Shown here: positions 1 to 64,000 of the stretch, piece after piece | How the letters are laid out: each line of letters starts with the position of its first letter | Numbering within the stretch: the first letter of the stretch is position 1 | Source: Ulvibacter sp. MAR_2010_11 | GTDB lineage: Bacteria; Bacteroidota; Bacteroidia; Flavobacteriales; Flavobacteriaceae | Assembly: GCF_002813135.1 (NCBI RefSeq) | Contig: NZ_PHTY01000001.1 | Span: forward strand, 1,979,501 to 2,043,500 | Direction of reading: 5' to 3' | DNA length: 64,000 bases | Notes under the pieces: generated by a model | What the model was told of the DNA's origin: nothing | What the model saw: the letters and a program-made list of their open reading frames with translations, nothing else | The model's database searches: none | Made by a program: the position numbers and the translations under genes

Positions 1-3000
1 CAATTGTTGTAACAGCAAATACAAACCCTGCCAATGGTAGTGTGGTAGTAAATCCTGACGGAAGCTATACCTATACTCCGAACCCCGGATTTGTTGGCCA
101 AGATATATTCCAATACACAATTTGTGATAACGGAACTCCTGCGCTTTGCGATACTGCAACGGTTACGATTCAGGTGTTAGATACTACAGACAATATTACG
201 ACTGCGGTTGATGACTCTTATTATACCACAGTTGGTATAGTTATAAATGGAAATGTATTGGACAACGATACAGATCCTGAAGGTGACAATCAAACTGTAG
301 ACATTGCTATTAGTCCGGCTAACGGACCAAGTAATGGCACAGTTGTATTAAATGCCGATGGTACCTTTACATATACGCCAAACCCTGGATATTTTGGACC
401 CGATAGTTTTGTATACTCAATCTTTGATGATGGTACTCCTGTCGCAACCGATTCTGCTACAGTTACAATCTTGGTTGGAATTATAGGTAACAAGATTCTG
501 GCAATTGACGATATCAACGACACCTATATGAACCTTCCTGTAAGTGGAAGTGTGGCTACCAACGATGAGAATGCTGACGGTCCTGCGGGCACTGAAGTAT
601 TCACTCTGGTAAGTGGTCCTTCAAACGGCGCGTTGGTATTCAATCCTGACGGAACCTATACCTATACTCCGGGATTAGACTTTACAGGTGAAGATACTTT
701 TGAGTATCAGATCTGTGACGGTGGAAACCCAATAGCATGTGATACTGCTACGGTTTATATTGAAGTATTGCCAATAGGCAGTCCGGACAATGAACCGCCG
801 GTAGCTAATGCCGATACCAATACTACAGAGGTAGATACTCCTGTAAGTGGTAATGTGATGGTGAACGACTTCGATCCTGATGGTGACCCAATTACAGTAA
901 CCGGAAATACAAACCCTGTAAATGGAACTGTTGTAGTAAATCCTGATGGAAGCTATACCTATACTCCGAACCCAGGTTTTGTAGGAGAAGATACTTTTGA
1001 ATATACTATCTGTGATGATGGAGCACCAATTCCACCACCACTTTGTGATACGGCTACAGTAACCATTCAGGTAATACCAAATAATGGAAACATTACTGTT
1101 GCCAATGATGATGCCTATAACGGCTTTATCGATATGCCAATTAGTGGAAACGTATTGGATAACGATAACGATCCGGAAGGCGATACTCAAATGGTAGATA
1201 CTACGCTCACTCCTGTGAGTGGACCAAGTAATGGTACTTTGACCATCAATGCCGATGGTACTTTTACCTATACTCCGAATGCCGGCTTTACGGGCACAGA
1301 TCAGTTTGTGTATGCAATCTTTGATAATGGAGCACCTGTTGCGACCGATCAAGCTACTGTATACTTAACTGTTGGAGATCCTGGTAATACTATTTTAGCA
1401 ATTGACGATATCAATGATACTTTCGTGAATCTACCTGTGAGTGGTGATGTTGGAACAAACGACGATAATTTAGATGGTCCTGCTGGTACCGAGGTATTCA
1501 CATTGGTAAGCGGTCCTTCAAACGGTGCGTTGGTATTCAACCCTGATGGAACGTATACCTATACTCCTGGATTGGATTATGTGGGTGAAGATTCATTTGA
1601 ATATCAAATCTGTGACGGTGGAAACCCAATTGCATGTGATACTGCCACGGTTACAATCGAAATTGTTGACGATCCTGTAATTGGAAATGATCCTCCAATC
1701 GCAAACAACGATACAAATGTAACGGAAGTAGATACTCCTGTAAGTGGAAATGTAATCGTTAATGATTACGACTTAGATGGTGACCCAATTACGGTTACAG
1801 CAAATACAAACCCTGTAAATGGAACTGTTGTAGTGAATCCTGACGGAACCTACACTTATACACCAAACCCGGGATTTGTAGGAGAAGATACCTTCGAATA
1901 TACTATCTGTGATAATGGAACTCCGGCTCTTTGTGATACGGCCACGGTGACCATTTATATTATCGTGGATAATAATAACATAACCGTTGCAAACGATGAT
2001 TCTTACTACAGTGAGGTTAATCAACCTATCAACGGAAATGTATTGGATAACGATAATGATCCTGAAGGTGATACTCAAATGGTAGATACAGCGCTCACTC
2101 CGGTGAGTGGACCAAGTAACGGAACCTTGAGTATCAATGCCGATGGTACCTTTACCTACACTCCTAATGCCGGCTTTACGGGCACAGATCAATTTGTGTA
2201 TGCAATCTTTGATAACGGAGCACCTGTAGCGACAGATCAAGCAACTGTATACATTCTTATTGAAGAAACTCCTGCACCCGCAATTGCGATTGTAAAATCT
2301 GGAATATTTGTAGATGGCAATGGCGATCAATGTGCCGATCCGGGTGAATCTATAGATTATACATTTACTGTAACAAATACCGGAAATGTACCATTAGGTT
2401 CTGTAACAGTTACCGATCCTCTGTTAGGAGGTATTATTCCGGGTCCAGATTCGGGAGATGCAAATAATGACGGATGGTTAGATATAACTGAAACGTGGAT
2501 TTACACTGCTTCATATGCTATTACACAAATTGATATTGATGCAGGTGAAGTTATAAATCAGGCAACAGCCGAAGGTACAGATGAAGACGGTACAACCGTT
2601 AGTGATCTATCCGGAACCACAACTACTACCGATGATACAACAGTTATTACCCTGTGTCAAAACCCTGTAATTGCAATTGTGAAGACAGGTCTATTTGTAG
2701 ACGGTAACGGTGACCAATGTGCCGATCCGGGTGAATCTATTGATTATACATTTACTGTAACCAATGAAGGAAACGTAAGTTTAGCTTCAATAGTTGTCAC
2801 CGATCCATTGTTAGGAGGTCCTATTGCAGGTCCTGATTCAGGAGATACTGACAACGATGGTGAATTAGATGTAACTGAAACGTGGATTTACACAGGAAGC
2901 TATATAATTACTCAAGATGATATCGATGCGGGTCAGGTAACTAACCAGGCTACGGCCGAAGGTACTGCACCGGATACTACTGTGGTAAGTGATTTATCTG

Positions 3001-5675
3001 ATGATACAAGTGTATTGGAAGACGATCCTACAGTAACTACCCTGTGTCAAAGTCCGGCAATCGCAATTGTCAAGACAGGAATATTTGTAGATGATAATGG
3101 TGATGAATGTGCAGATCCGGGTGAATCTATAAACTATACATTCACAGTAACTAATGAAGGAAACGTAAGTTTAGCTTCAATAGTAGTTACCGATCCTCTA
3201 TTAGGTGGCCCAATTGCCGGTCCGGATAGTGGAGATACCGATAATGATGGTGAACTGGATGTAACTGAAACATGGATTTACACTGCAACGTATGCCATCA
3301 CACAAGATGATATCGATGCCGGTGAGGTAATCAACCAGGCTACTGCCGAAGGAACAGCTCCGGACACAACTGTTGTTAGTGATTTATCTGATGACAATAG
3401 TGTATTGGAAGATGATCCTACAGTGATATCACTATGCCAGGAACCGGTAATCGCAATTATCAAAACCGGAATCTTCAATGATGAAGATCAGGATGGATGT
3501 TCCAATGTGGATGAAACAATTAGCTATACTTTCACGGTAGAAAATGAAGGCAACGTGAGTCTTTCAAATATTGTGGTAGACGATCCACTATTGGGTGGAC
3601 CAATTCCAGGTCCTGATTCAGGAGATACCGACAATGACAATGAGTTGGATGTTACTGAAACTTGGATTTATACCGCTACATATACTATTACACAAGCAGA
3701 TATCGATGCCGGAAATGTAACAAATCAGGCAACTGCCGAAGGAACTGCACCGGATACAACAGTTGTAACCGATCTTTCCGATGATGATAATGTATTTGAA
3801 GATGATCCAACGGTGACAGAACTTTGTCAAAACGCAAGTATTGCGCTAATCAAAGAAGGAGGATTGCCGCCTAACCCAAGTGGTGGAGGTTGTCCGGTAC
3901 CGGGTGATATTATTGAATACACGTTTACAGTAGTAAATACTGGAAATATTACACTTAACAATGTAATAGTGACCGATCCATTGGTTGCTGTAGTTGGGGG
4001 TCCAATTACACTACCGGTAGGCGCTACAGATGGCGTGTCATTTACTGCGAGCTATGTGATTACACAGGCCGATGTTGATGCCGGGGAAGTTATAAATCAG
4101 GCAACTGCCGAAGGTACTACTCCGGGAGGAACCACTGTTAGTGATCTTTCAGATGACGATAGTATTCTCGAAGACGATCCTACAGTAGTTGATTTATGTC
4201 AGTCTCCGTTTATTGGTCTTGTTAAAGTTGGAACATTCAACGATGAAGATGGAGACAAGTGTGCAGATCCAAAAGAGACTATAACCTATACGTTTACGGT
4301 TTATAATCTCGGAAATGTAACCTTGACAAATATCACGATTTCAGATCCATTAGTAAATGTACAGGGAGGACCTATTACGTTAGCTCCTTTAACATCTGAT
4401 GGAACATCGTTTACAGCAACATATTTAATCACACAAGCTGATATAAATAATGGCTTTGTTGAAAATCAGGCAATAGCCACCGGATTCACCTTATTAGGTG
4501 CTCAAGTTTCAGACTTGTCCGATAATAACAGTGAATTTGAAGACGATCCAACACAAACAGATCTTTGTCAGGAACCTGTGATTGCTCTTATAAAAGTAGG
4601 CATACCGGGTGATGAAAACGGAAATGGTTGTGTAGATTTAGGTGAAACAATTGTCTATGACTTTGTGGTTACTAACCTTGGAAATGTTGCATTGACAAAC
4701 GTTACAGTTACCGATCCGTTGGTGAGTGTAGTTGGAGGTCCAGTTTCGTTAGCTGCCGGAGCATCCGATACTGAAACATTCTCAGCTGTGTACATAGTAA
4801 CACAAGCCGACGTGGATGCAGGTCAGGTGACCAACCAGGCTACTGCTTCAGGGACAGCGCCAGACAATAGTGTTGTTACAGATCTATCTGATGATAATAG
4901 TAATTTTGAAGATGATCAAACAATTACAGTTCTATGTCAGGATCCATCTATGTCTGTTACTAAGTCCGGAGTTTTCAACGACGACAATGGCGATCAGATC
5001 CCACAACCGGGAGAGACCATTAGTTATTTCTTTTCGGTTACCAACACAGGTAATGTTACCTTGTATAACATCACCCTGAGTGATGAGTTACCGGGTATTG
5101 TGCTGGAAGGTGGACCTATTGCACAATTGGATCCGGGTGAGGTTGATGACAGTACCTTTACTGCTACCTATGCCATTACAGAGGCTGATATTGCAGCGGG
5201 TGAGGTAATTAACCAGGCCATTGGAACGGGAGAGACTATAGGCGGCGACGAGGTAAGTGATACCTCCGATGATCCAAATGATTTGACCAATGTTGATCCA
5301 GATGGCGATGGTGAGCCTGATGATCCTACAGTTACGGTAATACCGAATGTATTACCTGCTAATTTTGAGATTTTCAATGGTGTTACCCCAGATGGTGATG
5401 GCTTGAATGATTACTTCCAGATAGACGGAATAGAGGATTATCCTATCAACAATGTTAAGATCTTCAATCGTTGGGGAGTACTTGTATGGGAGACCGATGG
5501 TTACGGAGTAAATGGTAATGTCTTTAGAGGTGTTTCCAGTGGTAGATCTACCGTTAAAGAGTCTAAGGAGTTGCCAACGGGTACGTACTTCTATATTTTG
5601 ACCTTCCCTGGTGGTAACCCTGGTGATAATCCGGGTGAGACTAATTATTCAGGATACTTATATATAAATAGATAG
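1..5675 (+). CDS. Giant T9SS-exported adhesin, 3' part (5' end outside window)
   Basis: About 1,890 C-terminal residues are visible, and the frame is open to the left edge, so the gene starts upstream; the first in-window GTG at 42 lies inside a repeat and is not a start. Residues up to about nt 2265 are cadherin/Ig-like modules of about 97 aa in a recurring A-B-C order, rich in calcium-binding-type D-x-D-x-D-G motifs and a 'DGTYTYTP' strand. From about nt 2275 to 5340 follow eight DUF11-like modules of about 120-130 aa, each opening with an 'IAIVKTG'-type strand. The C-terminus ([13 protein letters not shown]..., KIFNRWG...) is the gliding-motility-associated CHU_C sorting domain used by type IX secretion. 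PorP/SprF and OmpA genes follow directly, as in SprB-SprF-type loci. The role as a cell-surface adhesin is inferred from family and context. Confidence 0.93.
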
Positions 5676-5689
5676 CAAATCAAAAAACT

Positions 5690-5712
5690 CCCGGGAGGGG
5701 TAACTTCCCGGG
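5690..5712 (+). terminator. GC-rich intergenic hairpin after the adhesin gene
   Basis: A 9-bp stem (CCCGGGAGG / CTTCCCGGG, one G-T pair) with a 5-nt loop. No U-tract follows, and the next gene starts 19 nt later. It may be an attenuator or an mRNA-stabilising hairpin that sets lower adhesin or higher PorP/SprF levels within one transcript rather than a full terminator. Confidence 0.5.
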
Positions 5713-5730
5713 GTTATAAAATATGTAACG

Positions 5731-6684
5731 ATGAAACACAGTTATTTTACACTCATAGTTTTGATTTTACTCGGTATTTTTTCGAGTAATGCTCAGCAGG
5801 ATCCTCAGTACACCCAGTATATGTACAATACTCAGGTTGTTAACCCTGCGTATGCGGGTTCTCGGGAGGCTTTAAGTTTTGGATTGTTGTACCGTACCCA
5901 GTGGGTTGGTTTTGAGGGGGCTCCTAAGACGGGTACCTTCACGGTAAATTCTCCCATCGGGAGTTTAGACAACATGGGCTTGGGTCTGTCTATTGTACGG
6001 GATGAAATTGGTCCTTCGATTGAGTCGAATGTGAATATTGATTATTCCTATAGTATCAACACCTCGGATGAGGGTAAGGTTTCCTTTGGATTGAAGGCGG
6101 GGTTGGATATTTTGGATGTTGATTTCACCAAGCTTAATATCGCCGATCAGGGTGATGTTTTCGAGAACAATATCGACAATAAGCTTCAGCCTCAGATAGG
6201 AGCGGGAGTGTATTACAATACGGAGAAGTTTTATGCCGGATTATCGGTACCCAACTTTTTAACCACCAAGCATTTTGACAAGTCTACCTTGGAGGATATT
6301 CAAAATGGTGGTTTTAATGGATCAGTGACAGCAGCAGAGCGTTTGCATTATTTTTTAATAGCGGGTTATGTCTTTGATGTGAGTGAGAATTTAAAGTTTA
6401 AGCCTGCAACCTTGGTAAAGGCTGTAAGTGGATCTCCCTTACAGTGGGATGTTTCTGCCAACTTTCTTTTGTATGAGAAGGTGACCTTGGGAGCTGCCTA
6501 CAGATGGAGTGCTGCCATGAGTGCTTTGGTTGGCTTTCAGGCTACCGATGAGATTTTTATTGGCTTTGGCTACGACTATCAGACTACCGACATAGAATCC
6601 TATAGTGATGGTTCTTATGAGATTATGTTACGCTTTGATTTATTCAAGAAACCGGAACGTGTGTTAACACCACGATTCTTTTAA
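5731..6684 (+). CDS. PorP/SprF family type IX secretion system membrane protein
   Basis: 317 aa, in the usual range for the family. A signal peptide spans about residues 1-21 (cleavage near SSNA-QQ). The mature N-terminus carries the family hallmark 'QDPQYTQYMYN' followed by 'NPAYAGSR' and 'YRTQWVGFEGAP'. The rest alternates short amphipathic strands and glycine-rich turns, consistent with an outer-membrane beta-barrel. In Flavobacterium johnsoniae, SprF is needed for export of the adhesin SprB, and paralogues sit next to other large CHU_C adhesins; placement immediately after the adhesin and before an OmpA protein fits a dedicated partner role. Codon use is rich in GAG and AAG, unlike most genes here. 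Confidence 0.93.
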   Translation: MKHSYFTLIVLILLGIFSSNAQQDPQYTQYMYNTQVVNPAYAGSREALSFGLLYRTQWVGFEGAPKTGTFTVNSPIGSLDNMGLGLSIVRDEIGPSIESNVNIDYSYSINTSDEGKVSFGLKAGLDILDVDFTKLNIADQGDVFENNIDNKLQPQIGAGVYYNTEKFYAGLSVPNFLTTKHFDKSTLEDIQNGGFNGSVTAAERLHYFLIAGYVFDVSENLKFKPATLVKAVSGSPLQWDVSANFLLYEKVTLGAAYRWSAAMSALVGFQATDEIFIGFGYDYQTTDIESYSDGSYEIMLRFDLFKKPERVLTPRFF

Positions 6685-6698
6685 AAAACATTTGGGGC

Positions 6699-8606
6699 AT
6701 GAAGACATTTTTACAAAAAGTATTTCTTTTAGCACTAGTACTGTTAGGTACTAGTGTCTCTTTTTCTCAGAAAAAGCAAGTTGAAAAGGCAAACAAGGAA
6801 TTTGACAAGTATGCATATATAGATGCTCGGGATATTTATCTCAAAGTAGTAGAGGACGGTTATACCTCTGCCCAGATCTATAAGAACTTAGGAGATACCT
6901 ATTATTGGAACAGCGACTACGACAATGCTGCCAAATGGTATTCCAGGTTAATTTCGGAGTTTCCACAGGAAACCGAGGTTAACTATTATTACCGTGCTGC
7001 TCAGAGTCAGAAGAGTTTGGGCAATGCCGATAAGTCCAAGGAATATATGGATATGTATATTTCCAAGGGCGGTGATCCGGGGATTGTACGCGCTACGGCT
7101 ACGGACTTTTTGGAATACGAGGTAGTGTTGGAGAAGGTCTCTGTCAATACGGCGTATTCCGATTTTGGACCTGCCTATTATATGGACAAGCTGGTGTATG
7201 CCTCTTCCTCTAATACTTCGGAGGGCAGCAAGATCGCTCAGTGGAACGAGCAGCCTTTTTTAGATTTGTATGAGGCCGATATGGACGGTGAGGGGAAACT
7301 CTCCAATGCGAGTTCATTGAGTGGAGATGTCAATACTCCGTATCACGAATCGACCCCTACCTTTACCAAGGACGGGAACACCATTTATTTTACACGTAAC
7401 AATTATATAGACGGCAAGAAGGGCAAGGATAAGAACAAGACCATTCGATTAAAGCTGTATAAAGCCACCAAGAGTGGTGATAACTATTGGACCAATGTTG
7501 TAGAGCTACCCTTTAACTCTAAGGAATACTCTGTGGCACACCCTGCTCTTAGTTTGGATGAGAAGCGTTTGTATTTTTCATCAGACATGCCGGGTACCAT
7601 TGGCATGAGTGATTTATGGTATGTTGATATTTTAGATAATGATAGCTATGGAGAGCCTGTTAACCTGGGAACATCGATCAATACCGAAGCCAGAGAGTCG
7701 TTTCCTTTTATCAGTGAGAAGAACAATTTGTATTTCTCCAGTGATGGTAGAGGGGGATTAGGAGGTTACGATATTTTCAGTACCCCGTTGAACCCTCAGG
7801 GCAGACCCGGGAAGATTACCAACTTAGGCGAGCCTGCCAATAGCAGTCAGGATGACTTTGGCTTTATTATCAAAGAAGAGAAACGCATGGGTTATATGTC
7901 TTCCAACCGAGAAGGCGCCAAGGGCAGTATCGACGATGAGATTTACCTTGTACAAGAAAAATGTGAGATTGTGATTACCGGAACGGTATTCGACCAGGAC
8001 AGTAAGGAATTACTGCCGGGAGCAGAGGTATTACTATTGGATAGTAACAACAAGATAGTAGACAGCCAAATAGTGGGAGAGACGGCTTCCTATAGCTTTA
8101 ATGCCGACTGTGAGAAGCAGTATTCAGTGAGAGGTAGCAAGACTCAGTATGCACCCTATGAGAAGGTCTTACAGACACCCGATAAGAGTGGCACGGTGGA
8201 GATACCCATTCCGTTGAAACTGGTAGACCCATGTCCGCCAAACGATTTGGGATGTCGACTGAAATTACAGCCTATCTATTTTGATTTCGATCGTTATAAC
8301 ATTCGTCCCGATGCGGCCATTGAATTGGCTAAGATATTGGCCGCTATGCGACAGTATCCTGAGCTTATCATCCATATCGAGTCGCATACCGACTCACGCG
8401 GTAACGACAAGTACAACGAGTCGTTGTCTGACAAACGAGCACAATCCACCTTACAATGGTTGGTAGACAAGGGCATTGCCAAGAGCAGGCTAACTGCAAA
8501 GGGTTATGGCGAATATAAATTGACCAACAAGTGTGACGATGGCGTGGAATGTACCGAAGAGGAACATCAGTTAAACCGTCGTTCGATGTTTATCATACAG
8601 AATTAG
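6699..8606 (+). CDS. OmpA-family protein with TPR, PD40 and carboxypeptidase-regulatory domains
   Basis: 635 aa. A signal peptide occupies about residues 1-23. TPR-like helices lie near 30-125. Four WD40-like PD40 segments (for example 'TPTFTKDGNTIYFTRN' and 'LYFSSDGRGGLGGYDIF') lie near 210-400. A CarboxypepD_reg-like domain spans about 425-500. The OmpA C-terminal domain spans about 525-630 with 'YFDFDRYNIRP', 'HTDSRGND', 'SDKRAQS' and 'NRRSMF', the peptidoglycan-binding pattern. This domain set is typical of the third gene of Bacteroidota adhesin/PorP/OmpA modules and of PorE-like T9SS components. The protein is probably lodged at the outer membrane and linked to peptidoglycan. It starts 14 nt after the preceding stop, so the two are co-transcribed. 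Confidence 0.92.
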   Translation: MKTFLQKVFLLALVLLGTSVSFSQKKQVEKANKEFDKYAYIDARDIYLKVVEDGYTSAQIYKNLGDTYYWNSDYDNAAKWYSRLISEFPQETEVNYYYRAAQSQKSLGNADKSKEYMDMYISKGGDPGIVRATATDFLEYEVVLEKVSVNTAYSDFGPAYYMDKLVYASSSNTSEGSKIAQWNEQPFLDLYEADMDGEGKLSNASSLSGDVNTPYHESTPTFTKDGNTIYFTRNNYIDGKKGKDKNKTIRLKLYKATKSGDNYWTNVVELPFNSKEYSVAHPALSLDEKRLYFSSDMPGTIGMSDLWYVDILDNDSYGEPVNLGTSINTEARESFPFISEKNNLYFSSDGRGGLGGYDIFSTPLNPQGRPGKITNLGEPANSSQDDFGFIIKEEKRMGYMSSNREGAKGSIDDEIYLVQEKCEIVITGTVFDQDSKELLPGAEVLLLDSNNKIVDSQIVGETASYSFNADCEKQYSVRGSKTQYAPYEKVLQTPDKSGTVEIPIPLKLVDPCPPNDLGCRLKLQPIYFDFDRYNIRPDAAIELAKILAAMRQYPELIIHIESHTDSRGNDKYNESLSDKRAQSTLQWLVDKGIAKSRLTAKGYGEYKLTNKCDDGVECTEEEHQLNRRSMFIIQN

Positions 8607-8629
8607 ACTAACCAATTTTTTCAACCTTT

Positions 8630-8668
8630 AAAAGCGTTCATTCTTACATTGAACGCTTTTTGTTTTTT
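8630..8668 (+). terminator. Rho-independent terminator of the adhesin/PorP/OmpA module
   Basis: Perfect 11-bp stem (AAAAGCGTTCA / TGAACGCTTTT), 9-nt loop, followed by a T-rich run (TGTTTTTT). Confidence 0.92.
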
Positions 8669-8687
8669 ATTAGATACTGCTATTTCG

Positions 8688-8695
8688 TACTTTTG
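8688..8695 (+). promoter_or_regulatory. -7 promoter element for idi-queD-manA
   Basis: TACTTTTG matches the Bacteroidota -7 consensus TAnnTTTG. It ends 19 nt before the idi ATG and lies just after the preceding terminator. A TTG at 8660-8662 could be the -33 element, though its 25-nt gap is long. Confidence 0.6.
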
Positions 8696-8714
8696 AGGAA
8701 AACTGCTTTTTGCT

Positions 8715-9233
8715 ATGACTGAAGAGAAGGTAATTCTTGTAAATGAACGGGATGAGAAGATCGGGCTTATGCCCAAAATGGAAGCACACGAAAAAGCATT
8801 GCTACATCGTGCCTTTTCGGTATTTGTATTTAATAATGAAAACGAGTTGATGCTACAACAACGCGCACTCAATAAATATCATTCGCCGGGTCTTTGGACA
8901 AACACTTGCTGCAGTCATCAGAGAGATGGTGAGACGTCGTTGGTAGCAGGGAAAAGGCGATTACAGGAAGAAATGGGCTTTTCGACACCATTGAGGGAAA
9001 CCATGTCCTTTATTTATAAAGCTCCCTTTGACAATGGATTAACCGAGCACGAGTTTGATCATATTTTGGTGGGGGAGTACAATGCGGACCCGATAATCAA
9101 TAAAGAAGAAGTAGCAGCCTGGAAATGGATGCACCTCGAAAAAGTAAAAGAAGACATTATTTTAAATCCGCACCTATACACCGAATGGTTTAAGATAATA
9201 TTCGATAAGTTTTACCAACATCTGGCCGTATGA
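8715..9233 (+). CDS. idi: Isopentenyl-diphosphate delta-isomerase, type 1
   Basis: 172 aa Nudix-fold enzyme that interconverts isopentenyl and dimethylallyl diphosphate for isoprenoid (menaquinone, carotenoid) synthesis. The catalytic cysteine region reads 'WTNTCCSHQ' (C65/C66) and the acidic pair 'TEHEFDH' supplies E111 and E113, as in the E. coli enzyme. 'RALNKYHSPGLW' is also family-typical. The length is close to E. coli Idi (182 aa). The ATG at 8715 gives the expected N-terminus. The stop overlaps the next gene's start (ATGA at 9230), so translation is probably coupled with queD. Confidence 0.95.
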   Translation: MTEEKVILVNERDEKIGLMPKMEAHEKALLHRAFSVFVFNNENELMLQQRALNKYHSPGLWTNTCCSHQRDGETSLVAGKRRLQEEMGFSTPLRETMSFIYKAPFDNGLTEHEFDHILVGEYNADPIINKEEVAAWKWMHLEKVKEDIILNPHLYTEWFKIIFDKFYQHLAV

Positions 9234-9640
9234 GTTTAACTATCTACCGTAAAGCACATTTTAATGCAGCCCATCGCTTGTTCAAAGAAGGATGGAGTGA
9301 CGAAAAAAATCTCGAGGTCTTTGGAAAATGCAGTAATCCAAAATACCATGGACATAACTACGAGTTGGAAGTAGGGGTGAGTGGTGAGATTAATCCGGAT
9401 ACCGGCTTTTTAATAGACTTGAAAATTCTGAAAGAAATTATTAAAGAAGAAGTAGAAGATCCTTTCGATCATAAAAATTTAAATCTGGAAGTCGCGGCAT
9501 TTCAGAAGGTAAATCCTACCGTAGAAAATATTGCCATCGAAATATGGAACAGACTTAGAAAACGAATGGACTCCAGCTATGGAATCTCTGTAAAACTCTA
9601 TGAAACACCCCGTAATTTTGTAGTGTATAATGGTGAATAA
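9230..9640 (+). CDS. queD: 6-carboxytetrahydropterin synthase / 6-pyruvoyl-tetrahydropterin synthase family
   Basis: 136 aa. The zinc ligands of the PTPS fold are present: H15 in 'FNAAHRL', and H40 and H42 in 'KYHGHNY'. C34 in 'FGKCSNP' is the expected nucleophile and 'LYETPRN' supplies the C-terminal glutamate. In bacteria the usual role is step two of queuosine (7-deazaguanine) synthesis; other PTPS activities cannot be excluded from sequence, so the symbol is the most likely choice rather than certain. It overlaps idi by 4 nt and manA by 11 nt, forming a compact operon. Confidence 0.88.
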   Translation: MSLTIYRKAHFNAAHRLFKEGWSDEKNLEVFGKCSNPKYHGHNYELEVGVSGEINPDTGFLIDLKILKEIIKEEVEDPFDHKNLNLEVAAFQKVNPTVENIAIEIWNRLRKRMDSSYGISVKLYETPRNFVVYNGE

Positions 9641-10607
9641 TGACAATTTATATCCATTAAAATTTCAACCCATATTAAAAGAAAAAGTTTGGGGAGGACA
9701 AAAACTCTCACATTTATTTCAGAAAGAAGGTGAAGGAAATATTGGGGAAAGTTGGGAGCTTTCCGGAGTACCCGAGAATATCTCTGTTGTCGCTAACGGT
9801 GCGCTGAAAGATATGTCGTTAAACACTCTTTTAGAAAAGCACGAGGCTGAGCTGGTAGGGAAGAAGGTTTTTAGCACTTTCGGAACCACATTTCCCTTAC
9901 TATTTAAATTTATTGACGCTAGGGAAGATCTTTCGGTACAATTGCATCCCGATGATGCTTTGGCAAAAAAACGGCACAAGGGCTTCGGAAAGACCGAAAT
10001 GTGGTATGTAATGCAGGCTGAAAAAGAGGCAAGACTCATCTTAGGCTTCAATCGGTCTATGGACGAATCGACCTATCTTCAATTTCTTTCAGAAAAAAAA
10101 TTACCGGAAATTCTCCATTCAGAAAATGTACATGAAGGCGATGCTTTTTTTATAGCTCCCGGAACTGTACACGCCATTGGAGCCGGTGTATTATTGGCTG
10201 AAATTCAGCAAACTTCAGATATTACGTATCGTATCTACGATTGGGACCGCCCCGATACAGATGGCTCTTTCAGAGAATTGCATACCGATTTGGCTTTGAA
10301 AGCCATCAATTTTAAAGATACCACTTCAAAAATAACGTATTCAGACAAAAAAAATTCGGCTGTATTGCTTAAAAGCATTCCTTATTTTGAAACCAATAAG
10401 CTATTGCTAACACATAGTTTTCAAAGAAATCTTCGCGCAATCGATTCGTTTGTGGTTTATATGTGTGTGGCCGGCGATGCGTTGTTTACCACATCAAACG
10501 CTTCAGAAATCGTAAAAAGAGGCGAATCCATTTTAATTCCTGCCTGTATCCAAGAAATTACCATTGAAACTAAAGGAGCAACATTTTTAGAAGTTTATAT
10601 ACCGTAA
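9630..10607 (+). CDS. manA: Mannose-6-phosphate isomerase, type I
   Basis: 325 aa cupin enzyme interconverting mannose 6-phosphate and fructose 6-phosphate, feeding GDP-sugar synthesis for surface glycans. Metal ligands are visible: Q104 and H106 in 'VQLHPDD', E123 in 'KTEMWYV' and H181 in 'APGTVHAI'. 'YRIYDWDRPD' is the conserved arginine-bearing segment. The short form is typical of Firmicutes and Bacteroidota enzymes. The start at 9630 overlaps the queD stop by 11 nt. Confidence 0.93.
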   Translation: MVNNDNLYPLKFQPILKEKVWGGQKLSHLFQKEGEGNIGESWELSGVPENISVVANGALKDMSLNTLLEKHEAELVGKKVFSTFGTTFPLLFKFIDAREDLSVQLHPDDALAKKRHKGFGKTEMWYVMQAEKEARLILGFNRSMDESTYLQFLSEKKLPEILHSENVHEGDAFFIAPGTVHAIGAGVLLAEIQQTSDITYRIYDWDRPDTDGSFRELHTDLALKAINFKDTTSKITYSDKKNSAVLLKSIPYFETNKLLLTHSFQRNLRAIDSFVVYMCVAGDALFTTSNASEIVKRGESILIPACIQEITIETKGATFLEVYIP

Positions 10608-10622
10608 TACACTGTTAAGTAG

Positions 10623-10630
10623 TATTTTTG
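10623..10630 (+). promoter_or_regulatory. -7 promoter element for the 88-aa gene
   Basis: TATTTTTG fits TAnnTTTG and ends 15 nt before the ATG at 10646. It shows the gene can be transcribed separately from manA, and argues against the upstream in-frame TTG at 10628, which lies inside the element. Confidence 0.55.
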
Positions 10631-10645
10631 CCAAAAATTATAATT

Positions 10646-10912
10646 ATGGCAAGTGTACGCATACTAAAAAGAGACATTAATTACGTTCTAGGTGATATTA
10701 TTGAAGCTGTTTATATCTGGGAGCTTACTAATCCTGAAAAAGACAACAAAAAAGCCGAGGCAATTATTGACGATGCTATTTTAACTTTCGATGAGTTGAT
10801 CGCAAAAATGAACGACAAAAAAGTAGAAAACAAAAAGCAACACTACAAAGCAATAAATAAAGAACTGGAAGACAGAGGGAGAAAGCTAATTGACAAAATC
10901 AACGCGCTATAA
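10646..10912 (+). CDS. Small conserved-type protein of unknown function
   Basis: 88 aa from the ATG at 10646 (MASVRILKRD...). A longer reading from TTG at 10628 would overlap the promoter element and is rejected. The protein is charged and helical, with no cysteines, signal peptide or membrane segment. The central part (about 30-75) is lysine- and glutamate-rich and may be coiled coil. It looks like a short cytosolic helical protein seen in many Flavobacteriaceae, but I do not recognise a function. It ends one base before the stop of the convergent DUF4369 gene, with no terminator between them. Confidence 0.75.
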   Translation: MASVRILKRDINYVLGDIIEAVYIWELTNPEKDNKKAEAIIDDAILTFDELIAKMNDKKVENKKQHYKAINKELEDRGRKLIDKINAL

Positions 10913-10913
10913 A

Positions 10914-11621
10914 CTAGTTCCCTTCATTTTTTCGCTCAACAATATAAGACTCTAATGCTTTACCGTATTTAGAGTCTTTTATTTTTGGAGTAAGTGATTT
11001 ATAGACTGTATCCAAATACTTAATGTTTGCATCGTACACTTCACTAAGCATAAGATAAGGCGCCAGCTCGTACTCTTTATTATTTATGGCAAAGTTTACG
11101 GTCGCCAGATACTTACCTCTTATAGTATTCTTGCGTTTTTGCTGAATTGCTTGCAGTAAAGAATCGTTTTGTTGCTGTATGGCTGAAATTTCTTCTTCAA
11201 TTAAGTCCAGATTCTTGTCGCTATATCGCTGAATTAGTTTTTTGTATTCTGAAAGTTTTTCCTGATTCTTAGAACCTGAAACCACAGCGGCAGTTGCAAA
11301 ATTTTCAAGGGAAGTGTTGATCGTTATTTCTCCCGGTTCGGCAAAAAAAGAAAGGTTCTTGTCTTTAAGGGACTCGTTTTCAATCTTTAGTTGTAAAAAG
11401 TAAATCTCCGGACTTTCAACAGCATCCGAAAAAGAAAAATTTGAATCTCCATTGATAGTAACCGAATCGACCGTAACAAAATTTGTATCCACTACTTTTT
11501 GAAGTAGTACTACTCCTTTTTTCAAGCCTTTTATATTTCCTGAAAGCTGCATCTCATGTTGCGTTTTTGCACAACCTAGCAACAAAAATAATAGACAGAT
11601 ACTTGTAAAAAGGGATTTCAT
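10914..11621 (-). CDS. DUF4369-domain lipoprotein
   Basis: 235 aa. The lipobox at residues 14-17 (LLGC) follows a hydrophobic signal of about 12 residues, so an outer- or inner-membrane lipoprotein is predicted. Residues about 25-130 match the DUF4369 beta-rich domain ('LSGNIKGLKKGVVLLQK', 'DSVTINGDSNFSF') usually found at the N-terminus of TlpA/thioredoxin-like lipoproteins. Here the thioredoxin domain is missing and the C-terminal half is a charged helical region with no CxxC, so redox activity is not expected. It lies downstream of the DUF819 gene on the same strand (49-nt gap). Function unknown. Confidence 0.85.
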   Translation of the reverse strand: MKSLFTSICLLFLLLGCAKTQHEMQLSGNIKGLKKGVVLLQKVVDTNFVTVDSVTINGDSNFSFSDAVESPEIYFLQLKIENESLKDKNLSFFAEPGEITINTSLENFATAAVVSGSKNQEKLSEYKKLIQRYSDKNLDLIEEEISAIQQQNDSLLQAIQQKRKNTIRGKYLATVNFAINNKEYELAPYLMLSEVYDANIKYLDTVYKSLTPKIKDSKYGKALESYIVERKNEGN

Positions 11622-11670
11622 TCGGGATGTATTTTAAGGCTGCAAATATGCGTGATTTTTGGAAGAAATC

Positions 11671-13008
11671 CTATGAGGTAGCCGCTAATTGCATTAATAC
11701 CGTACATAAAATTGCGCCTACGGTTCCAATAGCATATCCGAATACCGCTAATAACACACCTACTGTAGCCAATGACGGATGAAAAGCCGATGCTACGATA
11801 GGGGCAGAGGCTGCACCTCCTACATTTGCCTGACTTCCTACTGCTAAAAAGAAGTAGGGCGCCCGAATTAATTTGGCCACTATTATTAGTAAGGCAGCGT
11901 GTATAATCATCCAAACAATTCCTATAAAAATAAGTCCGAAATTATCGAATATCATAGTAAGATCCATTTTCATCCCTATACTTGCTACCAGAATATAGAT
12001 AAATACACTGCCGAACTTACTGGCGCCGGCACCTTCGTAACTCTTTGCCTTCGTAAAAGATAAAATCACACCTATGATGGTGGTTATTGTTATCATCCAA
12101 AAGAAACTGGAATCCAGAAATGTAAAAATATTTCGTGTGATTCCTTTGGGTATTCCGGAAACAATTTCGGTAAAGAACTCGCTGAGATAATTGGCGCCAA
12201 GATGCGCAAAACCAACGGTTCCAAAGGCGATGGCAGCAAGAATCATCAAATCGGTTAGCGTAGGGTTTCTGTCAACTTCTTTGGCATAGGAGGATACCTT
12301 TTCCTTTAAGCTTTCAATGGCAGAAGTATCTGCTTTTAGCCATTTGTCAATCTTTGCGGCTTTACCAATTCCAATAAGTATAATAGCCATCCAAATATTT
12401 GCCACCACAATATCTACGAAAACCATTCCACCGTATAAGGCCTGATTATAACCATAAATTTCCAACATGGCCGTCTGGTTCGCTCCGCCTCCAATCCAAC
12501 TTCCTGCAAGGGTTGAGAGTCCTCGCCACACTGCATCTGCACCGGCTCCACCCACTGTTTCAGGTGAAATAGTTCCAATAATCAATACGGCAATTGGCCC
12601 TCCTAAAATAATCCCGGCTGTTCCCGTTAGAAACATGATAAGGGCTTTGGGGCCAAGGTTGTAAACAGCCTTCAAATCGATACTTAACGTCATCAAAACC
12701 AAGGCGGCAGGTAATAAATACCGGCTTGACATATAATAGAGGTTCGAGCTGTGCTCGACAACTTCACCGGAATCTGATACAGAAATCCATTCAGGGGAAA
12801 TAATTCCGAAGGTGGTAAAAAGCGCAGGAATAAAATAGGCCATAAACAGCGCCGGAACTATTTTGTAAAATTTATCCCAAAAACCCGTTTCTTTCGAAGA
12901 GGTATAGAAAATAATTCCGATGGCAACCATCAAGACACCAAAAACAATGGTGTCGTTTGTAAATAGCGGAGTTGTGTCTTGTAGTATTTCAGCTGTAGTA
13001 TCCTGCAT
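11671..13008 (-). CDS. DUF819 family integral membrane protein (putative transporter)
   Basis: 445 aa from the ATG at 13008 (MQDTTAEILQ...); an in-frame ATG at 13029 would add seven residues. About ten to twelve hydrophobic segments cover the protein. Family-like signatures include 'GTAGIILGGPIAVLIIG', 'GSWIGGGANQTAM' and a closing 'VGSQANVGGAASAPIVA' segment, the glycine/alanine-rich loops of the DUF819 (YjcL-like) family. The substrate is unknown. It sits between a hydrolase and a DUF4369 lipoprotein on the same strand with gaps of 42 and 49 nt, a likely three-gene transcript. Confidence 0.88.
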   Translation of the reverse strand: MQDTTAEILQDTTPLFTNDTIVFGVLMVAIGIIFYTSSKETGFWDKFYKIVPALFMAYFIPALFTTFGIISPEWISVSDSGEVVEHSSNLYYMSSRYLLPAALVLMTLSIDLKAVYNLGPKALIMFLTGTAGIILGGPIAVLIIGTISPETVGGAGADAVWRGLSTLAGSWIGGGANQTAMLEIYGYNQALYGGMVFVDIVVANIWMAIILIGIGKAAKIDKWLKADTSAIESLKEKVSSYAKEVDRNPTLTDLMILAAIAFGTVGFAHLGANYLSEFFTEIVSGIPKGITRNIFTFLDSSFFWMITITTIIGVILSFTKAKSYEGAGASKFGSVFIYILVASIGMKMDLTMIFDNFGLIFIGIVWMIIHAALLIIVAKLIRAPYFFLAVGSQANVGGAASAPIVASAFHPSLATVGVLLAVFGYAIGTVGAILCTVLMQLAATS

Positions 13009-13050
13009 TTTTGATGGTTTTGCCTGCAAAATACAATTTATTGTGGAAAT

Positions 13051-13980
13051 CTATTTTATTATAAATGAACTTATTGTTTCAATTAGTTCGGGAACTATAG
13101 GGCGGTTGTATTCGTTATAGGATTTTTCGTTGTCCAGATCGTCTCCATGTATTTCTTTAAAAATATGATTCATGTTTTTAATAATCACATATGCTGCGTC
13201 GGGCTTTGCGGTTTGAAGTAATTCGGCTTCCGAAACCTGTACCTGAAGATCCTGGTCACCATTAATAATTAGCACCGGAATTTCAAGTTTGGCAATTTCA
13301 ACGGCCGGATTGTATTGCATCCAATTGAAAATAAAAGGCTGAATGGCAGGTCTGAAGATGGATGCCAAACCCGGACTGTAATTCTTGGCTGTTCCGTTAA
13401 CCCGTAAATCGTCGAAAGCCTGGCGGGCGTTATCTTTTAAACCCGGAGCTTGTTTTTCCAATTGATCTACAATCACGTCGTCAATCTCCTGTCCGGCACC
13501 GGCAATTGAAATAAACCCATCGGCCCTGTTCTGAGCGGCAATCATGCCTACCAGAGAACCCTGGCTGTGCCCTGCAATATAAATTTTTGAAAAACGACTA
13601 TCCTTCTTAAAATAGTCAAGGATTGAAATTGCATCGTCTATAAAATGGTCAAAACGAATTTTGCTTTCCTCCATTTTACCCATTTTCATGATTTTTACAA
13701 GGCGTTTGTCATATCTGAAAGTTGAAATCCCTTTATCATACAATCCTTCGGCCAAAAAACGCAGGGAGTTATTTTTTGCCATCATCTGATTTCCGTCTCT
13801 ATCCACTGGCCCGGATCCTCCAATGATTATTACCAAGGGTGTTTTTTCGGAAACATTAGACACTAGTAATACACCTTCTACCAAAGGCGGAATGCTTATG
13901 TCTTCGCCTTTTAATTTCTCTACCTGTGCGTAACCTATTCCGAAGCAAAGCAGAAAAACGACTATGAGAATCTTTTTCAT
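13051..13980 (-). CDS. Exported alpha/beta hydrolase
   Basis: 309 aa from the ATG at 13980. The start gives a clean signal peptide (about 1-18, ending IGYA-Q), whereas the longer in-frame reading from 14061 puts 27 residues before it and runs into the divergent gene. The nucleophile elbow is 'AGHSQGS' (S139), the oxyanion-hole region is 'IIGGSGPVDRDG', and acid and histidine candidates lie in 'INGDQDLQV' and 'NMNHIFK'. This is the pattern of S9/DLH-like esterases and peptidases that act in the periplasm. The substrate cannot be told. It is probably the first gene of the minus-strand unit running to 10914. Confidence 0.85.
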   Translation of the reverse strand: MKKILIVVFLLCFGIGYAQVEKLKGEDISIPPLVEGVLLVSNVSEKTPLVIIIGGSGPVDRDGNQMMAKNNSLRFLAEGLYDKGISTFRYDKRLVKIMKMGKMEESKIRFDHFIDDAISILDYFKKDSRFSKIYIAGHSQGSLVGMIAAQNRADGFISIAGAGQEIDDVIVDQLEKQAPGLKDNARQAFDDLRVNGTAKNYSPGLASIFRPAIQPFIFNWMQYNPAVEIAKLEIPVLIINGDQDLQVQVSEAELLQTAKPDAAYVIIKNMNHIFKEIHGDDLDNEKSYNEYNRPIVPELIETISSFIIK

Positions 13981-14033
13981 CTGTGAGATTTGTTTTTTGA
14001 ACACTAAAAGTACTATTAAATTGTATAACGGGT

Positions 14034-14041
14034 TATCTTTG
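14034..14041 (+). promoter_or_regulatory. -7 promoter element for the S1/P1 nuclease gene
   Basis: TATCTTTG matches TAnnTTTG and ends 18 nt before the ATG at 14060, inside the 79-bp divergent intergenic region. Confidence 0.6.
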
Positions 14042-14059
14042 TTAAAATTTGCAATACGC

Positions 14060-14839
14060 ATGAAAACTCTTATTTTTTCTTTCTTTTTTTTATTAGTTAG
14101 CTCACTTTCCTATGGTTTACCAGCAGATTGGGGTAAAACAGGACATCGCGCTACGGGAGCAATTGCTCAGAAATACCTTAGTAAAAAGGCTAAGCGAGAA
14201 ATAGAAAAATTATTGGACGGACAATCACTTGCGTTGGTTTCTACTTTTGCCGACGAGATTAAGAGTGACGATAACTATCGCGAATATGCACCATGGCACT
14301 ATGTAAATTTTCCTTTCGATAGCAATTACGATATACATCCGAAAAGCGATAAAGGAGATCTTTATATGGCAATTCAAAAATGTATGGAAGTTTTAAAAGA
14401 CGATAATGCCACTAAAGAGAAGAAAGCTTTTCATCTTAAGTTGTTGGTGCATTTTTTGGGTGATTTACATCAACCTCTGCATGTTGGTATGGCTGAAGAC
14501 AGAGGAGGGAATAGATTTCAAGTGCAGTGGTTCGATGAAGGCACCAATTTACATTCTGTTTGGGACGAAAAGATTATCGAAAGCTACCAGATGTCGTATA
14601 CAGAGTTGGCAAAAAATAGCAAAAAACTTTCTAAGAACGAACTACAAAACATTCAAAACGGCTCTGTGAAAGACTGGATGTATGAAAGTAGGGGACTGTG
14701 TGAACAAATCTATAAAACCACCATAAGCGGAGACAATCTGGGATATTTGTATATGTATGATTATGTGGATGTGGTTAGGTCGCAGCTTCAAAAAGGAGGA
14801 ATACGTCTGGCCGTTTTATTAAACGATATTTTTAAGTAG
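14060..14839 (+). CDS. Secreted S1/P1 family nuclease
   Basis: 259 aa from the ATG at 14060; an upstream in-frame ATG would add 32 residues across the divergent promoter and is rejected. A signal peptide covers about residues 1-19. The mature start holds the family's zinc-binding N-terminal residues 'WGKTGHR' (W24, H29). Further ligands are in 'APWHYVNFP' and 'HFLGDLHQPLHVG' followed by 'DRGGNRFQV' and 'NLHSVWD'. The family cleaves single-stranded DNA and RNA and removes 3'-phosphates with a three-zinc site, here probably for nucleotide scavenging outside the cytoplasm. It is convergent with the AlkB gene; no clear terminator lies between them. Confidence 0.93.
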   Translation: MKTLIFSFFFLLVSSLSYGLPADWGKTGHRATGAIAQKYLSKKAKREIEKLLDGQSLALVSTFADEIKSDDNYREYAPWHYVNFPFDSNYDIHPKSDKGDLYMAIQKCMEVLKDDNATKEKKAFHLKLLVHFLGDLHQPLHVGMAEDRGGNRFQVQWFDEGTNLHSVWDEKIIESYQMSYTELAKNSKKLSKNELQNIQNGSVKDWMYESRGLCEQIYKTTISGDNLGYLYMYDYVDVVRSQLQKGGIRLAVLLNDIFK

Positions 14840-14882
14840 TTTCCGAAAACCGATGATTCTATAATTGTATTCAAATTCAAAC

Positions 14883-15494
14883 TTAGATTATCGATCTAAA
14901 TGTGAGATTGATACGGGGTTTGGTAATTTTTTTGGATTTAGGGAGTTGATGTTGCCAGTTTTCTTGGGTACTGCCTTTCATTACCAATAGGCTTCCGTGC
15001 TCCAGAAGTATTTTAAAGCTGTTCTTTTTGTTGCTTTTCTGCCTGAAATGAAAAAATCTCTCCTCTCCAAAACTGAGAGATACTATCACCGGATGTTTCC
15101 CCAATTCAGCTTCATCATCACTATGCCAACCATTGCTGTCACTTCCATCGCGATAAAGATTGAGTAACACTGTTGTAAATTTTTCTGAAGTCACAGTTTC
15201 AACCTTATTTTTAAGTGTAAGTAAGGTTTTTGTAAATGGCTGCGGAAACATAGTAATTCCGCTATAGGAATAGGATTTTCCTTCAACGCCATAGAGTGCT
15301 GTCAATCTGGGTTGTTTGTGAATTTTTCCGAAAAGTTGAATGCTGTCCTGTTGCCATTTGGTTTCTGAAAGTAGCATTTCAAAGAATTCTGAAGCAATTT
15401 CTTCTGAAAAAAAGTTCGGATAGTAGGTGACATCTGCATCAATCAGATTTAATCGAATGGATTCCGAATCCTTTTCCGAAGCAAACAAATTCAT
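14883..15494 (-). CDS. AlkB-like 2-oxoglutarate/Fe(II)-dependent dioxygenase
   Basis: 203 aa from the ATG at 15494. The iron ligands H124-x-D126 ('GWHSDDE') and H182 ('NWQHQLP') and the 2-oxoglutarate-binding arginines R194 and R200 in the 'RINLTFR' tail are all present. 'HPVIVSLSFGEERFFHFR' is typical of the AlkB/ALKBH2-3 group, which repairs 1-methyladenine and 3-methylcytosine by oxidative demethylation. The start one nt after the DoxX stop was chosen over an in-frame ATG at 15530 that would overlap doxX by 35 nt. The two genes form an operon. Confidence 0.92.
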   Translation of the reverse strand: MNLFASEKDSESIRLNLIDADVTYYPNFFSEEIASEFFEMLLSETKWQQDSIQLFGKIHKQPRLTALYGVEGKSYSYSGITMFPQPFTKTLLTLKNKVETVTSEKFTTVLLNLYRDGSDSNGWHSDDEAELGKHPVIVSLSFGEERFFHFRQKSNKKNSFKILLEHGSLLVMKGSTQENWQHQLPKSKKITKPRINLTFRSII

Positions 15495-15495
15495 T

Positions 15496-15846
15496 TTAAA
15501 CGTATTGATAGACCCAATATATAAGAACAAACTGTAAAGGGACCCTCAAAACTAAGATCCATTTAGGCAGTTTCAATGAGGCTTTTTCATTTTGAAGCAT
15601 ATAAAAATGCACTGTTAAAAATACAAGCAGCATTGTTATAATGCCCCAGGCCGCAAAAGTTTGTGTTTTTTGATTCAGTAGCATAAGCCCGAGTACCATT
15701 TCAGCGATGCCGCTTAGTAAAACCATAGTGCTGTGCGCCGGAATATACGAAGGCATAATGCGCTCATATACTTTCGGAACTCTGAAATGATTAAATCCGG
15801 CAACTACTAAGAGAGCTCCCAAAAGATATTGATGCCATGGTAACAT
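15496..15846 (-). CDS. DoxX family membrane protein
   Basis: 116 aa with four hydrophobic segments (about 5-20, 40-57, 65-85 and 97-115). The first helix 'LLGALLVVAGFNHFRVPKVY' and 'GIAEMVLGLMLL' match the DoxX/DoxX-like fold. Members are small inner-membrane proteins of poorly defined role, sometimes linked to thiol or oxidative stress. It is the first gene of the pair with the AlkB dioxygenase. Confidence 0.85.
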   Translation of the reverse strand: MLPWHQYLLGALLVVAGFNHFRVPKVYERIMPSYIPAHSTMVLLSGIAEMVLGLMLLNQKTQTFAAWGIITMLLVFLTVHFYMLQNEKASLKLPKWILVLRVPLQFVLIYWVYQYV

Positions 15847-15864
15847 AGGTTATTTTTAAGTAAT

Positions 15865-15872
15865 CAAAAATA
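15865..15872 (-). promoter_or_regulatory. -7 promoter element for the DoxX-AlkB operon
   Basis: Read on the minus strand this is TATTTTTG, matching TAnnTTTG, and it ends 18 nt before the ATG at 15846. Confidence 0.6.
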
Positions 15873-15885
15873 CTCTTTTAAAATA

Positions 15886-15913
15886 AAACCCCCTTCACGA
15901 ATGAAGGGGGTTT
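15886..15913 (-). terminator. Terminator of the large HYR/P-domain gene (bidirectional in form)
   Basis: Perfect 12-bp stem (AAACCCCCTTCA / TGAAGGGGGTTT) with a 4-nt loop. On the minus strand it is followed by TTTTATTT; on the plus strand also by T5. It lies 33 nt beyond the stop at 15946. Confidence 0.88.
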
Positions 15914-15945
15914 TTGGTTTTGGTTGGTTAACTATCTGCAAAGGC

Positions 15946-18900
15946 TTACTCTTTTATGAGTCGTTTTACAACACTAGCCTGATCACTTGATATTTGAACC
16001 ATATATACTCCCGATGCCAATCTTGAAATATCAATAACCTTCTCTCCCTGCATGGTTTGCAAGTCGATAGTCATTACTAATTTTCCATTGATATCGTAAA
16101 TCGCAGCTTTGTCAAGAGCGATCGTAGAGTTATTTGCAATAGTTACCTGACTCTGTGCAGGGTTAGGATACATAACAATAGCAACATCTAAGTTGTTATC
16201 GTCAACTCCAAGTATGGTTTCTACAGTCAAGGTAAAGACACAAGTAGATTCATTTCCATACTCATCCTCTGCCGTGATAGTCACAGGATATACTCCGTCG
16301 GGTAACAAGGTACCTGCCGGAGGACTTTGTGATAAAATCACCACAGGATCGGTACAGTTGTCGGTAGCCGAAGCTTCTCCCGTTCCAAAGTAATCCGGTA
16401 CTTCATAGAACAAGTTACCTGCTCCCGGATCTACCGTTTGGTCTGCAGGACATACTAATTCCGGTGCTAACAGATCTACTACTGTAATGATAGATTGACA
16501 AGAAGCAATGTTACCACTGGCATCACTTGCAAATACAGTCGCTGTAACCGGTGTTCCTATATCGGCACAAGTAACCTCGGTTACATCTACGGCCAAGACA
16601 GTAATACCACAAGCATCATAAGAGAGTGGTCCCGGTGGAATTACTTCCACAAAGAAGGCATCTCCGTCTGAATTGGTAAGGGTAAGTGTCCAGTTAGCAG
16701 GATCAAACTGTCCTGTAAATCCTGGAACGAAGTTAGAAATTACCGTTTCATTGTTTCCGAAGATATTATCATCGGTCTGTGAACGGAATCCAAATACATC
16801 TCCAGGAGCCACTGCTACTGCAGCAGAACCACTCTGGTTACCTAATCCCGGATCGGTAAGCATGGTATACACACCATTTAACAAGTATCCGAAGCTATCA
16901 AAGCCGGGAGCATCGTTCAAGGTGTAATCCCAATCAAAGGTAATATTTGCTGCCTCTGTAACAGGAACGGTAAAGTCGGTAAAGCCTTCGGTACCCGAAG
17001 AGTTATCACTTCCTATTACCATGATGTCATATACGCCTTCGGTAACAGCCAACAGGTCGGCAGGATCTACCTCAGCAGTTCCATCAGGACCTAATTCGAT
17101 AGTGACATCCCAACATACTAAAATTGGTGAAGTTACATCGGTTACATTTACAGTTGCAATACAACTGGTAGAGTTTCCACTGTTATCGGTTACAAATACT
17201 TCTACTTGATTTTCACCTAATTGTGAGCAATCGAAAGTTACATTAGTATCTATTATAGGACTGAACGTAATGCAATAGCTGTTCATTGTTCCTGTATCTC
17301 CACCTGCATTATCATTGATAAGGAGTGTCCAGTCACCGGCAACAGATTCTCCTGCAAACACGGTATTAAACAATCCACCTTCAGCCTGATAATCGGCAAG
17401 AGGTCCGTTGGCATTACTGGTCCAAAGGGTTACATCGTTTGAAGACGCATCTGTAAACACAAGGGTTGCGGCAACATCCAATCCGCTACTACCACCACGA
17501 CCAGTCATTACATTTATTGTAGCTCCTGAAGGAGCTTCTAGGGTCATTTGGATATCGGAAGCCCAGGTATGAATTAGGTTTACTTCAATTCTATCTAAGG
17601 TATAATCTGTGCCAACGATGCCAGCTTCACTTACTGTAGCGATAGACGGGTTCATAGGACCGGAAGTTGTTCCCGGGGCCCCGGCTGGAATCGATTCGGG
17701 TGCGTTCCCACATTCTGTTACAGGAACAGTAGTTGCAGGACCACCAACAGTTACTACGTAACCACATACTTCATCCACACTCATCAATAGGTTGCTTGCA
17801 GGGAAGGTAACGGTGCCATTTGCATCAAGAACCGCTTCATAAGCCGAAGAAGCTGCTTGGTACTCGTAAGTAATACCCCACGAATTGATAGTTCCGGTAT
17901 CACCACCGGCATTATCGGAAACGGTTAGCGTCCAAACACCCAATGTACTTTCACCGTCAAAGGCAGAAAGCGGGTTATTAGGAGTAAACGACCCACTGAT
18001 AGTTGGCACACCTGCACCACACTCATCTTCAACAGGACTGCCGGCTTCATCATCTAAAGAAGCTACGATATTATCTCCGCTACATCCAAAAGTAGAAGCA
18101 GGAACACCCGGTTGATCAAGAATTGTTACAGAAGTTCCCCCAGGAGACTGAATTGTTACAATAACGTCACCTACCCATGTATGAGAAATATTAAGATCTA
18201 CGTTTAAATCTGAGATGGTAAAATCATCGGTTACATTTAAAGTAGTAGATATACCGGCAGGGTCGTTATCCGGGATTGCTAAGGCAGGATTAGCGGATGC
18301 AGTACCAACTATAGTAGCAGGCTCTCCGATACAAACAACTACCGGAGCAGTATTATCTTCAACAGTTACAGTTGCAGAACATGAAGAAGAATTTCCTTCA
18401 GCATCGGTCACTGTAAGGTTTACAGTATTTGGACCCTCATTTCCACAAGTAAAAGTATCTATATCTAAGCTATAGGTAACAATGCCACAGTTGTCTGTAG
18501 AACCATTGTCAATATCGGCAGGAGTAATTGTTACAGAACCGGTTACAGGATCTAATTCAACAGTGATATCCTGACAAGCAGCTACAGGAGCCTCCATATC
18601 GATTACCGTAATGGTAAACGAACAAGTAGAAGTATTACCATCACTATCGGTAGCAGAGAACTCAACAATAGAAACTCCTGTTGGGAACATACTTCCGCTA
18701 GGAAGACCACCGGTTTGTGTAGTTGGAATCGGACCATCTTCGGGATCTATAGCGATAGCGTTTGTGAAGTTAACTACTGCATTACAAACACCCGGATCGG
18801 TATCTGTTGAAATATCAGCCGGACAAACAATCATAGGAGGAGCTCCAATAATGATGCCTGTTGCAGTAAGATCGAATAGTCCTGTTTGTCCACCAAATCC

Positions 18901-19962
18901 ATGAACAAGTACATAATAGGTAGAAGAACCATCGGATACAAAATTCACAGTACTCTGTAAACCACCACCCGTCGCACACCCCGGATCATCGTCATTTCCA
19001 TCAACACACACAAGCGCACCACAAGTTCCGGTAAATACCGAAATTTTAGTGTCATAGTTCGTATTGGGCGAACAAGTAGTAAGCCCAACATTCATACCTG
19101 TTCCTGAGATATCAGTAAAGGTATACCATACATCAGGACTGGTTCCTGAACTTGTTCCACAGGTAACAGCAGGACCATCTATAGTTCCAAAAGAAGTATA
19201 GCCCGGATACACACCACTTGTAATTGAAATGGCATTGGCACATAAATCGTTAGGTGGAGGCCCTGAAGCAACCAAAGTCATTGCAAAGTTATTGGCGATA
19301 CCAAAATTTCTGGAACATCCATTGTTATTGGTGGCACTTCCACATCTTGTGACAAATCCATTACCAACTTCACCTGCAGGCATTGCACCTACAACCGGCG
19401 TCTCACCTAATACCCAAAAAACATCCGTTCTACTTGCAGTCAACATTACAGTAATTGTATTGTCTACTTCGCTGGTAAGATTGACCGGCGTTGGAAAGTT
19501 GATAGTTCTTGTATACAAAAATCCAAGTGTGCCAGGAGTTATATTTACCGTTTGTGTTGAACCCGGAACTAATACACCCGGTCCTGTTCCACAGGCAGAA
19601 CCTGCAAGACCATTAGATGGACAAGCCGTATAAATACGAACAGTTAAATTGTAGTTAGCAGCAGACGCTAAATTAAAAAGATCCAACGTTATGCTGGTCA
19701 ATTGTCTTTCCGTGCTCGCAAGTACAATGGCATCTCCCATAGAGTGATTAACGCCACCAGTAGCAGTAGTAATCTCTACTCCCTGATTTGACGCATGGGT
19801 AGTATCATAAATAGTGGCATCTAATGCCCGGGACTGCCCCATTGTTGGATTAGAAAAAACACCAGACCTCGAAGCCGTTGCTAGTGTTTCATGTTGTGCA
19901 TGTGTTTGCCATGTAGAACAGAGAGCAAAAACTGCAAAAAGTAACAGAGTAATTTTTTTCAT
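15946..19962 (-). CDS. T9SS-secreted multidomain protein with HYR and P-domain-like modules
   Basis: 1,338 aa. The signal peptide is about 1-22 (...WQTHA-Q). A lectin-like N-terminal region is followed near 235-370 by a pre-peptidase-type domain ('NDLCANAISITSG', 'DVWYTFTD'). HYR-type modules recur ('IVCPADISTDTDPG', 'VEFSATDSDGNTSTCSF' and several 'DNTAPVVVC'-like joints). Two segments look like proprotein-convertase P domains ('NVDLNISHTWVGDVIV' near 590 and 'EVNLIHTWASDIQM' near 810). The last 75 residues are a type A T9SS sorting domain (YPNPAQSQVTI..., SGVYMVQI, VVKRLIKE). No protease or other catalytic domain is evident. It is probably attached to or released from the cell surface; function unknown. 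Confidence 0.92.
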   Translation of the reverse strand: MKKITLLLFAVFALCSTWQTHAQHETLATASRSGVFSNPTMGQSRALDATIYDTTHASNQGVEITTATGGVNHSMGDAIVLASTERQLTSITLDLFNLASAANYNLTVRIYTACPSNGLAGSACGTGPGVLVPGSTQTVNITPGTLGFLYTRTINFPTPVNLTSEVDNTITVMLTASRTDVFWVLGETPVVGAMPAGEVGNGFVTRCGSATNNNGCSRNFGIANNFAMTLVASGPPPNDLCANAISITSGVYPGYTSFGTIDGPAVTCGTSSGTSPDVWYTFTDISGTGMNVGLTTCSPNTNYDTKISVFTGTCGALVCVDGNDDDPGCATGGGLQSTVNFVSDGSSTYYVLVHGFGGQTGLFDLTATGIIIGAPPMIVCPADISTDTDPGVCNAVVNFTNAIAIDPEDGPIPTTQTGGLPSGSMFPTGVSIVEFSATDSDGNTSTCSFTITVIDMEAPVAACQDITVELDPVTGSVTITPADIDNGSTDNCGIVTYSLDIDTFTCGNEGPNTVNLTVTDAEGNSSSCSATVTVEDNTAPVVVCIGEPATIVGTASANPALAIPDNDPAGISTTLNVTDDFTISDLNVDLNISHTWVGDVIVTIQSPGGTSVTILDQPGVPASTFGCSGDNIVASLDDEAGSPVEDECGAGVPTISGSFTPNNPLSAFDGESTLGVWTLTVSDNAGGDTGTINSWGITYEYQAASSAYEAVLDANGTVTFPASNLLMSVDEVCGYVVTVGGPATTVPVTECGNAPESIPAGAPGTTSGPMNPSIATVSEAGIVGTDYTLDRIEVNLIHTWASDIQMTLEAPSGATINVMTGRGGSSGLDVAATLVFTDASSNDVTLWTSNANGPLADYQAEGGLFNTVFAGESVAGDWTLLINDNAGGDTGTMNSYCITFSPIIDTNVTFDCSQLGENQVEVFVTDNSGNSTSCIATVNVTDVTSPILVCWDVTIELGPDGTAEVDPADLLAVTEGVYDIMVIGSDNSSGTEGFTDFTVPVTEAANITFDWDYTLNDAPGFDSFGYLLNGVYTMLTDPGLGNQSGSAAVAVAPGDVFGFRSQTDDNIFGNNETVISNFVPGFTGQFDPANWTLTLTNSDGDAFFVEVIPPGPLSYDACGITVLAVDVTEVTCADIGTPVTATVFASDASGNIASCQSIITVVDLLAPELVCPADQTVDPGAGNLFYEVPDYFGTGEASATDNCTDPVVILSQSPPAGTLLPDGVYPVTITAEDEYGNESTCVFTLTVETILGVDDNNLDVAIVMYPNPAQSQVTIANNSTIALDKAAIYDINGKLVMTIDLQTMQGEKVIDISRLASGVYMVQISSDQASVVKRLIKE

Positions 19963-20032
19963 AGATTCTTTAAATTAGATTAAATAGTTTGTAAAAATCA
20001 CGTGAAGGTAGTTTATTTCAGTATACCTTTTT

Positions 20033-20040
20033 CAAAAATA
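20033..20040 (-). promoter_or_regulatory. Possible -7 element for the HYR/P-domain gene
   Basis: On the minus strand TATTTTTG (TAnnTTTG), 70 nt upstream of the ATG at 19962. A second match occurs at 20113-20120. The surrounding 19963-20190 is AT-rich and otherwise without visible features. Confidence 0.4.
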
Positions 20041-20190
20041 TTTGGTTTCAAATAACTATTTTTCAGACAAATAATTAAAGCCTTATGAGTGGTATATTTT
20101 AACGTTAATCTGCAAAAATACAAGACGATTAAAAAAAATATACGGAAGGTAATAGATAAATAATACTAGCTGTAATATATAATACAAAAA

Positions 20191-20220
20191 AAATCGCTGC
20201 TAATTTCTTAGCAGCGATTT
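20191..20220 (-). terminator. Terminator of htpG
   Basis: Perfect 13-bp stem (AAATCGCTGCTAA / TTAGCAGCGATTT), TTTC loop on the plus strand; on the minus strand the stem runs into eight T residues. It lies 26 nt beyond the htpG stop. Confidence 0.93.
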
Positions 20221-20245
20221 GTGAATTTAACACCTAATTCTGAAT

Positions 20246-22132
20246 CTATTTTATCATCTCGTAACTCCGTTTGATAAAGGCCGTCATCTCTTCACCTTTT
20301 AATAGGTTTTTGCTCAATTTGGCAAGATCTAATGCCTGATTCACCAAGCGTTCTTTTTTCTTCTGTGTTTTGGTGTGTAGAATTTCCGAAACCAATTCAT
20401 GATTGGTATTGACAACCAAATTGTACATTTCGGGCATTTTACCCATTCCAAACATTCCGCCACCGGTTTGCTGCATTTCTTTCATACGGCGCATGAATTC
20501 GGGTTCGGTGATGATAAACGGATTGGCCTTACTGTCCATTGCTTCCAACTGTACCGAAAACTTTTCCGAAGGAATTATTTCGGTTAAAAATGTTTGAAGG
20601 CTTTCTTTTTCTTCTTCTGAAAGTTTTGAAATCGCCTCATCTTCCTTTTTAATTAGGTTGTCTGCATGATCGCTGTCTACACGCACAAACGACATCTTTT
20701 CGTTCGAAGACTCCAATTTTTGAAGCAAATGTGAAATAATTGGAGAGTCCAATAATAACACTTCGTACCCTTTTTCTTTGGCAGCTTCAATGTAAGCGTG
20801 TTGCGCTTCTTTATTCGAGGCGTACAATACCACCAGGTTGTCATCCTTATCGGTTTGAGTATCTTTTATCTTTTCCTTCAACTCCTCCAGCGTGAAGTGC
20901 TTTTGATCTACCGTTGGATACAAGGCAAAATCCTGTGCCTTTTCGAAGAATTTATCTTCCGTAAGCATCCCGTACTCAATCACAATTTTAATGTCATTCC
21001 ATTTAGCCTCAAAATCTTCTCTGTCATTATTGAACAAACTTTTCAGTTTATCAGCAACTTTTCGAGTGATATAACTTGAAATCTTTTTAACGGCTCCATC
21101 TGCCTGTAAATAACTTCGGGAAACGTTCAAAGGAATATCCGGACTGTCGATTACCCCGCGTAACATGGTTAAAAATTCGGGAACTATGCCTTCTACATTG
21201 TCGGTTACGAACACCTGATTTTGATACAGTTGAATCTTATCCTTCTGAATGCTCATATCGTTCGTCATTTTCGGGAAGTATAAAATCCCGGTTAAATTGA
21301 ACGGATAATCTACGTTAAGATGAATATTAAATAGAGGTTCTTCAAACTGCATGGGATACAATTCGCGATAGAAGCTTTTGTAATCCTTCTCTTCCAAATC
21401 GGCCGGCTGTTTTGTCCAGGCAGGACTCGGATTGTTGATGATATTGTCTACTTCCTTAGTTGGTGCTTTGTCTTCTTCTTTGGCTCCTTCAGGCTTCGGT
21501 AAGGTTTCGGTTTTGGTTCCGAATTTAATAGGGATAGGCATAAACTTGTTATACTTCACCAACAGTTCCTTAATTCGGGATTCTTTCAGAAACTCGGTGG
21601 AATCGTCTGCAATGTGAAGTATAATTTCGGTACCTCTTTTGATCTTTTTAGACTTCTTCAACGTATATTCCGGAGAACCATCACAGGTCCAATGAACTGC
21701 CGGTTCGTCTTTGTAGCTCTTGGTGATAATTTCCACCTGCTTGGCTACCATAAACGCAGAATAAAATCCAAGTCCGAAATGCCCAATAATTCCGGCATCG
21801 TCGGCGTTTTTGTCTTTGTATTTTTCCAAAAACTCTTCGGCCCCCGAAAAAGCGATTTCATTGATGTATTTTTCAACCTCTTCCTGCGTCATCCCAATTC
21901 CCTGGTCGATAATGTGAAGCTGTTTTTTATCCTTGTCAATTTTAACCTCGATCTGCGGATTGCCATATTCAACCTTGGCTTCCCCAATATTGGTAAGGTG
22001 CTTCAGTTTTAGGGTCGCATCGGTCGCATTTGAAATTAATTCACGTAAAAATATTTCGTGATCGCTGTATAAAAACTTTTTAATAAGCGGAAAAATATTC
22101 TCTACCGCTACATTAATACTTCCTTTACTCAT
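20246..22132 (-). CDS. htpG: Molecular chaperone HtpG (Hsp90)
   Basis: 628 aa, the usual bacterial length. The GHKL ATPase N-domain shows 'NATDATLKLK' (ATP/Mg asparagine), 'DQGIGMTQEEV', 'GHFGLGFYSAFMV' and 'GTEIILH'. A short acidic linker near 215-235 ('GAKEEDKAPTKEVD') precedes the middle domain, with the catalytic arginine region 'LNVSRSYLQ'. The C-terminal dimerisation domain follows. It is a cytosolic ATP-dependent chaperone. A good terminator follows, and the upstream region 22133-22472 holds two palindromes but no clear TAnnTTTG element on this strand. Confidence 0.97.
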   Translation of the reverse strand: MSKGSINVAVENIFPLIKKFLYSDHEIFLRELISNATDATLKLKHLTNIGEAKVEYGNPQIEVKIDKDKKQLHIIDQGIGMTQEEVEKYINEIAFSGAEEFLEKYKDKNADDAGIIGHFGLGFYSAFMVAKQVEIITKSYKDEPAVHWTCDGSPEYTLKKSKKIKRGTEIILHIADDSTEFLKESRIKELLVKYNKFMPIPIKFGTKTETLPKPEGAKEEDKAPTKEVDNIINNPSPAWTKQPADLEEKDYKSFYRELYPMQFEEPLFNIHLNVDYPFNLTGILYFPKMTNDMSIQKDKIQLYQNQVFVTDNVEGIVPEFLTMLRGVIDSPDIPLNVSRSYLQADGAVKKISSYITRKVADKLKSLFNNDREDFEAKWNDIKIVIEYGMLTEDKFFEKAQDFALYPTVDQKHFTLEELKEKIKDTQTDKDDNLVVLYASNKEAQHAYIEAAKEKGYEVLLLDSPIISHLLQKLESSNEKMSFVRVDSDHADNLIKKEDEAISKLSEEEKESLQTFLTEIIPSEKFSVQLEAMDSKANPFIITEPEFMRRMKEMQQTGGGMFGMGKMPEMYNLVVNTNHELVSEILHTKTQKKKERLVNQALDLAKLSKNLLKGEEMTAFIKRSYEMIK

Positions 22133-22472
22133 TGTATAGTATGTTTAATTATTTTTATTTCTGAAGTGATTATAGTCAAATAGAATACCATACCCTTGCT
22201 AACTGCCACCTTGTCACTAGATTTAAATTTTAACAAAGTTTTGTTTATAATTAACAGTTTATTGTTAAACAAAAGGGTACTTTTAATGAACAACTTGTGG
22301 GATAATAGGATTGCTATGAAAGAGTAGAGTTTTCACTATTATTTTATTGGTTAGGTTGTTAAGGTAAGGGTGCGGAAACGTGCCCTTACTGTTTTGATAG
22401 CACAGAAGTATTTTAAATATTTCGGTCATTCCAAATGAATGGCTATCTTTCCCGATAGAAAAATAAATTGTA
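22133..22472. other. Divergent htpG/fabH intergenic region
   Basis: 340 bp without a gene. It holds a 14-bp palindrome at 22232-22245 (AACAAA-GT-TTTGTT), an inverted repeat at 22251-22268 (TTAACA-N6-TGTTAA) and a 10-bp stem with a GAAA tetraloop at 22365-22388. A near-match to the -7 element, TATCTTTC, lies at 22444-22451, 21 nt before fabH. The palindromes are 100-136 nt upstream of htpG and could be operators; this is inference. Confidence 0.5.
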
Positions 22473-23480
22473 ATGTATACTTCAAGAATTACAGGTTTGG
22501 GAGCCTATGTTCCCGAAAATGTTGTGACCAACGATGCCCTTTCAAAATTAATGGATACCAATGATGCCTGGATTCAGGAACGTACCGGAATAAAAGAGCG
22601 CAGGCATATTAAAAAAGGGGACGGCAATTCTACTTCTATTATGGCTGTAAAAGCTTCCAAAGTTGCTTTGGAAAGAGCAGGACTATCCCCGAAAGATATC
22701 GATATGATTGTTTTTGCTACACTGAGTCCGGATATGTATTTTCCCGGAGGAGGTGTACAGGTTCAGGAGATGATGGGAATGCGAACAATCCCGGCTCTGG
22801 ATGTTCGTAACCAATGTAGTGGTTTCGTATACGCAGTCTCTGTGGCCGACCAATTTATTAAGACCGGGATGTACAAACATGTTTTGGTAATTGGGAGTGA
22901 AAATCACAGCGGCGGCCTCGATTTTACAACCCGGGGAAGAGGTGTGTCGGTAATTTTTGGCGATGGAGCAGGAGCGGCGGTTCTTTCCAGAAACGAAACC
23001 GGAAAAGGTGGTATTTTATCCACACATTTGCACAGTGAAGGAAAACATAAGGATGAATTGTCCTTACAAGGACCCAGCACCAATTATTGGGTACCGGAGA
23101 TTATCGAAAAGAATCCACAAGAAGACATTCCGTACTACCCATATATGAATGGGACCTTTGTATTTAAACATGCGGTGGTGCGGTTTTCTGAAGTAATAAA
23201 AGAAGGGTTGAAGGCAAATAATCTTTCGGTGGAAGATATTGATATGTTAATACCCCATCAGGCAAATTTGAGGATTTCGCAATTCATTCAGCGCAAATTT
23301 AAATTACCCGATGACAAGGTGTTTAACAACATTGAGAAATACGGAAATACCACCGCAGCCTCTATCCCGATTGCTTTAACTGAAGCATGGGAAAAAGGAA
23401 AAATTAAGGACGGCGATACTGTGGTGTTGGCTGCTTTTGGAAGTGGCTTTACCTGGGGAAGTGTCATTATAAACTGGTAG
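22473..23480 (+). CDS. fabH: 3-oxoacyl-ACP synthase III
   Basis: 335 aa thiolase-fold enzyme that starts fatty-acid synthesis by condensing an acyl-CoA primer with malonyl-ACP. The catalytic triad is intact: C115 in 'VRNQCSGFVY', H262 in 'LIPHQANLR' and N292 in 'KYGNTTAAS'. The closing 'AAFGSGFTWGS' is standard. Flavobacteria use branched primers, which FabH would accept, but the primer cannot be read from sequence. Unlike many loci it is not beside plsX, rpmF or accB. An in-genome paralogue may exist, and a specialised KAS III role is a minor alternative. Confidence 0.92.
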   Translation: MYTSRITGLGAYVPENVVTNDALSKLMDTNDAWIQERTGIKERRHIKKGDGNSTSIMAVKASKVALERAGLSPKDIDMIVFATLSPDMYFPGGGVQVQEMMGMRTIPALDVRNQCSGFVYAVSVADQFIKTGMYKHVLVIGSENHSGGLDFTTRGRGVSVIFGDGAGAAVLSRNETGKGGILSTHLHSEGKHKDELSLQGPSTNYWVPEIIEKNPQEDIPYYPYMNGTFVFKHAVVRFSEVIKEGLKANNLSVEDIDMLIPHQANLRISQFIQRKFKLPDDKVFNNIEKYGNTTAASIPIALTEAWEKGKIKDGDTVVLAAFGSGFTWGSVIINW

Positions 23481-23505
23481 TATATTTAAGTAGAGGAAAA
23501 ATAAA

Positions 23506-23530
23506 AAGCCTCCTAAAATTAAGGAGGCTT
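23506..23530 (-). terminator. Terminator between fabH and the TonB receptor
   Basis: 9-bp stem (AAGCCTCCT / AGGAGGCTT), 7-nt loop. On the minus strand it is followed by TTTATTTTT, so it best serves the receptor gene ending at 23681; it may also stop fabH transcripts. Confidence 0.75.
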
Positions 23531-23680
23531 GTTGATACCTAATAGGGTTAATTTTTTAGAACGGCTAATTCAAATAAATTACAAATATTACATTAGGTAT
23601 TATTGTATAGACTAACAAACAGGGGCAAACGTTGCACTCTAATATAAATTTTAACGTTATTTAACATTTAAAGTACCTGC

Positions 23681-26119
23681 TTAAAAAATTCCTCCGCTGC
23701 CGTCTTTTTCTCTGTCATCACGATCTTTTCGCGACTTAGCCCGGTATTTTCCGCCGCCAAAACGATAGGATAGTCCAACGTAAACCGTGTGGCTTTCCCA
23801 ATTAAATTCACCCGTTTGAGCATACGGCAGTTCCCCATCAAAGGCAAATTTCATCGTATCGAAAATATCGTTGTAGTTGATACTAAAAGTACCTCTTCCT
23901 TCCCACAAACTGTAACGAGCTCCCAGATTTACAAAATACATAGGCTCCACAGTAAACTGTAAGGTTCTGGATTTTCCTCTGTAGAAGCCAAATGCAGAAA
24001 GGGATAAATCTTTGGTCACTTTAAAATTGTTGAACATTCTAAAATTATAGGCAATATTATCTACTTCATATTTGCTCACAACAATATCTTCAACAGTTGG
24101 ATTTTCAGTTGTTGTAAGTCGCTCGGCAATACCTGTTTGGGTGCGGTTGTACAAATCGAAACTGGCATTAAAGCTCCACCATTTGGTTGGGCGATAGTTG
24201 CTGGACAATTCAACCCCATATGCAGAAGTTGAGTCGAAGTTATCGTAGGTAAGAATCACCTTATTCAAATCGGTTCTGTCTATAAAGACAGCTCGGTTTA
24301 TCTCGTCTTCAATGGCTCTGTAAAAGACGCCGGCGGTTATGCTTCCGCCTTCCATATTTCGGGTATAGTTTGCTTCCACCGAATTGGTGAACTGCGGTTG
24401 CAATTTTGTATTTCCGAAGGAAGAAATTAGGGGTGTGCTCCATTCTCTTATCGGATTTACTTGCTCTAACCCGGGTCTGTCCACTCGACGGCTGTAACTT
24501 ACCTGATATTGATTCTTTTCGGTAGGAGTATACGTTATGTACGCCGAAGGATATACTTGTATGTAATCGTTTTTAAACGAACTTACAGCATTGGTATCGG
24601 CCTTTTCCTCTACACTTTCAACACGGGCCCCAATTTGATAAGACCACTTTTCATAGTTTTTTCCATAGGTAGCATATGCAGAATAGATATCTCTTTTATA
24701 GTCGAATTTTGTGTCCGGAGTGTCTACAAGAATTCCATCGTTATTAAAAGTTTCTCCATTAGATTGGTACAATATATTTGTGTCAAAAATTAGGGCTTCT
24801 GCTCCCAGTTCAAGTTTTGACGTCTCCGTTAGAGGGTTAATATAATCGATATTTACCGTAATGCGATCGCGGTCCGTATCCACAAAGTCTGAATAATCGC
24901 GTATAAGTGAAGCCCCTGTAAATCGGAAATCGGAAAATTCATCATTTGTAAACGTATTGTAATCGGCTTCCAGCTCTATATTATGACCCTCTTTTGCAAA
25001 ATCGAGTTTGTAATCGAAATTGTATTGAGACGATCGGTTGTCATTTTCACTTAAAAAGCCTTGTAATTGGTCTAATGACGGATTGTCATAATACAATATG
25101 TCTGTGGAACCTGTGGTATTACCTTCAAAAAAATTCTGGTTCGTAAAAAACGAAAGTGTGTTTTTGTCGTTTAAGTAAAAATCGAGACCGGTTTTCAAAA
25201 GATTGGATTTTCCACTGTCCAGAAATTCAAAAAACTGCTCACTATTATCATCGGGTCGAAATATATGACCATGATTTCTCCCCTTTGAAATATTATTCCC
25301 GTAGTTGGCATAAAGGTTGAATTTACCGTTGCGGTAATTCATATCGAGTGAACCATTGAATTTGGCATTCTCTTCATAGGTGAGTCCAACACTTGCGTTT
25401 CCGTTGAACCCTACATTTACATTTTTGTGCAGAATGATATTGATAATTCCACTCATACCTTCCGGGTTGTATTTGGCCGAAGGGTTTGTAATTAATTCGA
25501 TTTGTTTAATTGAAGTGGAAGGAATTTGCTTTAGTAATTGCGCAACAGGCACATTAGATAGTTTCCCATCGACCATTACACGTACGTTTTCATTGCCCCG
25601 CATAGAAATATCACCTGTTTGCTGGTCGACACTTACCGAAGGAAGATTGTTCATAATGTCCGATGCGGTAGGTCCTGCAGTGGTTAAATCCTTCCCTACA
25701 TTAATGACTTTTCTGTCCAGTCTTTGTTCTATGGTAGAGCGCTCTGCAACAACGGTAACCTCGTCCAGAGCAGCAATATCTTCCTGTAGCAAAATTTGCC
25801 CCATTTCGATGGTGCGATTACCACGTGTAATTTCGATATCGGTTTCGTACGTAATATATCCAATAAACTGAATAGAGACTTTGCTTTTGCCCTCCGGAAT
25901 TTCATCGATTGAAAAATTTCCGCTATCGTCGGTGACACCACCTGTTATAATTGCTCCTTCTAGTGTTTTAACTGCAATTGTAACATAGGGTATGGGTTGT
26001 TGTAAGTTCTTGTCAATGACAGTCCCTGTAATTTTCCCCAGTTTTTCGGTGGTTGGATCTGTAAACCCGAAGGATGAAATACCTGCGAGTAGCGTGATTA
26101 GTAAAAATAACTGTTTCAT
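23681..26119 (-). CDS. TonB-dependent receptor-like outer-membrane protein (OMP_b-brl_3 type)
   Basis: 812 aa. A signal peptide spans about 1-20. Residues about 28-115 form a CarboxypepD_reg-like domain ('GKITGTVIDKNLQQPIPYV'), followed by a plug domain near 125-225 ('VINVGKDLTTAGPTASDIM', 'PSAKYNPEGMSGIINI'), then the 'outer membrane beta-barrel family' barrel to the C-terminus. The final residues are a charged glycine-rich tail (KSRKDRDDREKDGSGG), so the protein does not end in the usual aromatic residue. Proteins of this type import or bind undetermined ligands. No SusD partner lies nearby, so it is not a polysaccharide-utilisation pair. Confidence 0.9.
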   Translation of the reverse strand: MKQLFLLITLLAGISSFGFTDPTTEKLGKITGTVIDKNLQQPIPYVTIAVKTLEGAIITGGVTDDSGNFSIDEIPEGKSKVSIQFIGYITYETDIEITRGNRTIEMGQILLQEDIAALDEVTVVAERSTIEQRLDRKVINVGKDLTTAGPTASDIMNNLPSVSVDQQTGDISMRGNENVRVMVDGKLSNVPVAQLLKQIPSTSIKQIELITNPSAKYNPEGMSGIINIILHKNVNVGFNGNASVGLTYEENAKFNGSLDMNYRNGKFNLYANYGNNISKGRNHGHIFRPDDNSEQFFEFLDSGKSNLLKTGLDFYLNDKNTLSFFTNQNFFEGNTTGSTDILYYDNPSLDQLQGFLSENDNRSSQYNFDYKLDFAKEGHNIELEADYNTFTNDEFSDFRFTGASLIRDYSDFVDTDRDRITVNIDYINPLTETSKLELGAEALIFDTNILYQSNGETFNNDGILVDTPDTKFDYKRDIYSAYATYGKNYEKWSYQIGARVESVEEKADTNAVSSFKNDYIQVYPSAYITYTPTEKNQYQVSYSRRVDRPGLEQVNPIREWSTPLISSFGNTKLQPQFTNSVEANYTRNMEGGSITAGVFYRAIEDEINRAVFIDRTDLNKVILTYDNFDSTSAYGVELSSNYRPTKWWSFNASFDLYNRTQTGIAERLTTTENPTVEDIVVSKYEVDNIAYNFRMFNNFKVTKDLSLSAFGFYRGKSRTLQFTVEPMYFVNLGARYSLWEGRGTFSINYNDIFDTMKFAFDGELPYAQTGEFNWESHTVYVGLSYRFGGGKYRAKSRKDRDDREKDGSGGIF

Positions 26120-26504
26120 TGTTTGTTGATTGAGTTAGTCCCGGTTAGCAACGGGAGTTCGTAAATTGATTGATGTTATGTATAACTTGTTACCTTGTAT
26201 AACCTAATTGATGATTACGTCAAATAAAAAATTAGACATTTACCATAAGACGCGTAAGATAAAATCTTGTTACAGGATTTTTCAATTTTAACAAAAAAAA
26301 CAAACCCGAAGTCTAGAACCTCGGGCTTGCATCTTTACTGCTATTATTAACACTAACCATCAACGTAAAATTTTCACAGTAAAGTCAGAAATATTTCTAT
26401 ACAATAGACGGGCATAAAATAAAAATGTTACAGGCTTCACTTTTTTTAACGAAGTTTTGTGAAATCTTCCTACTGGTAGATTGTATTTTTCAAGAAAAGT
26501 TACA
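26120..26504. other. Intergenic region upstream of the TonB receptor and CoA-binding genes
   Basis: 385 bp without a gene. It contains a small stem at 26141-26158 in the receptor leader (TCCCG / CGGGA), a direct repeat of TGTATAAC at 26179-26186 and 26196-26203 (17-nt spacing), and a minus-strand terminator at 26302-26328. An open frame on the minus strand reaches from 26695 into this region but is antisense to the CoA-binding gene and looks like a shadow. Confidence 0.5.
26302..26328 (-). terminator. Minus-strand terminator downstream of the symporter transcript
   Basis: 8-bp stem with one mismatch (AAACCCGA / TCGGGCTT) and an 11-nt loop. On the minus strand it runs into TTTGTTTTTTTTGTT. 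No minus gene ends nearby; the symporter stop is at 26835, so the transcript would run antisense through the CoA-binding gene. Confidence 0.6.
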
Positions 26505-26864
26505 ATGAAGACGACCCTTGTTTTAGGAGCAAGTTTAAATCCGGCGCGGTATTCCAATCTTGCCATACATCGTTTGGTGCGAGCCGGGCATGAGGTGGAG
26601 GCAATTGGATTACAGGAAGGCGAACTAAACGGAGTTAAAATCACTTCCGAAAAAAAACCTTTTAAAAACATCCATACCATTACCTTATATCTCAATAAAA
26701 AGAGGCAAGAAGCCTACTACGACTATATCTTATCCCTGAAACCTAAACGTGTTATTTTTAATCCCGGCACCGAGAATCCCGATTTGTACGCGTTGCTGAA
26801 GGCGCATGCTATTTCCTATGAAGTGGCGTGTACGCTAGTGCTTTTGGGTACGAATCAGTATTAA
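26505..26864 (+). CDS. CoA-binding domain protein (YccU-like)
   Basis: 119 aa from the ATG at 26505 (MKTTLVLGASLNPARYS...). An in-frame start at 26481 adds eight residues but would place the start in the likely promoter (TATTTTTC at 26484). The glycine-rich opening 'VLGASLNPARYSNLA', 'GHEVEAIG' and 'FNPGTENPDL' match the Rossmann-like CoA-binding fold of the COG1832 family. Its role is undefined. The last 30 nt overlap the convergent symporter gene. Confidence 0.88.
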   Translation: MKTTLVLGASLNPARYSNLAIHRLVRAGHEVEAIGLQEGELNGVKITSEKKPFKNIHTITLYLNKKRQEAYYDYILSLKPKRVIFNPGTENPDLYALLKAHAISYEVACTLVLLGTNQY

Positions 26865-28280
26865 CCCAAAAAACGTCAAGGCGCCATTTAATATTAGAAT
26901 AAAGAAGCCAAATTCGAACCCAAACCACAAACTGCTAAAATAGCTTATCGCTCCTCCTACAAAGGGTGTGGCAATGGCAACCAAGGGTACGTACTTGTCC
27001 AGAACTTTCCATTTTGTGAGCATCCCATAGGCGTACAATCCCAATAAGGGTCCATAGGTGTAGCCGGCAAAAGTAAATACCTTGGCAATAACCGAAGCAT
27101 CGGCAATTACATATTTGAAGGTAATAATTACGAGGATTAGTAAAATAGAAATAAGGATATGAATTAGCTTTCTAATACGCACTTGTTTTTGTTCGTCGTA
27201 TTTTTTTTCAATATCCAAAATATCTATACTAAATGAAGTAGTAAGGGCGGTTAAAGCACTATCTGCACTCGAATAGGCAGCAGCAATCAATCCTAGAATA
27301 AAGAAAACAGCAATACCAATCCCCATTCCCGACTGCGTTGCAATAGTTGGAAATAGCGTATCCCGTTGCGCGTCAATTCCGTTCTGTTGTGCATAAACAG
27401 TAAGTAACAATCCAAGGGCCAGAAAAACAAAATTTACAATGGTTAAGACAATCGTAAACCAAAACATATTTTTTTGCGCATCTTTCAAATTGCGACATGT
27501 TAGATTCTTTTGCATCATGTCTTGATCAAGCCCCGTCATTACAATTGCGATAAATGCACCACTTAAAAACTGTTTCACAAAATGATCGCCGCTTTTCCAG
27601 TCATCGAAAAAGAACACTTGGGAAAGATCGCTATCTGCAATAAAGTTGAAAATTGCACCACCGCTAAGGCCTAAATCTTCAGAGATATAATGAATAGCAA
27701 CACCTAGTGCAATGAGCATAAATAGGGTTTGTAGCGTATCGGTCCAAACGATGGTTTTAATACCACTTTTAAAGGTATAAAGCCATATTAATAGAATGGT
27801 AATTGTAACCGTAACCCAGAAAGGAATATTCATAGCGTTGAACACCAGTTCTTGCAATACAATAGCCACGAGATACAATCTGAAACTGGCGCCCACTATT
27901 CGGGATAGTAAAAAAAAGGAGGCTCCGGTTTTATAGGAATAGACTCCAAATCGGCCTTCCAAATAGGTGTAGATTGAGGTGAGGTTTAAGCGGTAGTAGA
28001 GTGGAAGTAAAACGGTCCCAATAACCGCATAACCCACGGTATAACCCAGTACAACCTGAAAATAACTGAACTTGGAAGCTTCCACCCACCCCGGAACCGA
28101 AATAAATGTGACACCGCTTAAAGAGGCACCTATCATCCCGAAAGCAACTAAATACCAGGGAGATTGTTTGCCTGCCTTAAAAAAATCGGCGTTGCTGCCA
28201 CCTTTATTGGTTAAAAAGGATACAAACAATAAAATTCCGAAATAACCGGCAATTAATAATATGATATGTAATGGTTGCAT
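26835..28280 (-). CDS. Sodium:solute symporter family protein
   Basis: 481 aa with about 13 hydrophobic segments, as in the SSS (SGLT-like) family. The first segments contain 'FGMIGASLSGVTFISVPGW', the conserved sodium-binding region of TM1-TM2, and 'ADSALTALTTSFSIDIL' corresponds to the later conserved serine-rich helix. The substrate cannot be assigned; sugars, organic acids, nucleobases and sialic acid are all within the family. It overlaps the convergent CoA-binding gene by 30 nt at the 3' end. No clear -7 element is visible on this strand. Confidence 0.9.
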   Translation of the reverse strand: MQPLHIILLIAGYFGILLFVSFLTNKGGSNADFFKAGKQSPWYLVAFGMIGASLSGVTFISVPGWVEASKFSYFQVVLGYTVGYAVIGTVLLPLYYRLNLTSIYTYLEGRFGVYSYKTGASFFLLSRIVGASFRLYLVAIVLQELVFNAMNIPFWVTVTITILLIWLYTFKSGIKTIVWTDTLQTLFMLIALGVAIHYISEDLGLSGGAIFNFIADSDLSQVFFFDDWKSGDHFVKQFLSGAFIAIVMTGLDQDMMQKNLTCRNLKDAQKNMFWFTIVLTIVNFVFLALGLLLTVYAQQNGIDAQRDTLFPTIATQSGMGIGIAVFFILGLIAAAYSSADSALTALTTSFSIDILDIEKKYDEQKQVRIRKLIHILISILLILVIITFKYVIADASVIAKVFTFAGYTYGPLLGLYAYGMLTKWKVLDKYVPLVAIATPFVGGAISYFSSLWFGFEFGFFILILNGALTFFGLILIRTQKH

Positions 28281-28351
28281 AAATGTTCAGACTTACAATT
28301 GGATTTCGTGTAAAAATACAAAGTTTATGACGCGGCAATTTTATTTTTTAA

Positions 28352-28359
28352 TACTTTTG
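28352..28359 (+). promoter_or_regulatory. -7 promoter element for the BNR-repeat protein
   Basis: TACTTTTG (TAnnTTTG) 44 nt before the ATG at 28404. Confidence 0.55.
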
Positions 28360-28403
28360 GGGTGAGCAGAACAGTAACTCATTACTAACCAAATATTTAT
28401 GCT

Positions 28404-30890
28404 ATGAAATATTCATTATTATTTTTTGTTTTTCTGCTGTATGTAACAAGTTCACAATCACAAGAATATCTTGAAATGATTGAAGCAGAGACGTATACAG
28501 TGCAGGAGATTATTGACAATGCCGAAGCCTATTTTGCCGATAAAGACAAAGGAAGAGGCTCGGGTTACAAACAGTTTAAGCGATGGGAATACAATGCCCT
28601 CCGATTGGTAAATGAAGACGGATATCTTACTCCAGTCACTGAGAAATTGGAAATATTACAGCAATATAATGCCTACTTAAATGAGACATCACAAACGCGA
28701 CAGGTCCTTAATGACAATTGGACGGAATTAGGTCCTACCAGCTGGAATGCAACAACCAGTTGGAATCCGGGAGTTGGCCGTGTTACCGGAATTGCGGTGG
28801 ATGCCACAAATAATGATCATATAATTATAGGTGCTAATACCGGAGGAGTTTGGAGAACGACCGATGGAGGTGCCAATTGGACACCTCTTTGTGATCAGTT
28901 CTCGAATATGTATGTGTATTCGGTGGCCATAGACCCCCAAAATTCGAGCACCTATTTCTTTGGGTCTCAAGGTGGATTGATATATAAATCGACAGACTCG
29001 GGGGCTACTTGGAATCAATTGGCAAATTTAGGTGTTTCTTTAGTAAATAAGATTCTTATTAACCCTGTAAATAGTAATATTATGTTTGCTACCAGTCAGA
29101 ATGCCGGTATATTTAGATCTACCGATGGTGGTGTAAACTGGACTCAACCTGTGGCAGATACCAGAGGATATGATGTTGAATTTAAACCGGGTGATCTTTC
29201 TGTGGTGTATGCTTCTGGAAATGGTTTTCACAAATCGACCGACGGAGGTGCTACCTTTTCAACAATTGCCGGTTTTAGAGGAGGCCCTAAAATGATAGGC
29301 GTTTCTCCCGATGATAATTCGGTGGTGTACGTTGTACAAGCCGCCAGTGGGATATTTGATGGTTTTTATTCTTCCACAAACAGTGGTGCCACATTTACAG
29401 AGCTAAATCATGCCGGAAACAACTATTTTGGATATAGCACAACAGCCCAGGATACTAACGGACAGGCACCAAGAGATATGGATATTACCGTGAACCCTTC
29501 AAATGTTAACGAAGTGCATATTGCGGGGATCCTTACTTGGAGATCGATGAATGCCGGAGTTTCCTTTACATGTACGGCCGATTGGATTCCGGGAGATGCA
29601 GCTGCTGCAAATATTGGATATTGTCATGCCGATGTGGATATTATGGAGTTTGTAGGATCCACACTTTTTGTAGGTACTGACGGAGGAATTTTTAAAGCTA
29701 CCGATACAGGTAACCTAACAGCCAATTATTATACAGATCTTACAGATGGAATAGGAATTCGTCAGTTTTATAAGATTGGAGTATCACAAACTCCCGATGT
29801 AGTTATTACGGGGGGGTCTCAAGACAATGGATCTTCCTTTTATTCATTAGCCCAGGGATGGAGAGACTGGCTGGGAGCCGATGGGATGGAAGGTTTCGTA
29901 GATAAGGATAACGTAAATACCATGTATGGTACAATTCAAAGTGGTAGAATGTACCGAACCGATAACGGTGGAATTTCTATTACCGATCTTCCCGAACCCG
30001 GAAATGGTTCAGGAAACTGGGTAACACCCTTTGAGCAGGATCCTTCAGTTACCAATACAATTTATCTTGGCTATAATATTGTTTACAAATCAATTAACAA
30101 AGGAGCTAGCTGGACAGCAATATCACAAAGTTTTGGAAATAATATTGAGCATTTAAAAATTGCACCTTCCAACAATCAGATTATGTATGTAGCAAATGGC
30201 GGTACTTTCTTTAGAACAACAGACGGAGGTACTACCAATTGGGTGCAAACCGCCAGTCCCGGAGGTGCTATTAATTCGATTGCCATTCATCCAACAAACC
30301 CGAGTTTAGTGGCAGTAGCAACGACTAGTGCCAATATGGTGTTTGTGTCTTCCGATGGTGGTGATACATGGCAGGATTACAAGAAGAACCTTCCAAATTT
30401 TGAAGCCCTGGCTCTTGCCTGGGATGATAATGGGAATGATGGATTGTATTTAGGGATGGATTATGGTATTATGTATATTGACAATACATTCACAGATTGG
30501 CAACCTTACAGCAATAATTTACCGAACGTTATTATTAACGAACTCGAGATAAATAACAACACAAATTTATTGTACGCAGCAAGCTATGGACGAGGTGTTT
30601 GGGTATCTCCACTTGAGGATGGCATTTTGGCAACCGACGCTTTCTTAAGTAAGGAAAATGTGTCATTATTTCCCAATCCGGCTGCAAATGAAATAACACT
30701 TCGTTTTCCATATGCTGTGGAAGCCGATTTCAGAGTGTTCGATATCACAGGAAAACTGCTAATCTATCAAGCCGATGTTTCTGTAGTTAATCAACATGAA
30801 ATCAATGTTTCCGGTTTACAGGGCGGAACCTATTTTGTGAGAATCAATTCTGAAAAAGGAACCATAACCAAAAAATTTATCAAAGAATAA
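28404..30890 (+). CDS. T9SS-secreted sortilin/BNR-repeat beta-propeller protein
   Basis: 828 aa. The signal peptide is about 1-18 (...SSQSQ). From about residue 110 onwards Asp-box/BNR-type repeats recur ('WRTTDGGANWTPL', 'YKSTDSGATWNQL', 'FRSTDGGVNWTQP', 'HKSTDGGATF', 'FRTTDGGTTNW', 'VSSDGGDTWQDY'), predicting a VPS10/sortilin-like or xyloglucanase-like propeller. The C-terminal 75 residues are a type A sorting domain ('LFPNPAANEITLRF', 'GGTYFVRINSEKG', KKFIKE). It is a secreted surface protein. No catalytic residues can be assigned, so enzymatic activity is uncertain. Confidence 0.9.
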   Translation: MKYSLLFFVFLLYVTSSQSQEYLEMIEAETYTVQEIIDNAEAYFADKDKGRGSGYKQFKRWEYNALRLVNEDGYLTPVTEKLEILQQYNAYLNETSQTRQVLNDNWTELGPTSWNATTSWNPGVGRVTGIAVDATNNDHIIIGANTGGVWRTTDGGANWTPLCDQFSNMYVYSVAIDPQNSSTYFFGSQGGLIYKSTDSGATWNQLANLGVSLVNKILINPVNSNIMFATSQNAGIFRSTDGGVNWTQPVADTRGYDVEFKPGDLSVVYASGNGFHKSTDGGATFSTIAGFRGGPKMIGVSPDDNSVVYVVQAASGIFDGFYSSTNSGATFTELNHAGNNYFGYSTTAQDTNGQAPRDMDITVNPSNVNEVHIAGILTWRSMNAGVSFTCTADWIPGDAAAANIGYCHADVDIMEFVGSTLFVGTDGGIFKATDTGNLTANYYTDLTDGIGIRQFYKIGVSQTPDVVITGGSQDNGSSFYSLAQGWRDWLGADGMEGFVDKDNVNTMYGTIQSGRMYRTDNGGISITDLPEPGNGSGNWVTPFEQDPSVTNTIYLGYNIVYKSINKGASWTAISQSFGNNIEHLKIAPSNNQIMYVANGGTFFRTTDGGTTNWVQTASPGGAINSIAIHPTNPSLVAVATTSANMVFVSSDGGDTWQDYKKNLPNFEALALAWDDNGNDGLYLGMDYGIMYIDNTFTDWQPYSNNLPNVIINELEINNNTNLLYAASYGRGVWVSPLEDGILATDAFLSKENVSLFPNPAANEITLRFPYAVEADFRVFDITGKLLIYQADVSVVNQHEINVSGLQGGTYFVRINSEKGTITKKFIKE

Positions 30891-30911
30891 CAAATAATTG
30901 TACAGGTTGAG

Positions 30912-30952
30912 AATGCTTCGGAAATGACCTGATTTCTGAAGCATTTTTTTTA
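30912..30952 (+). terminator. Terminator of the BNR-repeat gene
   Basis: 14-bp stem (AATGCTTCGGAAAT / ATTTCTGAAGCATT, one G-T pair), 6-nt loop, then a run of T residues. Confidence 0.95.
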
Positions 30953-30962
30953 TATTGCTCGC

Positions 30963-30970
30963 TATATTTG
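30963..30970 (+). promoter_or_regulatory. -7 promoter element immediately before recR
   Basis: TATATTTG matches TAnnTTTG and ends only 3 nt before the recR ATG at 30974. The start of transcription would be at or next to the start codon. Confidence 0.6.
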
Positions 30971-30973
30971 CTT

Positions 30974-31594
30974 ATGGAATTTTCTTCAAAATTACTCGAA
31001 AATGCTGTAAACGAAATGTCTCAACTTCCCGGCATTGGGAAGCGTACGGCATTGCGTCTGGTGCTTCACATGTTAAAACAACCTGAAGATCAAACCCGGC
31101 GTTTATCCCAAAGTTTGCAACAAATGCGTACTGAAATAAATTTTTGTGCAAAGTGTCATAATATTAGTGACACCCAACTGTGTGAAATTTGTTCAAACGG
31201 CAATCGCAACGAGAAGCTGGTGTGTGTAGTAGAAGATATTCGGGACGTGATGGCCATAGAAAATACGAGTCAGTATAGAGGTCATTATCATGTGTTGGGA
31301 GGAAAAATTTCTCCTATGGATGGTATAGGTCCTGGGGAGTTAAATATTACCACCTTGGTGGAAAAAGTAAAGTCGGGCGAAGTGGAAGAACTCATTTTTG
31401 CATTAAGTTCAACCATGGAAGGCGACACTACCAACTTTTTCATCTTTAAACAAATTGAACCCTATAATATTTTAACCACAACCATTGCCCGGGGAATCGC
31501 CGTGGGAGACGAATTGGAATACGCCGATGAGGTTACGCTCGGACGTAGTATTTTAAACAGGATTCCGTTTGAAACTTCACTAAAAAGCTCATAG
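30974..31594 (+). CDS. recR: Recombination mediator RecR
   Basis: 206 aa from the ATG at 30974; a TTG six nt upstream lies in the promoter. The helix-hairpin-helix '[17 protein letters not shown]', a four-cysteine zinc finger ('[16 protein letters not shown]') and the Toprim domain ('[15 protein letters not shown]', then '[13 protein letters not shown]') are in family order. It works with RecF and RecO to load RecA at single-stranded gaps. The next gene starts 3 nt after the stop, so a GT2 glycosyltransferase is in the same operon. Confidence 0.96.
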
Positions 31595-31597
31595 AAT

Positions 31598-32713
31598 TTG
31601 AAGCTATCCGTAATCATCCTCAATTACAACGTTCGCTATTTTTTAGAGCAATGCATTCGAAGTGTTCAACGCGCTATAACAACCTTCGAAGCTGAGATTA
31701 TTATTATTGATAATAATTCTTCGGATGATAGCTGTAGCATGGTAAAAAAGCTGTTTCCTCACGTAACACTTATTGAAAACAAAGAAAATGTAGGCTTCAG
31801 TAAAGCAAACAATCAGGCAGTGGCGATCGCACAGGGTGAATTCGTCTGTATCTTAAACCCGGACACCGCTGTGGCCGAAGATACCTTTATTAAATGCTTT
31901 CACTATATCGAAGAAACTGAAAATTTAGGAGCTCTGGGCGTGTATCTAATGGATGGAACAGGGAATTTTCTACCCGAAAGTAAGCGTAACATTCCTACAC
32001 CAAAAGCATCCTTGCTAAAACTTATAGGTTTGGGTGGAAGTTACTACGCCAAACATCTTTCCATGGATGCTTCAGGAAGTGCCGATGTGCTGGCAGGAGC
32101 ATTTATGATGTTGCCCCGAAGTCTCTACAACAAAGTTGGTGGCTTCGATGAAGATTATTTTATGTACGGAGAGGATATCGATTTTTCGTATAAAATAACT
32201 CAGGCCGGATACCGGAATCATTATTTGGGAACTGCCGAAATCCTACATTACAAAGGCGAAAGCACCCATAAAGACGGCACTTATTACGACCGATTTTACG
32301 GCGCCATGCGCATCTTCTATAAAAAACACTTTAAAACCAATCCTTTATTCGATATTTCAGTAAATACGGGAGTTTTTATCATCAAGGCCTTCAAAAAATC
32401 CAAAAGAAGAAAATACAGAGGCAAGCAACCGGATCGCGCCTATGTGTTTACCGAAAATCTAAACTTATTGAGAGCACTTTCAGAAACGCTGGATATTCCG
32501 TTAAAATCCTCTTCCAAGGCTATCTTTCAGGAAGAAAATTTCGCAAACGCCATGCTTATTTTTGATGCCGAATACATGCAGTACTCTCAGATATTTTCAA
32601 TAATGAAACGATTTAAAGGCAACAACAATCAGTTTCGCATTCATCCTCCCAAGGCTAACTTTATAGTAGGAAGCGATCAAAGTGATGAAAAAGGCAGTGT
32701 GCTTGTTTTTTAA
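31598..32713 (+). CDS. Glycosyltransferase family 2 protein
   Basis: 371 aa. The start is TTG at 31598, since the family N-terminus 'MKLSVIILNYNVRYFLEQ' begins there and no ATG is available nearby. The GT-A fold is supported by 'IIIDNNSSDDS', 'ENVGFSKANNQA' and the metal-binding-type 'LNPDTAV', then 'GGFDEDYFMYGEDIDFSYK', typical of rhamnosyl-transferase-like proteins. A basic, weakly hydrophobic C-terminal region (about 250-371) has no recognised domain. It is likely to act at the inner membrane in surface-glycan synthesis; donor and acceptor are unknown. Confidence 0.9.
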   Translation: MKLSVIILNYNVRYFLEQCIRSVQRAITTFEAEIIIIDNNSSDDSCSMVKKLFPHVTLIENKENVGFSKANNQAVAIAQGEFVCILNPDTAVAEDTFIKCFHYIEETENLGALGVYLMDGTGNFLPESKRNIPTPKASLLKLIGLGGSYYAKHLSMDASGSADVLAGAFMMLPRSLYNKVGGFDEDYFMYGEDIDFSYKITQAGYRNHYLGTAEILHYKGESTHKDGTYYDRFYGAMRIFYKKHFKTNPLFDISVNTGVFIIKAFKKSKRRKYRGKQPDRAYVFTENLNLLRALSETLDIPLKSSSKAIFQEENFANAMLIFDAEYMQYSQIFSIMKRFKGNNNQFRIHPPKANFIVGSDQSDEKGSVLVF

Positions 32714-32746
32714 GAAAATTGAAACAAGAAATAGTTGAATTTTAAC

Positions 32747-32754
32747 TAATTTTG
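32747..32754 (+). promoter_or_regulatory. -7 promoter element for the E2 gene
   Basis: TAATTTTG (TAnnTTTG) ending 36 nt before the ATG at 32791. Confidence 0.55.
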
Positions 32755-32790
32755 CACGGTTGAAACAAAACTACTTGCAACAAGGATATT

Positions 32791-34107
32791 ATGGCAAAAT
32801 TTGAATTGAAACTACCAAAAATGGGCGAAAGTGTTGCCGAAGCAACGGTAACTAACTGGCTTAAAGAAGTAGGAGACACCATTGAAGCAGATGAAGCAGT
32901 ACTGGAAATCGCTACCGATAAGGTGGATAGTGAGGTTCCAAGTGAAGTGGATGGGGTTTTGGTTGAAAAATTATTCAATACGGACGATGTAGTGCAGGTT
33001 GGTCAAACCATTGCCATCATTGAAACAGAAGCCAATGGAGCGGTTGTTGCCTCAGCACCCAAAGCCGAAGCAAAAACTGAAACAACTTCTAGCCCCGCTG
33101 TAGCTGAAGTTGAAAAACAAATTGAAACTGCCAAAGAAGTAACGAAAACTGCTGTTGCAAGCACCGGTGACAGATTCTATTCTCCACTAGTAAAAAATAT
33201 CGCCGCTGCCGAAGGGATATCCCAATCCGATTTAGATGCTATTTCTGGAACAGGGAAAGACGGCAGAGTGACGAAGAACGATATGATGGCCTATCTTGAA
33301 AATCGTTCTGCCAAGGGCACTACCACACCGCAATCTGCAGAAAGTGTAAAAACCACTGCTCCTGTAGCAAAATCGGCCACCCCGGTTTCAGTAAACGGAG
33401 GGGACGAAATTATAGAGATGACCCGTATGGGGAAACTCATTGCACATCACATGGTGGAAAGTGTTCAGACCTCTGCCCACGTACAATCTTTTATCGAAGC
33501 CGATGTGACCAAAATTTGGAACTGGCGTAATAAGGTAAAAGATGCCTTTGCCAAGCGAGAAGGGGAAGCGCTAACGTTTACTCCTATTTTTATGGAGGCG
33601 GTGGCTAAGGCGTTGAAAGACTTTCCAATGGTCAATATTTCGGTGGATGGCGACCGAATTATAAAACGTAAAAACATCAATTTAGGAATGGCGGCTGCAC
33701 TCGCAGACGGCAATCTGATAGTTCCGGTAATAAGAAATGCAGACCAACTGAATTTGGTGGGAATGAGTAAGGCGGTGAACGACCTTGCCAATCGCGCCCG
33801 GAACAACCAGTTAAAACCCGACGAAATTCAGGGCGGAACCTATACTGTAACCAATGTAGGTACTTTTGGAAGTATTATGGGAACCCCAATCATCAATCAG
33901 CCGCAAGTAGCAATATTAGCACTGGGAGCCATTCGAAAAGTCCCTGCTGTTATTGAAACTCCCGAAGGAGATTTTATTGGTATTCGCTATAAAATGTTCC
34001 TGTCACACAGTTACGATCACCGTGTGGTAAACGGGGCTTTGGGCGGACAATTTGTAAAGCGCGTCGCCGATTATCTGGAGGCCTGGGACAGTAACAGGGA
34101 AATTTAG
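32791..34107 (+). CDS. 2-oxo acid dehydrogenase E2 (dihydrolipoamide acyltransferase)
   Basis: 438 aa. A lipoyl domain occupies about 1-77 with the lipoylated K44 in 'IATDKVDSEV'. An alanine-, threonine- and lysine-rich linker follows, then a peripheral-subunit-binding domain near 130-165 ('SPLVKNIAAAEGIS', 'GKDGRVTKNDM'), another linker, and the catalytic domain from about 205. The active-site motif reads 'DHRVVNGA' with H410 and N414 where many E2s have aspartate. A single lipoyl domain suggests the branched-chain or 2-oxoglutarate type rather than a multi-lipoyl pyruvate enzyme; flavobacterial annotations usually favour branched-chain. E1 and E3 are not in the window. Confidence 0.92.
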   Translation: MAKFELKLPKMGESVAEATVTNWLKEVGDTIEADEAVLEIATDKVDSEVPSEVDGVLVEKLFNTDDVVQVGQTIAIIETEANGAVVASAPKAEAKTETTSSPAVAEVEKQIETAKEVTKTAVASTGDRFYSPLVKNIAAAEGISQSDLDAISGTGKDGRVTKNDMMAYLENRSAKGTTTPQSAESVKTTAPVAKSATPVSVNGGDEIIEMTRMGKLIAHHMVESVQTSAHVQSFIEADVTKIWNWRNKVKDAFAKREGEALTFTPIFMEAVAKALKDFPMVNISVDGDRIIKRKNINLGMAAALADGNLIVPVIRNADQLNLVGMSKAVNDLANRARNNQLKPDEIQGGTYTVTNVGTFGSIMGTPIINQPQVAILALGAIRKVPAVIETPEGDFIGIRYKMFLSHSYDHRVVNGALGGQFVKRVADYLEAWDSNREI

Positions 34108-34721
34108 TTTACTAACTCAAACAAGATAGTTTCCAAATCATCGTAACCGAAAATTACATGATTTTTATTCCAGATTACCGGAAAACGAATTTTTGTTTGC
34201 TCGGTAAGTTGGCGCTCAATGAGCCGCATAAACTGATTGTACAAAATGGCATCTTCGGTAACATCCAAAACCCGATGTTGTATTCGATCGTCCTTTAATC
34301 GTGACGCTAACGCATCGCATTTTTCACATTTGCTTGTTGCAAACAGCACCAGTTTCCCTTCAATTAATTTTTCAATATCCACTGCCTGTTTTTCATAGGT
34401 AAAATTAAGATTGCGCTCTTCCTTATTAATAATAAGATCGTAGGTGTATTGAGAGGCTACACCATTTAATTCAACCAGTGTGAGCATTGGAGTTTTAGAC
34501 AAGGGAGGCAGGTTTTTAATTACAGGTTTTGAAGCGCTTTTCCGATAACCTTCAGCATTTACCATAAAAAAAACATTGAGGGTGTCTTTCGTTTTGTTTT
34601 CGGCCATTAGCACAATACGTTTTCCTTGTTTTTCTTCGGAAATGAGTACCTGTAAACCCTGACAAATTCCTGAAAAAGAAAAAAGCAGTGAGAAAAAAAG
34701 TAATGTAATTGTAGTTTTCAT
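34104..34721 (-). CDS. Exported glutaredoxin-like protein
   Basis: 205 aa with a signal peptide of about 1-20 (...SGICQ). Residues about 25-110 form a beta-rich region without a recognised family. From about 120 a thioredoxin/glutaredoxin-like segment begins with 'LVLFATSKCEKCDALASRL', where CEKC is a CxxC redox motif, followed by 'IQHRVLDVTE', the cis-proline region 'IRFPVIWN' and 'IFGYDDLE'. An exported thiol oxidoreductase role is likely; partner unknown. The stop overlaps the convergent E2 gene by 4 nt. Confidence 0.8.
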   Translation of the reverse strand: MKTTITLLFFSLLFSFSGICQGLQVLISEEKQGKRIVLMAENKTKDTLNVFFMVNAEGYRKSASKPVIKNLPPLSKTPMLTLVELNGVASQYTYDLIINKEERNLNFTYEKQAVDIEKLIEGKLVLFATSKCEKCDALASRLKDDRIQHRVLDVTEDAILYNQFMRLIERQLTEQTKIRFPVIWNKNHVIFGYDDLETILFELVN

Positions 34722-34731
34722 AGGTTTCTAA

Positions 34732-34739
34732 CAAAGGTA
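34732..34739 (-). promoter_or_regulatory. -7 promoter element for the glutaredoxin-like gene
   Basis: On the minus strand TACCTTTG (TAnnTTTG), ending 10 nt before the ATG at 34721. Confidence 0.6.
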
Positions 34740-34856
34740 TGCATTGCCCTTTTAAAAAAATAGCTGCTTTTTAAAATTACTCGTATAGGGATAAAAGCCT
34801 TGTCAAAACAAGCAGGCTTCACCGCTAAAAATAACGATTATAAACAGATGAATTAG

Positions 34857-34864
34857 TACCTTTG
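34857..34864 (+). promoter_or_regulatory. -7 promoter element for the exonuclease-to-cinA operon
   Basis: TACCTTTG (TAnnTTTG) ending 17 nt before the ATG at 34882. Confidence 0.65.
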
Positions 34865-34881
34865 CCTTATAAAATGAATAC

Positions 34882-35658
34882 ATGGAGTTACACCTAAAAA
34901 AACCTATCTGCTTTTTCGATCTGGAAACCACCGGAGTTAACGTAGCCACCGACCGAATTGTAGAGATATCTGTTCTTAAAGTCTATCCTAACGGAAATAA
35001 AGAAAGTTATACCTGGCGTGTAAACCCCGAAATGCCTATTCCACCTGTTGTAAGTGCCATTCATGGGATTACCGATGAAATGGTTGCCAACGAACCTCCT
35101 TTTCGTGAAATAGCCCCAAAAGTATACGCCTTATTGAAGGATAGTGACCTGGGTGGGTTTAATTCCAATAGATTCGACATTCCATTGCTGGCCGAAGAAT
35201 TATTGAGAGCCGAAATAGATTTCGATTTGAAAAAAGCTCTTTCGGTCGATGTGCAAACCATTTTTCACAAAAAAGAAAAGCGCACTCTCGAAGCCGCATA
35301 TAAATTTTACTGTGATAAAACACTCGAAGATGCACATAGTGCAGAAGCCGATACCAACGCGACCTATGAGGTGCTTAAGGCACAGTTGGACCGATACCCC
35401 GATTTAGAAAACGATGTTGCTGCATTAGCCACCTTTAGTTCGCATAAGGACTTTGCCGACTTTGCAGGCTATATTGGATATAATAAAGAAGGAGATGAAA
35501 TTTTCAGCTTTGGAAAACACAGAGGAGCAACGGTGTCCGATATCATGGAGAAAGAACCGGGTTATTTTGGGTGGTTGCTTAATGCCGATTTCCCGTTGTA
35601 CACTAAAAAAGTGTTGACAAGAATCAAACTTCAGAAATTAAACAATAAATTAGAGTAA
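34882..35658 (+). CDS. DnaQ-like 3'-5' exonuclease with C-terminal DUF3820
   Basis: 258 aa. The DEDDh exonuclease residues are D13 and E15 ('FFDLETTG'), D99 ('NSNRFDIPLL'), and H152 with D157 ('AHSAEADT'). After this domain (about 1-175) comes a DUF3820-type module (about 207-250: 'FSFGKHRGATVSD', 'GYFGWLLNADFPLYTKK'), which is also found as a separate protein at 60546-60797. It could be a DNA proofreading-like or repair nuclease; the substrate is not certain. It overlaps the following FAH gene by one nt (TAATG). Confidence 0.9.
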   Translation: MELHLKKPICFFDLETTGVNVATDRIVEISVLKVYPNGNKESYTWRVNPEMPIPPVVSAIHGITDEMVANEPPFREIAPKVYALLKDSDLGGFNSNRFDIPLLAEELLRAEIDFDLKKALSVDVQTIFHKKEKRTLEAAYKFYCDKTLEDAHSAEADTNATYEVLKAQLDRYPDLENDVAALATFSSHKDFADFAGYIGYNKEGDEIFSFGKHRGATVSDIMEKEPGYFGWLLNADFPLYTKKVLTRIKLQKLNNKLE

Positions 35659-36269
35659 TGAAAATTATCTGCGTAGGTAGAAATTATGGGGCACATATTG
35701 CAGAACTGGACAACGAACGTCCGGAGCATCCTATTCTTTTCTTAAAACCGGATACCGCCATTTTACTCAAAAAGCAACCCTTTTTTATCCCCGATTTCTC
35801 TGATGATGTACATCATGAAGTTGAAATTCTAGTAAAGATTACTAAAATTGGAAAACATATTGATAGAAAGTTTGCACACAAATACTATGATGAGATAGGG
35901 CTGGGAATCGATTTTACGGCGCGAGACCTGCAAGCAAGTCTAAAGGAAAAAGGCTTACCTTGGGAAAAAGCGAAGGCATTTGATGGGGCAGCAGTGGTAG
36001 GAAACTTTGTATCAAAAAAAACGTTTCAGGATGTGAATGATATCAATTTTTCGCTAAAAAAAAACGGAGAAGAGGTTCAAAAAGGAAATACCGGATTGAT
36101 GCTATGGAAAATTGATGCTTTAATCGAATATATTTCAAAATATTTCACCATAAAGATTGGGGATATTATCTTTACAGGCACTCCTTCAGGTGTTTCAAAA
36201 GTGAATCCAAACGATACCTTGACGGGTTATATAGAAGGAAAGGAAAACTTTTCCATAAAAGTTAAATAG
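35658..36269 (+). CDS. Fumarylacetoacetate hydrolase family protein (FAHD1-like)
   Basis: 203 aa, the short single-domain form of the FAH family. Metal- and substrate-site segments are 'ILFLKPDTAIL', 'DDVHHEVEILVKI' (HxE pattern), 'GIDFTARDLQASLK', 'AFDGAAVVG' and 'GDIIFTGTPSGVSKV'. Short FAHD1-like members hydrolyse acylpyruvates or decarboxylate oxaloacetate; which applies here is not decidable. It lies second in a four-gene overlapping operon with the exonuclease, Hpt protein and cinA. Confidence 0.9.
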   Translation: MKIICVGRNYGAHIAELDNERPEHPILFLKPDTAILLKKQPFFIPDFSDDVHHEVEILVKITKIGKHIDRKFAHKYYDEIGLGIDFTARDLQASLKEKGLPWEKAKAFDGAAVVGNFVSKKTFQDVNDINFSLKKNGEEVQKGNTGLMLWKIDALIEYISKYFTIKIGDIIFTGTPSGVSKVNPNDTLTGYIEGKENFSIKVK

Positions 36270-36611
36270 ATGACAAGACATTATTCAAAAGAAAGTTTAA
36301 GTGAGGTAGCAGGTGGAGACCAGGATTTTATGGCCATCGTTGCAAAAACCTTTTTAGAGGAAATTCCACCAGATTTACAGGCCATGGAGGATGCAATCGA
36401 CAATGATAACAAGGAATTAGCCTATCAATTTGCTCATAAAATGAAGCCTAATCTCGAAATGTTTGGCATCGAAGTTGGGAAGGATATTACCGCTATAGAA
36501 GCTTGGACAAGAACTTCAAAAAATAAAATGACGGTTTCCGAGAACCTCGAGAAAGTTGTTTCCTCTGTAAAGAAAGTGCTTGTAGAGCTCAAAGAAGATT
36601 TCAATTTATAA
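36270..36611 (+). CDS. Stand-alone Hpt (histidine phosphotransfer) domain protein
   Basis: 113 aa, all-helical. The phosphoacceptor motif is 'QFAHKMKPNLEMFG' with H56, and 'FLEEIPPDLQAMEDAI' before it matches the first helices of the Hpt four-helix bundle. It would pass phosphate between a hybrid histidine kinase and a response regulator. No kinase or receiver gene is in the window, so its partners are elsewhere. It starts one nt after the FAH stop and its stop overlaps the cinA start by one nt. Confidence 0.88.
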   Translation: MTRHYSKESLSEVAGGDQDFMAIVAKTFLEEIPPDLQAMEDAIDNDNKELAYQFAHKMKPNLEMFGIEVGKDITAIEAWTRTSKNKMTVSENLEKVVSSVKKVLVELKEDFNL

Positions 36612-37858
36612 TGCTTGCCGAAATAATCACCATAGGTGACGAAATTCTTATTGGTCAGATTGTAGATACCAATTCTGCTTTTATTGCCAAGGAGTTGAAT
36701 AAAATTGGGGTTCAGGTCTACCAAATTACTTCCATTCAGGACGATAAAGAACACATTCTTCAGGCATTAAAAGACGCCAAGCAACGAGTAAATTTAGTAT
36801 TGATTACAGGAGGTTTGGGTCCTACCAAAGACGATATTACCAAGGAAACCCTTTGTGAGTTTTTCGACGATACGCTTGTAGAAAGCGCTGAAGTTCTCGA
36901 CAATGTGAATCGTCTTTTTTCAAAATACTTCAACAGAAAACCCCTGCCATCAAATTTATTGCAGGCAAAAGTTCCTTCCAAAGCAACAGTGCTCAACAAT
37001 ACCCACGGTACTGCACCGGGCATGTGGATTGAGGAGGATAATGTGGTATTTGTGTCTATGCCGGGAGTACCCTATGAGATGAAATACCTCATGCTAAATG
37101 AAGTATTGCCTCGAGTAGTTAAGAGATACGACCGACCATTTATCTATCACAAAACCTTGCTAACCTATGGTTTAGGTGAAAGCGCCATCGCAGACCGAAT
37201 TGAAGATTGGGAAAACAGCCTTCCAAAAGAAATTAGATTGGCGTATTTGCCGTCTTTAGGGCGTGTCCGACTTCGGTTATCCTCCAAAGGCAAAGATGAA
37301 GCACAATTACACCGGGCTGTGGATAAGCAGATGGATGTGCTTTGGAAATTACTGGAAGACATTGCTGTAGGATATGAGGATGAAACAAGCATCGAAGAAC
37401 GTATTGGTGCGCTGTTGGCGCAAAGGGAACAATCGCTAAGTCTTGCCGAGAGTTGTACCGGTGGTGCCATTGCCAAAAAAATTACTGGAAATCCCGGCGC
37501 TTCCGCGTTTTTCAAAGGAAGTATCATTCCATATCAAACAATTAAAAAGGTGGATGTTCTTGGGGTAGACGAACAATTAATTCACGATCACAGCGTGGTG
37601 AGTGCTCCTGTGGCCGAAGCAATGGCCCAACATGTAAAAAAATTGTTTGAAACCGATTATGGGGTAGCAACTACAGGAATTGCAGGACCTACTTTGGGAG
37701 ATAGCGAAGATGAGGTGGGGACTGTTTTTATTGCCATAGCGGGACCTAAAAGGGTAATAAGTGAAAAATTCAGCTTTGGTAATGCGCGGGAGCGGGTAAT
37801 TTCAAAAGCAACGAACAAAGCCTTCGAAATGCTGCTCAAAGAAATTTTAAAAAACTAA
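36611..37858 (+). CDS. cinA: CinA: competence/damage-inducible protein and NMN amidohydrolase-type protein
   Basis: 415 aa. The N-terminal MoaB/MogA-like (MoCF_biosynth) domain spans about 1-170 ('ITIGDEILIGQIVDTNSAFI', 'LVLITGGLGPTKDDITKE', 'GTAPGMWIEE', 'MPGVPYEMKYLM'). The C-terminal PncC/CinA domain spans about 250-412 ('LSLAESCTGGAIAKKITG', 'GVATTGIAGP'). Full-length CinA proteins recycle nicotinamide nucleotides (ADP-ribose pyrophosphatase and NMN deamidase activities) and are named for competence regulation in Gram-positives. It is the last gene of the four-gene operon. Confidence 0.95.
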   Translation: MLAEIITIGDEILIGQIVDTNSAFIAKELNKIGVQVYQITSIQDDKEHILQALKDAKQRVNLVLITGGLGPTKDDITKETLCEFFDDTLVESAEVLDNVNRLFSKYFNRKPLPSNLLQAKVPSKATVLNNTHGTAPGMWIEEDNVVFVSMPGVPYEMKYLMLNEVLPRVVKRYDRPFIYHKTLLTYGLGESAIADRIEDWENSLPKEIRLAYLPSLGRVRLRLSSKGKDEAQLHRAVDKQMDVLWKLLEDIAVGYEDETSIEERIGALLAQREQSLSLAESCTGGAIAKKITGNPGASAFFKGSIIPYQTIKKVDVLGVDEQLIHDHSVVSAPVAEAMAQHVKKLFETDYGVATTGIAGPTLGDSEDEVGTVFIAIAGPKRVISEKFSFGNARERVISKATNKAFEMLLKEILKN

Positions 37859-37875
37859 GCAAAGCTGCGTTCTGA

Positions 37876-37918
37876 AAGTTTCAAATTATAAACCTCAAAC
37901 TTGAAATTTTTTATTTTT
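37876..37918 (+). terminator. Possible terminator after cinA
   Basis: A weak 6-bp stem (TTTCAA / TTGAAA, 37879-37884 with 37901-37906) followed by a long T-rich run (TTTTTTATTTTT). AT-only arms make it tentative. Confidence 0.35.
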
Positions 37919-37924
37919 CTTTTG

Positions 37925-37955
37925 TTGTGCATCACAATAAAATTACTTAAATTTG
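37925..37955 (+). promoter_or_regulatory. Promoter of the rpmB-rpmG-DUF4295 operon
   Basis: A -33-type TTG at 37925-37927, a 20-nt gap and a -7 TAAATTTG at 37948-37955. This is one of the two matches in the window with both elements at standard spacing. It lies 37 nt before rpmB. Confidence 0.7.
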
Positions 37956-37991
37956 CAGCCTGTTTAAAATAACCATAAATATTTTAAGGAA

Positions 37992-38231
37992 ATGTCTAGA
38001 GTTTGTGAGCTTACAGGAAAGAAAGCAATGGTAGGAAACAATGTTTCCCACGCGATGAATAAAACAAAGCGCAAGTTTAATGTAAACCTTGCAAAGAAGC
38101 GTTTTTACATTCCTGAAGAGGACAAGTGGATTACCCTTCGTGTAGCTACTTCAGTTTTAAAAACAATTAATAAAAAAGGTATTTCTGCGGTTATCAAAGA
38201 AGCAAGAGCCAAAGGCTTTTTGAATCAATAA
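37992..38231 (+). CDS. rpmB: 50S ribosomal protein L28
   Basis: 79 aa. It has the L28 opening '[20 protein letters not shown]', '[11 protein letters not shown]' and '[18 protein letters not shown]'. Only one cysteine (C5) is present, so it is the zinc-independent form. It is followed by rpmG, the DUF4295 gene and ftsY, a gene order common in Bacteroidota. Confidence 0.97.
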
Positions 38232-38259
38232 TTGCAAATAATTAATAAAGTCTATTACA

Positions 38260-38442
38260 ATGGCTAAAAGAGGAAACAGAGTACAGGTAATTTTAGAATG
38301 TACAGAGCACAAGGGAACCGGTGAGCCGGGAACATCTCGTTACATCACCACAAAAAATAAAAAGAACACACCGGACAGAATGGAATTGAAGAAATTCAAC
38401 CCAATTCTTAAGAAAATGACGGTTCATAAAGAAATTAAATAA
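38260..38442 (+). CDS. rpmG: 50S ribosomal protein L33
   Basis: 60 aa. '[11 protein letters not shown]', '[20 protein letters not shown]' and '[14 protein letters not shown]' are L33 signatures. It has a single cysteine and lacks the two CxxC pairs of zinc-binding L33, so it is the C-minus form. The gap to rpmB is 28 nt and to the DUF4295 gene 9 nt. Confidence 0.97.
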
Positions 38443-38451
38443 GACTAGGCC

Positions 38452-38604
38452 ATGGCAAAGAAATCAGTAGCATCGTTACAAACAGGATCCAAGAGATTAA
38501 CAAAAGCCATTAAAATGGTAAAATCGCCAAAAACCGGCGCCTATACCTTCGTGGAATCTATCATGACTCCCGAAGCGGTAAACGACTGGTTGAGCAAAAA
38601 ATAA
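38452..38604 (+). CDS. DUF4295 family small basic protein
   Basis: 50 aa (MAKKSVASLQTGSKRLTKAI..., ending VNDWLSKK). It is very basic at the N-terminus, with a 'KSPKTGAYTFVESIM' core. The DUF4295 family is restricted to Bacteroidota and regularly follows rpmG, which suggests a ribosome-associated role; this is inference from context. A strong terminator follows 22 nt after the stop. Confidence 0.9.
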   Translation: MAKKSVASLQTGSKRLTKAIKMVKSPKTGAYTFVESIMTPEAVNDWLSKK

Positions 38605-38626
38605 TCGGTTCTTACGATAATCAAAC

Positions 38627-38658
38627 AAAGCCACTTTTTTATAAGAGTGGCTTTTTCT
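38627..38658 (+). terminator. Terminator of the rpmB-rpmG-DUF4295 operon
   Basis: 9-bp stem (AAAGCCACT / AGTGGCTTT), 10-nt loop, T-rich tail. It separates the ribosomal genes from ftsY. Confidence 0.9.
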
Positions 38659-38664
38659 ATTTTG

Positions 38665-38672
38665 TATATTTG
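38665..38672 (+). promoter_or_regulatory. -7 promoter element upstream of the ftsY leader
   Basis: TATATTTG (TAnnTTTG) located just after the terminator. If used, ftsY has a leader of about 165 nt that contains the whole structured element at 38683-38820. Confidence 0.5.
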
Positions 38673-38682
38673 CCGGGCGTTT

Positions 38683-38820
38683 CCCCTCCTTCTCGGCCAG
38701 AGGCAGATTCGGAGGGGACGGGCTATCCGCTGTATCTTTTTTTGTCTCTCTTTGCGCACCTGTCTACCGACAGGCAGGGTCGAAGGGTTTCAACAAAAAA
38801 AGGATGCCGCTGCTATCCCC
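38683..38820. repeat. GC-rich structured element in the ftsY leader
   Basis: It has three parts. First, a hairpin at 38683-38717 with 7-bp arms CCCCTCC / GGAGGGG. Second, a long imperfect stem between 38720-38744 and 38791-38820, anchored by T7/A7 and GGG/CCC ends. Third, enclosed by that stem, a perfect small hairpin at 38759-38774 (CCTGTC-TACC-GACAGG). The block is far more GC-rich than the surrounding spacers. It looks like a dispersed palindromic (REP-like) element or a folded RNA leader; no family is recognised with certainty. Confidence 0.6.
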
Positions 38821-38842
38821 TAACGCAACTAACAAAACAACA

Positions 38843-39796
38843 ATGAGCTTCTTTAAAAAAATATTCTCCAAAGAAAAAAAAGAAACCCTGGATAAAGGGT
38901 TGGAAAAATCCAAAAACTCCTTCCTCGACAAACTAAGCAAAGCCGTCGCAGGAAAAAGTAAGGTAGACGACAACGTTCTCGATAATCTGGAAGAGGTCTT
39001 GGTATCAAGTGATGTGGGTGTAAATACCACCCTAAAAATTATTGAACGTATCGAAGCACGTGTTGCAAAAGATAAATATCTGGGCACCGAAGAACTCAAC
39101 CAAATTCTTCGCGAAGAGATTGCAGGGCTGCTTAGTGAAACTAATTCGGGAAATGCATCCGACTTTGAGCTACCTGAAAGCAATGCGCCTCATGTTATCA
39201 TGGTAGTAGGAGTGAATGGAGTAGGGAAGACCACCACTATCGGAAAATTAGCATATCAGTTTAAAAAGGCAGGAAAAAAAGTGGTTTTAGGTGCCGGAGA
39301 CACCTTTAGAGCCGCTGCAATCGATCAGTTACAAATTTGGGCAGATAGGACCGGTGTTCCAATTGTACGCCAGGAAATGGGAAGCGATCCCGCAAGTGTA
39401 GCCTTCGACACCCTCCAAAGCGCCGTTACTCAGAATGCCGATGTGGTAATCATCGATACTGCGGGTAGATTACACAATAAAGTGAACCTAATGAACGAGC
39501 TTACCAAGATAAAGCGTGTAATGCAAAAGGTAATTCCTGATGCGCCCCACGATGTGCTTTTAATACTCGACGGCTCTACAGGACAGAATGCCTTCGAACA
39601 AGCCAAACAATTTACGGCCGCCACCGAAGTGACTTCTTTGGCAGTTACAAAACTCGACGGAACAGCAAAAGGCGGTGTAGTAATCGGTATTAGCGATCAG
39701 TTTCAAATTCCGGTAAAGTATATTGGTGTAGGAGAAGGTATGGAGGACTTGCAGGTGTTTAATAAATTAGAATTTGTGGACAGTTTTTTTTCTTAA
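38843..39796 (+). CDS. ftsY: Signal recognition particle receptor FtsY
   Basis: 317 aa from the ATG at 38843 (MSFFKKIFSKEKK...). An in-frame ATG at 38804 would add 13 residues encoded by the structured leader element and is rejected. The helical N domain is followed by the SRP-GTPase G domain: G1 'GVNGVGKTTTIGKLA', 'GDTFRAAAIDQL', G3 'DTAGRLHNK', G4 'TKLDGTAKGG' and 'GVGEGMEDLQVF'. It lacks the long acidic A domain of E. coli FtsY, as is normal in this phylum; a short basic N-terminus probably contacts the membrane. It receives SRP-ribosome complexes at the inner membrane. Confidence 0.97.
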   Translation: MSFFKKIFSKEKKETLDKGLEKSKNSFLDKLSKAVAGKSKVDDNVLDNLEEVLVSSDVGVNTTLKIIERIEARVAKDKYLGTEELNQILREEIAGLLSETNSGNASDFELPESNAPHVIMVVGVNGVGKTTTIGKLAYQFKKAGKKVVLGAGDTFRAAAIDQLQIWADRTGVPIVRQEMGSDPASVAFDTLQSAVTQNADVVIIDTAGRLHNKVNLMNELTKIKRVMQKVIPDAPHDVLLILDGSTGQNAFEQAKQFTAATEVTSLAVTKLDGTAKGGVVIGISDQFQIPVKYIGVGEGMEDLQVFNKLEFVDSFFS

Positions 39797-39841
39797 CAAA
39801 AGCGAAGAGGCATTAGCGAATAGGGAATTGGTTTATTTTAC

Positions 39842-39890
39842 AAATCCCAAATCCCAAATCCCAAATCCCAAATCCCAAATCCCAAATCCC
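39842..39890. repeat. (AAATCCC)7 array
   Basis: Seven perfect tandem copies. The minus strand reads (GGGATTT)7, with seven G3 tracts separated by four nucleotides, so it could form a G-quadruplex. The array leads in register into TAATTGT and GAGCAGT words. Confidence 0.97.
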
Positions 39891-39895
39891 TAATT

Positions 39896-39965
39896 GTGAG
39901 CAGTGAGCAGTGAGTAGTGAGTAGTGAGTAGTGAGTAGTGAGTAGTGAGTAGTGAGTAGTGAGTA
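39896..39965. repeat. (GTGAGYA)10 array
   Basis: Ten copies: two GTGAGCA, then eight GTGAGTA. It is directly followed by the 35-bp spacer that recurs at 40332. Confidence 0.97.
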
Positions 39966-40128
39966 GTTAAAAGAGGTTAAGCACTAGTCAATAGGGAATA
40001 ATTTTATTTATAATTCATAATTCATAATTCGTAAATCCACAATCCAAAATCCCAAATCCCTAATCGTGAGCAGTGAGCCGTGAAGAGTGAACCGTGATTA
40101 GTGAATCGTTTAATTTAACTTTTATTTC

Positions 40129-40205
40129 TAAAATCTAAAATCTAAAATCTAAAATCTAAAATCTAAAATCTAAAATCTAAAATCTAAAATCTAAAATCTA
40201 AAATC
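40129..40205. repeat. (TAAAATC)11 array
   Basis: Eleven perfect copies, continuing in register into four AAATCCC copies (40201-40228) and then GTGAGYA words. Confidence 0.97.
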
Positions 40206-40233
40206 CCAAATCCCAAATCCCAAATCCCTAATT

Positions 40234-40331
40234 GTGAGCAGTGAGCAGTGAGCAGTGAGCAGTGAGCAGTGAGTAGTGAGTAGTGAGCAGTGAGTAGTGA
40301 GTAGTGAGTAGTGAGCAGTGAGTAGTGAGTA
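40234..40331. repeat. (GTGAGYA)14 array
   Basis: Fourteen copies mixing GTGAGCA and GTGAGTA in an irregular order, which suggests repeated slippage or unequal exchange rather than a single expansion. Confidence 0.97.
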
Positions 40332-40387
40332 GTTAAAAGAGGTTAAGCGCTAGTCAATCGGGAATAGTTTAATTTAACTTTTATTTC

Positions 40388-40450
40388 TAAAATCTAAAAT
40401 CTAAGATCTAAAATCTAAAATCTAAAATCTAAAATCTAAAATCTAAAATC
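40388..40450. repeat. (TAAAATC)9 array
   Basis: Nine copies, the third changed to TAAGATC. It is followed in register by AAATCCC, CTTCACC and CTTCACT words. Confidence 0.97.
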
Positions 40451-40517
40451 CCAAATCCCCCTTCACCCTTCACTCCATACCTCCATTATTATTTTTTATT
40501 TCGTATTAATATTATTG

Positions 40518-40525
40518 TACATTTG
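40518..40525 (+). promoter_or_regulatory. -7 promoter element for the SET-domain gene
   Basis: TACATTTG (TAnnTTTG) ending 29 nt before the ATG at 40555, just downstream of the heptad array. Confidence 0.5.
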
Positions 40526-40554
40526 AGTAAACAAAAACTCATCATTTCTTTTTT

Positions 40555-41142
40555 ATGATTCACCCGCATACGGAACTACGCTTCATCAGCGACCAAATTG
40601 GACACGGCGTAGTAGCAACCAAATTTATTCCTGCAGGTACCATAACCTGGGTCTTAGACAAATTAGACAGGACATTCACCATAGAAGACTTTCAGAAATT
40701 AGATAAGCTATATCAGGATATACTGGAGTTTTATACCTATCGCAACAGCAAAGGCAACTATGTATTATGTTGGGATCATGGAAGGTTTGTAAACCACAGT
40801 TTTAAATCCAATTGTCTTTCTACGGCATACGATTTCGAAATCGCCATCCGCGATATTCAACCGGGAGAACAACTAACCGACGATTACGGATATTTAAATA
40901 TTGAAACTCCTTTTCGTGCAGCCGATGAGGGCACCAAGCGCAAGACAGTTTATCCGGACGATCTTAAGAATTATCACAAGGTGTGGGATAAGAAAATTGC
41001 TGCGGTTTTTCCTAAAATCAGAGAACTAAATCAGCCGCTGGCGAATATTTTGACTGAAGCCACCCAAAAGCAAATTGACGCAGTCTTGAGCGGAGCTAAA
41101 CCCTTGGCTTCTATTTTGGAAATTTACTATCCTAAAAAGTAA
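40555..41142 (+). CDS. SET-domain protein (putative protein lysine methyltransferase)
   Basis: 195 aa. The SET fold is supported by 'GHGVVATKFIPAGTITWV' near 16-33, 'GRFVNHSFKSNCLST' (the pseudoknot NH-x-C region, near 80-95) and 'IQPGEQLTDDYGYLN' near 100-115, which carries the catalytic tyrosine. No post-SET cysteine cluster is present; the C-terminal 70 residues are helical and unassigned. Such small SET proteins occur in Bacteroidota and could methylate a ribosomal or DNA-binding protein; the target is unknown. It lies between ftsY and rimO next to the heptad array. Confidence 0.88.
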   Translation: MIHPHTELRFISDQIGHGVVATKFIPAGTITWVLDKLDRTFTIEDFQKLDKLYQDILEFYTYRNSKGNYVLCWDHGRFVNHSFKSNCLSTAYDFEIAIRDIQPGEQLTDDYGYLNIETPFRAADEGTKRKTVYPDDLKNYHKVWDKKIAAVFPKIRELNQPLANILTEATQKQIDAVLSGAKPLASILEIYYPKK

Positions 41143-41184
41143 TTTCTGTTACACTATTTTACGAGGTATTCCCATTTTAATAGG

Positions 41185-41192
41185 TATCTTTG
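41185..41192 (+). promoter_or_regulatory. -7 promoter element for rimO
   Basis: TATCTTTG (TAnnTTTG) ending 22 nt before the ATG at 41215. Confidence 0.6.
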
Positions 41193-41214
41193 CACGCCTT
41201 ATTATTAAAAAATT

Positions 41215-42516
41215 ATGCGGACTAAAACCCTGAAAAAGAACAAGATTAATGTAGTAACCTTGGGTTGCTCCAAAAACACTTACGACAGCGAAGTGCTGAT
41301 GGGACAGTTACGTGCTAATAACAAGGAAGTAGTCCATGAGGAAGAGGGAAATATTGTAGTAATCAATACCTGTGGTTTTATTGCCAATGCCAAAGAAGAA
41401 AGTATTAATACCATTTTGGAATACGTTCAGAAAAAGGAAGATGGGCTGGTCGATAAAGTTTTTGTCACAGGATGCCTTTCAGAACGTTATAAACCCGATC
41501 TTCAAAAAGAAATACCTGCTGTTGATCAATATTTTGGAACCACCGAATTACCCGGATTGCTAAAAGCACTGGGAGCCGATTACAAACATGAATTAATTGG
41601 GGAAAGACTTACAACCACACCCAAAAATTACGCATACTTAAAAATTGCCGAAGGTTGTGACCGACCCTGTTCCTTCTGCGCCATTCCTATCATGCGCGGG
41701 AAGCACAAGAGCACACCCATGGAAGATTTGGTCACCGAAGCCGAAAAATTAGCAGCCAAGGGAGTGAAGGAATTAATTCTTATCGCCCAGGATCTTACGT
41801 ATTACGGCCTCGATTTATACAAAAAACGAAACCTGGCCGAGTTACTTCAGAAATTGGTGCAAGTAGAAGGCATCGAGTGGATTCGATTACACTATGCCTT
41901 CCCAACAGGATTTCCAATGGATGTATTGGAAGTGATGCGCAATGAGCCTAAAATTTGCAACTATATAGACATTCCGTTACAGCATATTGCCGACCCAATA
42001 TTGAAGTCGATGCGTCGTGGAACCACCAAGGCAAAGACCACCAAATTACTAGAAGAATTTCGTGCAGCTGTCCCCGATATGACTATTCGAACCACTTTAA
42101 TTGTGGGCTATCCCGGAGAAACTGAAGAAGATTTTCAGACTTTAAAGAATTGGGTAACAGAGATGCGTTTCGAGCGCCTGGGATGTTTTACCTATTCTCA
42201 CGAAGAAAACACACACGCTTATAATTTGGTCGATGATGTTCCTGAAGATGTTAAAATGAATCGCGCCAACGAGATTATGGAAATTCAGTCACAGATTTCC
42301 TGGGAACTCAATCAGCAGAAAATTGGGAAAGAATTCAAAGTGGTAATAGACCGCAAAGAGGGAAGTTATTTTGTGGGACGTACCGAGTTTGATAGCCCCG
42401 ATGTGGATAATGAGGTTTTAATCAATGCTGAAGAAGGTTATATGCGGACTGGCGATTTTTTCAATGTTAAGATTACTGCTGCCGAAGATTTCGATTTGTA
42501 TGCTGAATTAATTTAA
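41215..42516 (+). CDS. rimO: Ribosomal protein S12 methylthiotransferase RimO
   Basis: 433 aa radical-SAM enzyme that adds a methylthio group to the conserved aspartate of ribosomal protein S12. The N-terminal UPF0004 domain has its three cluster cysteines in 'VTLGCSKNTYDSE', 'VINTCGFI' and 'VTGCLSERY'. The radical-SAM motif is 'CDRPCSFCAIP'. 'TTLIVGYPGETEEDF' and a C-terminal TRAM domain (about 365-433) complete the MTTase order. The 'HYAFPTGFP' segment and total length favour RimO over MiaB. Confidence 0.96.
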   Translation: MRTKTLKKNKINVVTLGCSKNTYDSEVLMGQLRANNKEVVHEEEGNIVVINTCGFIANAKEESINTILEYVQKKEDGLVDKVFVTGCLSERYKPDLQKEIPAVDQYFGTTELPGLLKALGADYKHELIGERLTTTPKNYAYLKIAEGCDRPCSFCAIPIMRGKHKSTPMEDLVTEAEKLAAKGVKELILIAQDLTYYGLDLYKKRNLAELLQKLVQVEGIEWIRLHYAFPTGFPMDVLEVMRNEPKICNYIDIPLQHIADPILKSMRRGTTKAKTTKLLEEFRAAVPDMTIRTTLIVGYPGETEEDFQTLKNWVTEMRFERLGCFTYSHEENTHAYNLVDDVPEDVKMNRANEIMEIQSQISWELNQQKIGKEFKVVIDRKEGSYFVGRTEFDSPDVDNEVLINAEEGYMRTGDFFNVKITAAEDFDLYAELI

Positions 42517-42528
42517 TACCTTTATACT

Positions 42529-42552
42529 ATCCCGGAAAGTTCGAACCGGGAT
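42529..42552 (+). terminator. Possible terminator after rimO
   Basis: 7-bp stem (ATCCCGG / CCGGGAT) with a 10-nt loop, followed by CTTAATTT. The T tract is weak, so it may be leaky or act in the leader of the next gene 17 nt later. Confidence 0.45.
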
Positions 42553-42568
42553 CTTAATTTAGGAACGT

Positions 42569-43837
42569 ATGATTCATAAAATTTGCTTATTTATTGCCAT
42601 TACTTTTCTTCTGTTTTCCTGTAAAAACAACCCCGATAAAGAACAAAATACGGGAGACTCAACTCATACTGCAGCGCATACTGACAATCATTTAAAGGAG
42701 ATTCCGAGCCCCGTACAAGGAAACAGTGCAATGCCAAGACTTTTTAGTAATGGTGCAGATTTGTTTTTATCCTGGGTCGAAAGAAAAGACTCTGTCGCAA
42801 CACTAAACTTTTCGATTTTAAAAGACGAAAAATGGAGCACCCCGGAAGCGGTAGCTTCAGGAAAAGACTGGTTTGTAAACTGGGCCGATTTTCCCGCTAT
42901 TGCCGAAAGCAACGGCAATATTCTAACCAACTATCTTCAGAAATCCGCCAACGGAACCTATACCTATGATGTTAAATTAAACCTATATACCCCTCCTTCT
43001 GCCGAAAATAGCGATGGATTATGGAAAAAGAATTTCTTACTCCATAACGACGGGACACAAAGTGAACATGGCTTTGTATCCATTCGTCCGTATGTAGATG
43101 ATAGTTTTCTGGTAGTATGGCTCGATGGTAGAGAAACCGTTGGAAAAGATCATGGTGGCGGACAAATGACCTTACGTGGGGCGATTGTTTTTAAGGATGG
43201 TTCTGTACAATACGATACCTTATTGGATGATAGTGTATGCGATTGCTGTCAGACATCGGTTGCCATTGGATCCAACGATGAAATCATTGTTGCCTATCGT
43301 GATCGCAGCAAGGAAGAGCTTCGGGATATATCGATTGTACGTTGGCAAAAAGACGGAGGATGGTCTAAACCTATGACTATAGGCAATGACAACTGGAAAA
43401 TTCCGGGATGTCCCGTAAACGGACCATCGATAGATGCTTTTGAAAATAATGCAGTAGTAGCATGGTTCACTGAGGCAAAAGGAGAGGGCGATGTAAATGT
43501 TGCTTTTTCAAACGACAATGGGGCAAATTTCGGCAAATCGTTCCGCATAGATGTTGGAAACGCTACAGGAAGAGTTGATGTGGCCATGCTCTCGGAAGAA
43601 GAAGCCGCCGTGCTCTGGATGGAACCAAAAGGCGAGGAGACAGTTATTCAACTCATGAAAATAAACGTTCACGGCTATACTGAGCCGGCAGTCACTATTG
43701 CAACAACCAGTCCCAATCGATCTACCGGTTTTCCACAACTTGAAATAGTTGGTGACACGGCATATATTGCTTGGACGATGATTTCCGAAAAGGAGGCAAC
43801 TATTAAAACTGCCTCGATCGCCTTAAAAGATTTTTAA
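42569..43837 (+). CDS. Lipoprotein with sialidase-like beta-propeller
   Basis: 422 aa. The signal and lipobox are 'FLLFSC' (C18), followed by a polar linker rich in histidine, threonine and asparagine. The remainder looks like a six-bladed sialidase-like propeller: recurring 'LFLSWVERKDSVATLNF', 'DDSFLVVWLDGRE', 'DEIIVAYRDRSKEELRDI', 'NAVVAWFTEAKGEGDVNVAFS' and 'DTAYIAWT' blades. 'CDCCQTS' near 225 is a striking cysteine cluster. Arginine-triad residues of true sialidases cannot be confirmed, so an enzymatic role is not claimed. The next gene starts 7 nt after the stop. Confidence 0.82.
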   Translation: MIHKICLFIAITFLLFSCKNNPDKEQNTGDSTHTAAHTDNHLKEIPSPVQGNSAMPRLFSNGADLFLSWVERKDSVATLNFSILKDEKWSTPEAVASGKDWFVNWADFPAIAESNGNILTNYLQKSANGTYTYDVKLNLYTPPSAENSDGLWKKNFLLHNDGTQSEHGFVSIRPYVDDSFLVVWLDGRETVGKDHGGGQMTLRGAIVFKDGSVQYDTLLDDSVCDCCQTSVAIGSNDEIIVAYRDRSKEELRDISIVRWQKDGGWSKPMTIGNDNWKIPGCPVNGPSIDAFENNAVVAWFTEAKGEGDVNVAFSNDNGANFGKSFRIDVGNATGRVDVAMLSEEEAAVLWMEPKGEETVIQLMKINVHGYTEPAVTIATTSPNRSTGFPQLEIVGDTAYIAWTMISEKEATIKTASIALKDF

Positions 43838-43844
43838 ATAAGCT

Positions 43845-45077
43845 TTGAATAGCGTACTCATTATTGGCCATACTTTTCCCGAACCTGCAACGACAGCCGC
43901 GGGTAGCCGTATGCTGCAGTTGATTCAGCTTTTTATTGAAAACAACTTTACAATCACTTTCGCGACTACTGCAAATGCTTCCGATAAAGCAGTAAATCTA
44001 AAAGAATTAGGTGTTGATACTCTTGCTATTCAATTAAATGATGCTTCTTTCGATGATTGTATTTCAGAATTAAACCCCTCCCTTGTACTTTTTGATCGAT
44101 TTATAACGGAAGAACAGTTTGGTTGGCGTGTGGCCGAAATCTGTCCAAATGCCTTACGGATACTCGATACTGAAGATTTGCATTTTCTTCGAAAGGCAAG
44201 AGAACAGGCAGTAAAAAAAGGTTTGTCTGTAGCCGATGCCAGCTTATTTACTGAAACAGCCAAGCGGGAATTGGCCAGTATTTTACGATGTGATCTGTCG
44301 ATACTTATTTCGGAAGCTGAAGTGAAACTACTAGAAACTACCTTTTCAATCCCTTCGGAACTATTGTATTATTTACCTTTTTTAGTGGAACACTCGTCTG
44401 AAGCTGCGGCAAAATTACCTGCGTTCGAAGCACGAAGTGGTTTTGTTACCGTGGGGAATATGTTGCATGCGCCCAATGTAGATTCTATAAAATATTTAAA
44501 AACAGAAATCTGGCCCCTGATTCGGGAAAAACTCCCTGAAGCCCAATTGCATATTTATGGAAGTTACGCAACGCAGCAGATACTGGATTTTCATAATCCA
44601 AAAGAAGGATTTTTATTTCAGGGTTGGGCTAAAGAGGTGTCAAAAGTAATGGTTGCATCGAAGGTGTGTCTTGCGCCGCTGCGATTCGGAGCTGGTTTAA
44701 AAGGGAAATTATTGGATGCCATGCGTTATGGAACACCCTCAGTTACTACTACTATTGGCGCGGAAGGAATGTATGGAAACCTACCTATTCCGGGCAGAAT
44801 TACAGATGATCCTCTAGAATTTGCAAAGGCTTCGGTCGCACTATTTACACAGAAAGAAATCTGGCTGGAAGCGCAGCAAAATGGTTTCAGTTGTATCGAA
44901 AAGCGTTTCCAAAAAAGCCTTTTTTCCGAAGCCTTTATTGCAACAATAAACAAGCTTCAACAAAATGTGAGGACACACAGAGAAAAGCACTTTATAGGGC
45001 AAATACTTCAGCATCACACATTGCAGAGTAGTAAGTATTTAAGTAAGTGGATTGAAGCTAAAAATTCGACCTCTTAA
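43845..45077 (+). CDS. Glycosyltransferase (GT-B fold, family 4-like)
   Basis: 410 aa from TTG at 43845; the N-terminus 'MNSVLIIGHTFPEPATTAAG' is natural there and no closer ATG exists before residue 24. The C-terminal donor domain is supported by 'FVTVGNMLHAPNVDSIKYL', 'AQLHIYGSYATQQ', 'FQGWAKEVSKVMVASKVCLAPLRFG' and 'GLKGKLLDAMRYGTPSVTTTIGAEG', the usual GT4 nucleotide-sugar region. It is likely to act in cell-surface glycan synthesis. It overlaps the convergent TPR lipoprotein gene by 4 nt. Confidence 0.87.
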   Translation: MNSVLIIGHTFPEPATTAAGSRMLQLIQLFIENNFTITFATTANASDKAVNLKELGVDTLAIQLNDASFDDCISELNPSLVLFDRFITEEQFGWRVAEICPNALRILDTEDLHFLRKAREQAVKKGLSVADASLFTETAKRELASILRCDLSILISEAEVKLLETTFSIPSELLYYLPFLVEHSSEAAAKLPAFEARSGFVTVGNMLHAPNVDSIKYLKTEIWPLIREKLPEAQLHIYGSYATQQILDFHNPKEGFLFQGWAKEVSKVMVASKVCLAPLRFGAGLKGKLLDAMRYGTPSVTTTIGAEGMYGNLPIPGRITDDPLEFAKASVALFTQKEIWLEAQQNGFSCIEKRFQKSLFSEAFIATINKLQQNVRTHREKHFIGQILQHHTLQSSKYLSKWIEAKNSTS

Positions 45078-46021
45078 TACAGTTTCGCCAAATCGTTTTC
45101 GGCCGCAATATAGCCGAACGATGCCCAGTCGTCCTGTGAAACAATCTCGTTATACACCACCCTTGCCCGTTCGGCATAGCCGGTATAATACAACCAGTTA
45201 GCAATGGCGTATCGGAGGGCTGTGTCCGATGCAGTAGAAGCTTCATTTTCTGAATTAATATCCTTTAATTCTAGATCCCCTTTATAGAACAAACATGCGC
45301 GATGGTAAGCCGTATTTTCAATAACTTCCATGCTAGAGGTAATATTTTTTACATAGTTTTTTGCGGCATCATCTCGTCCCAGCCTTCTATTAATCATATA
45401 GATCCAATGTGTTGCCGAAACGACATTGTCCGGTTTGTTGGACGTCTCCAAACATTTCTTAAACGCATCCAGTGCAGGCCCCATACTACGGTTAAGGTAA
45501 TGTGCAAGTCCTAAGTGATAATAGATATTTCCATGTAGGGTACTCACCGGAATGTTTTGCGCATTAGGCATTCCGTCCGGCTCAACTTCGTCCTTTGTGC
45601 CTTCTATTAGTTGAGCTGCTTTTGTAAGATCTTCAATTGCTCTGTTGAATTTACGTAGTGTAATATATCTGTGTCCCCGATGACGGTACAATCTGGGATC
45701 GTTGGGAAATTGTTCAATTCCTTTGGTGTAAATTGCAATAGCCTCGTTGTATTTCCCTAGATAAGCCGTAAACCGTCCGTGCCAGATAATAGTTTCAATT
45801 TTGTTGGGATTGGCATCGTAGGCTACTTTTTTCTCATTGTAACGCATTACCAAGCTGTCTGAAGGTGTAGCCGAATACAAGGTATCTCCTAGAAGTGAGA
45901 TTGCTTCATAAGCCGGTGCCGAGAGCATGTCTGGTTGCCCGCTTAGTGGTAGTTGCTCCTCTTTTTTATCTTTACAAGAAATCAAGGTGATAAAAATTAA
46001 CAAGGTGTAGAATGTTTTCAT
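45074..46021 (-). CDS. TPR-repeat lipoprotein
   Basis: 315 aa. The lipobox is 'TLISC' (C16) after a short hydrophobic stretch. From about residue 60 helical pairs typical of tetratricopeptide repeats follow ('AIAIYTKGIEQFPNDPRLYRH', 'RKFNRAIEDLTKAAQL', 'YYHLGLAHYLNRSMGPALDAF', 'YYTGYAERARVVYN'). Such lipoproteins scaffold envelope complexes; the partner is unknown. The upstream 46022-46140 has only a near-match to the -7 element. Confidence 0.85.
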   Translation of the reverse strand: MKTFYTLLIFITLISCKDKKEEQLPLSGQPDMLSAPAYEAISLLGDTLYSATPSDSLVMRYNEKKVAYDANPNKIETIIWHGRFTAYLGKYNEAIAIYTKGIEQFPNDPRLYRHRGHRYITLRKFNRAIEDLTKAAQLIEGTKDEVEPDGMPNAQNIPVSTLHGNIYYHLGLAHYLNRSMGPALDAFKKCLETSNKPDNVVSATHWIYMINRRLGRDDAAKNYVKNITSSMEVIENTAYHRACLFYKGDLELKDINSENEASTASDTALRYAIANWLYYTGYAERARVVYNEIVSQDDWASFGYIAAENDLAKLY

Positions 46022-46144
46022 GGAGACTCTTTTAATGACTTAAAGATAGACAATTTTTAAGTGCGCCTTGAAGAGGATTAGCAGGGCAGATTTACTAATA
46101 GCAGAATGTTGCAAAGTGACGCTATAAATGGTAAGAATATATGA

Positions 46145-46152
46145 TAACTTTG
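46145..46152 (+). promoter_or_regulatory. -7 promoter element for trmL
   Basis: TAACTTTG (TAnnTTTG) ending 15 nt before the GTG start at 46168. Confidence 0.6.
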
Positions 46153-46167
46153 TAGCAAAGCATAACA

Positions 46168-46629
46168 GTGTCCTACAACATAGTTTTAATAGAACCCGAA
46201 ATCCCAAATAACACCGGTAATATTGGCCGACTCAGTCTTGCAACCGGGAGTACGCTGCATTTGGTAAAGCCCTTCGGATTTGAACTCAATGATACAAGGG
46301 TAAAACGGGCGGGGTTGGATTATTGGCAACATGTTGAACTTAAGATTTATGAAAGTACTGAAGCTTTTTTTTCGGTCCATAAAAATAAATCCATGGCTTT
46401 CTTTTCAAGCCACGGAACGCGCGATTATTGGGACATCCCTTTTAAAGATGAAATGTTCTTGATTTTTGGAAAGGAATCTGTGGGCTTGCCGAAGGATTTA
46501 ATTAGCAAGCATGAGACCGATTTGTATAAAATTCCGATTCACTCACCTCACATTCGTTCTATCAATTTGGCAAATGCAGTTGGAGTTGTAGTTTATGAGG
46601 GATTGCGTCAGGCAGCCATGAAGTGTTAA
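46168..46629 (+). CDS. trmL: tRNA (cytidine(34)-2'-O)-methyltransferase TrmL
   Basis: 153 aa SPOUT (trefoil-knot) methyltransferase that 2'-O-methylates the wobble base of tRNA-Leu. The start is GTG at 46168, matching the family N-terminus 'NIVLIEPEIPNNTGNIGRL'. Other signatures are 'RAGLDYWQHV', 'LIFGKESVGLPKDLI' and 'IRSINLANAVGVVVYEGLRQ', the S-adenosylmethionine-binding knot. The length equals the E. coli enzyme (157 aa) within a few residues. Confidence 0.95.
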   Translation: MSYNIVLIEPEIPNNTGNIGRLSLATGSTLHLVKPFGFELNDTRVKRAGLDYWQHVELKIYESTEAFFSVHKNKSMAFFSSHGTRDYWDIPFKDEMFLIFGKESVGLPKDLISKHETDLYKIPIHSPHIRSINLANAVGVVVYEGLRQAAMKC

Positions 46630-46733
46630 AAGAAAAAACGCATCAACGACGCAACGAACATGCAATTCAACGCATCAAAAACTCAACAAACAAACAACTC
46701 CACAAACCCTCTTCCTTCCAATTCCAATTACTG

Positions 46734-46741
46734 TATCTTTG
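46734..46741 (+). promoter_or_regulatory. -7 promoter element for the DEAD-box helicase
   Basis: TATCTTTG (TAnnTTTG) ending 21 nt before the ATG at 46763. Confidence 0.6.
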
Positions 46742-46762
46742 CAACATTATTAAAACCACTCT

Positions 46763-47998
46763 ATGCACTTCAGTGAATTAGCCTTAAACAAACCTATTCT
46801 AAAAGCCGTTTTTGAAAAGAATTATGAGTCTCCTACGCAGATTCAGGAGGAAACGATTCCGTTAGTACTTGCCGGAAAAGATGTAATTGCTTCGGCCCAA
46901 ACAGGAACCGGAAAAACAGCAGCTTTTGCATTGCCCATCTTACAGCGATTGTTTCATCAACAGGATGTCAATAAAAATGCTAAAAAGATTCGCGCCCTGG
47001 TTGTGAGTCCTACACGGGAATTGGCCGTACAGATTGAAGAAGAGTTTCAGGTCTATAGTAAATATACCAACTTGCGAACCACTGTTGTTTTTGGAGGAAC
47101 CTCCATAGCACCTCAAAAAGATATTTTAAAAAAAGGGGTAGATATATTAATTGCTACTCCCGGGCGCTTACTGGATCTTCGGAAGCAGGAAATTGTAGAT
47201 TTAGGACATGTTGAAATTTTAGTTTTAGATGAAGCAGATCTTATGCTGGATATGGGTTTTATAGACGATGTACTTAAGATTGAGCGATTGTGTCCGGAAG
47301 AAAAACAGAGCCTGCTCTTTTCGGCTACCATGCCTGCTAAAGTAGTACAATTAGCGAGGACCATTTTAAAAGACCCTGAAAGGGTGGAGGTAACTCCGTC
47401 GGTTTCAGCAGCGGCATCGGTAAGACAGATTCTATATTATGTTCCCAAACCTAAAAAAATTGAATTGTGTTTACACCTGCTACGCAATACTATCAAAGGA
47501 AATATCCTCATCTTTCGTCGCACTAAGAACGGAGTTGACAAACTGGAACAAACACTCATAAAGAATAATTATAAGGTTGCCAGCTTACATGGTGATAAGG
47601 CACAAAGTACGCGACAAGTTGCATTGAACAGTTTCAAAAATGGCGATGTTAATATTCTCATAGCTACCGATGTTGCCTCACGCGGAATCGATATCGACGG
47701 TCTCGACGCTGTTATAAATTTTGATCTTCCCAATATTCCCGAAACCTTTGTGCATCGTATTGGGCGCACAGGACGAGCGGGACTGGAAGGTATAGCCTAT
47801 TCATTTTGTTCGGCAGATGAAAAGGAATACGTTACCAGTATTCAGAAATTAATAAAAGGAGCCTTGCCGGTAGACGATGAGCATCCTTACCTCTTATCTC
47901 CCAAAGCCAAACCACAGGTGCATAAAAAGAAGGGGAGCAAACACAAAAAAGGACGAAAATCTGAAGCCTCGAAGAAAAATAAGAAACGTTGGTATTAG
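46763..47998 (+). CDS. DEAD-box ATP-dependent RNA helicase (RhlE-like)
   Basis: 411 aa. Motifs are in order: Q motif 'YESPTQIQEETIP', Walker A 'SAQTGTGKTAAF', 'SPTRELAVQ', 'TPGRLLDL', DEAD in 'VLDEADLMLDMGF', 'SAT', 'IFRRTKNGVDKLE', 'ATDVASRGIDI' and 'HRIGRTGRAG'. The C-terminal 40 residues are a lysine-rich tail (KKKGSKHKKGRK...), as in RhlE-type helicases that act in ribosome assembly or RNA decay. The helicase stop is followed at once by heptad array B. Confidence 0.94.
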   Translation: MHFSELALNKPILKAVFEKNYESPTQIQEETIPLVLAGKDVIASAQTGTGKTAAFALPILQRLFHQQDVNKNAKKIRALVVSPTRELAVQIEEEFQVYSKYTNLRTTVVFGGTSIAPQKDILKKGVDILIATPGRLLDLRKQEIVDLGHVEILVLDEADLMLDMGFIDDVLKIERLCPEEKQSLLFSATMPAKVVQLARTILKDPERVEVTPSVSAAASVRQILYYVPKPKKIELCLHLLRNTIKGNILIFRRTKNGVDKLEQTLIKNNYKVASLHGDKAQSTRQVALNSFKNGDVNILIATDVASRGIDIDGLDAVINFDLPNIPETFVHRIGRTGRAGLEGIAYSFCSADEKEYVTSIQKLIKGALPVDDEHPYLLSPKAKPQVHKKKGSKHKKGRKSEASKKNKKRWY

Positions 47999-48011
47999 TT
48001 TGAGGGTGCAT

Positions 48012-48365
48012 GGTGAAGGGTGAAGGGTGAAGAGGGAGTTGTACGAAATTTTAATTTTGCTTAATCCCAAATCCCAAATCCCTAAACGTGAGCAGTGAGG
48101 AGTGAGCAGTGAGTCGTGAGAAGTATAAAGAAATTACGCACTAGCCAATAGGGCATAGTTTAGTCTGATTCATAACTCATCACTCGTAAATCGTGAATCG
48201 TAAATCGTAAATCGTAAATCGTAAATCGTAAATCCCAAGTCCCAAATTCCTAATCGTGAGCAGTGAGTTTACCTACCGTAGGTAGATGGTGATTAGTGAG
48301 CCGTGAAGAGTGAACCGTGATTAGTGAATCGTTTAATTTAACTTTTATTTCTAAAATCTAAAATC
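48012..48365. repeat. Heptanucleotide array locus B (composite)
   Basis: It begins with GGTGAAG x3 (48012-48032). From 48060 to 48269 thirty words run in one 7-bp register: AATCCC-type words, five GTGAGNN words, an eight-word spacer-like stretch resembling the locus A spacer ('GCACTAGCCAATAGGGCATA'), then GTAAATC-type words (six copies from 48186, one as GTGAATC), and a return to GTGAGCA. A 19-nt palindrome-bearing segment (48270-48288) breaks the register. The last eleven words, 48289-48365, include a 70-bp block identical to locus A. From 48366 to 48439 nothing further is seen. Confidence 0.93.
48270..48284. repeat. Palindrome TACCTAC-C-GTAGGTA inside heptad array B
   Basis: Perfect 7-bp arms around one base. 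It interrupts the 7-bp register and shares the CTACCG core with the small hairpin at 38759-38774. Confidence 0.8.
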
Positions 48366-48439
48366 CCTGAACTAAGTTCTACATCTATTTTTAAAACATT
48401 TCATCGAATAGTAAGAAAAAGATTACAAAAAATTAGTTT

Positions 48440-48514
48440 TTGAACAAAGCTTATCCTACATTTATTCTTGCCTCAGTTGCTATTCTCTTAGTCCTTCTTC
48501 TGCTTTTAAAATGA
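48440..48514 (+). CDS. Possible 24-aa transmembrane microprotein
   Basis: A TTG-initiated frame encoding MNKAYPTFILASVAILLVLL plus four residues. One hydrophobic helix (about 8-23) is flanked by lysines, the shape of a single-pass membrane peptide. Its TGA stop overlaps the ATG of the next small frame (AATGA), suggesting coupling. No -7 element fits exactly (TAGTTTTTG at 48434-48442 has one base too many), and the TTG start is weak, so this is a tentative gene. Confidence 0.3.
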   Translation: MNKAYPTFILASVAILLVLLLLLK

Positions 48515-48660
48515 ATATCATGGAAAAAGCATTAAACTATCCGTTTCAAAGGCGATCTGCCAATTATTTTGAATGGCTGTACGAAGTTATCAAGTCGGAA
48601 AAGTATTTCCAGGCAGATTCGGTTATTGTTTCAAAAGAAATAAAAAGGCGGCATACATAA
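48511..48660 (+). CDS. Possible 49-aa small protein
   Basis: An ATG-initiated frame encoding MNIMEKALNYPFQRRSANYF..., ending IKRRHT. It is basic and amphipathic, with aromatic residues in the middle and no cysteine. It starts within the stop of the 24-aa frame. Its 3' end is part of the hairpin at 48646-48673. I do not recognise the family. It is the only candidate gene in the 704-bp gap between the helicase and the carboxypeptidase. Confidence 0.45.
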   Translation: MNIMEKALNYPFQRRSANYFEWLYEVIKSEKYFQADSVIVSKEIKRRHT

Positions 48661-48673
48661 ATTGATGCCGCCT
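48646..48673 (-). terminator. Terminator of the M14 carboxypeptidase gene
   Basis: 9-bp perfect stem (AGGCGGCAT / ATGCCGCCT) with a 10-nt loop; on the minus strand it runs into TTTTATTTC. It overlaps the end of the 49-aa frame on the other strand. Confidence 0.78.
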
Positions 48674-48702
48674 GTTAATTGTATTGCTGGATTGAAATAT
48701 TC

Positions 48703-51192
48703 TTAGTCAAGAATGTATTTGTTGTTATTCACAAAGAAGACGCTATTGACTAGGAATAATTTTCCGTTTTCCCAAAAGGAACGGAACAATACGTCGTCTA
48801 CCAAATAGATAAAACTACCTCTACCTATGCGCGCTTCCCCAAAAACAACCGAGTTTTTCAAACCTGCTTTGGCATCGGATCCCGAGAAACCGGAAACACT
48901 TATAGGCTCATCTTTTATATAACCCACATTGTATCCATTTTCTAAAAATGCAAACGAATTGTTGCCCTGTTTTAAACTGAAATACGTGTCACCATACCCA
49001 AATGCCATTGGATGTGATGGATCTAAGGTTACTTTATAGATACTTCCCGTAATAAAATCCTTGACACTTTCACGTTCCCGCTGATCGTAGGGAATTAAAT
49101 TACCTTTTACCGTGTCTTTATCTTCTTCTTTCTTATCACCTTCATTTTTCTTTAGATCGAAGCCTTCTTTGCCTTCGAAGGAATTCACGGCACGACCCAT
49201 TGCAATCACTTTTCCGCCATCGCGTACCCAATCCTTGATTTTGTTCAAATTAGTTTCATTTAAAAGTGACTGATACCAACCTTCCGGAAGTATCAACACA
49301 TCAAAATTTCGAATATTTATATACCCAAAATCATCGGTGTCAATTGAAGTTAGAGGATATTTCAGTTGTTGTTCAAAAAAGTGCCAAATGGCTCCGTAAC
49401 TCAATGATGAAACTCCGTCGCCCTTTAAGATAGCCACACGCTGTTTGTTTACAAGCTTGATATTCCCCGAACCGAAATCGGTCCCATTGTCACTAAAACT
49501 GGTTGGAGAGGCAAACAACTTTCGTTGATGCGCATTGGCAATTTTAATGACGGTTTCGTCAAACGATGCATTATTTTTATTGTCGCTTCGGGTAATTACG
49601 AGACTTCCTTTAGGATAAGCAGTTCCCGAAAAACTTAAATCTTTTTCAGAAAAACGTACCTTAATATTGTTTTGAAGTAATTCAGCAAGGAATCCGGCAT
49701 CGTTTAAACTATTCCACTTCGCAATATAACCGGGTGAATTTGCAACCATTATGTTTAATGCAAAAGCCTGAGGTTTCGACCCGCTGGCTGTTACCAATGT
49801 TGTGCTTGCCACAGTTTCTAATCCGTAGGCATGTGGCACGCTCCAAGCAGTAATATCGTAGGTAAGCGGATCGCTTAGTTTTGCGTCGGGTTCAAAAAGC
49901 ACTTTTACCATTTTTCCTTTCGGCTGATTGGTGCTTACTACCAATGCTCCGTTGCTGTCCATACTGCCGTCTTTATTGGCTCCAAAGTTAAAACCACTTA
50001 CTTTTCCGCCGGATGCATAACCGTACTTAATCTCGTGTTGATCTAATAATTTGGTAAGCGCATTTATTTTATCGGCATTGCCTTTTAACACATAGCTTTT
50101 GTATTTCAAACTACTGTTGTCGAAGAATTTTTTGAATTCGGTATTTAACTTCGCAGCATTCATAGAGGAAATCTCTATTGTTGAAAGTCCGGTAGTAGTA
50201 TGATGCGCCACACGATCCACCAACGTAAGCTCATAACCTTCGTCTGTATTTACACCCAATCCTGCTGCTCCATGACCCGCCTGTTCGTAGGTCATTCCAA
50301 TAGAGCCCATAAAAGTGGGGTAGGTGTCTCCGTAACTTGGATAGAGTAAATCGAAACTTTCCCGGGTAAAAAACAACCACCCTTCCTTGTCGAAATATTT
50401 GGCGTGATTCTTACCAATTTGCGTTTGAAAATCCCGCTGCCATGGAGAAATTATTTCGTGAAACGGCTCTGCTGCAGGTGCAAAATAATAGGGACTATTA
50501 ATACCCTGCTCGTGGAAATCGACATGCACATGAGGCATCCATTGATTGTACACTTTTAATCGCTGCTGACTCTCAATTTGTGTTAGCCATGCCCAATCGC
50601 GATTCAGGTCGAAAAGATAGTGATTTGCTCTTCCACCCGGCCAGGGTTCGTTGTGTTCGGTTGCTTCTTGTAATGCATTGTATGGAGTGGACTTCACCGA
50701 ATTATACCAATTGGCATAGCGGTCACGGCCATCGGGGTTGATACAGGGGTCGATAATCACCACTGTATTTTGCAACCAGGCCTTATTTTCGGTGATTAAT
50801 TTATATATGGTATTCATAGATGCTTCGGTACTTGAAGCTTCATTTCCATGAACATTGTAACTTAACCAAACAATGGCGATATTGGGAGAAGCGCTGCCGC
50901 TTTCCAGGCCGGCATTTTTAAGATTGTCTTTCCGAATGTTTTCAAGGTTCGCCATGTTTTGCGGACTTGAGACAATGGCATAGGTTAAAGGTCTGCGTTC
51001 GTATGTTTTTCCGTAGGAAGCGTAGGTAACCATGTCACTATTGGCAGCAACATGTTCAAAATAACGCACCACATCGGCATGGCGTGAAAATTGAGTGCCA
51101 ATTTCATACCCTAAAAACTCGGAAGGAGATTGTAATTGAGCAGTTAATGTAATAGTGAAAAGTAGAAATAGGAAAGAAATGTATCGTTTCAT
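48703..51192 (-). CDS. Exported M14-family zinc carboxypeptidase
   Basis: 829 aa. The signal peptide is about 1-19 (...ITLTAQ). The M14 domain spans about 35-370: zinc ligands H115 and E118 in 'NVHGNEASS', then 'DPCINPDGRDRYANW' and 'HVDFHEQGINSPYY', which supplies the third histidine. The C-terminal half (about 380-829) has a class I glutamine-amidotransferase-like or beta-rich region ('VLILPEGWYQSLL', 'GGKVIAMGRAVN') typical of the long Bacteroidota M14 proteins. No T9SS sorting domain is present, so it is probably periplasmic. It removes C-terminal residues from peptides or peptidoglycan stems; specificity unknown. Confidence 0.92.
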   Translation of the reverse strand: MKRYISFLFLLFTITLTAQLQSPSEFLGYEIGTQFSRHADVVRYFEHVAANSDMVTYASYGKTYERRPLTYAIVSSPQNMANLENIRKDNLKNAGLESGSASPNIAIVWLSYNVHGNEASSTEASMNTIYKLITENKAWLQNTVVIIDPCINPDGRDRYANWYNSVKSTPYNALQEATEHNEPWPGGRANHYLFDLNRDWAWLTQIESQQRLKVYNQWMPHVHVDFHEQGINSPYYFAPAAEPFHEIISPWQRDFQTQIGKNHAKYFDKEGWLFFTRESFDLLYPSYGDTYPTFMGSIGMTYEQAGHGAAGLGVNTDEGYELTLVDRVAHHTTTGLSTIEISSMNAAKLNTEFKKFFDNSSLKYKSYVLKGNADKINALTKLLDQHEIKYGYASGGKVSGFNFGANKDGSMDSNGALVVSTNQPKGKMVKVLFEPDAKLSDPLTYDITAWSVPHAYGLETVASTTLVTASGSKPQAFALNIMVANSPGYIAKWNSLNDAGFLAELLQNNIKVRFSEKDLSFSGTAYPKGSLVITRSDNKNNASFDETVIKIANAHQRKLFASPTSFSDNGTDFGSGNIKLVNKQRVAILKGDGVSSLSYGAIWHFFEQQLKYPLTSIDTDDFGYINIRNFDVLILPEGWYQSLLNETNLNKIKDWVRDGGKVIAMGRAVNSFEGKEGFDLKKNEGDKKEEDKDTVKGNLIPYDQRERESVKDFITGSIYKVTLDPSHPMAFGYGDTYFSLKQGNNSFAFLENGYNVGYIKDEPISVSGFSGSDAKAGLKNSVVFGEARIGRGSFIYLVDDVLFRSFWENGKLFLVNSVFFVNNNKYILD

Positions 51193-51345
51193 GCGGTGGT
51201 TGATTAATTTGAGGGTTAAATATACTAGAATTTCCAGAATGCAAATCTCAAATTCAAAAAATCATTTGAGGCATATAACAAGCTGAAAATTTGTAACGAA
51301 CTTTAACATTAACGTATCTTTAAAAAATTAAACGATGAAAGTCGT

Positions 51346-51353
51346 TATTTTTG
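51346..51353 (+). promoter_or_regulatory. -7 promoter element for bshC
   Basis: TATTTTTG (TAnnTTTG) ending 21 nt before the ATG at 51375. Confidence 0.6.
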
Positions 51354-51374
51354 TGTTCAGTTTTCCAAAAGTTT

Positions 51375-52970
51375 ATGTCTGTACAAACCATTCCGTATTC
51401 CGAAACCGGTTATTTTTCAAATTTGATTTGCGATTATCTTGCTGAAAAAAAAGAGTTACAACCATTTTATCACCGTTTTCCGAAGTTGGATAATTTTATG
51501 GAGCAGCTTCAGGAAAAACAAAAATCATTTCCACAGGAACAACGAAATGTGTTGGTGGAACGACTGAAATTTCAGAATAGAGAGATAGAAATTTCAGAAG
51601 CCACACAGAAAAATATCGCCGCCCTTTCTTCTTCTAATACCTTTACTATCACAACAGGGCATCAGCTTAATCTGTTTACCGGTCCGTTGTATTTTTTATA
51701 CAAAATCATTTCGGTGATAAACCTTTCCGAAACTTTAAACAAAAAGCATCCCAAGCAGCATTTTGTTCCCATTTATTGGATGGCTACTGAAGATCACGAC
51801 TTCGATGAAATTAATTATTTTAATCTCTTCGGAAAAAAAATTAAATGGAATAGAAAGAGTAGTGGCGCTGTAGGTGAGTTGTCTACTGAAGGTTTGGCTG
51901 AAGTTGCTGAAGTTTTTAAAAATACGTTGGGAAATAGTAGTAACGCCAAGAAATTAATTTCGTTATTTACCGAAGCCTACGTCAAACATCACAATTTGGC
52001 AGATGCGACGCGGTATTTGGCGAATGTGTTATTTTCAGAATTCGGACTTGTAATTATAGACGGAAATGATACAACACTTAAAAAAGTATTTATTCCTTTT
52101 GCTGAAAAGGAGTTAACTGAAAATTTATCCTTCAAGAACGTAACCCAAACCACAAAAGAACTTACACAGCTTGGATACAATGAACAGGTACATCCAAGAG
52201 AGATCAATCTGTTTTATTTAAAAGAAGGCCTTAGAGAGCGGATTATAGAACAAGGCGGTCGGTATTACGTAAATGAAACCGATAGCTCCTTTTCTAAGGA
52301 AGAAATTATAGCTGAACTCAATACACATCCCGAAAGATTCTCTCCCAACGCCTTGTTGCGACCCTTGTATCAGGAAGTAAATTTGCCCAATTTGTGTTAT
52401 GTAGGCGGAGGTGGTGAATTGGCCTACTGGTTTCAGTTGAAAGATTATTTTAAATCGGTTGCCATTCCTTTTCCGATATTATTACTTCGGAATTCGGTTT
52501 TATTACTTCCCGAAAACCTTTCAGAAAAACTCAAGAAACTGGATGTTAACATCGAAGCCTTGTTTTTAGAGCAGCATGAGTTAGAGTCTGCGCATACTAA
52601 GAAAATTTCGGAAATTAAGATTGATTTTAGTACCGAACTTGATTTTTTAGAAGCGCATTTCAGAAATTTAAAGCTGATTGCCTTACAGACCGACAAATCG
52701 TTTGAAGGCGCTGTGAATGCCCAGGAAAAGAAACAAATTAACGGGTTGAAAAATCTGGAAAAGCGATTGCTAAAAGCACAAAAGCGCAAGTTGTCTGACC
52801 AGCTAAACAGGTTAACTGCAATTCAGGATGAATTATTTCCCAAACAGAGTCTTCAAGAACGCAGTTTAAATTTTTCGGAATTCTACGAACCCTACGGCGA
52901 AAACTTGATTAAAACCTTAAAAGAGAACCTGAATCCCCTGTCCAATGGTTTTACAGTGGTGAGGATTTAA
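51375..52970 (+). CDS. bshC: Bacillithiol biosynthesis cysteine-adding enzyme BshC
   Basis: 531 aa from the ATG at 51375 (MSVQTIPYSETG...); the TTG at 51351 lies inside the promoter element. The Rossmann-like core 'TITTGHQLNLFTGPLYFLYK', 'FVPIYWMATEDHDFDEIN', 'LRPLYQEVNLPNLCYVGGGGELAYW' and 'PFPILLLRNS' are BshC hallmarks, followed by a coiled-coil region near 400-500. BshC adds cysteine to glucosaminyl-malate, the last step of bacillithiol synthesis. BshA and BshB would be elsewhere. It is convergent with the ATP-grasp gene, with heptad array C between them. Confidence 0.94.
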   Translation: MSVQTIPYSETGYFSNLICDYLAEKKELQPFYHRFPKLDNFMEQLQEKQKSFPQEQRNVLVERLKFQNREIEISEATQKNIAALSSSNTFTITTGHQLNLFTGPLYFLYKIISVINLSETLNKKHPKQHFVPIYWMATEDHDFDEINYFNLFGKKIKWNRKSSGAVGELSTEGLAEVAEVFKNTLGNSSNAKKLISLFTEAYVKHHNLADATRYLANVLFSEFGLVIIDGNDTTLKKVFIPFAEKELTENLSFKNVTQTTKELTQLGYNEQVHPREINLFYLKEGLRERIIEQGGRYYVNETDSSFSKEEIIAELNTHPERFSPNALLRPLYQEVNLPNLCYVGGGGELAYWFQLKDYFKSVAIPFPILLLRNSVLLLPENLSEKLKKLDVNIEALFLEQHELESAHTKKISEIKIDFSTELDFLEAHFRNLKLIALQTDKSFEGAVNAQEKKQINGLKNLEKRLLKAQKRKLSDQLNRLTAIQDELFPKQSLQERSLNFSEFYEPYGENLIKTLKENLNPLSNGFTVVRI

Positions 52971-53039
52971 TTTACAAAATACTAATTAAGAATTACGATT
53001 TGGGAATTGAGATTTGAGATTTATTTTTGAAGCAACACT

Positions 53040-53092
53040 CTTCACTCTTCACTCTTCACTCTTCACTGCTCACCGTTCACCCTTCACCCTCA
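53040..53092. repeat. Heptanucleotide array locus C (inverted orientation)
   Basis: CTTCACT x4 followed by GCTCACC, GTTCACC and CTTCACC, seven words in one register from 53040 to 53088. These are complements of the GTGAAG-type words of loci A and B. Upstream, TGAGATT x2 (53008-53021) and a TTTGGGA word (complement of the AAATCCC family) appear. The array runs straight into the stop codon of the ATP-grasp gene (TCA at 53090-53092). Confidence 0.9.
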
Positions 53093-54133
53093 CAACGTTG
53101 CCAATCTACTGTTAAACAAGTAGTTTTCGTAAGTCTTGCTATAATGCACTTTTTTCTCGATAGATTTTATGACTTCAGTTGAGAAATCGGTTTTGTACAT
53201 ATTCCCCATGACATTGAGCCCTCCAGGACTGAAGACATTGATTTCCATTAATTTATCTCCCACAATATCGATTCCTACCAAAAACATCCCGTCCTGTACC
53301 AGTTTTGGGCGTACAATTTCGGCAAGCTCCATAATTTTATCGGTCATTTTTGCAGGATGTGGTTTTCCGCCTGCATGAATATTACTGCGAATGTCTCCAC
53401 TGGCATTTACCCGCTTCATGATGGCGTATTTGCCGTCGGCCGATTTCAACGGCTCGCCATTCATTAAAAAGAGACGGGTATCCCCATCTTTGGCATCGGC
53501 TAAATACTCCTGCGCAATTACATAACCATCCCTGCAAATCGCGTCGATGGTTTGTGTAAGGTTGTGTTCGTTTTTCTTGTCCATCATAAACACATTCGTT
53601 CCTCCTGAGCCCTGGAGGGGTTTAAGTATCATTTTTTGTTTCTGCTCTTTAAAAAATTCTTTTATTTCCTGATGATCCCTGGAAATGATGGTTCTGGGGC
53701 GTAATATTTCAGGAAAATGCTGAAAATACATCTTGTTAATGGCTCCGGCCAAGCTATTCGGGTGGTTTAGCACAAGTACATTATCTCGCGTGGCGATTTC
53801 ACCAAAAATAAAAGCGGCATTCTGCGCCCAGTTGCGTTCGTTTATATCGTCCGACGGATCATTTCGAAGAAATAGAACATCAAGCTCTTTAGAAGATACG
53901 CGTGTAAATTTTTCCTTCTGAAGCGCTTTAAAATACGTTTCCTGTGTTTTAAAGATCTGCCCGCTAATGGTCTTACAGCGAGCAGAAAGATGACCATCAC
54001 TTGCATAGGCCAATTCGCCAACCCCAATAAAAAATACTTCATGTTCCCTTTTGTAGGCTGCAAAACCCAAAGCCGGAGTAGTGAAATTAGGCTTTTCGGT
54101 TGCATGGTCGTTTATTATAAATGCAATTTTCAT
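53090..54133 (-). CDS. GshB-like ATP-grasp ligase
   Basis: 347 aa. The prokaryotic glutathione-synthetase N-domain opens with 'MKIAFIINDHATEKPNFTTPALG' features; the ATP-grasp region includes 'LRPRTIISRDHQEI', 'MILKPLQGSGGTNVFMM' (phosphate-binding glycine loop), 'YVIAQEYLADAKDGDTRLFLMNGEPL' and the metal-binding 'GIDIVGDKLMEINVFSPGGLN'. It would ligate an amino acid or peptide to a carboxylate using ATP. Whether the product is glutathione is doubtful: no gamma-glutamylcysteine ligase is nearby and the next gene is a DUF1704 metallopeptidase, only 6 nt upstream. See findings for a ligation/removal idea. Confidence 0.88.
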   Translation of the reverse strand: MKIAFIINDHATEKPNFTTPALGFAAYKREHEVFFIGVGELAYASDGHLSARCKTISGQIFKTQETYFKALQKEKFTRVSSKELDVLFLRNDPSDDINERNWAQNAAFIFGEIATRDNVLVLNHPNSLAGAINKMYFQHFPEILRPRTIISRDHQEIKEFFKEQKQKMILKPLQGSGGTNVFMMDKKNEHNLTQTIDAICRDGYVIAQEYLADAKDGDTRLFLMNGEPLKSADGKYAIMKRVNASGDIRSNIHAGGKPHPAKMTDKIMELAEIVRPKLVQDGMFLVGIDIVGDKLMEINVFSPGGLNVMGNMYKTDFSTEVIKSIEKKVHYSKTYENYLFNSRLATL

Positions 54134-54139
54134 ATGTTT

Positions 54140-55963
54140 CTAGTTTAATAATTCGGTAAGTTTTACACCTTTTCTAAGATTTTCTAATCGTTTTTTAACA
54201 CTGTCACGCTCCAAAAATCGAGGCAATACAGGAGGCTTTATTACATTCCTATGCAGTAACTCCTCAATGAGTTGAATATGCGTTATATTGAATTTGCCCG
54301 TATACAGGGGTTCCAATTCCCCTCCATCCTTTAAATATTGCAGCAGATATATGAGACCTGCCAGATACACAGCGTCTTTTGTAAGACCCCCACCGCGATA
54401 GATACGCATGGTTATATAGTATGCGGTCTTTTCGGGGAAACTATGTTTTTGCTCAAGGAGACGGAATGTTTCAATAAAAGTCGCATTGTGGACCATGGCA
54501 TTGGCCGCTACCACTCGTCCGGCCAGTAATCGAAGTCGGTTGACCGTGAGACCATCCACGAGATATTCAGCTAACACAGCCAAACCTTCCTGCAATTGGT
54601 CATACCCGGCAAAACCGGCATACATTTGTTTAATCGGCTGTTTTTTCCCGTTACAATAGGTTAAAATATGTGTTCCCACTTCATGCTGAATCAATGCGTC
54701 ACAGCGTCCAACATCCATGGATAAATCGTCACTAATTAATAATTTAGTTTCAGAAACCATAATGCCAACTACGTCCTTTCGTATCTCGAGAGACAGCGGT
54801 AGTTGAGGAAATTTTTCCTGATAATAATCCAATTCTATCTGAGCACGCTCTGCAAACTCATAGCAGTTAAACCGTTCCAGCTTTTCCGGATTATCACCCT
54901 GAGGAAACTTTTCAAGCAGTGCCTGTGCGCCAAATAACACATCGGCTTCTATTGCGCCGTACAAGCTTTCACCTATAAATCGGAAGTTTTCGGTACCTCG
55001 TTCTTCGAGCATGGTGAGTTGCTTTTCAATTTCCAGACGTTTGTCCCTTAAAATAAAGGACAGGGTGGGGTCGTCCACTTTTTCGATTGGGATATCGTAT
55101 AATTTTCGTTTTTCCTGCTCGGGATCCAGCGCAATGAGTCGGTAGTTAAATGCCGGAGTTTTTGTGAATTCGTTCTTTTTAAAAATATCCCATTGTTTCG
55201 AACTGTTTACGGGAGTGGTTCGAAGTAAAAAGGACATCTTTTCACTTATCTCTGCGAGCGTCGTGTCTGCTTCAAGCGTAATCTTATCGAGATTGGTCTT
55301 CCCAAGCATGAGATAATGATCGTACGGATTTGAAGTCTGAACCCGAATAAATTCATATACCGCTCTTTTAATTATTTCTGAAAGACGGGAGACAAACTTT
55401 CTGTAAAAAAGTGAAAAAATTTCATTCTCTTCAGGACGTTCGTAAATAGTGGGAACTGCGAGACCTACGATAAGGCCTCCCGATTCTTTAGATTCTTCCA
55501 TGTTTAGCAATTCTTCAAGATGATCGGGATGTCTTTTGTGTGTATCAGATATTGTGACACTTATTTCGGGATAGATAACTCTTAACTCATTGATACCATC
55601 TTCGAATGCCTTGATGGTTGCCGGGGCTTTCGATTTTGGGCAGGAAATTTCGAACTCCGCCTGATGGTCTTTTCGTACCGGCCACATTTCAATAATCAAA
55701 AAGGCGTTTAATTTTTCTGAAATAGCAGTAGAGAGACATTCCAATAAGTCTGAAACAGGATATGTGTCCTTTACTATTAAATAGGAGCCCTGTGTTTTTA
55801 GTAAACCCGAAAATAAATGATCGGTTTCCTTATAACGATACACACATATATAGGGTAATAATTTATCGATGTGAAGGATTCCTCCGTCCGGTAACAATTG
55901 GTTAACGGGCAGTTCACTCTCCAAATTCTGACAAACTTGTTCTAAAAGGTCGGTTGCGATCAT
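54140..55963 (-). CDS. DUF1704 (QEGLA-motif) metallopeptidase family protein
   Basis: 607 aa. The zinc motif HEVGTH (H427-H432, an H-E-x3-H pattern) and 'LQEGLAVLAEY' (E459, probable third ligand) define the family once named 'flavohemoglobin expression-modulating QEGLA motif protein'. Eukaryotic relatives include the MATCAP/TMCP tyrosine carboxypeptidases. The first 330 residues carry no recognised domain; 'IRVQTSNPYDHYLMLGKT' and 'RPEENEIFSLFYRKF' are family segments. It is cytosolic (no signal peptide). It is the first gene of a two-gene operon with the ATP-grasp ligase; the next start is 6 nt after the stop. The substrate in bacteria is unknown. Confidence 0.9.
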   Translation of the reverse strand: MIATDLLEQVCQNLESELPVNQLLPDGGILHIDKLLPYICVYRYKETDHLFSGLLKTQGSYLIVKDTYPVSDLLECLSTAISEKLNAFLIIEMWPVRKDHQAEFEISCPKSKAPATIKAFEDGINELRVIYPEISVTISDTHKRHPDHLEELLNMEESKESGGLIVGLAVPTIYERPEENEIFSLFYRKFVSRLSEIIKRAVYEFIRVQTSNPYDHYLMLGKTNLDKITLEADTTLAEISEKMSFLLRTTPVNSSKQWDIFKKNEFTKTPAFNYRLIALDPEQEKRKLYDIPIEKVDDPTLSFILRDKRLEIEKQLTMLEERGTENFRFIGESLYGAIEADVLFGAQALLEKFPQGDNPEKLERFNCYEFAERAQIELDYYQEKFPQLPLSLEIRKDVVGIMVSETKLLISDDLSMDVGRCDALIQHEVGTHILTYCNGKKQPIKQMYAGFAGYDQLQEGLAVLAEYLVDGLTVNRLRLLAGRVVAANAMVHNATFIETFRLLEQKHSFPEKTAYYITMRIYRGGGLTKDAVYLAGLIYLLQYLKDGGELEPLYTGKFNITHIQLIEELLHRNVIKPPVLPRFLERDSVKKRLENLRKGVKLTELLN

Positions 55964-56135
55964 AGTATCCTAAATTACTATAATTGGACGTCCTTTGTGT
56001 TTTTAAAGACGACATTTAGCATACATTTAACTGAAAAGAACCATTCTCTAACGAAATATTTAGAATTCAAAAAAACCTTAAAAAAAAGCTGTTAAATTTT
56101 TCTAATAACCCTTTAGTCAACTTATTTTTTTCAAC

Positions 56136-56143
56136 TACTTTTG
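56136..56143 (+). promoter_or_regulatory. -7 promoter element immediately before guaA
   Basis: TACTTTTG (TAnnTTTG) ends 3 nt before the ATG at 56147, implying a leaderless or near-leaderless mRNA. Confidence 0.6.
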
Positions 56144-56146
56144 CCT

Positions 56147-57676
56147 ATGCAAAACAACGTCCTAATTTTAGATTTTGGATCGCAGTATACGCAGCTTATT
56201 GCAAGGCGCGTTAGAGAGCTGAACATCTATTGCGAAATACATCCATATCACCATATTCCTGAGAATTTAGAACCTTTTAAAGCCGTAATTTTATCGGGGA
56301 GCCCGTTTTCGGTGCGCGCCGAGGATGCTCCGCATCCCGATCTTTCACAAATAAAAGGTCACAAACCGCTGTTGGCGGTTTGTTACGGCGCGCAGTATCT
56401 GGCACATTTTAATGGTGGTAGCGTAGCACCTTCAAATATTAGAGAATACGGCCGTGCGAAATTGTCTACAATCCTCAATAGAAATACGCTCTTTGCAGGG
56501 ATTAAAGAAGGGACACAGGTATGGATGAGTCATAGTGACACCATCGCCAAACTTCCCGAAAAAGGAGTGCGCCTAGCTAGCACCGACGACGTTGCAAATG
56601 CTGCCTTCTTTATTGAAGACGAAGAAACCTATGCCATCCAATTTCACCCGGAAGTATATCATACAACCGATGGCAAACAACTGCTGGAAAATTTTCTGGT
56701 GCATATTGCAGGCGTCGCTCAAACCTGGACACCTGCCGCATTCGTGGACAGCACAGTACAATCGTTACAAGACCAACTGGGTAAAGACAAGGTCGTTCTT
56801 GGCCTGAGCGGTGGAGTAGATTCTACCGTAGCGGCGATTCTTTTAAATAAGGCAATCGGGAAAAATTTATACTGCATATTTGTAAACAACGGATTGCTCC
56901 GTAAAGACGAATTTAACAGTGTATTGGAACAATACAAAGGAATGGGTCTTAATGTAAAAGGAGTGGATGCTTCGGCACGTTTCTTGAAAGCCCTGGAAGG
57001 ATTAAGTGATCCGGAGGAAAAACGGAAGGCTATTGGAAATTCCTTTATTGAAGTATTCGATGCCGAAGCGCATTTGCTGGAAGATGTGGATTGGTTGGCA
57101 CAGGGAACTATTTATCCCGATGTTATCGAAAGTGTTTCCGTAAATGGTCCTTCGGTTACTATTAAATCACACCATAACGTGGGTGGTCTACCCGATTTTA
57201 TGAAACTGAAAGTTGTGGAGCCCTTGCGAATGCTGTTTAAAGATGAGGTAAGACGTGTTGGAAAAGAAATGGGAATCGATCCCGAATTATTAGGAAGACA
57301 CCCGTTTCCCGGTCCCGGACTTGCCATTCGAATTTTAGGCGATATCACCGCCGAAAAAGTTCGTATCTTACAAGAGGTAGATGCCATATTTATTAATGGT
57401 CTTAAGAAATGGGATTTGTACAACAAGGTGTGGCAGGCCGGAGCAATATTATTGCCGGTACAAAGTGTGGGAGTAATGGGTGACGAACGAACCTACGAAA
57501 AAGTAGTTGCGCTACGTGCGGTGGAATCCACAGATGGAATGACTGCAGATTGGGTAAATTTACCCTATGAATTTTTACAGGAAACCAGTAATAATATAAT
57601 AAACAGGGTAAAAGGCGTTAATAGAGTAGTGTACGATATAAGTTCGAAGCCACCGGCCACAATTGAATGGGAATAA
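56147..57676 (+). CDS. guaA: GMP synthase (glutamine-hydrolysing)
   Basis: 509 aa from the ATG at 56147; a TTG six nt upstream lies in the promoter. The class I amidotransferase domain (about 1-190) has its nucleophile C79 in 'AVCYGAQY' and 'QFHPEVYHT'. The ATP-pyrophosphatase motif '[12 protein letters not shown]' follows near 215, and the C-terminal dimerisation domain ends '[11 protein letters not shown]', the canonical GuaA end. It aminates XMP to GMP. It is followed one nt after its stop by a LysM lipoprotein gene. Confidence 0.98.
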
Positions 57677-57677
57677 T

Positions 57678-59582
57678 ATGAAGTCAATTTTTTATATAGC
57701 ATTAGTTTGTATTTTCAGCATGGGCTGCAGTACGCTGGCTCAGAAACAAGATTACAATACACATCGCGTTGAAAAAGGCGAAACCGTGTACAGCATAGCC
57801 AAAAAATATAACACCTCCGAAGAAGCCATCTATCGCTTAAATCCGAATGCTAAAAACGGACTAAAAGTGAATTCGTTAGTCTTCCTTCCTGAAACCGATG
57901 TAATCAATGACGTGAATGGGGATGTTTCTTTTAAAATGCACCGTGTAAAGCGCAAAGAGACCTTGTTTGGTATTGCTCAGTTATACAATATTCAGATTGA
58001 CGATATTAAAAAACACAACAAAGAACTCTATTCAAGAGAGCTCAATAAAGGTGAAAAAATTCGTATTCCTGTTCGGGCCAGGAGCGGAAATACAACAGTA
58101 GTAACCACCGAGACAAATACAAACTCGGAAATGGGAAAACATACCGTGCTCTCCAAAGAAACCAAATTCGGAATTGCGCGTAAATACGGAATTAGCTTGG
58201 CCGAATTAGAAACTTTAAATCCTAGTATGGGTGAAAGCCTTCAGGTAGGAGCTGTTTTAATTGTCCCGAAAACTGAAGTAGTTGCCTCGGCCACCATCGA
58301 AGATGAAAAATACACCTTTTACGAAGTGAAACCCAAAGAAGGGTTTTATAGGCTGAAAGTGAAGTTAGGACTCTCTCAGGAAGAAATTGTTGCCCTAAAC
58401 CCCTATGCAAAAGACGGGCTTAAGGAAGGAATGATTTTAAAAATTCCAAAGGAAAGCGCGGCAGTTATTTCAAGTAATGTTCCTATTGTAGATCTTGAAA
58501 ACAGAATCAAAAATAGATCCACAAAGCGCATAGCTTTAATGTTACCTTTTCGTTTAAATCGTTCCGTAACCGATTCTACAGGAACCAATACCGACCTGTT
58601 AAAAAGTGATGCAACGCTACGAGTGGCGCTCGATTTTTACAGTGGAGTGCTCATGGCTACAGAATTTGCAAAAGATAAGGGAATATCAACCACTTTAGAT
58701 GTCTATGATACCGAAGCCAGTGAGAGCAAAGTGAGTAGTATTATTTCAAAAAATAATTTCGACAATGTAGATGCAGTGATTGGTCCCTTACTCCGCAAAA
58801 ACGTAGAAAAAGCGGCAGCCGATCTTCGCAACACCGATACACCTGTTTTTTCACCATTAAGCAATAAAGAAATAAAAATATCATCCAATTTATTTCAAAC
58901 ATTGCCTACCGATGAGATGCTTCAAGAACGAATGCTCGAATACCTTCTGGAGCATACAGCCGGGAAAAATATTATCCTTATAAGCGATGCGAAGAAAAGT
59001 GCATCTAAGCAACTAATTCTGGCAGCTTTGGAGAATGTAAAAACGTTGACTCCACGAGAAAAAGGATTTCTGTATGCAAGTGATATACAAGGAAAAATTG
59101 ATGCTGCTCGTGAAAACTGGGTTATCCTGGAATCGGCAGATCCGGTGGTAGTAAGTAATGTGGTTGGCTTGTTAAACGGTATGCCCGAATCTTATAAATT
59201 AAGACTATTTACCCTCGATAAAAACGATGCTTACGATTACCACGATGTATCCAATGTGCATCTGGCAAAATTAGGATTCACTTTTCCTTCGGTAAATAGA
59301 AGTTATAATTACAAAGAAAAGAACGCCTTTCTTACCAGTTATAAAAATAAATACGGTGTCTTGCCCAATAGATATGCGGTTCGCGGATTTGATGTCACTT
59401 ACGACGTGCTGTTGCGATTGGCTTCGGGAGACGATTTGCACGAAGCATCCTCCAATGAGATAGAGACCGAGTACATTGAGAATAAATTTCGCTACAGTAA
59501 GAAACTCTTCTCGGGGTATCAGAACGAGGCTACCTATATCATTAAATACAATAAAGAACTCCAATTCGAGGAAGTAAAATGA
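57678..59582 (+). CDS. LysM-repeat lipoprotein with periplasmic-binding-like domain
   Basis: 634 aa from the ATG at 57678, one nt after guaA; an in-frame upstream ATG overlaps guaA. The lipobox is 'FSMGC' (C17). Four LysM-type repeats follow at about 28-72, 88-133, 153-196 and 210-258 (for example 'HRVEKGETVYSIAKKYNTS'). From about 280 to 630 a type I periplasmic-binding-like domain is suggested by 'IALMLPFRLNRS', 'DFYSGVLMATEFAKDKGI' and 'AVIGPLLRKNVEKAA'. It probably binds peptidoglycan and a small ligand at the envelope, resembling LpoA-like regulators; function not established. It overlaps osmC by 4 nt. Confidence 0.9.
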   Translation: MKSIFYIALVCIFSMGCSTLAQKQDYNTHRVEKGETVYSIAKKYNTSEEAIYRLNPNAKNGLKVNSLVFLPETDVINDVNGDVSFKMHRVKRKETLFGIAQLYNIQIDDIKKHNKELYSRELNKGEKIRIPVRARSGNTTVVTTETNTNSEMGKHTVLSKETKFGIARKYGISLAELETLNPSMGESLQVGAVLIVPKTEVVASATIEDEKYTFYEVKPKEGFYRLKVKLGLSQEEIVALNPYAKDGLKEGMILKIPKESAAVISSNVPIVDLENRIKNRSTKRIALMLPFRLNRSVTDSTGTNTDLLKSDATLRVALDFYSGVLMATEFAKDKGISTTLDVYDTEASESKVSSIISKNNFDNVDAVIGPLLRKNVEKAAADLRNTDTPVFSPLSNKEIKISSNLFQTLPTDEMLQERMLEYLLEHTAGKNIILISDAKKSASKQLILAALENVKTLTPREKGFLYASDIQGKIDAARENWVILESADPVVVSNVVGLLNGMPESYKLRLFTLDKNDAYDYHDVSNVHLAKLGFTFPSVNRSYNYKEKNAFLTSYKNKYGVLPNRYAVRGFDVTYDVLLRLASGDDLHEASSNEIETEYIENKFRYSKKLFSGYQNEATYIIKYNKELQFEEVK

Positions 59583-59983
59583 GCACAGCAAAAGTAACCT
59601 ACGTGGGTAATCTTCGTACAGAATGCGAACACCTGAATTCGGGAAGAACATATATTACAGACGCGCCCGTCGATAACAATGGAAAAGGAGAGGCTTTTTC
59701 TCCAACCGATACGGTCGCTACCGGACTTGCCAATTGTATGCTAACCACCATGGGGATTAAGGCCATGGGGTTGAATATTATCTTGGACGGATCAACAGCC
59801 TTGGTTACAAAGACAATGGCTGCAAACCCGCGACGGATTTCAAAAATTGAAGTGGTGATGGACTTACCTGCAAATATTGACAGGAAGTCTCAGCAGATTC
59901 TTGAAAATACCGCAAATACATGTCCGGTGCATTATAGCTTGCATCCGGATATTGTACGAAGTGTTGTATTTAATTGGGGATAA
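59579..59983 (+). CDS. OsmC/Ohr family peroxide-reductase-like protein
   Basis: 134 aa. The two redox cysteines are C53 ('GLANCMLTTMG') and C115 ('NTCPVHYSL'), as in OsmC. The alternation of strands and a central helix fits the swapped-dimer fold. It would reduce organic hydroperoxides with thiol cofactors, for which bacillithiol is a plausible partner given bshC; that link is inference. It is third in the guaA transcript, coupled to the LysM gene by a 4-nt overlap. Confidence 0.9.
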   Translation: MSTAKVTYVGNLRTECEHLNSGRTYITDAPVDNNGKGEAFSPTDTVATGLANCMLTTMGIKAMGLNIILDGSTALVTKTMAANPRRISKIEVVMDLPANIDRKSQQILENTANTCPVHYSLHPDIVRSVVFNWG

Positions 59984-60025
59984 GACAATTACTCAATAAA
60001 TAGTAATTTTTGTCGTTACTTTTTT

Positions 60026-60562
60026 ATGAAACTACTCATTGCTCTTTTTTTCATAAGTCTTATGACTTTTTCTTCAGAAAACAACACGGAAAAAATTGCG
60101 TGGAGCGAAGATTATAAACTTTCCTGGGCCGATTTCCAAGGAATCCCAAATGGGGGGAGTAGTTTTGTAGCAAGTACCAATTCGGGGATGTCTTTTTCAT
60201 TTTCGTATGGTTCGAAGAATGGCGTGATTGAATACGATTTTACAATTGAAAGTAATTTCTATCCCAAACTTTCATGGTACCGAAGAGGAGCTGTATCAGA
60301 TTATATTTTACAGCACGAACAAACACATTTCGATATTTCGGAATTGCACACGCGTATTTTCAGAAAAAGAATGGAGGAAGCCACCTTTTCAGGAAAGATA
60401 AAGGCCGAAGTCTACGCCTTGTATGAAAAGACCGAAGCTGAAAGAAAAGAAATGCAACGGCGCTACGACGAAGAAACCAATCATTCACAAATACAGGCGT
60501 CTGAAGCAGCATGGCAGATTTTTGTTGCCAAACAACTCAGAGAATATGGCCGCTGGAAATAA
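60026..60562 (+). CDS. DUF922 domain protein, putative zinc-dependent protease
   Basis: 178 aa. A hydrophobic N-terminus (about 1-16) suggests export. 'KLSWADFQGIPNGGSSFVA' and the zinc motif 'HEQTHFDISELH' (HExxH-like) are DUF922 hallmarks. A charged coiled-coil-like helix follows (about 140-165). The substrate is unknown. It overlaps the DUF3820 gene at its 3' end by 17 nt. Confidence 0.88.
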   Translation: MKLLIALFFISLMTFSSENNTEKIAWSEDYKLSWADFQGIPNGGSSFVASTNSGMSFSFSYGSKNGVIEYDFTIESNFYPKLSWYRRGAVSDYILQHEQTHFDISELHTRIFRKRMEEATFSGKIKAEVYALYEKTEAERKEMQRRYDEETNHSQIQASEAAWQIFVAKQLREYGRWK

Positions 60563-60797
60563 TCCCTCTTCAACATCCTCAAACCCAAATCCCAAACATC
60601 TTATCGAATTGGCAAACTATAAAATGCCCTTCGGGAAATACAAGAATTACTATCTCGTAAACATTCCGGAACCGTATTATGTATGGTTTAAACAAAAAGG
60701 CTTCCCCAATGGGAAACTGGGCCGTATGCTTCAGGAAATGTATGAAATCAAATTAAATGGCCTGGAAGATTTGGTGCGAAAACTCATTGATAGGTAA
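60546..60797 (+). CDS. DUF3820 family small protein
   Basis: 83 aa from the ATG at 60546 (MAAGNNPSSTSSNPNP...). Only the last 65 residues look folded: 'ELANYKMPFGKYKNYYLV', 'PEPYYVWFKQKGFPNGKLGRML', the DUF3820 pattern also fused to the exonuclease at 34882-35658. The serine-, asparagine- and proline-rich first 20 residues come from AAACCC/AAATCCC-like DNA that resembles the heptad words. Function unknown; a nuclease-associated role is suggested by the fusion elsewhere in this window. Confidence 0.85.
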   Translation: MAAGNNPSSTSSNPNPKHLIELANYKMPFGKYKNYYLVNIPEPYYVWFKQKGFPNGKLGRMLQEMYEIKLNGLEDLVRKLIDR

Positions 60798-60842
60798 ACT
60801 AGATTCGAAACTGCTCATCGTTGTTGGATTGTTGATATTTAA

Positions 60843-62522
<1,680 letters not shown>

Positions 62523-62623
62523 GCGACAATTTGGCGGAATGTAAAGAAAGGTCGGATAATTGATTAAAGATTGACAACATAAATTAACTACTTCTGAAAA
62601 TGCTTCGGAAGCACCAATAAAAT

Positions 62624-64000
62624 ATGGAACAAAAGAAATTTGACAAGAACTCGTTGATTGGGTTTTTACTGATTGGAGGAATTTTAATCTGGATGCTCTA
62701 CATTCAGAAGCCAACTCCCGAAGAAACTGAAGCTGAAAAAACCAAGACCGAACAGGTTGTCAATGCGGATAAAACGGCTTCAGACAAAACAACTTCAGTA
62801 GACACAACCTCTCTGGAGGGCGTGAACGAAATTACAGCCGCCAGTCCATCCGATTCTCTGGCACTGGATAAATTGAAGAACCAATTGGGTTCTTTTGCTT
62901 ATTCCGGGACGCTACCTTCAGCAACCGATGCAACCACGGTGTTGGAAAACGAAGTCCTTATTCTTACAGTTAGCAACAAAGGTGGATATATAACTGAGGC
63001 GAAACTCAAGGAACATACCATGTACACCGGTGAGCCTGTGTATTTGATTAAAGATAACAGTGCTTCGCTGAATCTTCAATTTGCTTCAGAAAACAGAACG
63101 CTCAACACCAAAGACCTGTTCTTTGAACCAAGTTTGACCAAAAATGGTGAGAACAGTGTCTTAACCATGCGACTTAAGACTTCAGCAAATGCCTTTATTG
63201 AATATCGCTATGAAATGCTGCCCAACGATTATATGCTTGGGTTTACAATTAGAACGCAAGGCTTAAATGATGTTATAAACACAGGTCAACCCATGTATCT
63301 GGATTGGGGGCTGAAAGGATATCGTCATGCAAAAAGCATCACCTATGAAAACAGATATTCACGCCTAACCTACGAATACGAAAACGGAGATGATCACTCG
63401 AAATTAAGTCCGTCCGGCGACGATGAAGAGACTGAAACCGGCGTAACATGGATGAATTTCCGTCAGCATTTCTTTAGCTCCATGTTATTAACCGATACAC
63501 CTTTTAAAGAAGTGAAATTGGCCTCGGTCGATTTGGTGATAGATGAAGAGATCGATACAGTTTATACAAAGCAATACAGTGCAAGAATGTTACTGGAGTC
63601 TAAAGGCGGAGACCTTGCATATAACATGAATATGTATTACGGGCCCACCGACTATCAGATTTTTAAAGAATACGATCGTAATCTGGACGAAGCCATGCCA
63701 TTGGGTTGGGGAATTTTTGGAATGATAAACAAATACATTATTATTCCATTGTTCAGTTTCCTGAGTGATTTCCTACCTGCGGGAATTGCAATCATTGTTT
63801 TAACAATCTTAATAAAACTTGCACTTTCACCGGTTCAATACAAACAGTATCTCGCACAGGCCAAGATGAAGGTATTGAAACCCGAACTCGACGAGATCCG
63901 TGAGAAGTACAAGGACAACAAAATGAAGCAGCAACAGGAAACGCTGAAGCTGCAAAATATTGCAGGTGCGAGTCCGTTAAAGGGTTGTTTACCCGCTCTT
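62624..64000 (+). CDS. yidC: Membrane protein insertase YidC (3' end outside window)
   Basis: The first 459 residues are visible. A transmembrane segment at about 9-27 ('SLIGFLLIGGILIWMLYI') is followed by a low-complexity linker rich in threonine, lysine and glutamate, then the periplasmic beta-sandwich domain ('VLILTVSNKGGYITEAKL', 'MRLKTSANAFIEYRYEML'). A second hydrophobic segment lies near 365-380, and the conserved region 'PAGIAIIVLTILIKLALSP' with 'KPELDEIREKYK' marks the insertase core. The frame runs off the right edge. It inserts and folds inner-membrane proteins, with or without Sec. Confidence 0.96.
   Translation, partial: MEQKKFDKNSLIGFLLIGGILIWMLYIQKPTPEETEAEKTKTEQVVNADKTASDKTTSVDTTSLEGVNEITAASPSDSLALDKLKNQLGSFAYSGTLPSATDATTVLENEVLILTVSNKGGYITEAKLKEHTMYTGEPVYLIKDNSASLNLQFASENRTLNTKDLFFEPSLTKNGENSVLTMRLKTSANAFIEYRYEMLPNDYMLGFTIRTQGLNDVINTGQPMYLDWGLKGYRHAKSITYENRYSRLTYEYENGDDHSKLSPSGDDEETETGVTWMNFRQHFFSSMLLTDTPFKEVKLASVDLVIDEEIDTVYTKQYSARMLLESKGGDLAYNMNMYYGPTDYQIFKEYDRNLDEAMPLGWGIFGMINKYIIIPLFSFLSDFLPAGIAIIVLTILIKLALSPVQYKQYLAQAKMKVLKPELDEIREKYKDNKMKQQQETLKLQNIAGASPLKGCLPAL

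Follow-up and report, generated by a model that had tools for sequence, protein, structure and literature searches.

The window, a stretch of 64,000 nucleotides from Ulvibacter sp. MAR_2010_11, carries on its minus strand two intact genes, the upstream one coding for a long protein of the MATCAP (DUF1704, QEGLA) family and the downstream one for an ATP-grasp ligase resembling glutathione synthetase (GshB). They are separated by 6 nt (stop TAG, AAACAT, then ATG), and the coordinates, strand and protein lengths of the initial annotation were exact. The features are as follows, with FGase denoting N-formylglutamate amidohydrolase.

54140..55963, minus strand: long MATCAP/DUF1704 (QEGLA) metallocarboxypeptidase, 607 aa (predicted; PF08014, 299 bits)
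55337..55891, minus strand: N-terminal FGase-like domain, about residues 25-209, without FGase catalytic motifs (fold and profile)
54149..55228, minus strand: MATCAP catalytic domain, about residues 246-605 (structure match to human MATCAP, 7z5g)
54668..54685, minus strand: HExxxH metal motif, H427-E428-H432, aligning with human HEIGTH
54584..54592, minus strand: QEG motif with the third metal ligand, E459, aligning with human EEG
53090..54133, minus strand: GshB-like ATP-grasp ligase, 347 aa (PF02955, 178 bits; NF009110, 437 bits)
53219..53230, minus strand: SPGG loop (S302-G305) of the ligase, where E. coli GshB has SPTC(IRE) (alignment)

The kinship of DUF1704 proteins with the eukaryotic MATCAP/TMCP carboxypeptidases, asserted in the initial annotation, is borne out by a PF08014 score of 299.2 bits (gathering cut-off, 27) and by alignment with the human metal site. 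An AF2 model of the 607-aa protein had a pLDDT of 87.7 and a pTM of 0.86, and its MATCAP domain matched human MATCAP 7z5g with a Z of 22.8 (rmsd 3.3, 294 residues aligned, 19% identity); a PDB profile match of this domain had an E of 9.2e-17. The MATCAP fold, the HExxxH and (E/Q)EG site, and the KDxVYLxG and GK motifs are shared with human MATCAP1/TMCP1 and TMCP2 (KIAA0895L and KIAA0895), from which the long bacterial form differs in its additional N-domain, resembling FGase, and in its linkage to an ATP-grasp ligase. The four residues H427, E428, H432 and E459, correctly placed and called intact in the initial annotation, recur without exception in the 102 long homologues that remained once near-identical ones had been removed. 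Excerpts of PMC10499314 describe how the MATCAP/TMCP enzymes of eukaryotes take off Tyr and Glu at C-termini and trim polyglutamate, and how the E316A substitution at the EEG site of human TMCP1 strongly lowered activity. The window protein is a predicted zinc carboxypeptidase, with the activity documented in those excerpts for eukaryotic members. It is also homologous across the MATCAP domain to the "flavohemoglobin expression-modulating" QEGLA proteins (TIGR02421), yet at 309.3 bits it falls under the curated cut-off of that equivalog, 338.65.

The N-domain, when modelled alone, found its best match in FGase 2q7s (Z 12.4, rmsd 3.2, 173 residues aligned), 1.7 Z units above the next entry, and shares its fold with poly-gamma-glutamate hydrolase 3a9l as well (Z 9.9). 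Profile-profile comparison with FGase gave a probability of 96% and an E of 4e-9. In contrast to those enzymes, the DxH histidine (of DxHSYN) is absent from 101 of 102 relatives and present in one, and the SRFE(V/Y)DLNR block is missing from 11 of 11 aligned, whereas both DxHSYN and DLNR are retained in all 76 separate FGases. By predicted fold and profile, then, the N-domain is an FGase relative with its catalytic motifs lost; since the position of the first FGase histidine is not fixed by the profile alignment, the loss is claimed for DxH and DLNR only.

The ligase scores 178 bits against PF02955 (GSH-S_ATP; cut-off, 23) and 437.3 bits against the PRK12458 subfamily model NF009110 (cut-off, 408). 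E. coli GshB (1gsa) is its nearest solved relative (8.6e-36), followed at a distance by the RimK-type ligases (2e-6 to 1.4e-5), and it fails the RimK S6 ligase equivalog NF007764 (34.1 against 331). K134, K171, R220, R241, R249, D289, E297 and N299 all equal the matching residues of E. coli GshB, and the ATP-grasp glycine loop and MEINVFSPGG region are undamaged, as had been noted initially. The initial annotation also drew a parallel with the tubulin ligase TTL, itself an ATP-grasp enzyme; this holds at the superfamily level, but a Pfam scan of the ligase at E 0.01 returned five families with no TTL/TTLL domain among them. The SPTxIRE loop of GshB has a substrate role and is generally conserved among true GshBs. 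In the alignment with E. coli GshB, the sole GshB aligned, the window ligase reads SPGGLNV at this place, and almost every linked ligase has SPGG(L/I): the position of GshB T288 is occupied by Gly in 106/106 and 19/19 ligases (125/125 altogether), and the second Gly of the loop is present in 101/106 and 19/19.

The initial annotation proposed conservation across phyla as a check and restriction of the pair to close relatives as a refutation; the opposite of such a restriction was found, and pairing holds across phyla. Among 149 sampled genomes of the family to which the window belongs, its name (Flavobacteriaceae) being deduced from named relatives, the ligase gene lies directly downstream of the long MATCAP gene in 24 of 24 cases. 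A wide genome scan gave the same arrangement in 75 of 80 loci, these being the best 80 of at least 569 relatives ranked by likeness to the query and therefore leaning to long forms; in this set the two genes are co-oriented and overlap in 27 of the 75, the ligase is on the other strand or split off in 3 of the 80, and a gene intervenes in one. In a gammaproteobacterial sample of 274 genomes, a ligase adjoins 12 of the 13 MATCAPs that are long or fused to FGase. By contrast, no co-oriented ligase stood within some 1.5 kb of the shorter gammaproteobacterial MATCAPs in any of 25 loci (of 27 such places); the MATCAP domain by itself thus needs no ligase. Near-identical sequences, duplicate fetches, ORFs outside the length limits, the contig-end fragment G048 and the broken G183 copy were dropped before counting, and L194, a 702-aa protein whose score is of the short type, was grouped with the short types.

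When 950 neighbouring ORFs from 106 loci were clustered into 102 families, MATCAP, ligase and FGase alone exceeded 4 of the 15 group labels in their spread; these labels were set manually on the basis of record titles, and MAGs make up many of the records. This rules out chance pairing and a bystander MATCAP. For 117 MATCAP-ligase pairs the tree distances of the two proteins have a correlation of 0.96, where 500 permutations reached 0.18 at most; shared ancestry contributes to this value. A link to bacillithiol through the neighbouring bshC was considered and rejected, as this gene is convergent and its recurrence is confined to 7 loci, all from Bacteroidota. Spread by viruses was likewise rejected; the viral collection gave one partial match, at a contig end.

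The MATCAP-ligase unit often comprises three enzymes rather than two. The third is an FGase, mostly directly upstream; among the best 80 of at least 569 relatives it occupies that place in 39 loci, and 23 have a co-oriented aspartoacylase/AstE gene downstream, these neighbour families being assigned by Pfam on representatives. In many Flavobacteria the aspartoacylase/AstE-type enzyme stands in place of FGase. At the window locus there is no FGase gene immediately upstream and no co-oriented AstE gene downstream, and both are likewise lacking at these places in 15 non-truncated loci of the 80. The source genome contains a second MATCAP operon, ligase-FGase-short MATCAP. Because its FGase sits there, the two loci may share a pathway or be sister copies. 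This second operon, the FGase-like N-domain and the usual third enzyme had all been overlooked in the initial annotation. In Photobacterium-type proteins FGase is fused to MATCAP; DxHSYN is intact in three such fusions with an adjoining ligase, and its His is lost in two without one, small numbers in both cases.

Ligase and MATCAP, often with an amide-cutting enzyme, thus stay together in bacteria of many groups, so that their joint task is probably to make an acidic peptide or protein tail and to trim it. The reading we prefer, to which we give about an even chance, is a module of ligase and hydrolases, mostly three enzymes in all, for building and trimming a short acidic cytoplasmic peptide, most likely with glutamate or aspartate. 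Two loci, L034 and L076, in which both ligase types occur together with FGase, long MATCAP and an SDF-type symporter, also speak for it. The glutamate theme is drawn from what these families act on elsewhere. The ligase would spend ATP on converting a carboxylate into its acyl phosphate and then attach an amino acid there; removal of the C-terminal residue would fall to the MATCAP domain; and the remaining N-acyl amino acid would be hydrolysed by a second zinc enzyme of M14-like fold, the FGase, or in many Flavobacteria by the aspartoacylase/AstE relative. The N-domain of the window MATCAP presumably serves in substrate binding or in docking of a live FGase.

Another reading, rather unlikely in our judgment, is that the ligase attaches a residue at the C-terminal end of some cellular protein, from which MATCAP takes it off again. 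The catalytic site and predicted fold of MATCAP fit a known protein C-terminal carboxypeptidase, and bacterial ATP-grasp ligases coupled to peptidases do act on protein tails, as excerpts of PMC12239564 and PMC11957791 describe for RimK/RimB on ribosomal S6. RloA/RloC of Pseudomonas (ATP-grasp plus retropepsin) is a further such couple in those excerpts, where RimB and RloA cleave polyglutamate, Rlo is tied to hypo-osmotic tolerance, and no FGase is named. RimB and RloA are aspartic endopeptidases, MATCAP is a gluzincin, and the ligase families differ. Against the protein reading, the present ligase is nearer in sequence to the small-molecule enzyme GshB than to the RimK type, and the usual third enzyme comes from families named for small N-acyl amino acids. 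Moreover, among 1018 small intergenic ORFs of the 106 loci no conserved target, carrier protein or precursor peptide (as in LysW-like logic) common to distant loci was found beside the cluster; the 15 largest groups of these ORFs come from Bacteroidota loci only, nearly all close relatives. Of the initial proposal, the functional pairing stands; a tag-and-untag cycle on a C-terminus, in which MATCAP would undo the bond made by the ligase and the target would be a protein, is a conjecture. A wider version, in which three kinds of tubulin-code enzyme (ATP-grasp ligase, MATCAP gluzincin and M14-like carboxypeptidase) act reversibly on acidic C-terminal tails of a bacterial protein and represent the ancestral context out of which eukaryotic MATCAP came, seems a long shot.

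One-way biosynthesis of a small peptide metabolite or cofactor, with the hydrolases trimming precursors and not reversing the ligation, is in our estimate unlikely. More than one ligation step is suggested by tandem extra ligases (L104, L111, L115, L118, L120 and L136) and by the two ligase types of L034 and L076; the co-orientation and frequent overlap of the genes agree with such a route. Against it, the clustering left no further family above the 4-of-15 mark and hence no common tailoring, carrier or export gene. That the ligase is simply a glutathione synthetase, an outcome raised in the initial annotation, and MATCAP a bystander is very improbable: NF009110 bears the name "glutathione synthetase", a single protein of the GCS2 family is present in the source genome, and possession of a long MATCAP goes with a higher frequency of GCS2 (8/22 genomes, against 18/127 of those without; Fisher p 0.028), but the ligase is under both GshB equivalog cut-offs (TIGR01380, 208.6 against 299.05; NF003573, 221.9 against 272), its loop carries the invariant Gly, the GCS2 of the source genome belongs to another operon (ligase-GCS2-FGase), no GCS2 match was obtained from 14 of the 22 long-MATCAP genomes, the other GshA family, PF04262, occurs in 0 of 149 genomes, and neighbour clustering speaks against a bystander. 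Both "glutathione synthetase" for the ligase and "flavohemoglobin expression-modulating" for the bacterial MATCAP relatives are probably misleading names.

A 2009 study of amidoligases by Iyer et al. reportedly treats ATP-grasp/peptidase neighbourhoods and may already name the present one, so no first description is claimed. Among the matches listed in our literature search, no work on the bacterial MATCAP-ligase cluster was recognised and no substrate, activity or product of any bacterial member was found; the mentions were rows of gene tables (PMC10308900; PMC3091676, where VV2_1203 adjoins VV2_1204), and a term search of PMC12393276 and PMC13269789 gave no match. In one of these tables, an RNA-seq comparison of Photobacterium damselae at 1% versus 3% NaCl, the GshB gene A0J47_RS17020 was up 38.4-fold and the QEGLA gene A0J47_RS17025 up 27.5-fold (PMC10308900), the two having adjacent locus tags; the Photobacterium locus that we inspected is that of Photobacterium sp. 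DA100. Since these Photobacterium relatives are induced at low salinity, our best guess for the preferred peptide-building module is that it may match the pool of acidic peptides or amino acids to salinity. Through the conserved cluster the family can be placed in the context of a pathway, and the low-salinity induction is a first regulatory clue; the substrate, if found, could reveal the job of MATCAP enzymes before tubulin. In Sinorhizobium meliloti FGase, MATCAP and ligase are three consecutive genes, a run that offers a tractable model.

The initial annotation had paired a peptidase gene with an ATP-grasp ligase gene and was correct in coordinates and in the 6-nt gap between them; the pairing proved stronger than a sequence-only reading could show.

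54140..55963, minus strand: long MATCAP, upstream gene, 607 aa (PF08014, 299 bits)
53090..54133, minus strand: GshB-like ATP-grasp ligase, downstream gene, 347 aa (PF02955, 178 bits)

In NCBIfam, the ligase is assigned to PRK12458 and scores under the cut-offs of two glutathione synthase equivalogs, and the MATCAP does not reach the cut-off of the QEGLA equivalog.

Conservation across phyla, the check proposed for this pair, was borne out by a scan of species genomes. Among the best 80 of 569 relatives (chosen by likeness to the query, and so leaning to long forms), a ligase lies no more than 400 nt downstream of MATCAP in 75/80 loci, and the two genes overlap in 27 of these 75. By record titles, the 80 loci span Bacteroidota, Calditrichota, Planctomycetota, Acidobacteriota, Poribacteria, Gemmatimonadota, Verrucomicrobia, Kiritimatiellae, several proteobacterial classes, Campylobacterota and one actinomycete MAG; outside Bacteroidota, 22/27 have the ligase within that distance. 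As to the exceptions, one gene separates the pair in L097, the ligase is on the opposite strand in L117 and L141, an opposite-strand ORF intervenes in L153, and the pair in L107 is adjacent if the over-long ligase ORF begins at the end of MATCAP. Extra tandem ATP-grasp ligases or repeated MATCAP-ligase units occur in L104, L111, L115, L118, L120, L136 and L153. Within the window's family (149 genomes, its own included), MATCAP is present in 77, and all 24 long-form places are followed immediately by a same-strand ligase, at gaps of -4 to 311 nt. A 2009 survey may already have listed this neighbourhood.

When 950 adjoining ORFs from 106 loci were clustered into 102 families, the ligase family covered 106 loci and 15 group labels (hand-assigned from record titles), and that of N-formylglutamate amidohydrolase (FGase) covered 43 loci and 13 labels; beyond these two, no neighbour family occurred in more than 4 labels. 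MATCAP was found in 39 of 274 gammaproteobacterial genomes sampled, at 42 places: 13 long or FGase-fused, 27 shorter, and 2 that are pieces of one broken copy. A ligase adjoins 12 of the 13 (the exception being L200/L213), and a same-strand ligase was seen beside none of the 25 shorter ones read, out of 27. Across 117 pairs, the tree distances of MATCAP and ligase had a correlation of 0.96, owed in part to common ancestry, against a permutation maximum of 0.18.

Two further enzymes recur among the best 80 loci. FGase is directly upstream in 39/80 (16/27 outside Bacteroidota), and an aspartoacylase/AstE-type enzyme is next downstream on the same strand in 23/80 and on the other strand in 3/80, all Bacteroidota; 15/80 have neither, and 3/80 are cut off on the upstream side. 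In L155 (a Sinorhizobium meliloti plasmid) and L157 (Pararhizobium), FGase, QEGLA and glutathione synthase are annotated consecutively. In L034 (genome G125) and L076 (Winogradskyella bathintestinalis), an SDF-type symporter is followed downstream by a single co-oriented cluster of both ligase types, one additional gene (in L034 a rhodanese), FGase and long MATCAP. In seven loci of the type with an AstE-like enzyme (L046, L052, L129, L131, L138, L139 and L143), a gene lies 109-131 nt upstream, which we take from its start sequence to be asparagine-synthetase-like.

The family sample has 64 short-form places. A ligase stands upstream in 16 of the 18 retrieved with wide flanks; FGase is upstream in 24, and a ligase is present in 20, of the 29 read with flanks of 1.5 kb, some of which are among those 18. 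The window's own genome (3.03 Mb) has two MATCAPs, and on the same contig (C1) lie:

2548463-2549626: second MATCAP, of the short form, with an FGase and a further GshB-like ligase before it
2050795-2054148, ~7 kb past the window: third ligase cluster (L168), with an RLAN-RimK-like ligase (483 aa), the genome's GCS2 (406 aa) and another FGase (227 aa)

Upstream of the ligase in the second MATCAP operon, and separated from it by a single gene, is an SDF dicarboxylate symporter. Two tandem PF02955-matching ligases, open frames of 293 aa, occupy C1:977997-979798 (L171, L172).

At eight positions that align with core residues of E. coli GshB, the residue is conserved in no fewer than 103 of 106 ligases and in 19/19 relatives, and the position of E. 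coli GshB T288 is Gly in 125/125 ligases. This combination argues for a ligase that is active on a substrate other than that of GshB. PF04262 was matched in 0/149 genomes of the family sample, and a GCS2-family protein in 8/22 genomes with a long MATCAP, the other 14/22 giving no match. GCS2 is commoner with long MATCAP (8/22) than without (18/127; p 0.028), which runs counter to a non-glutathione reading.

In an AlphaFold model of the full-length window MATCAP (pLDDT 87.7), residues 246-605 match human MATCAP (Z 22.8, rmsd 3.3, 294 aligned) and residues 25-209 match FGase (Z 10.9). When the N-domain was modelled alone (pLDDT 92.4), FGase was again top (Z 12.4, rmsd 3.2, 173 aligned), followed by carboxypeptidase B (10.7), and an Agrobacterium protein and poly-gamma-glutamate hydrolase (9.9 each); profile comparison with the linked FGases gave 96% probability. 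D153, H155, N95 and R96 are kept in 76/76 separate FGases. Among N-domains, His occupies the FGase DxH histidine position in 1/102 and W, Y or F in 93/102, and the SRFE(V/Y)DLNR block is absent from all 11 that were aligned. Judged by these losses, the FGase relative borne by long MATCAP is very probably inactive. In Photobacterium sp. DA100 and two other gammaproteobacterial genomes, a fusion protein joins MATCAP to an FGase whose motifs are intact, and its gene lies downstream of a ligase gene. The fusions with a neighbouring ligase (L156, L198 and L199) retain the DxH histidine, unlike those without one (L154 and L200), where it is lost.

FGase and AstE/AspA enzymes have N-acyl-glutamate or N-acyl-aspartate as their substrates. 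In eukaryotes, MATCAP/TMCP enzymes cleave tyrosine and glutamate from C-termini and trim polyglutamate (PMC10499314). In P. damselae, A0J47_RS17020 (GshB) and A0J47_RS17025 (QEGLA) rose 38.4-fold and 27.5-fold, respectively, in 1% vs 3% NaCl (PMC10308900); a joint pathway and a turnover cycle fit this joint rise equally well. RimK/RimB and RloA/RloC pair bacterial ATP-grasp ligases with polyglutamate-cleaving peptidases, and the Rlo set is tied to hypo-osmotic tolerance (PMC12239564, PMC11957791). Taken together, these activities, the low-salt induction and the Rim/Rlo parallels favour a module that would ligate and trim an acidic peptide in response to salinity. The ligation/removal cycle on a C-terminus proposed in the initial annotation was a reasonable guess but incomplete. 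The unit is a new form of a known kind, the pairing of an ATP-grasp ligase with a peptidase.

Elsewhere in the window, beyond bshC, an M14 carboxypeptidase of 829 aa (48703-51192, minus strand) is probably secreted, judging by the look of its start; it neighbours the MATCAP-ligase pair in close relatives only.
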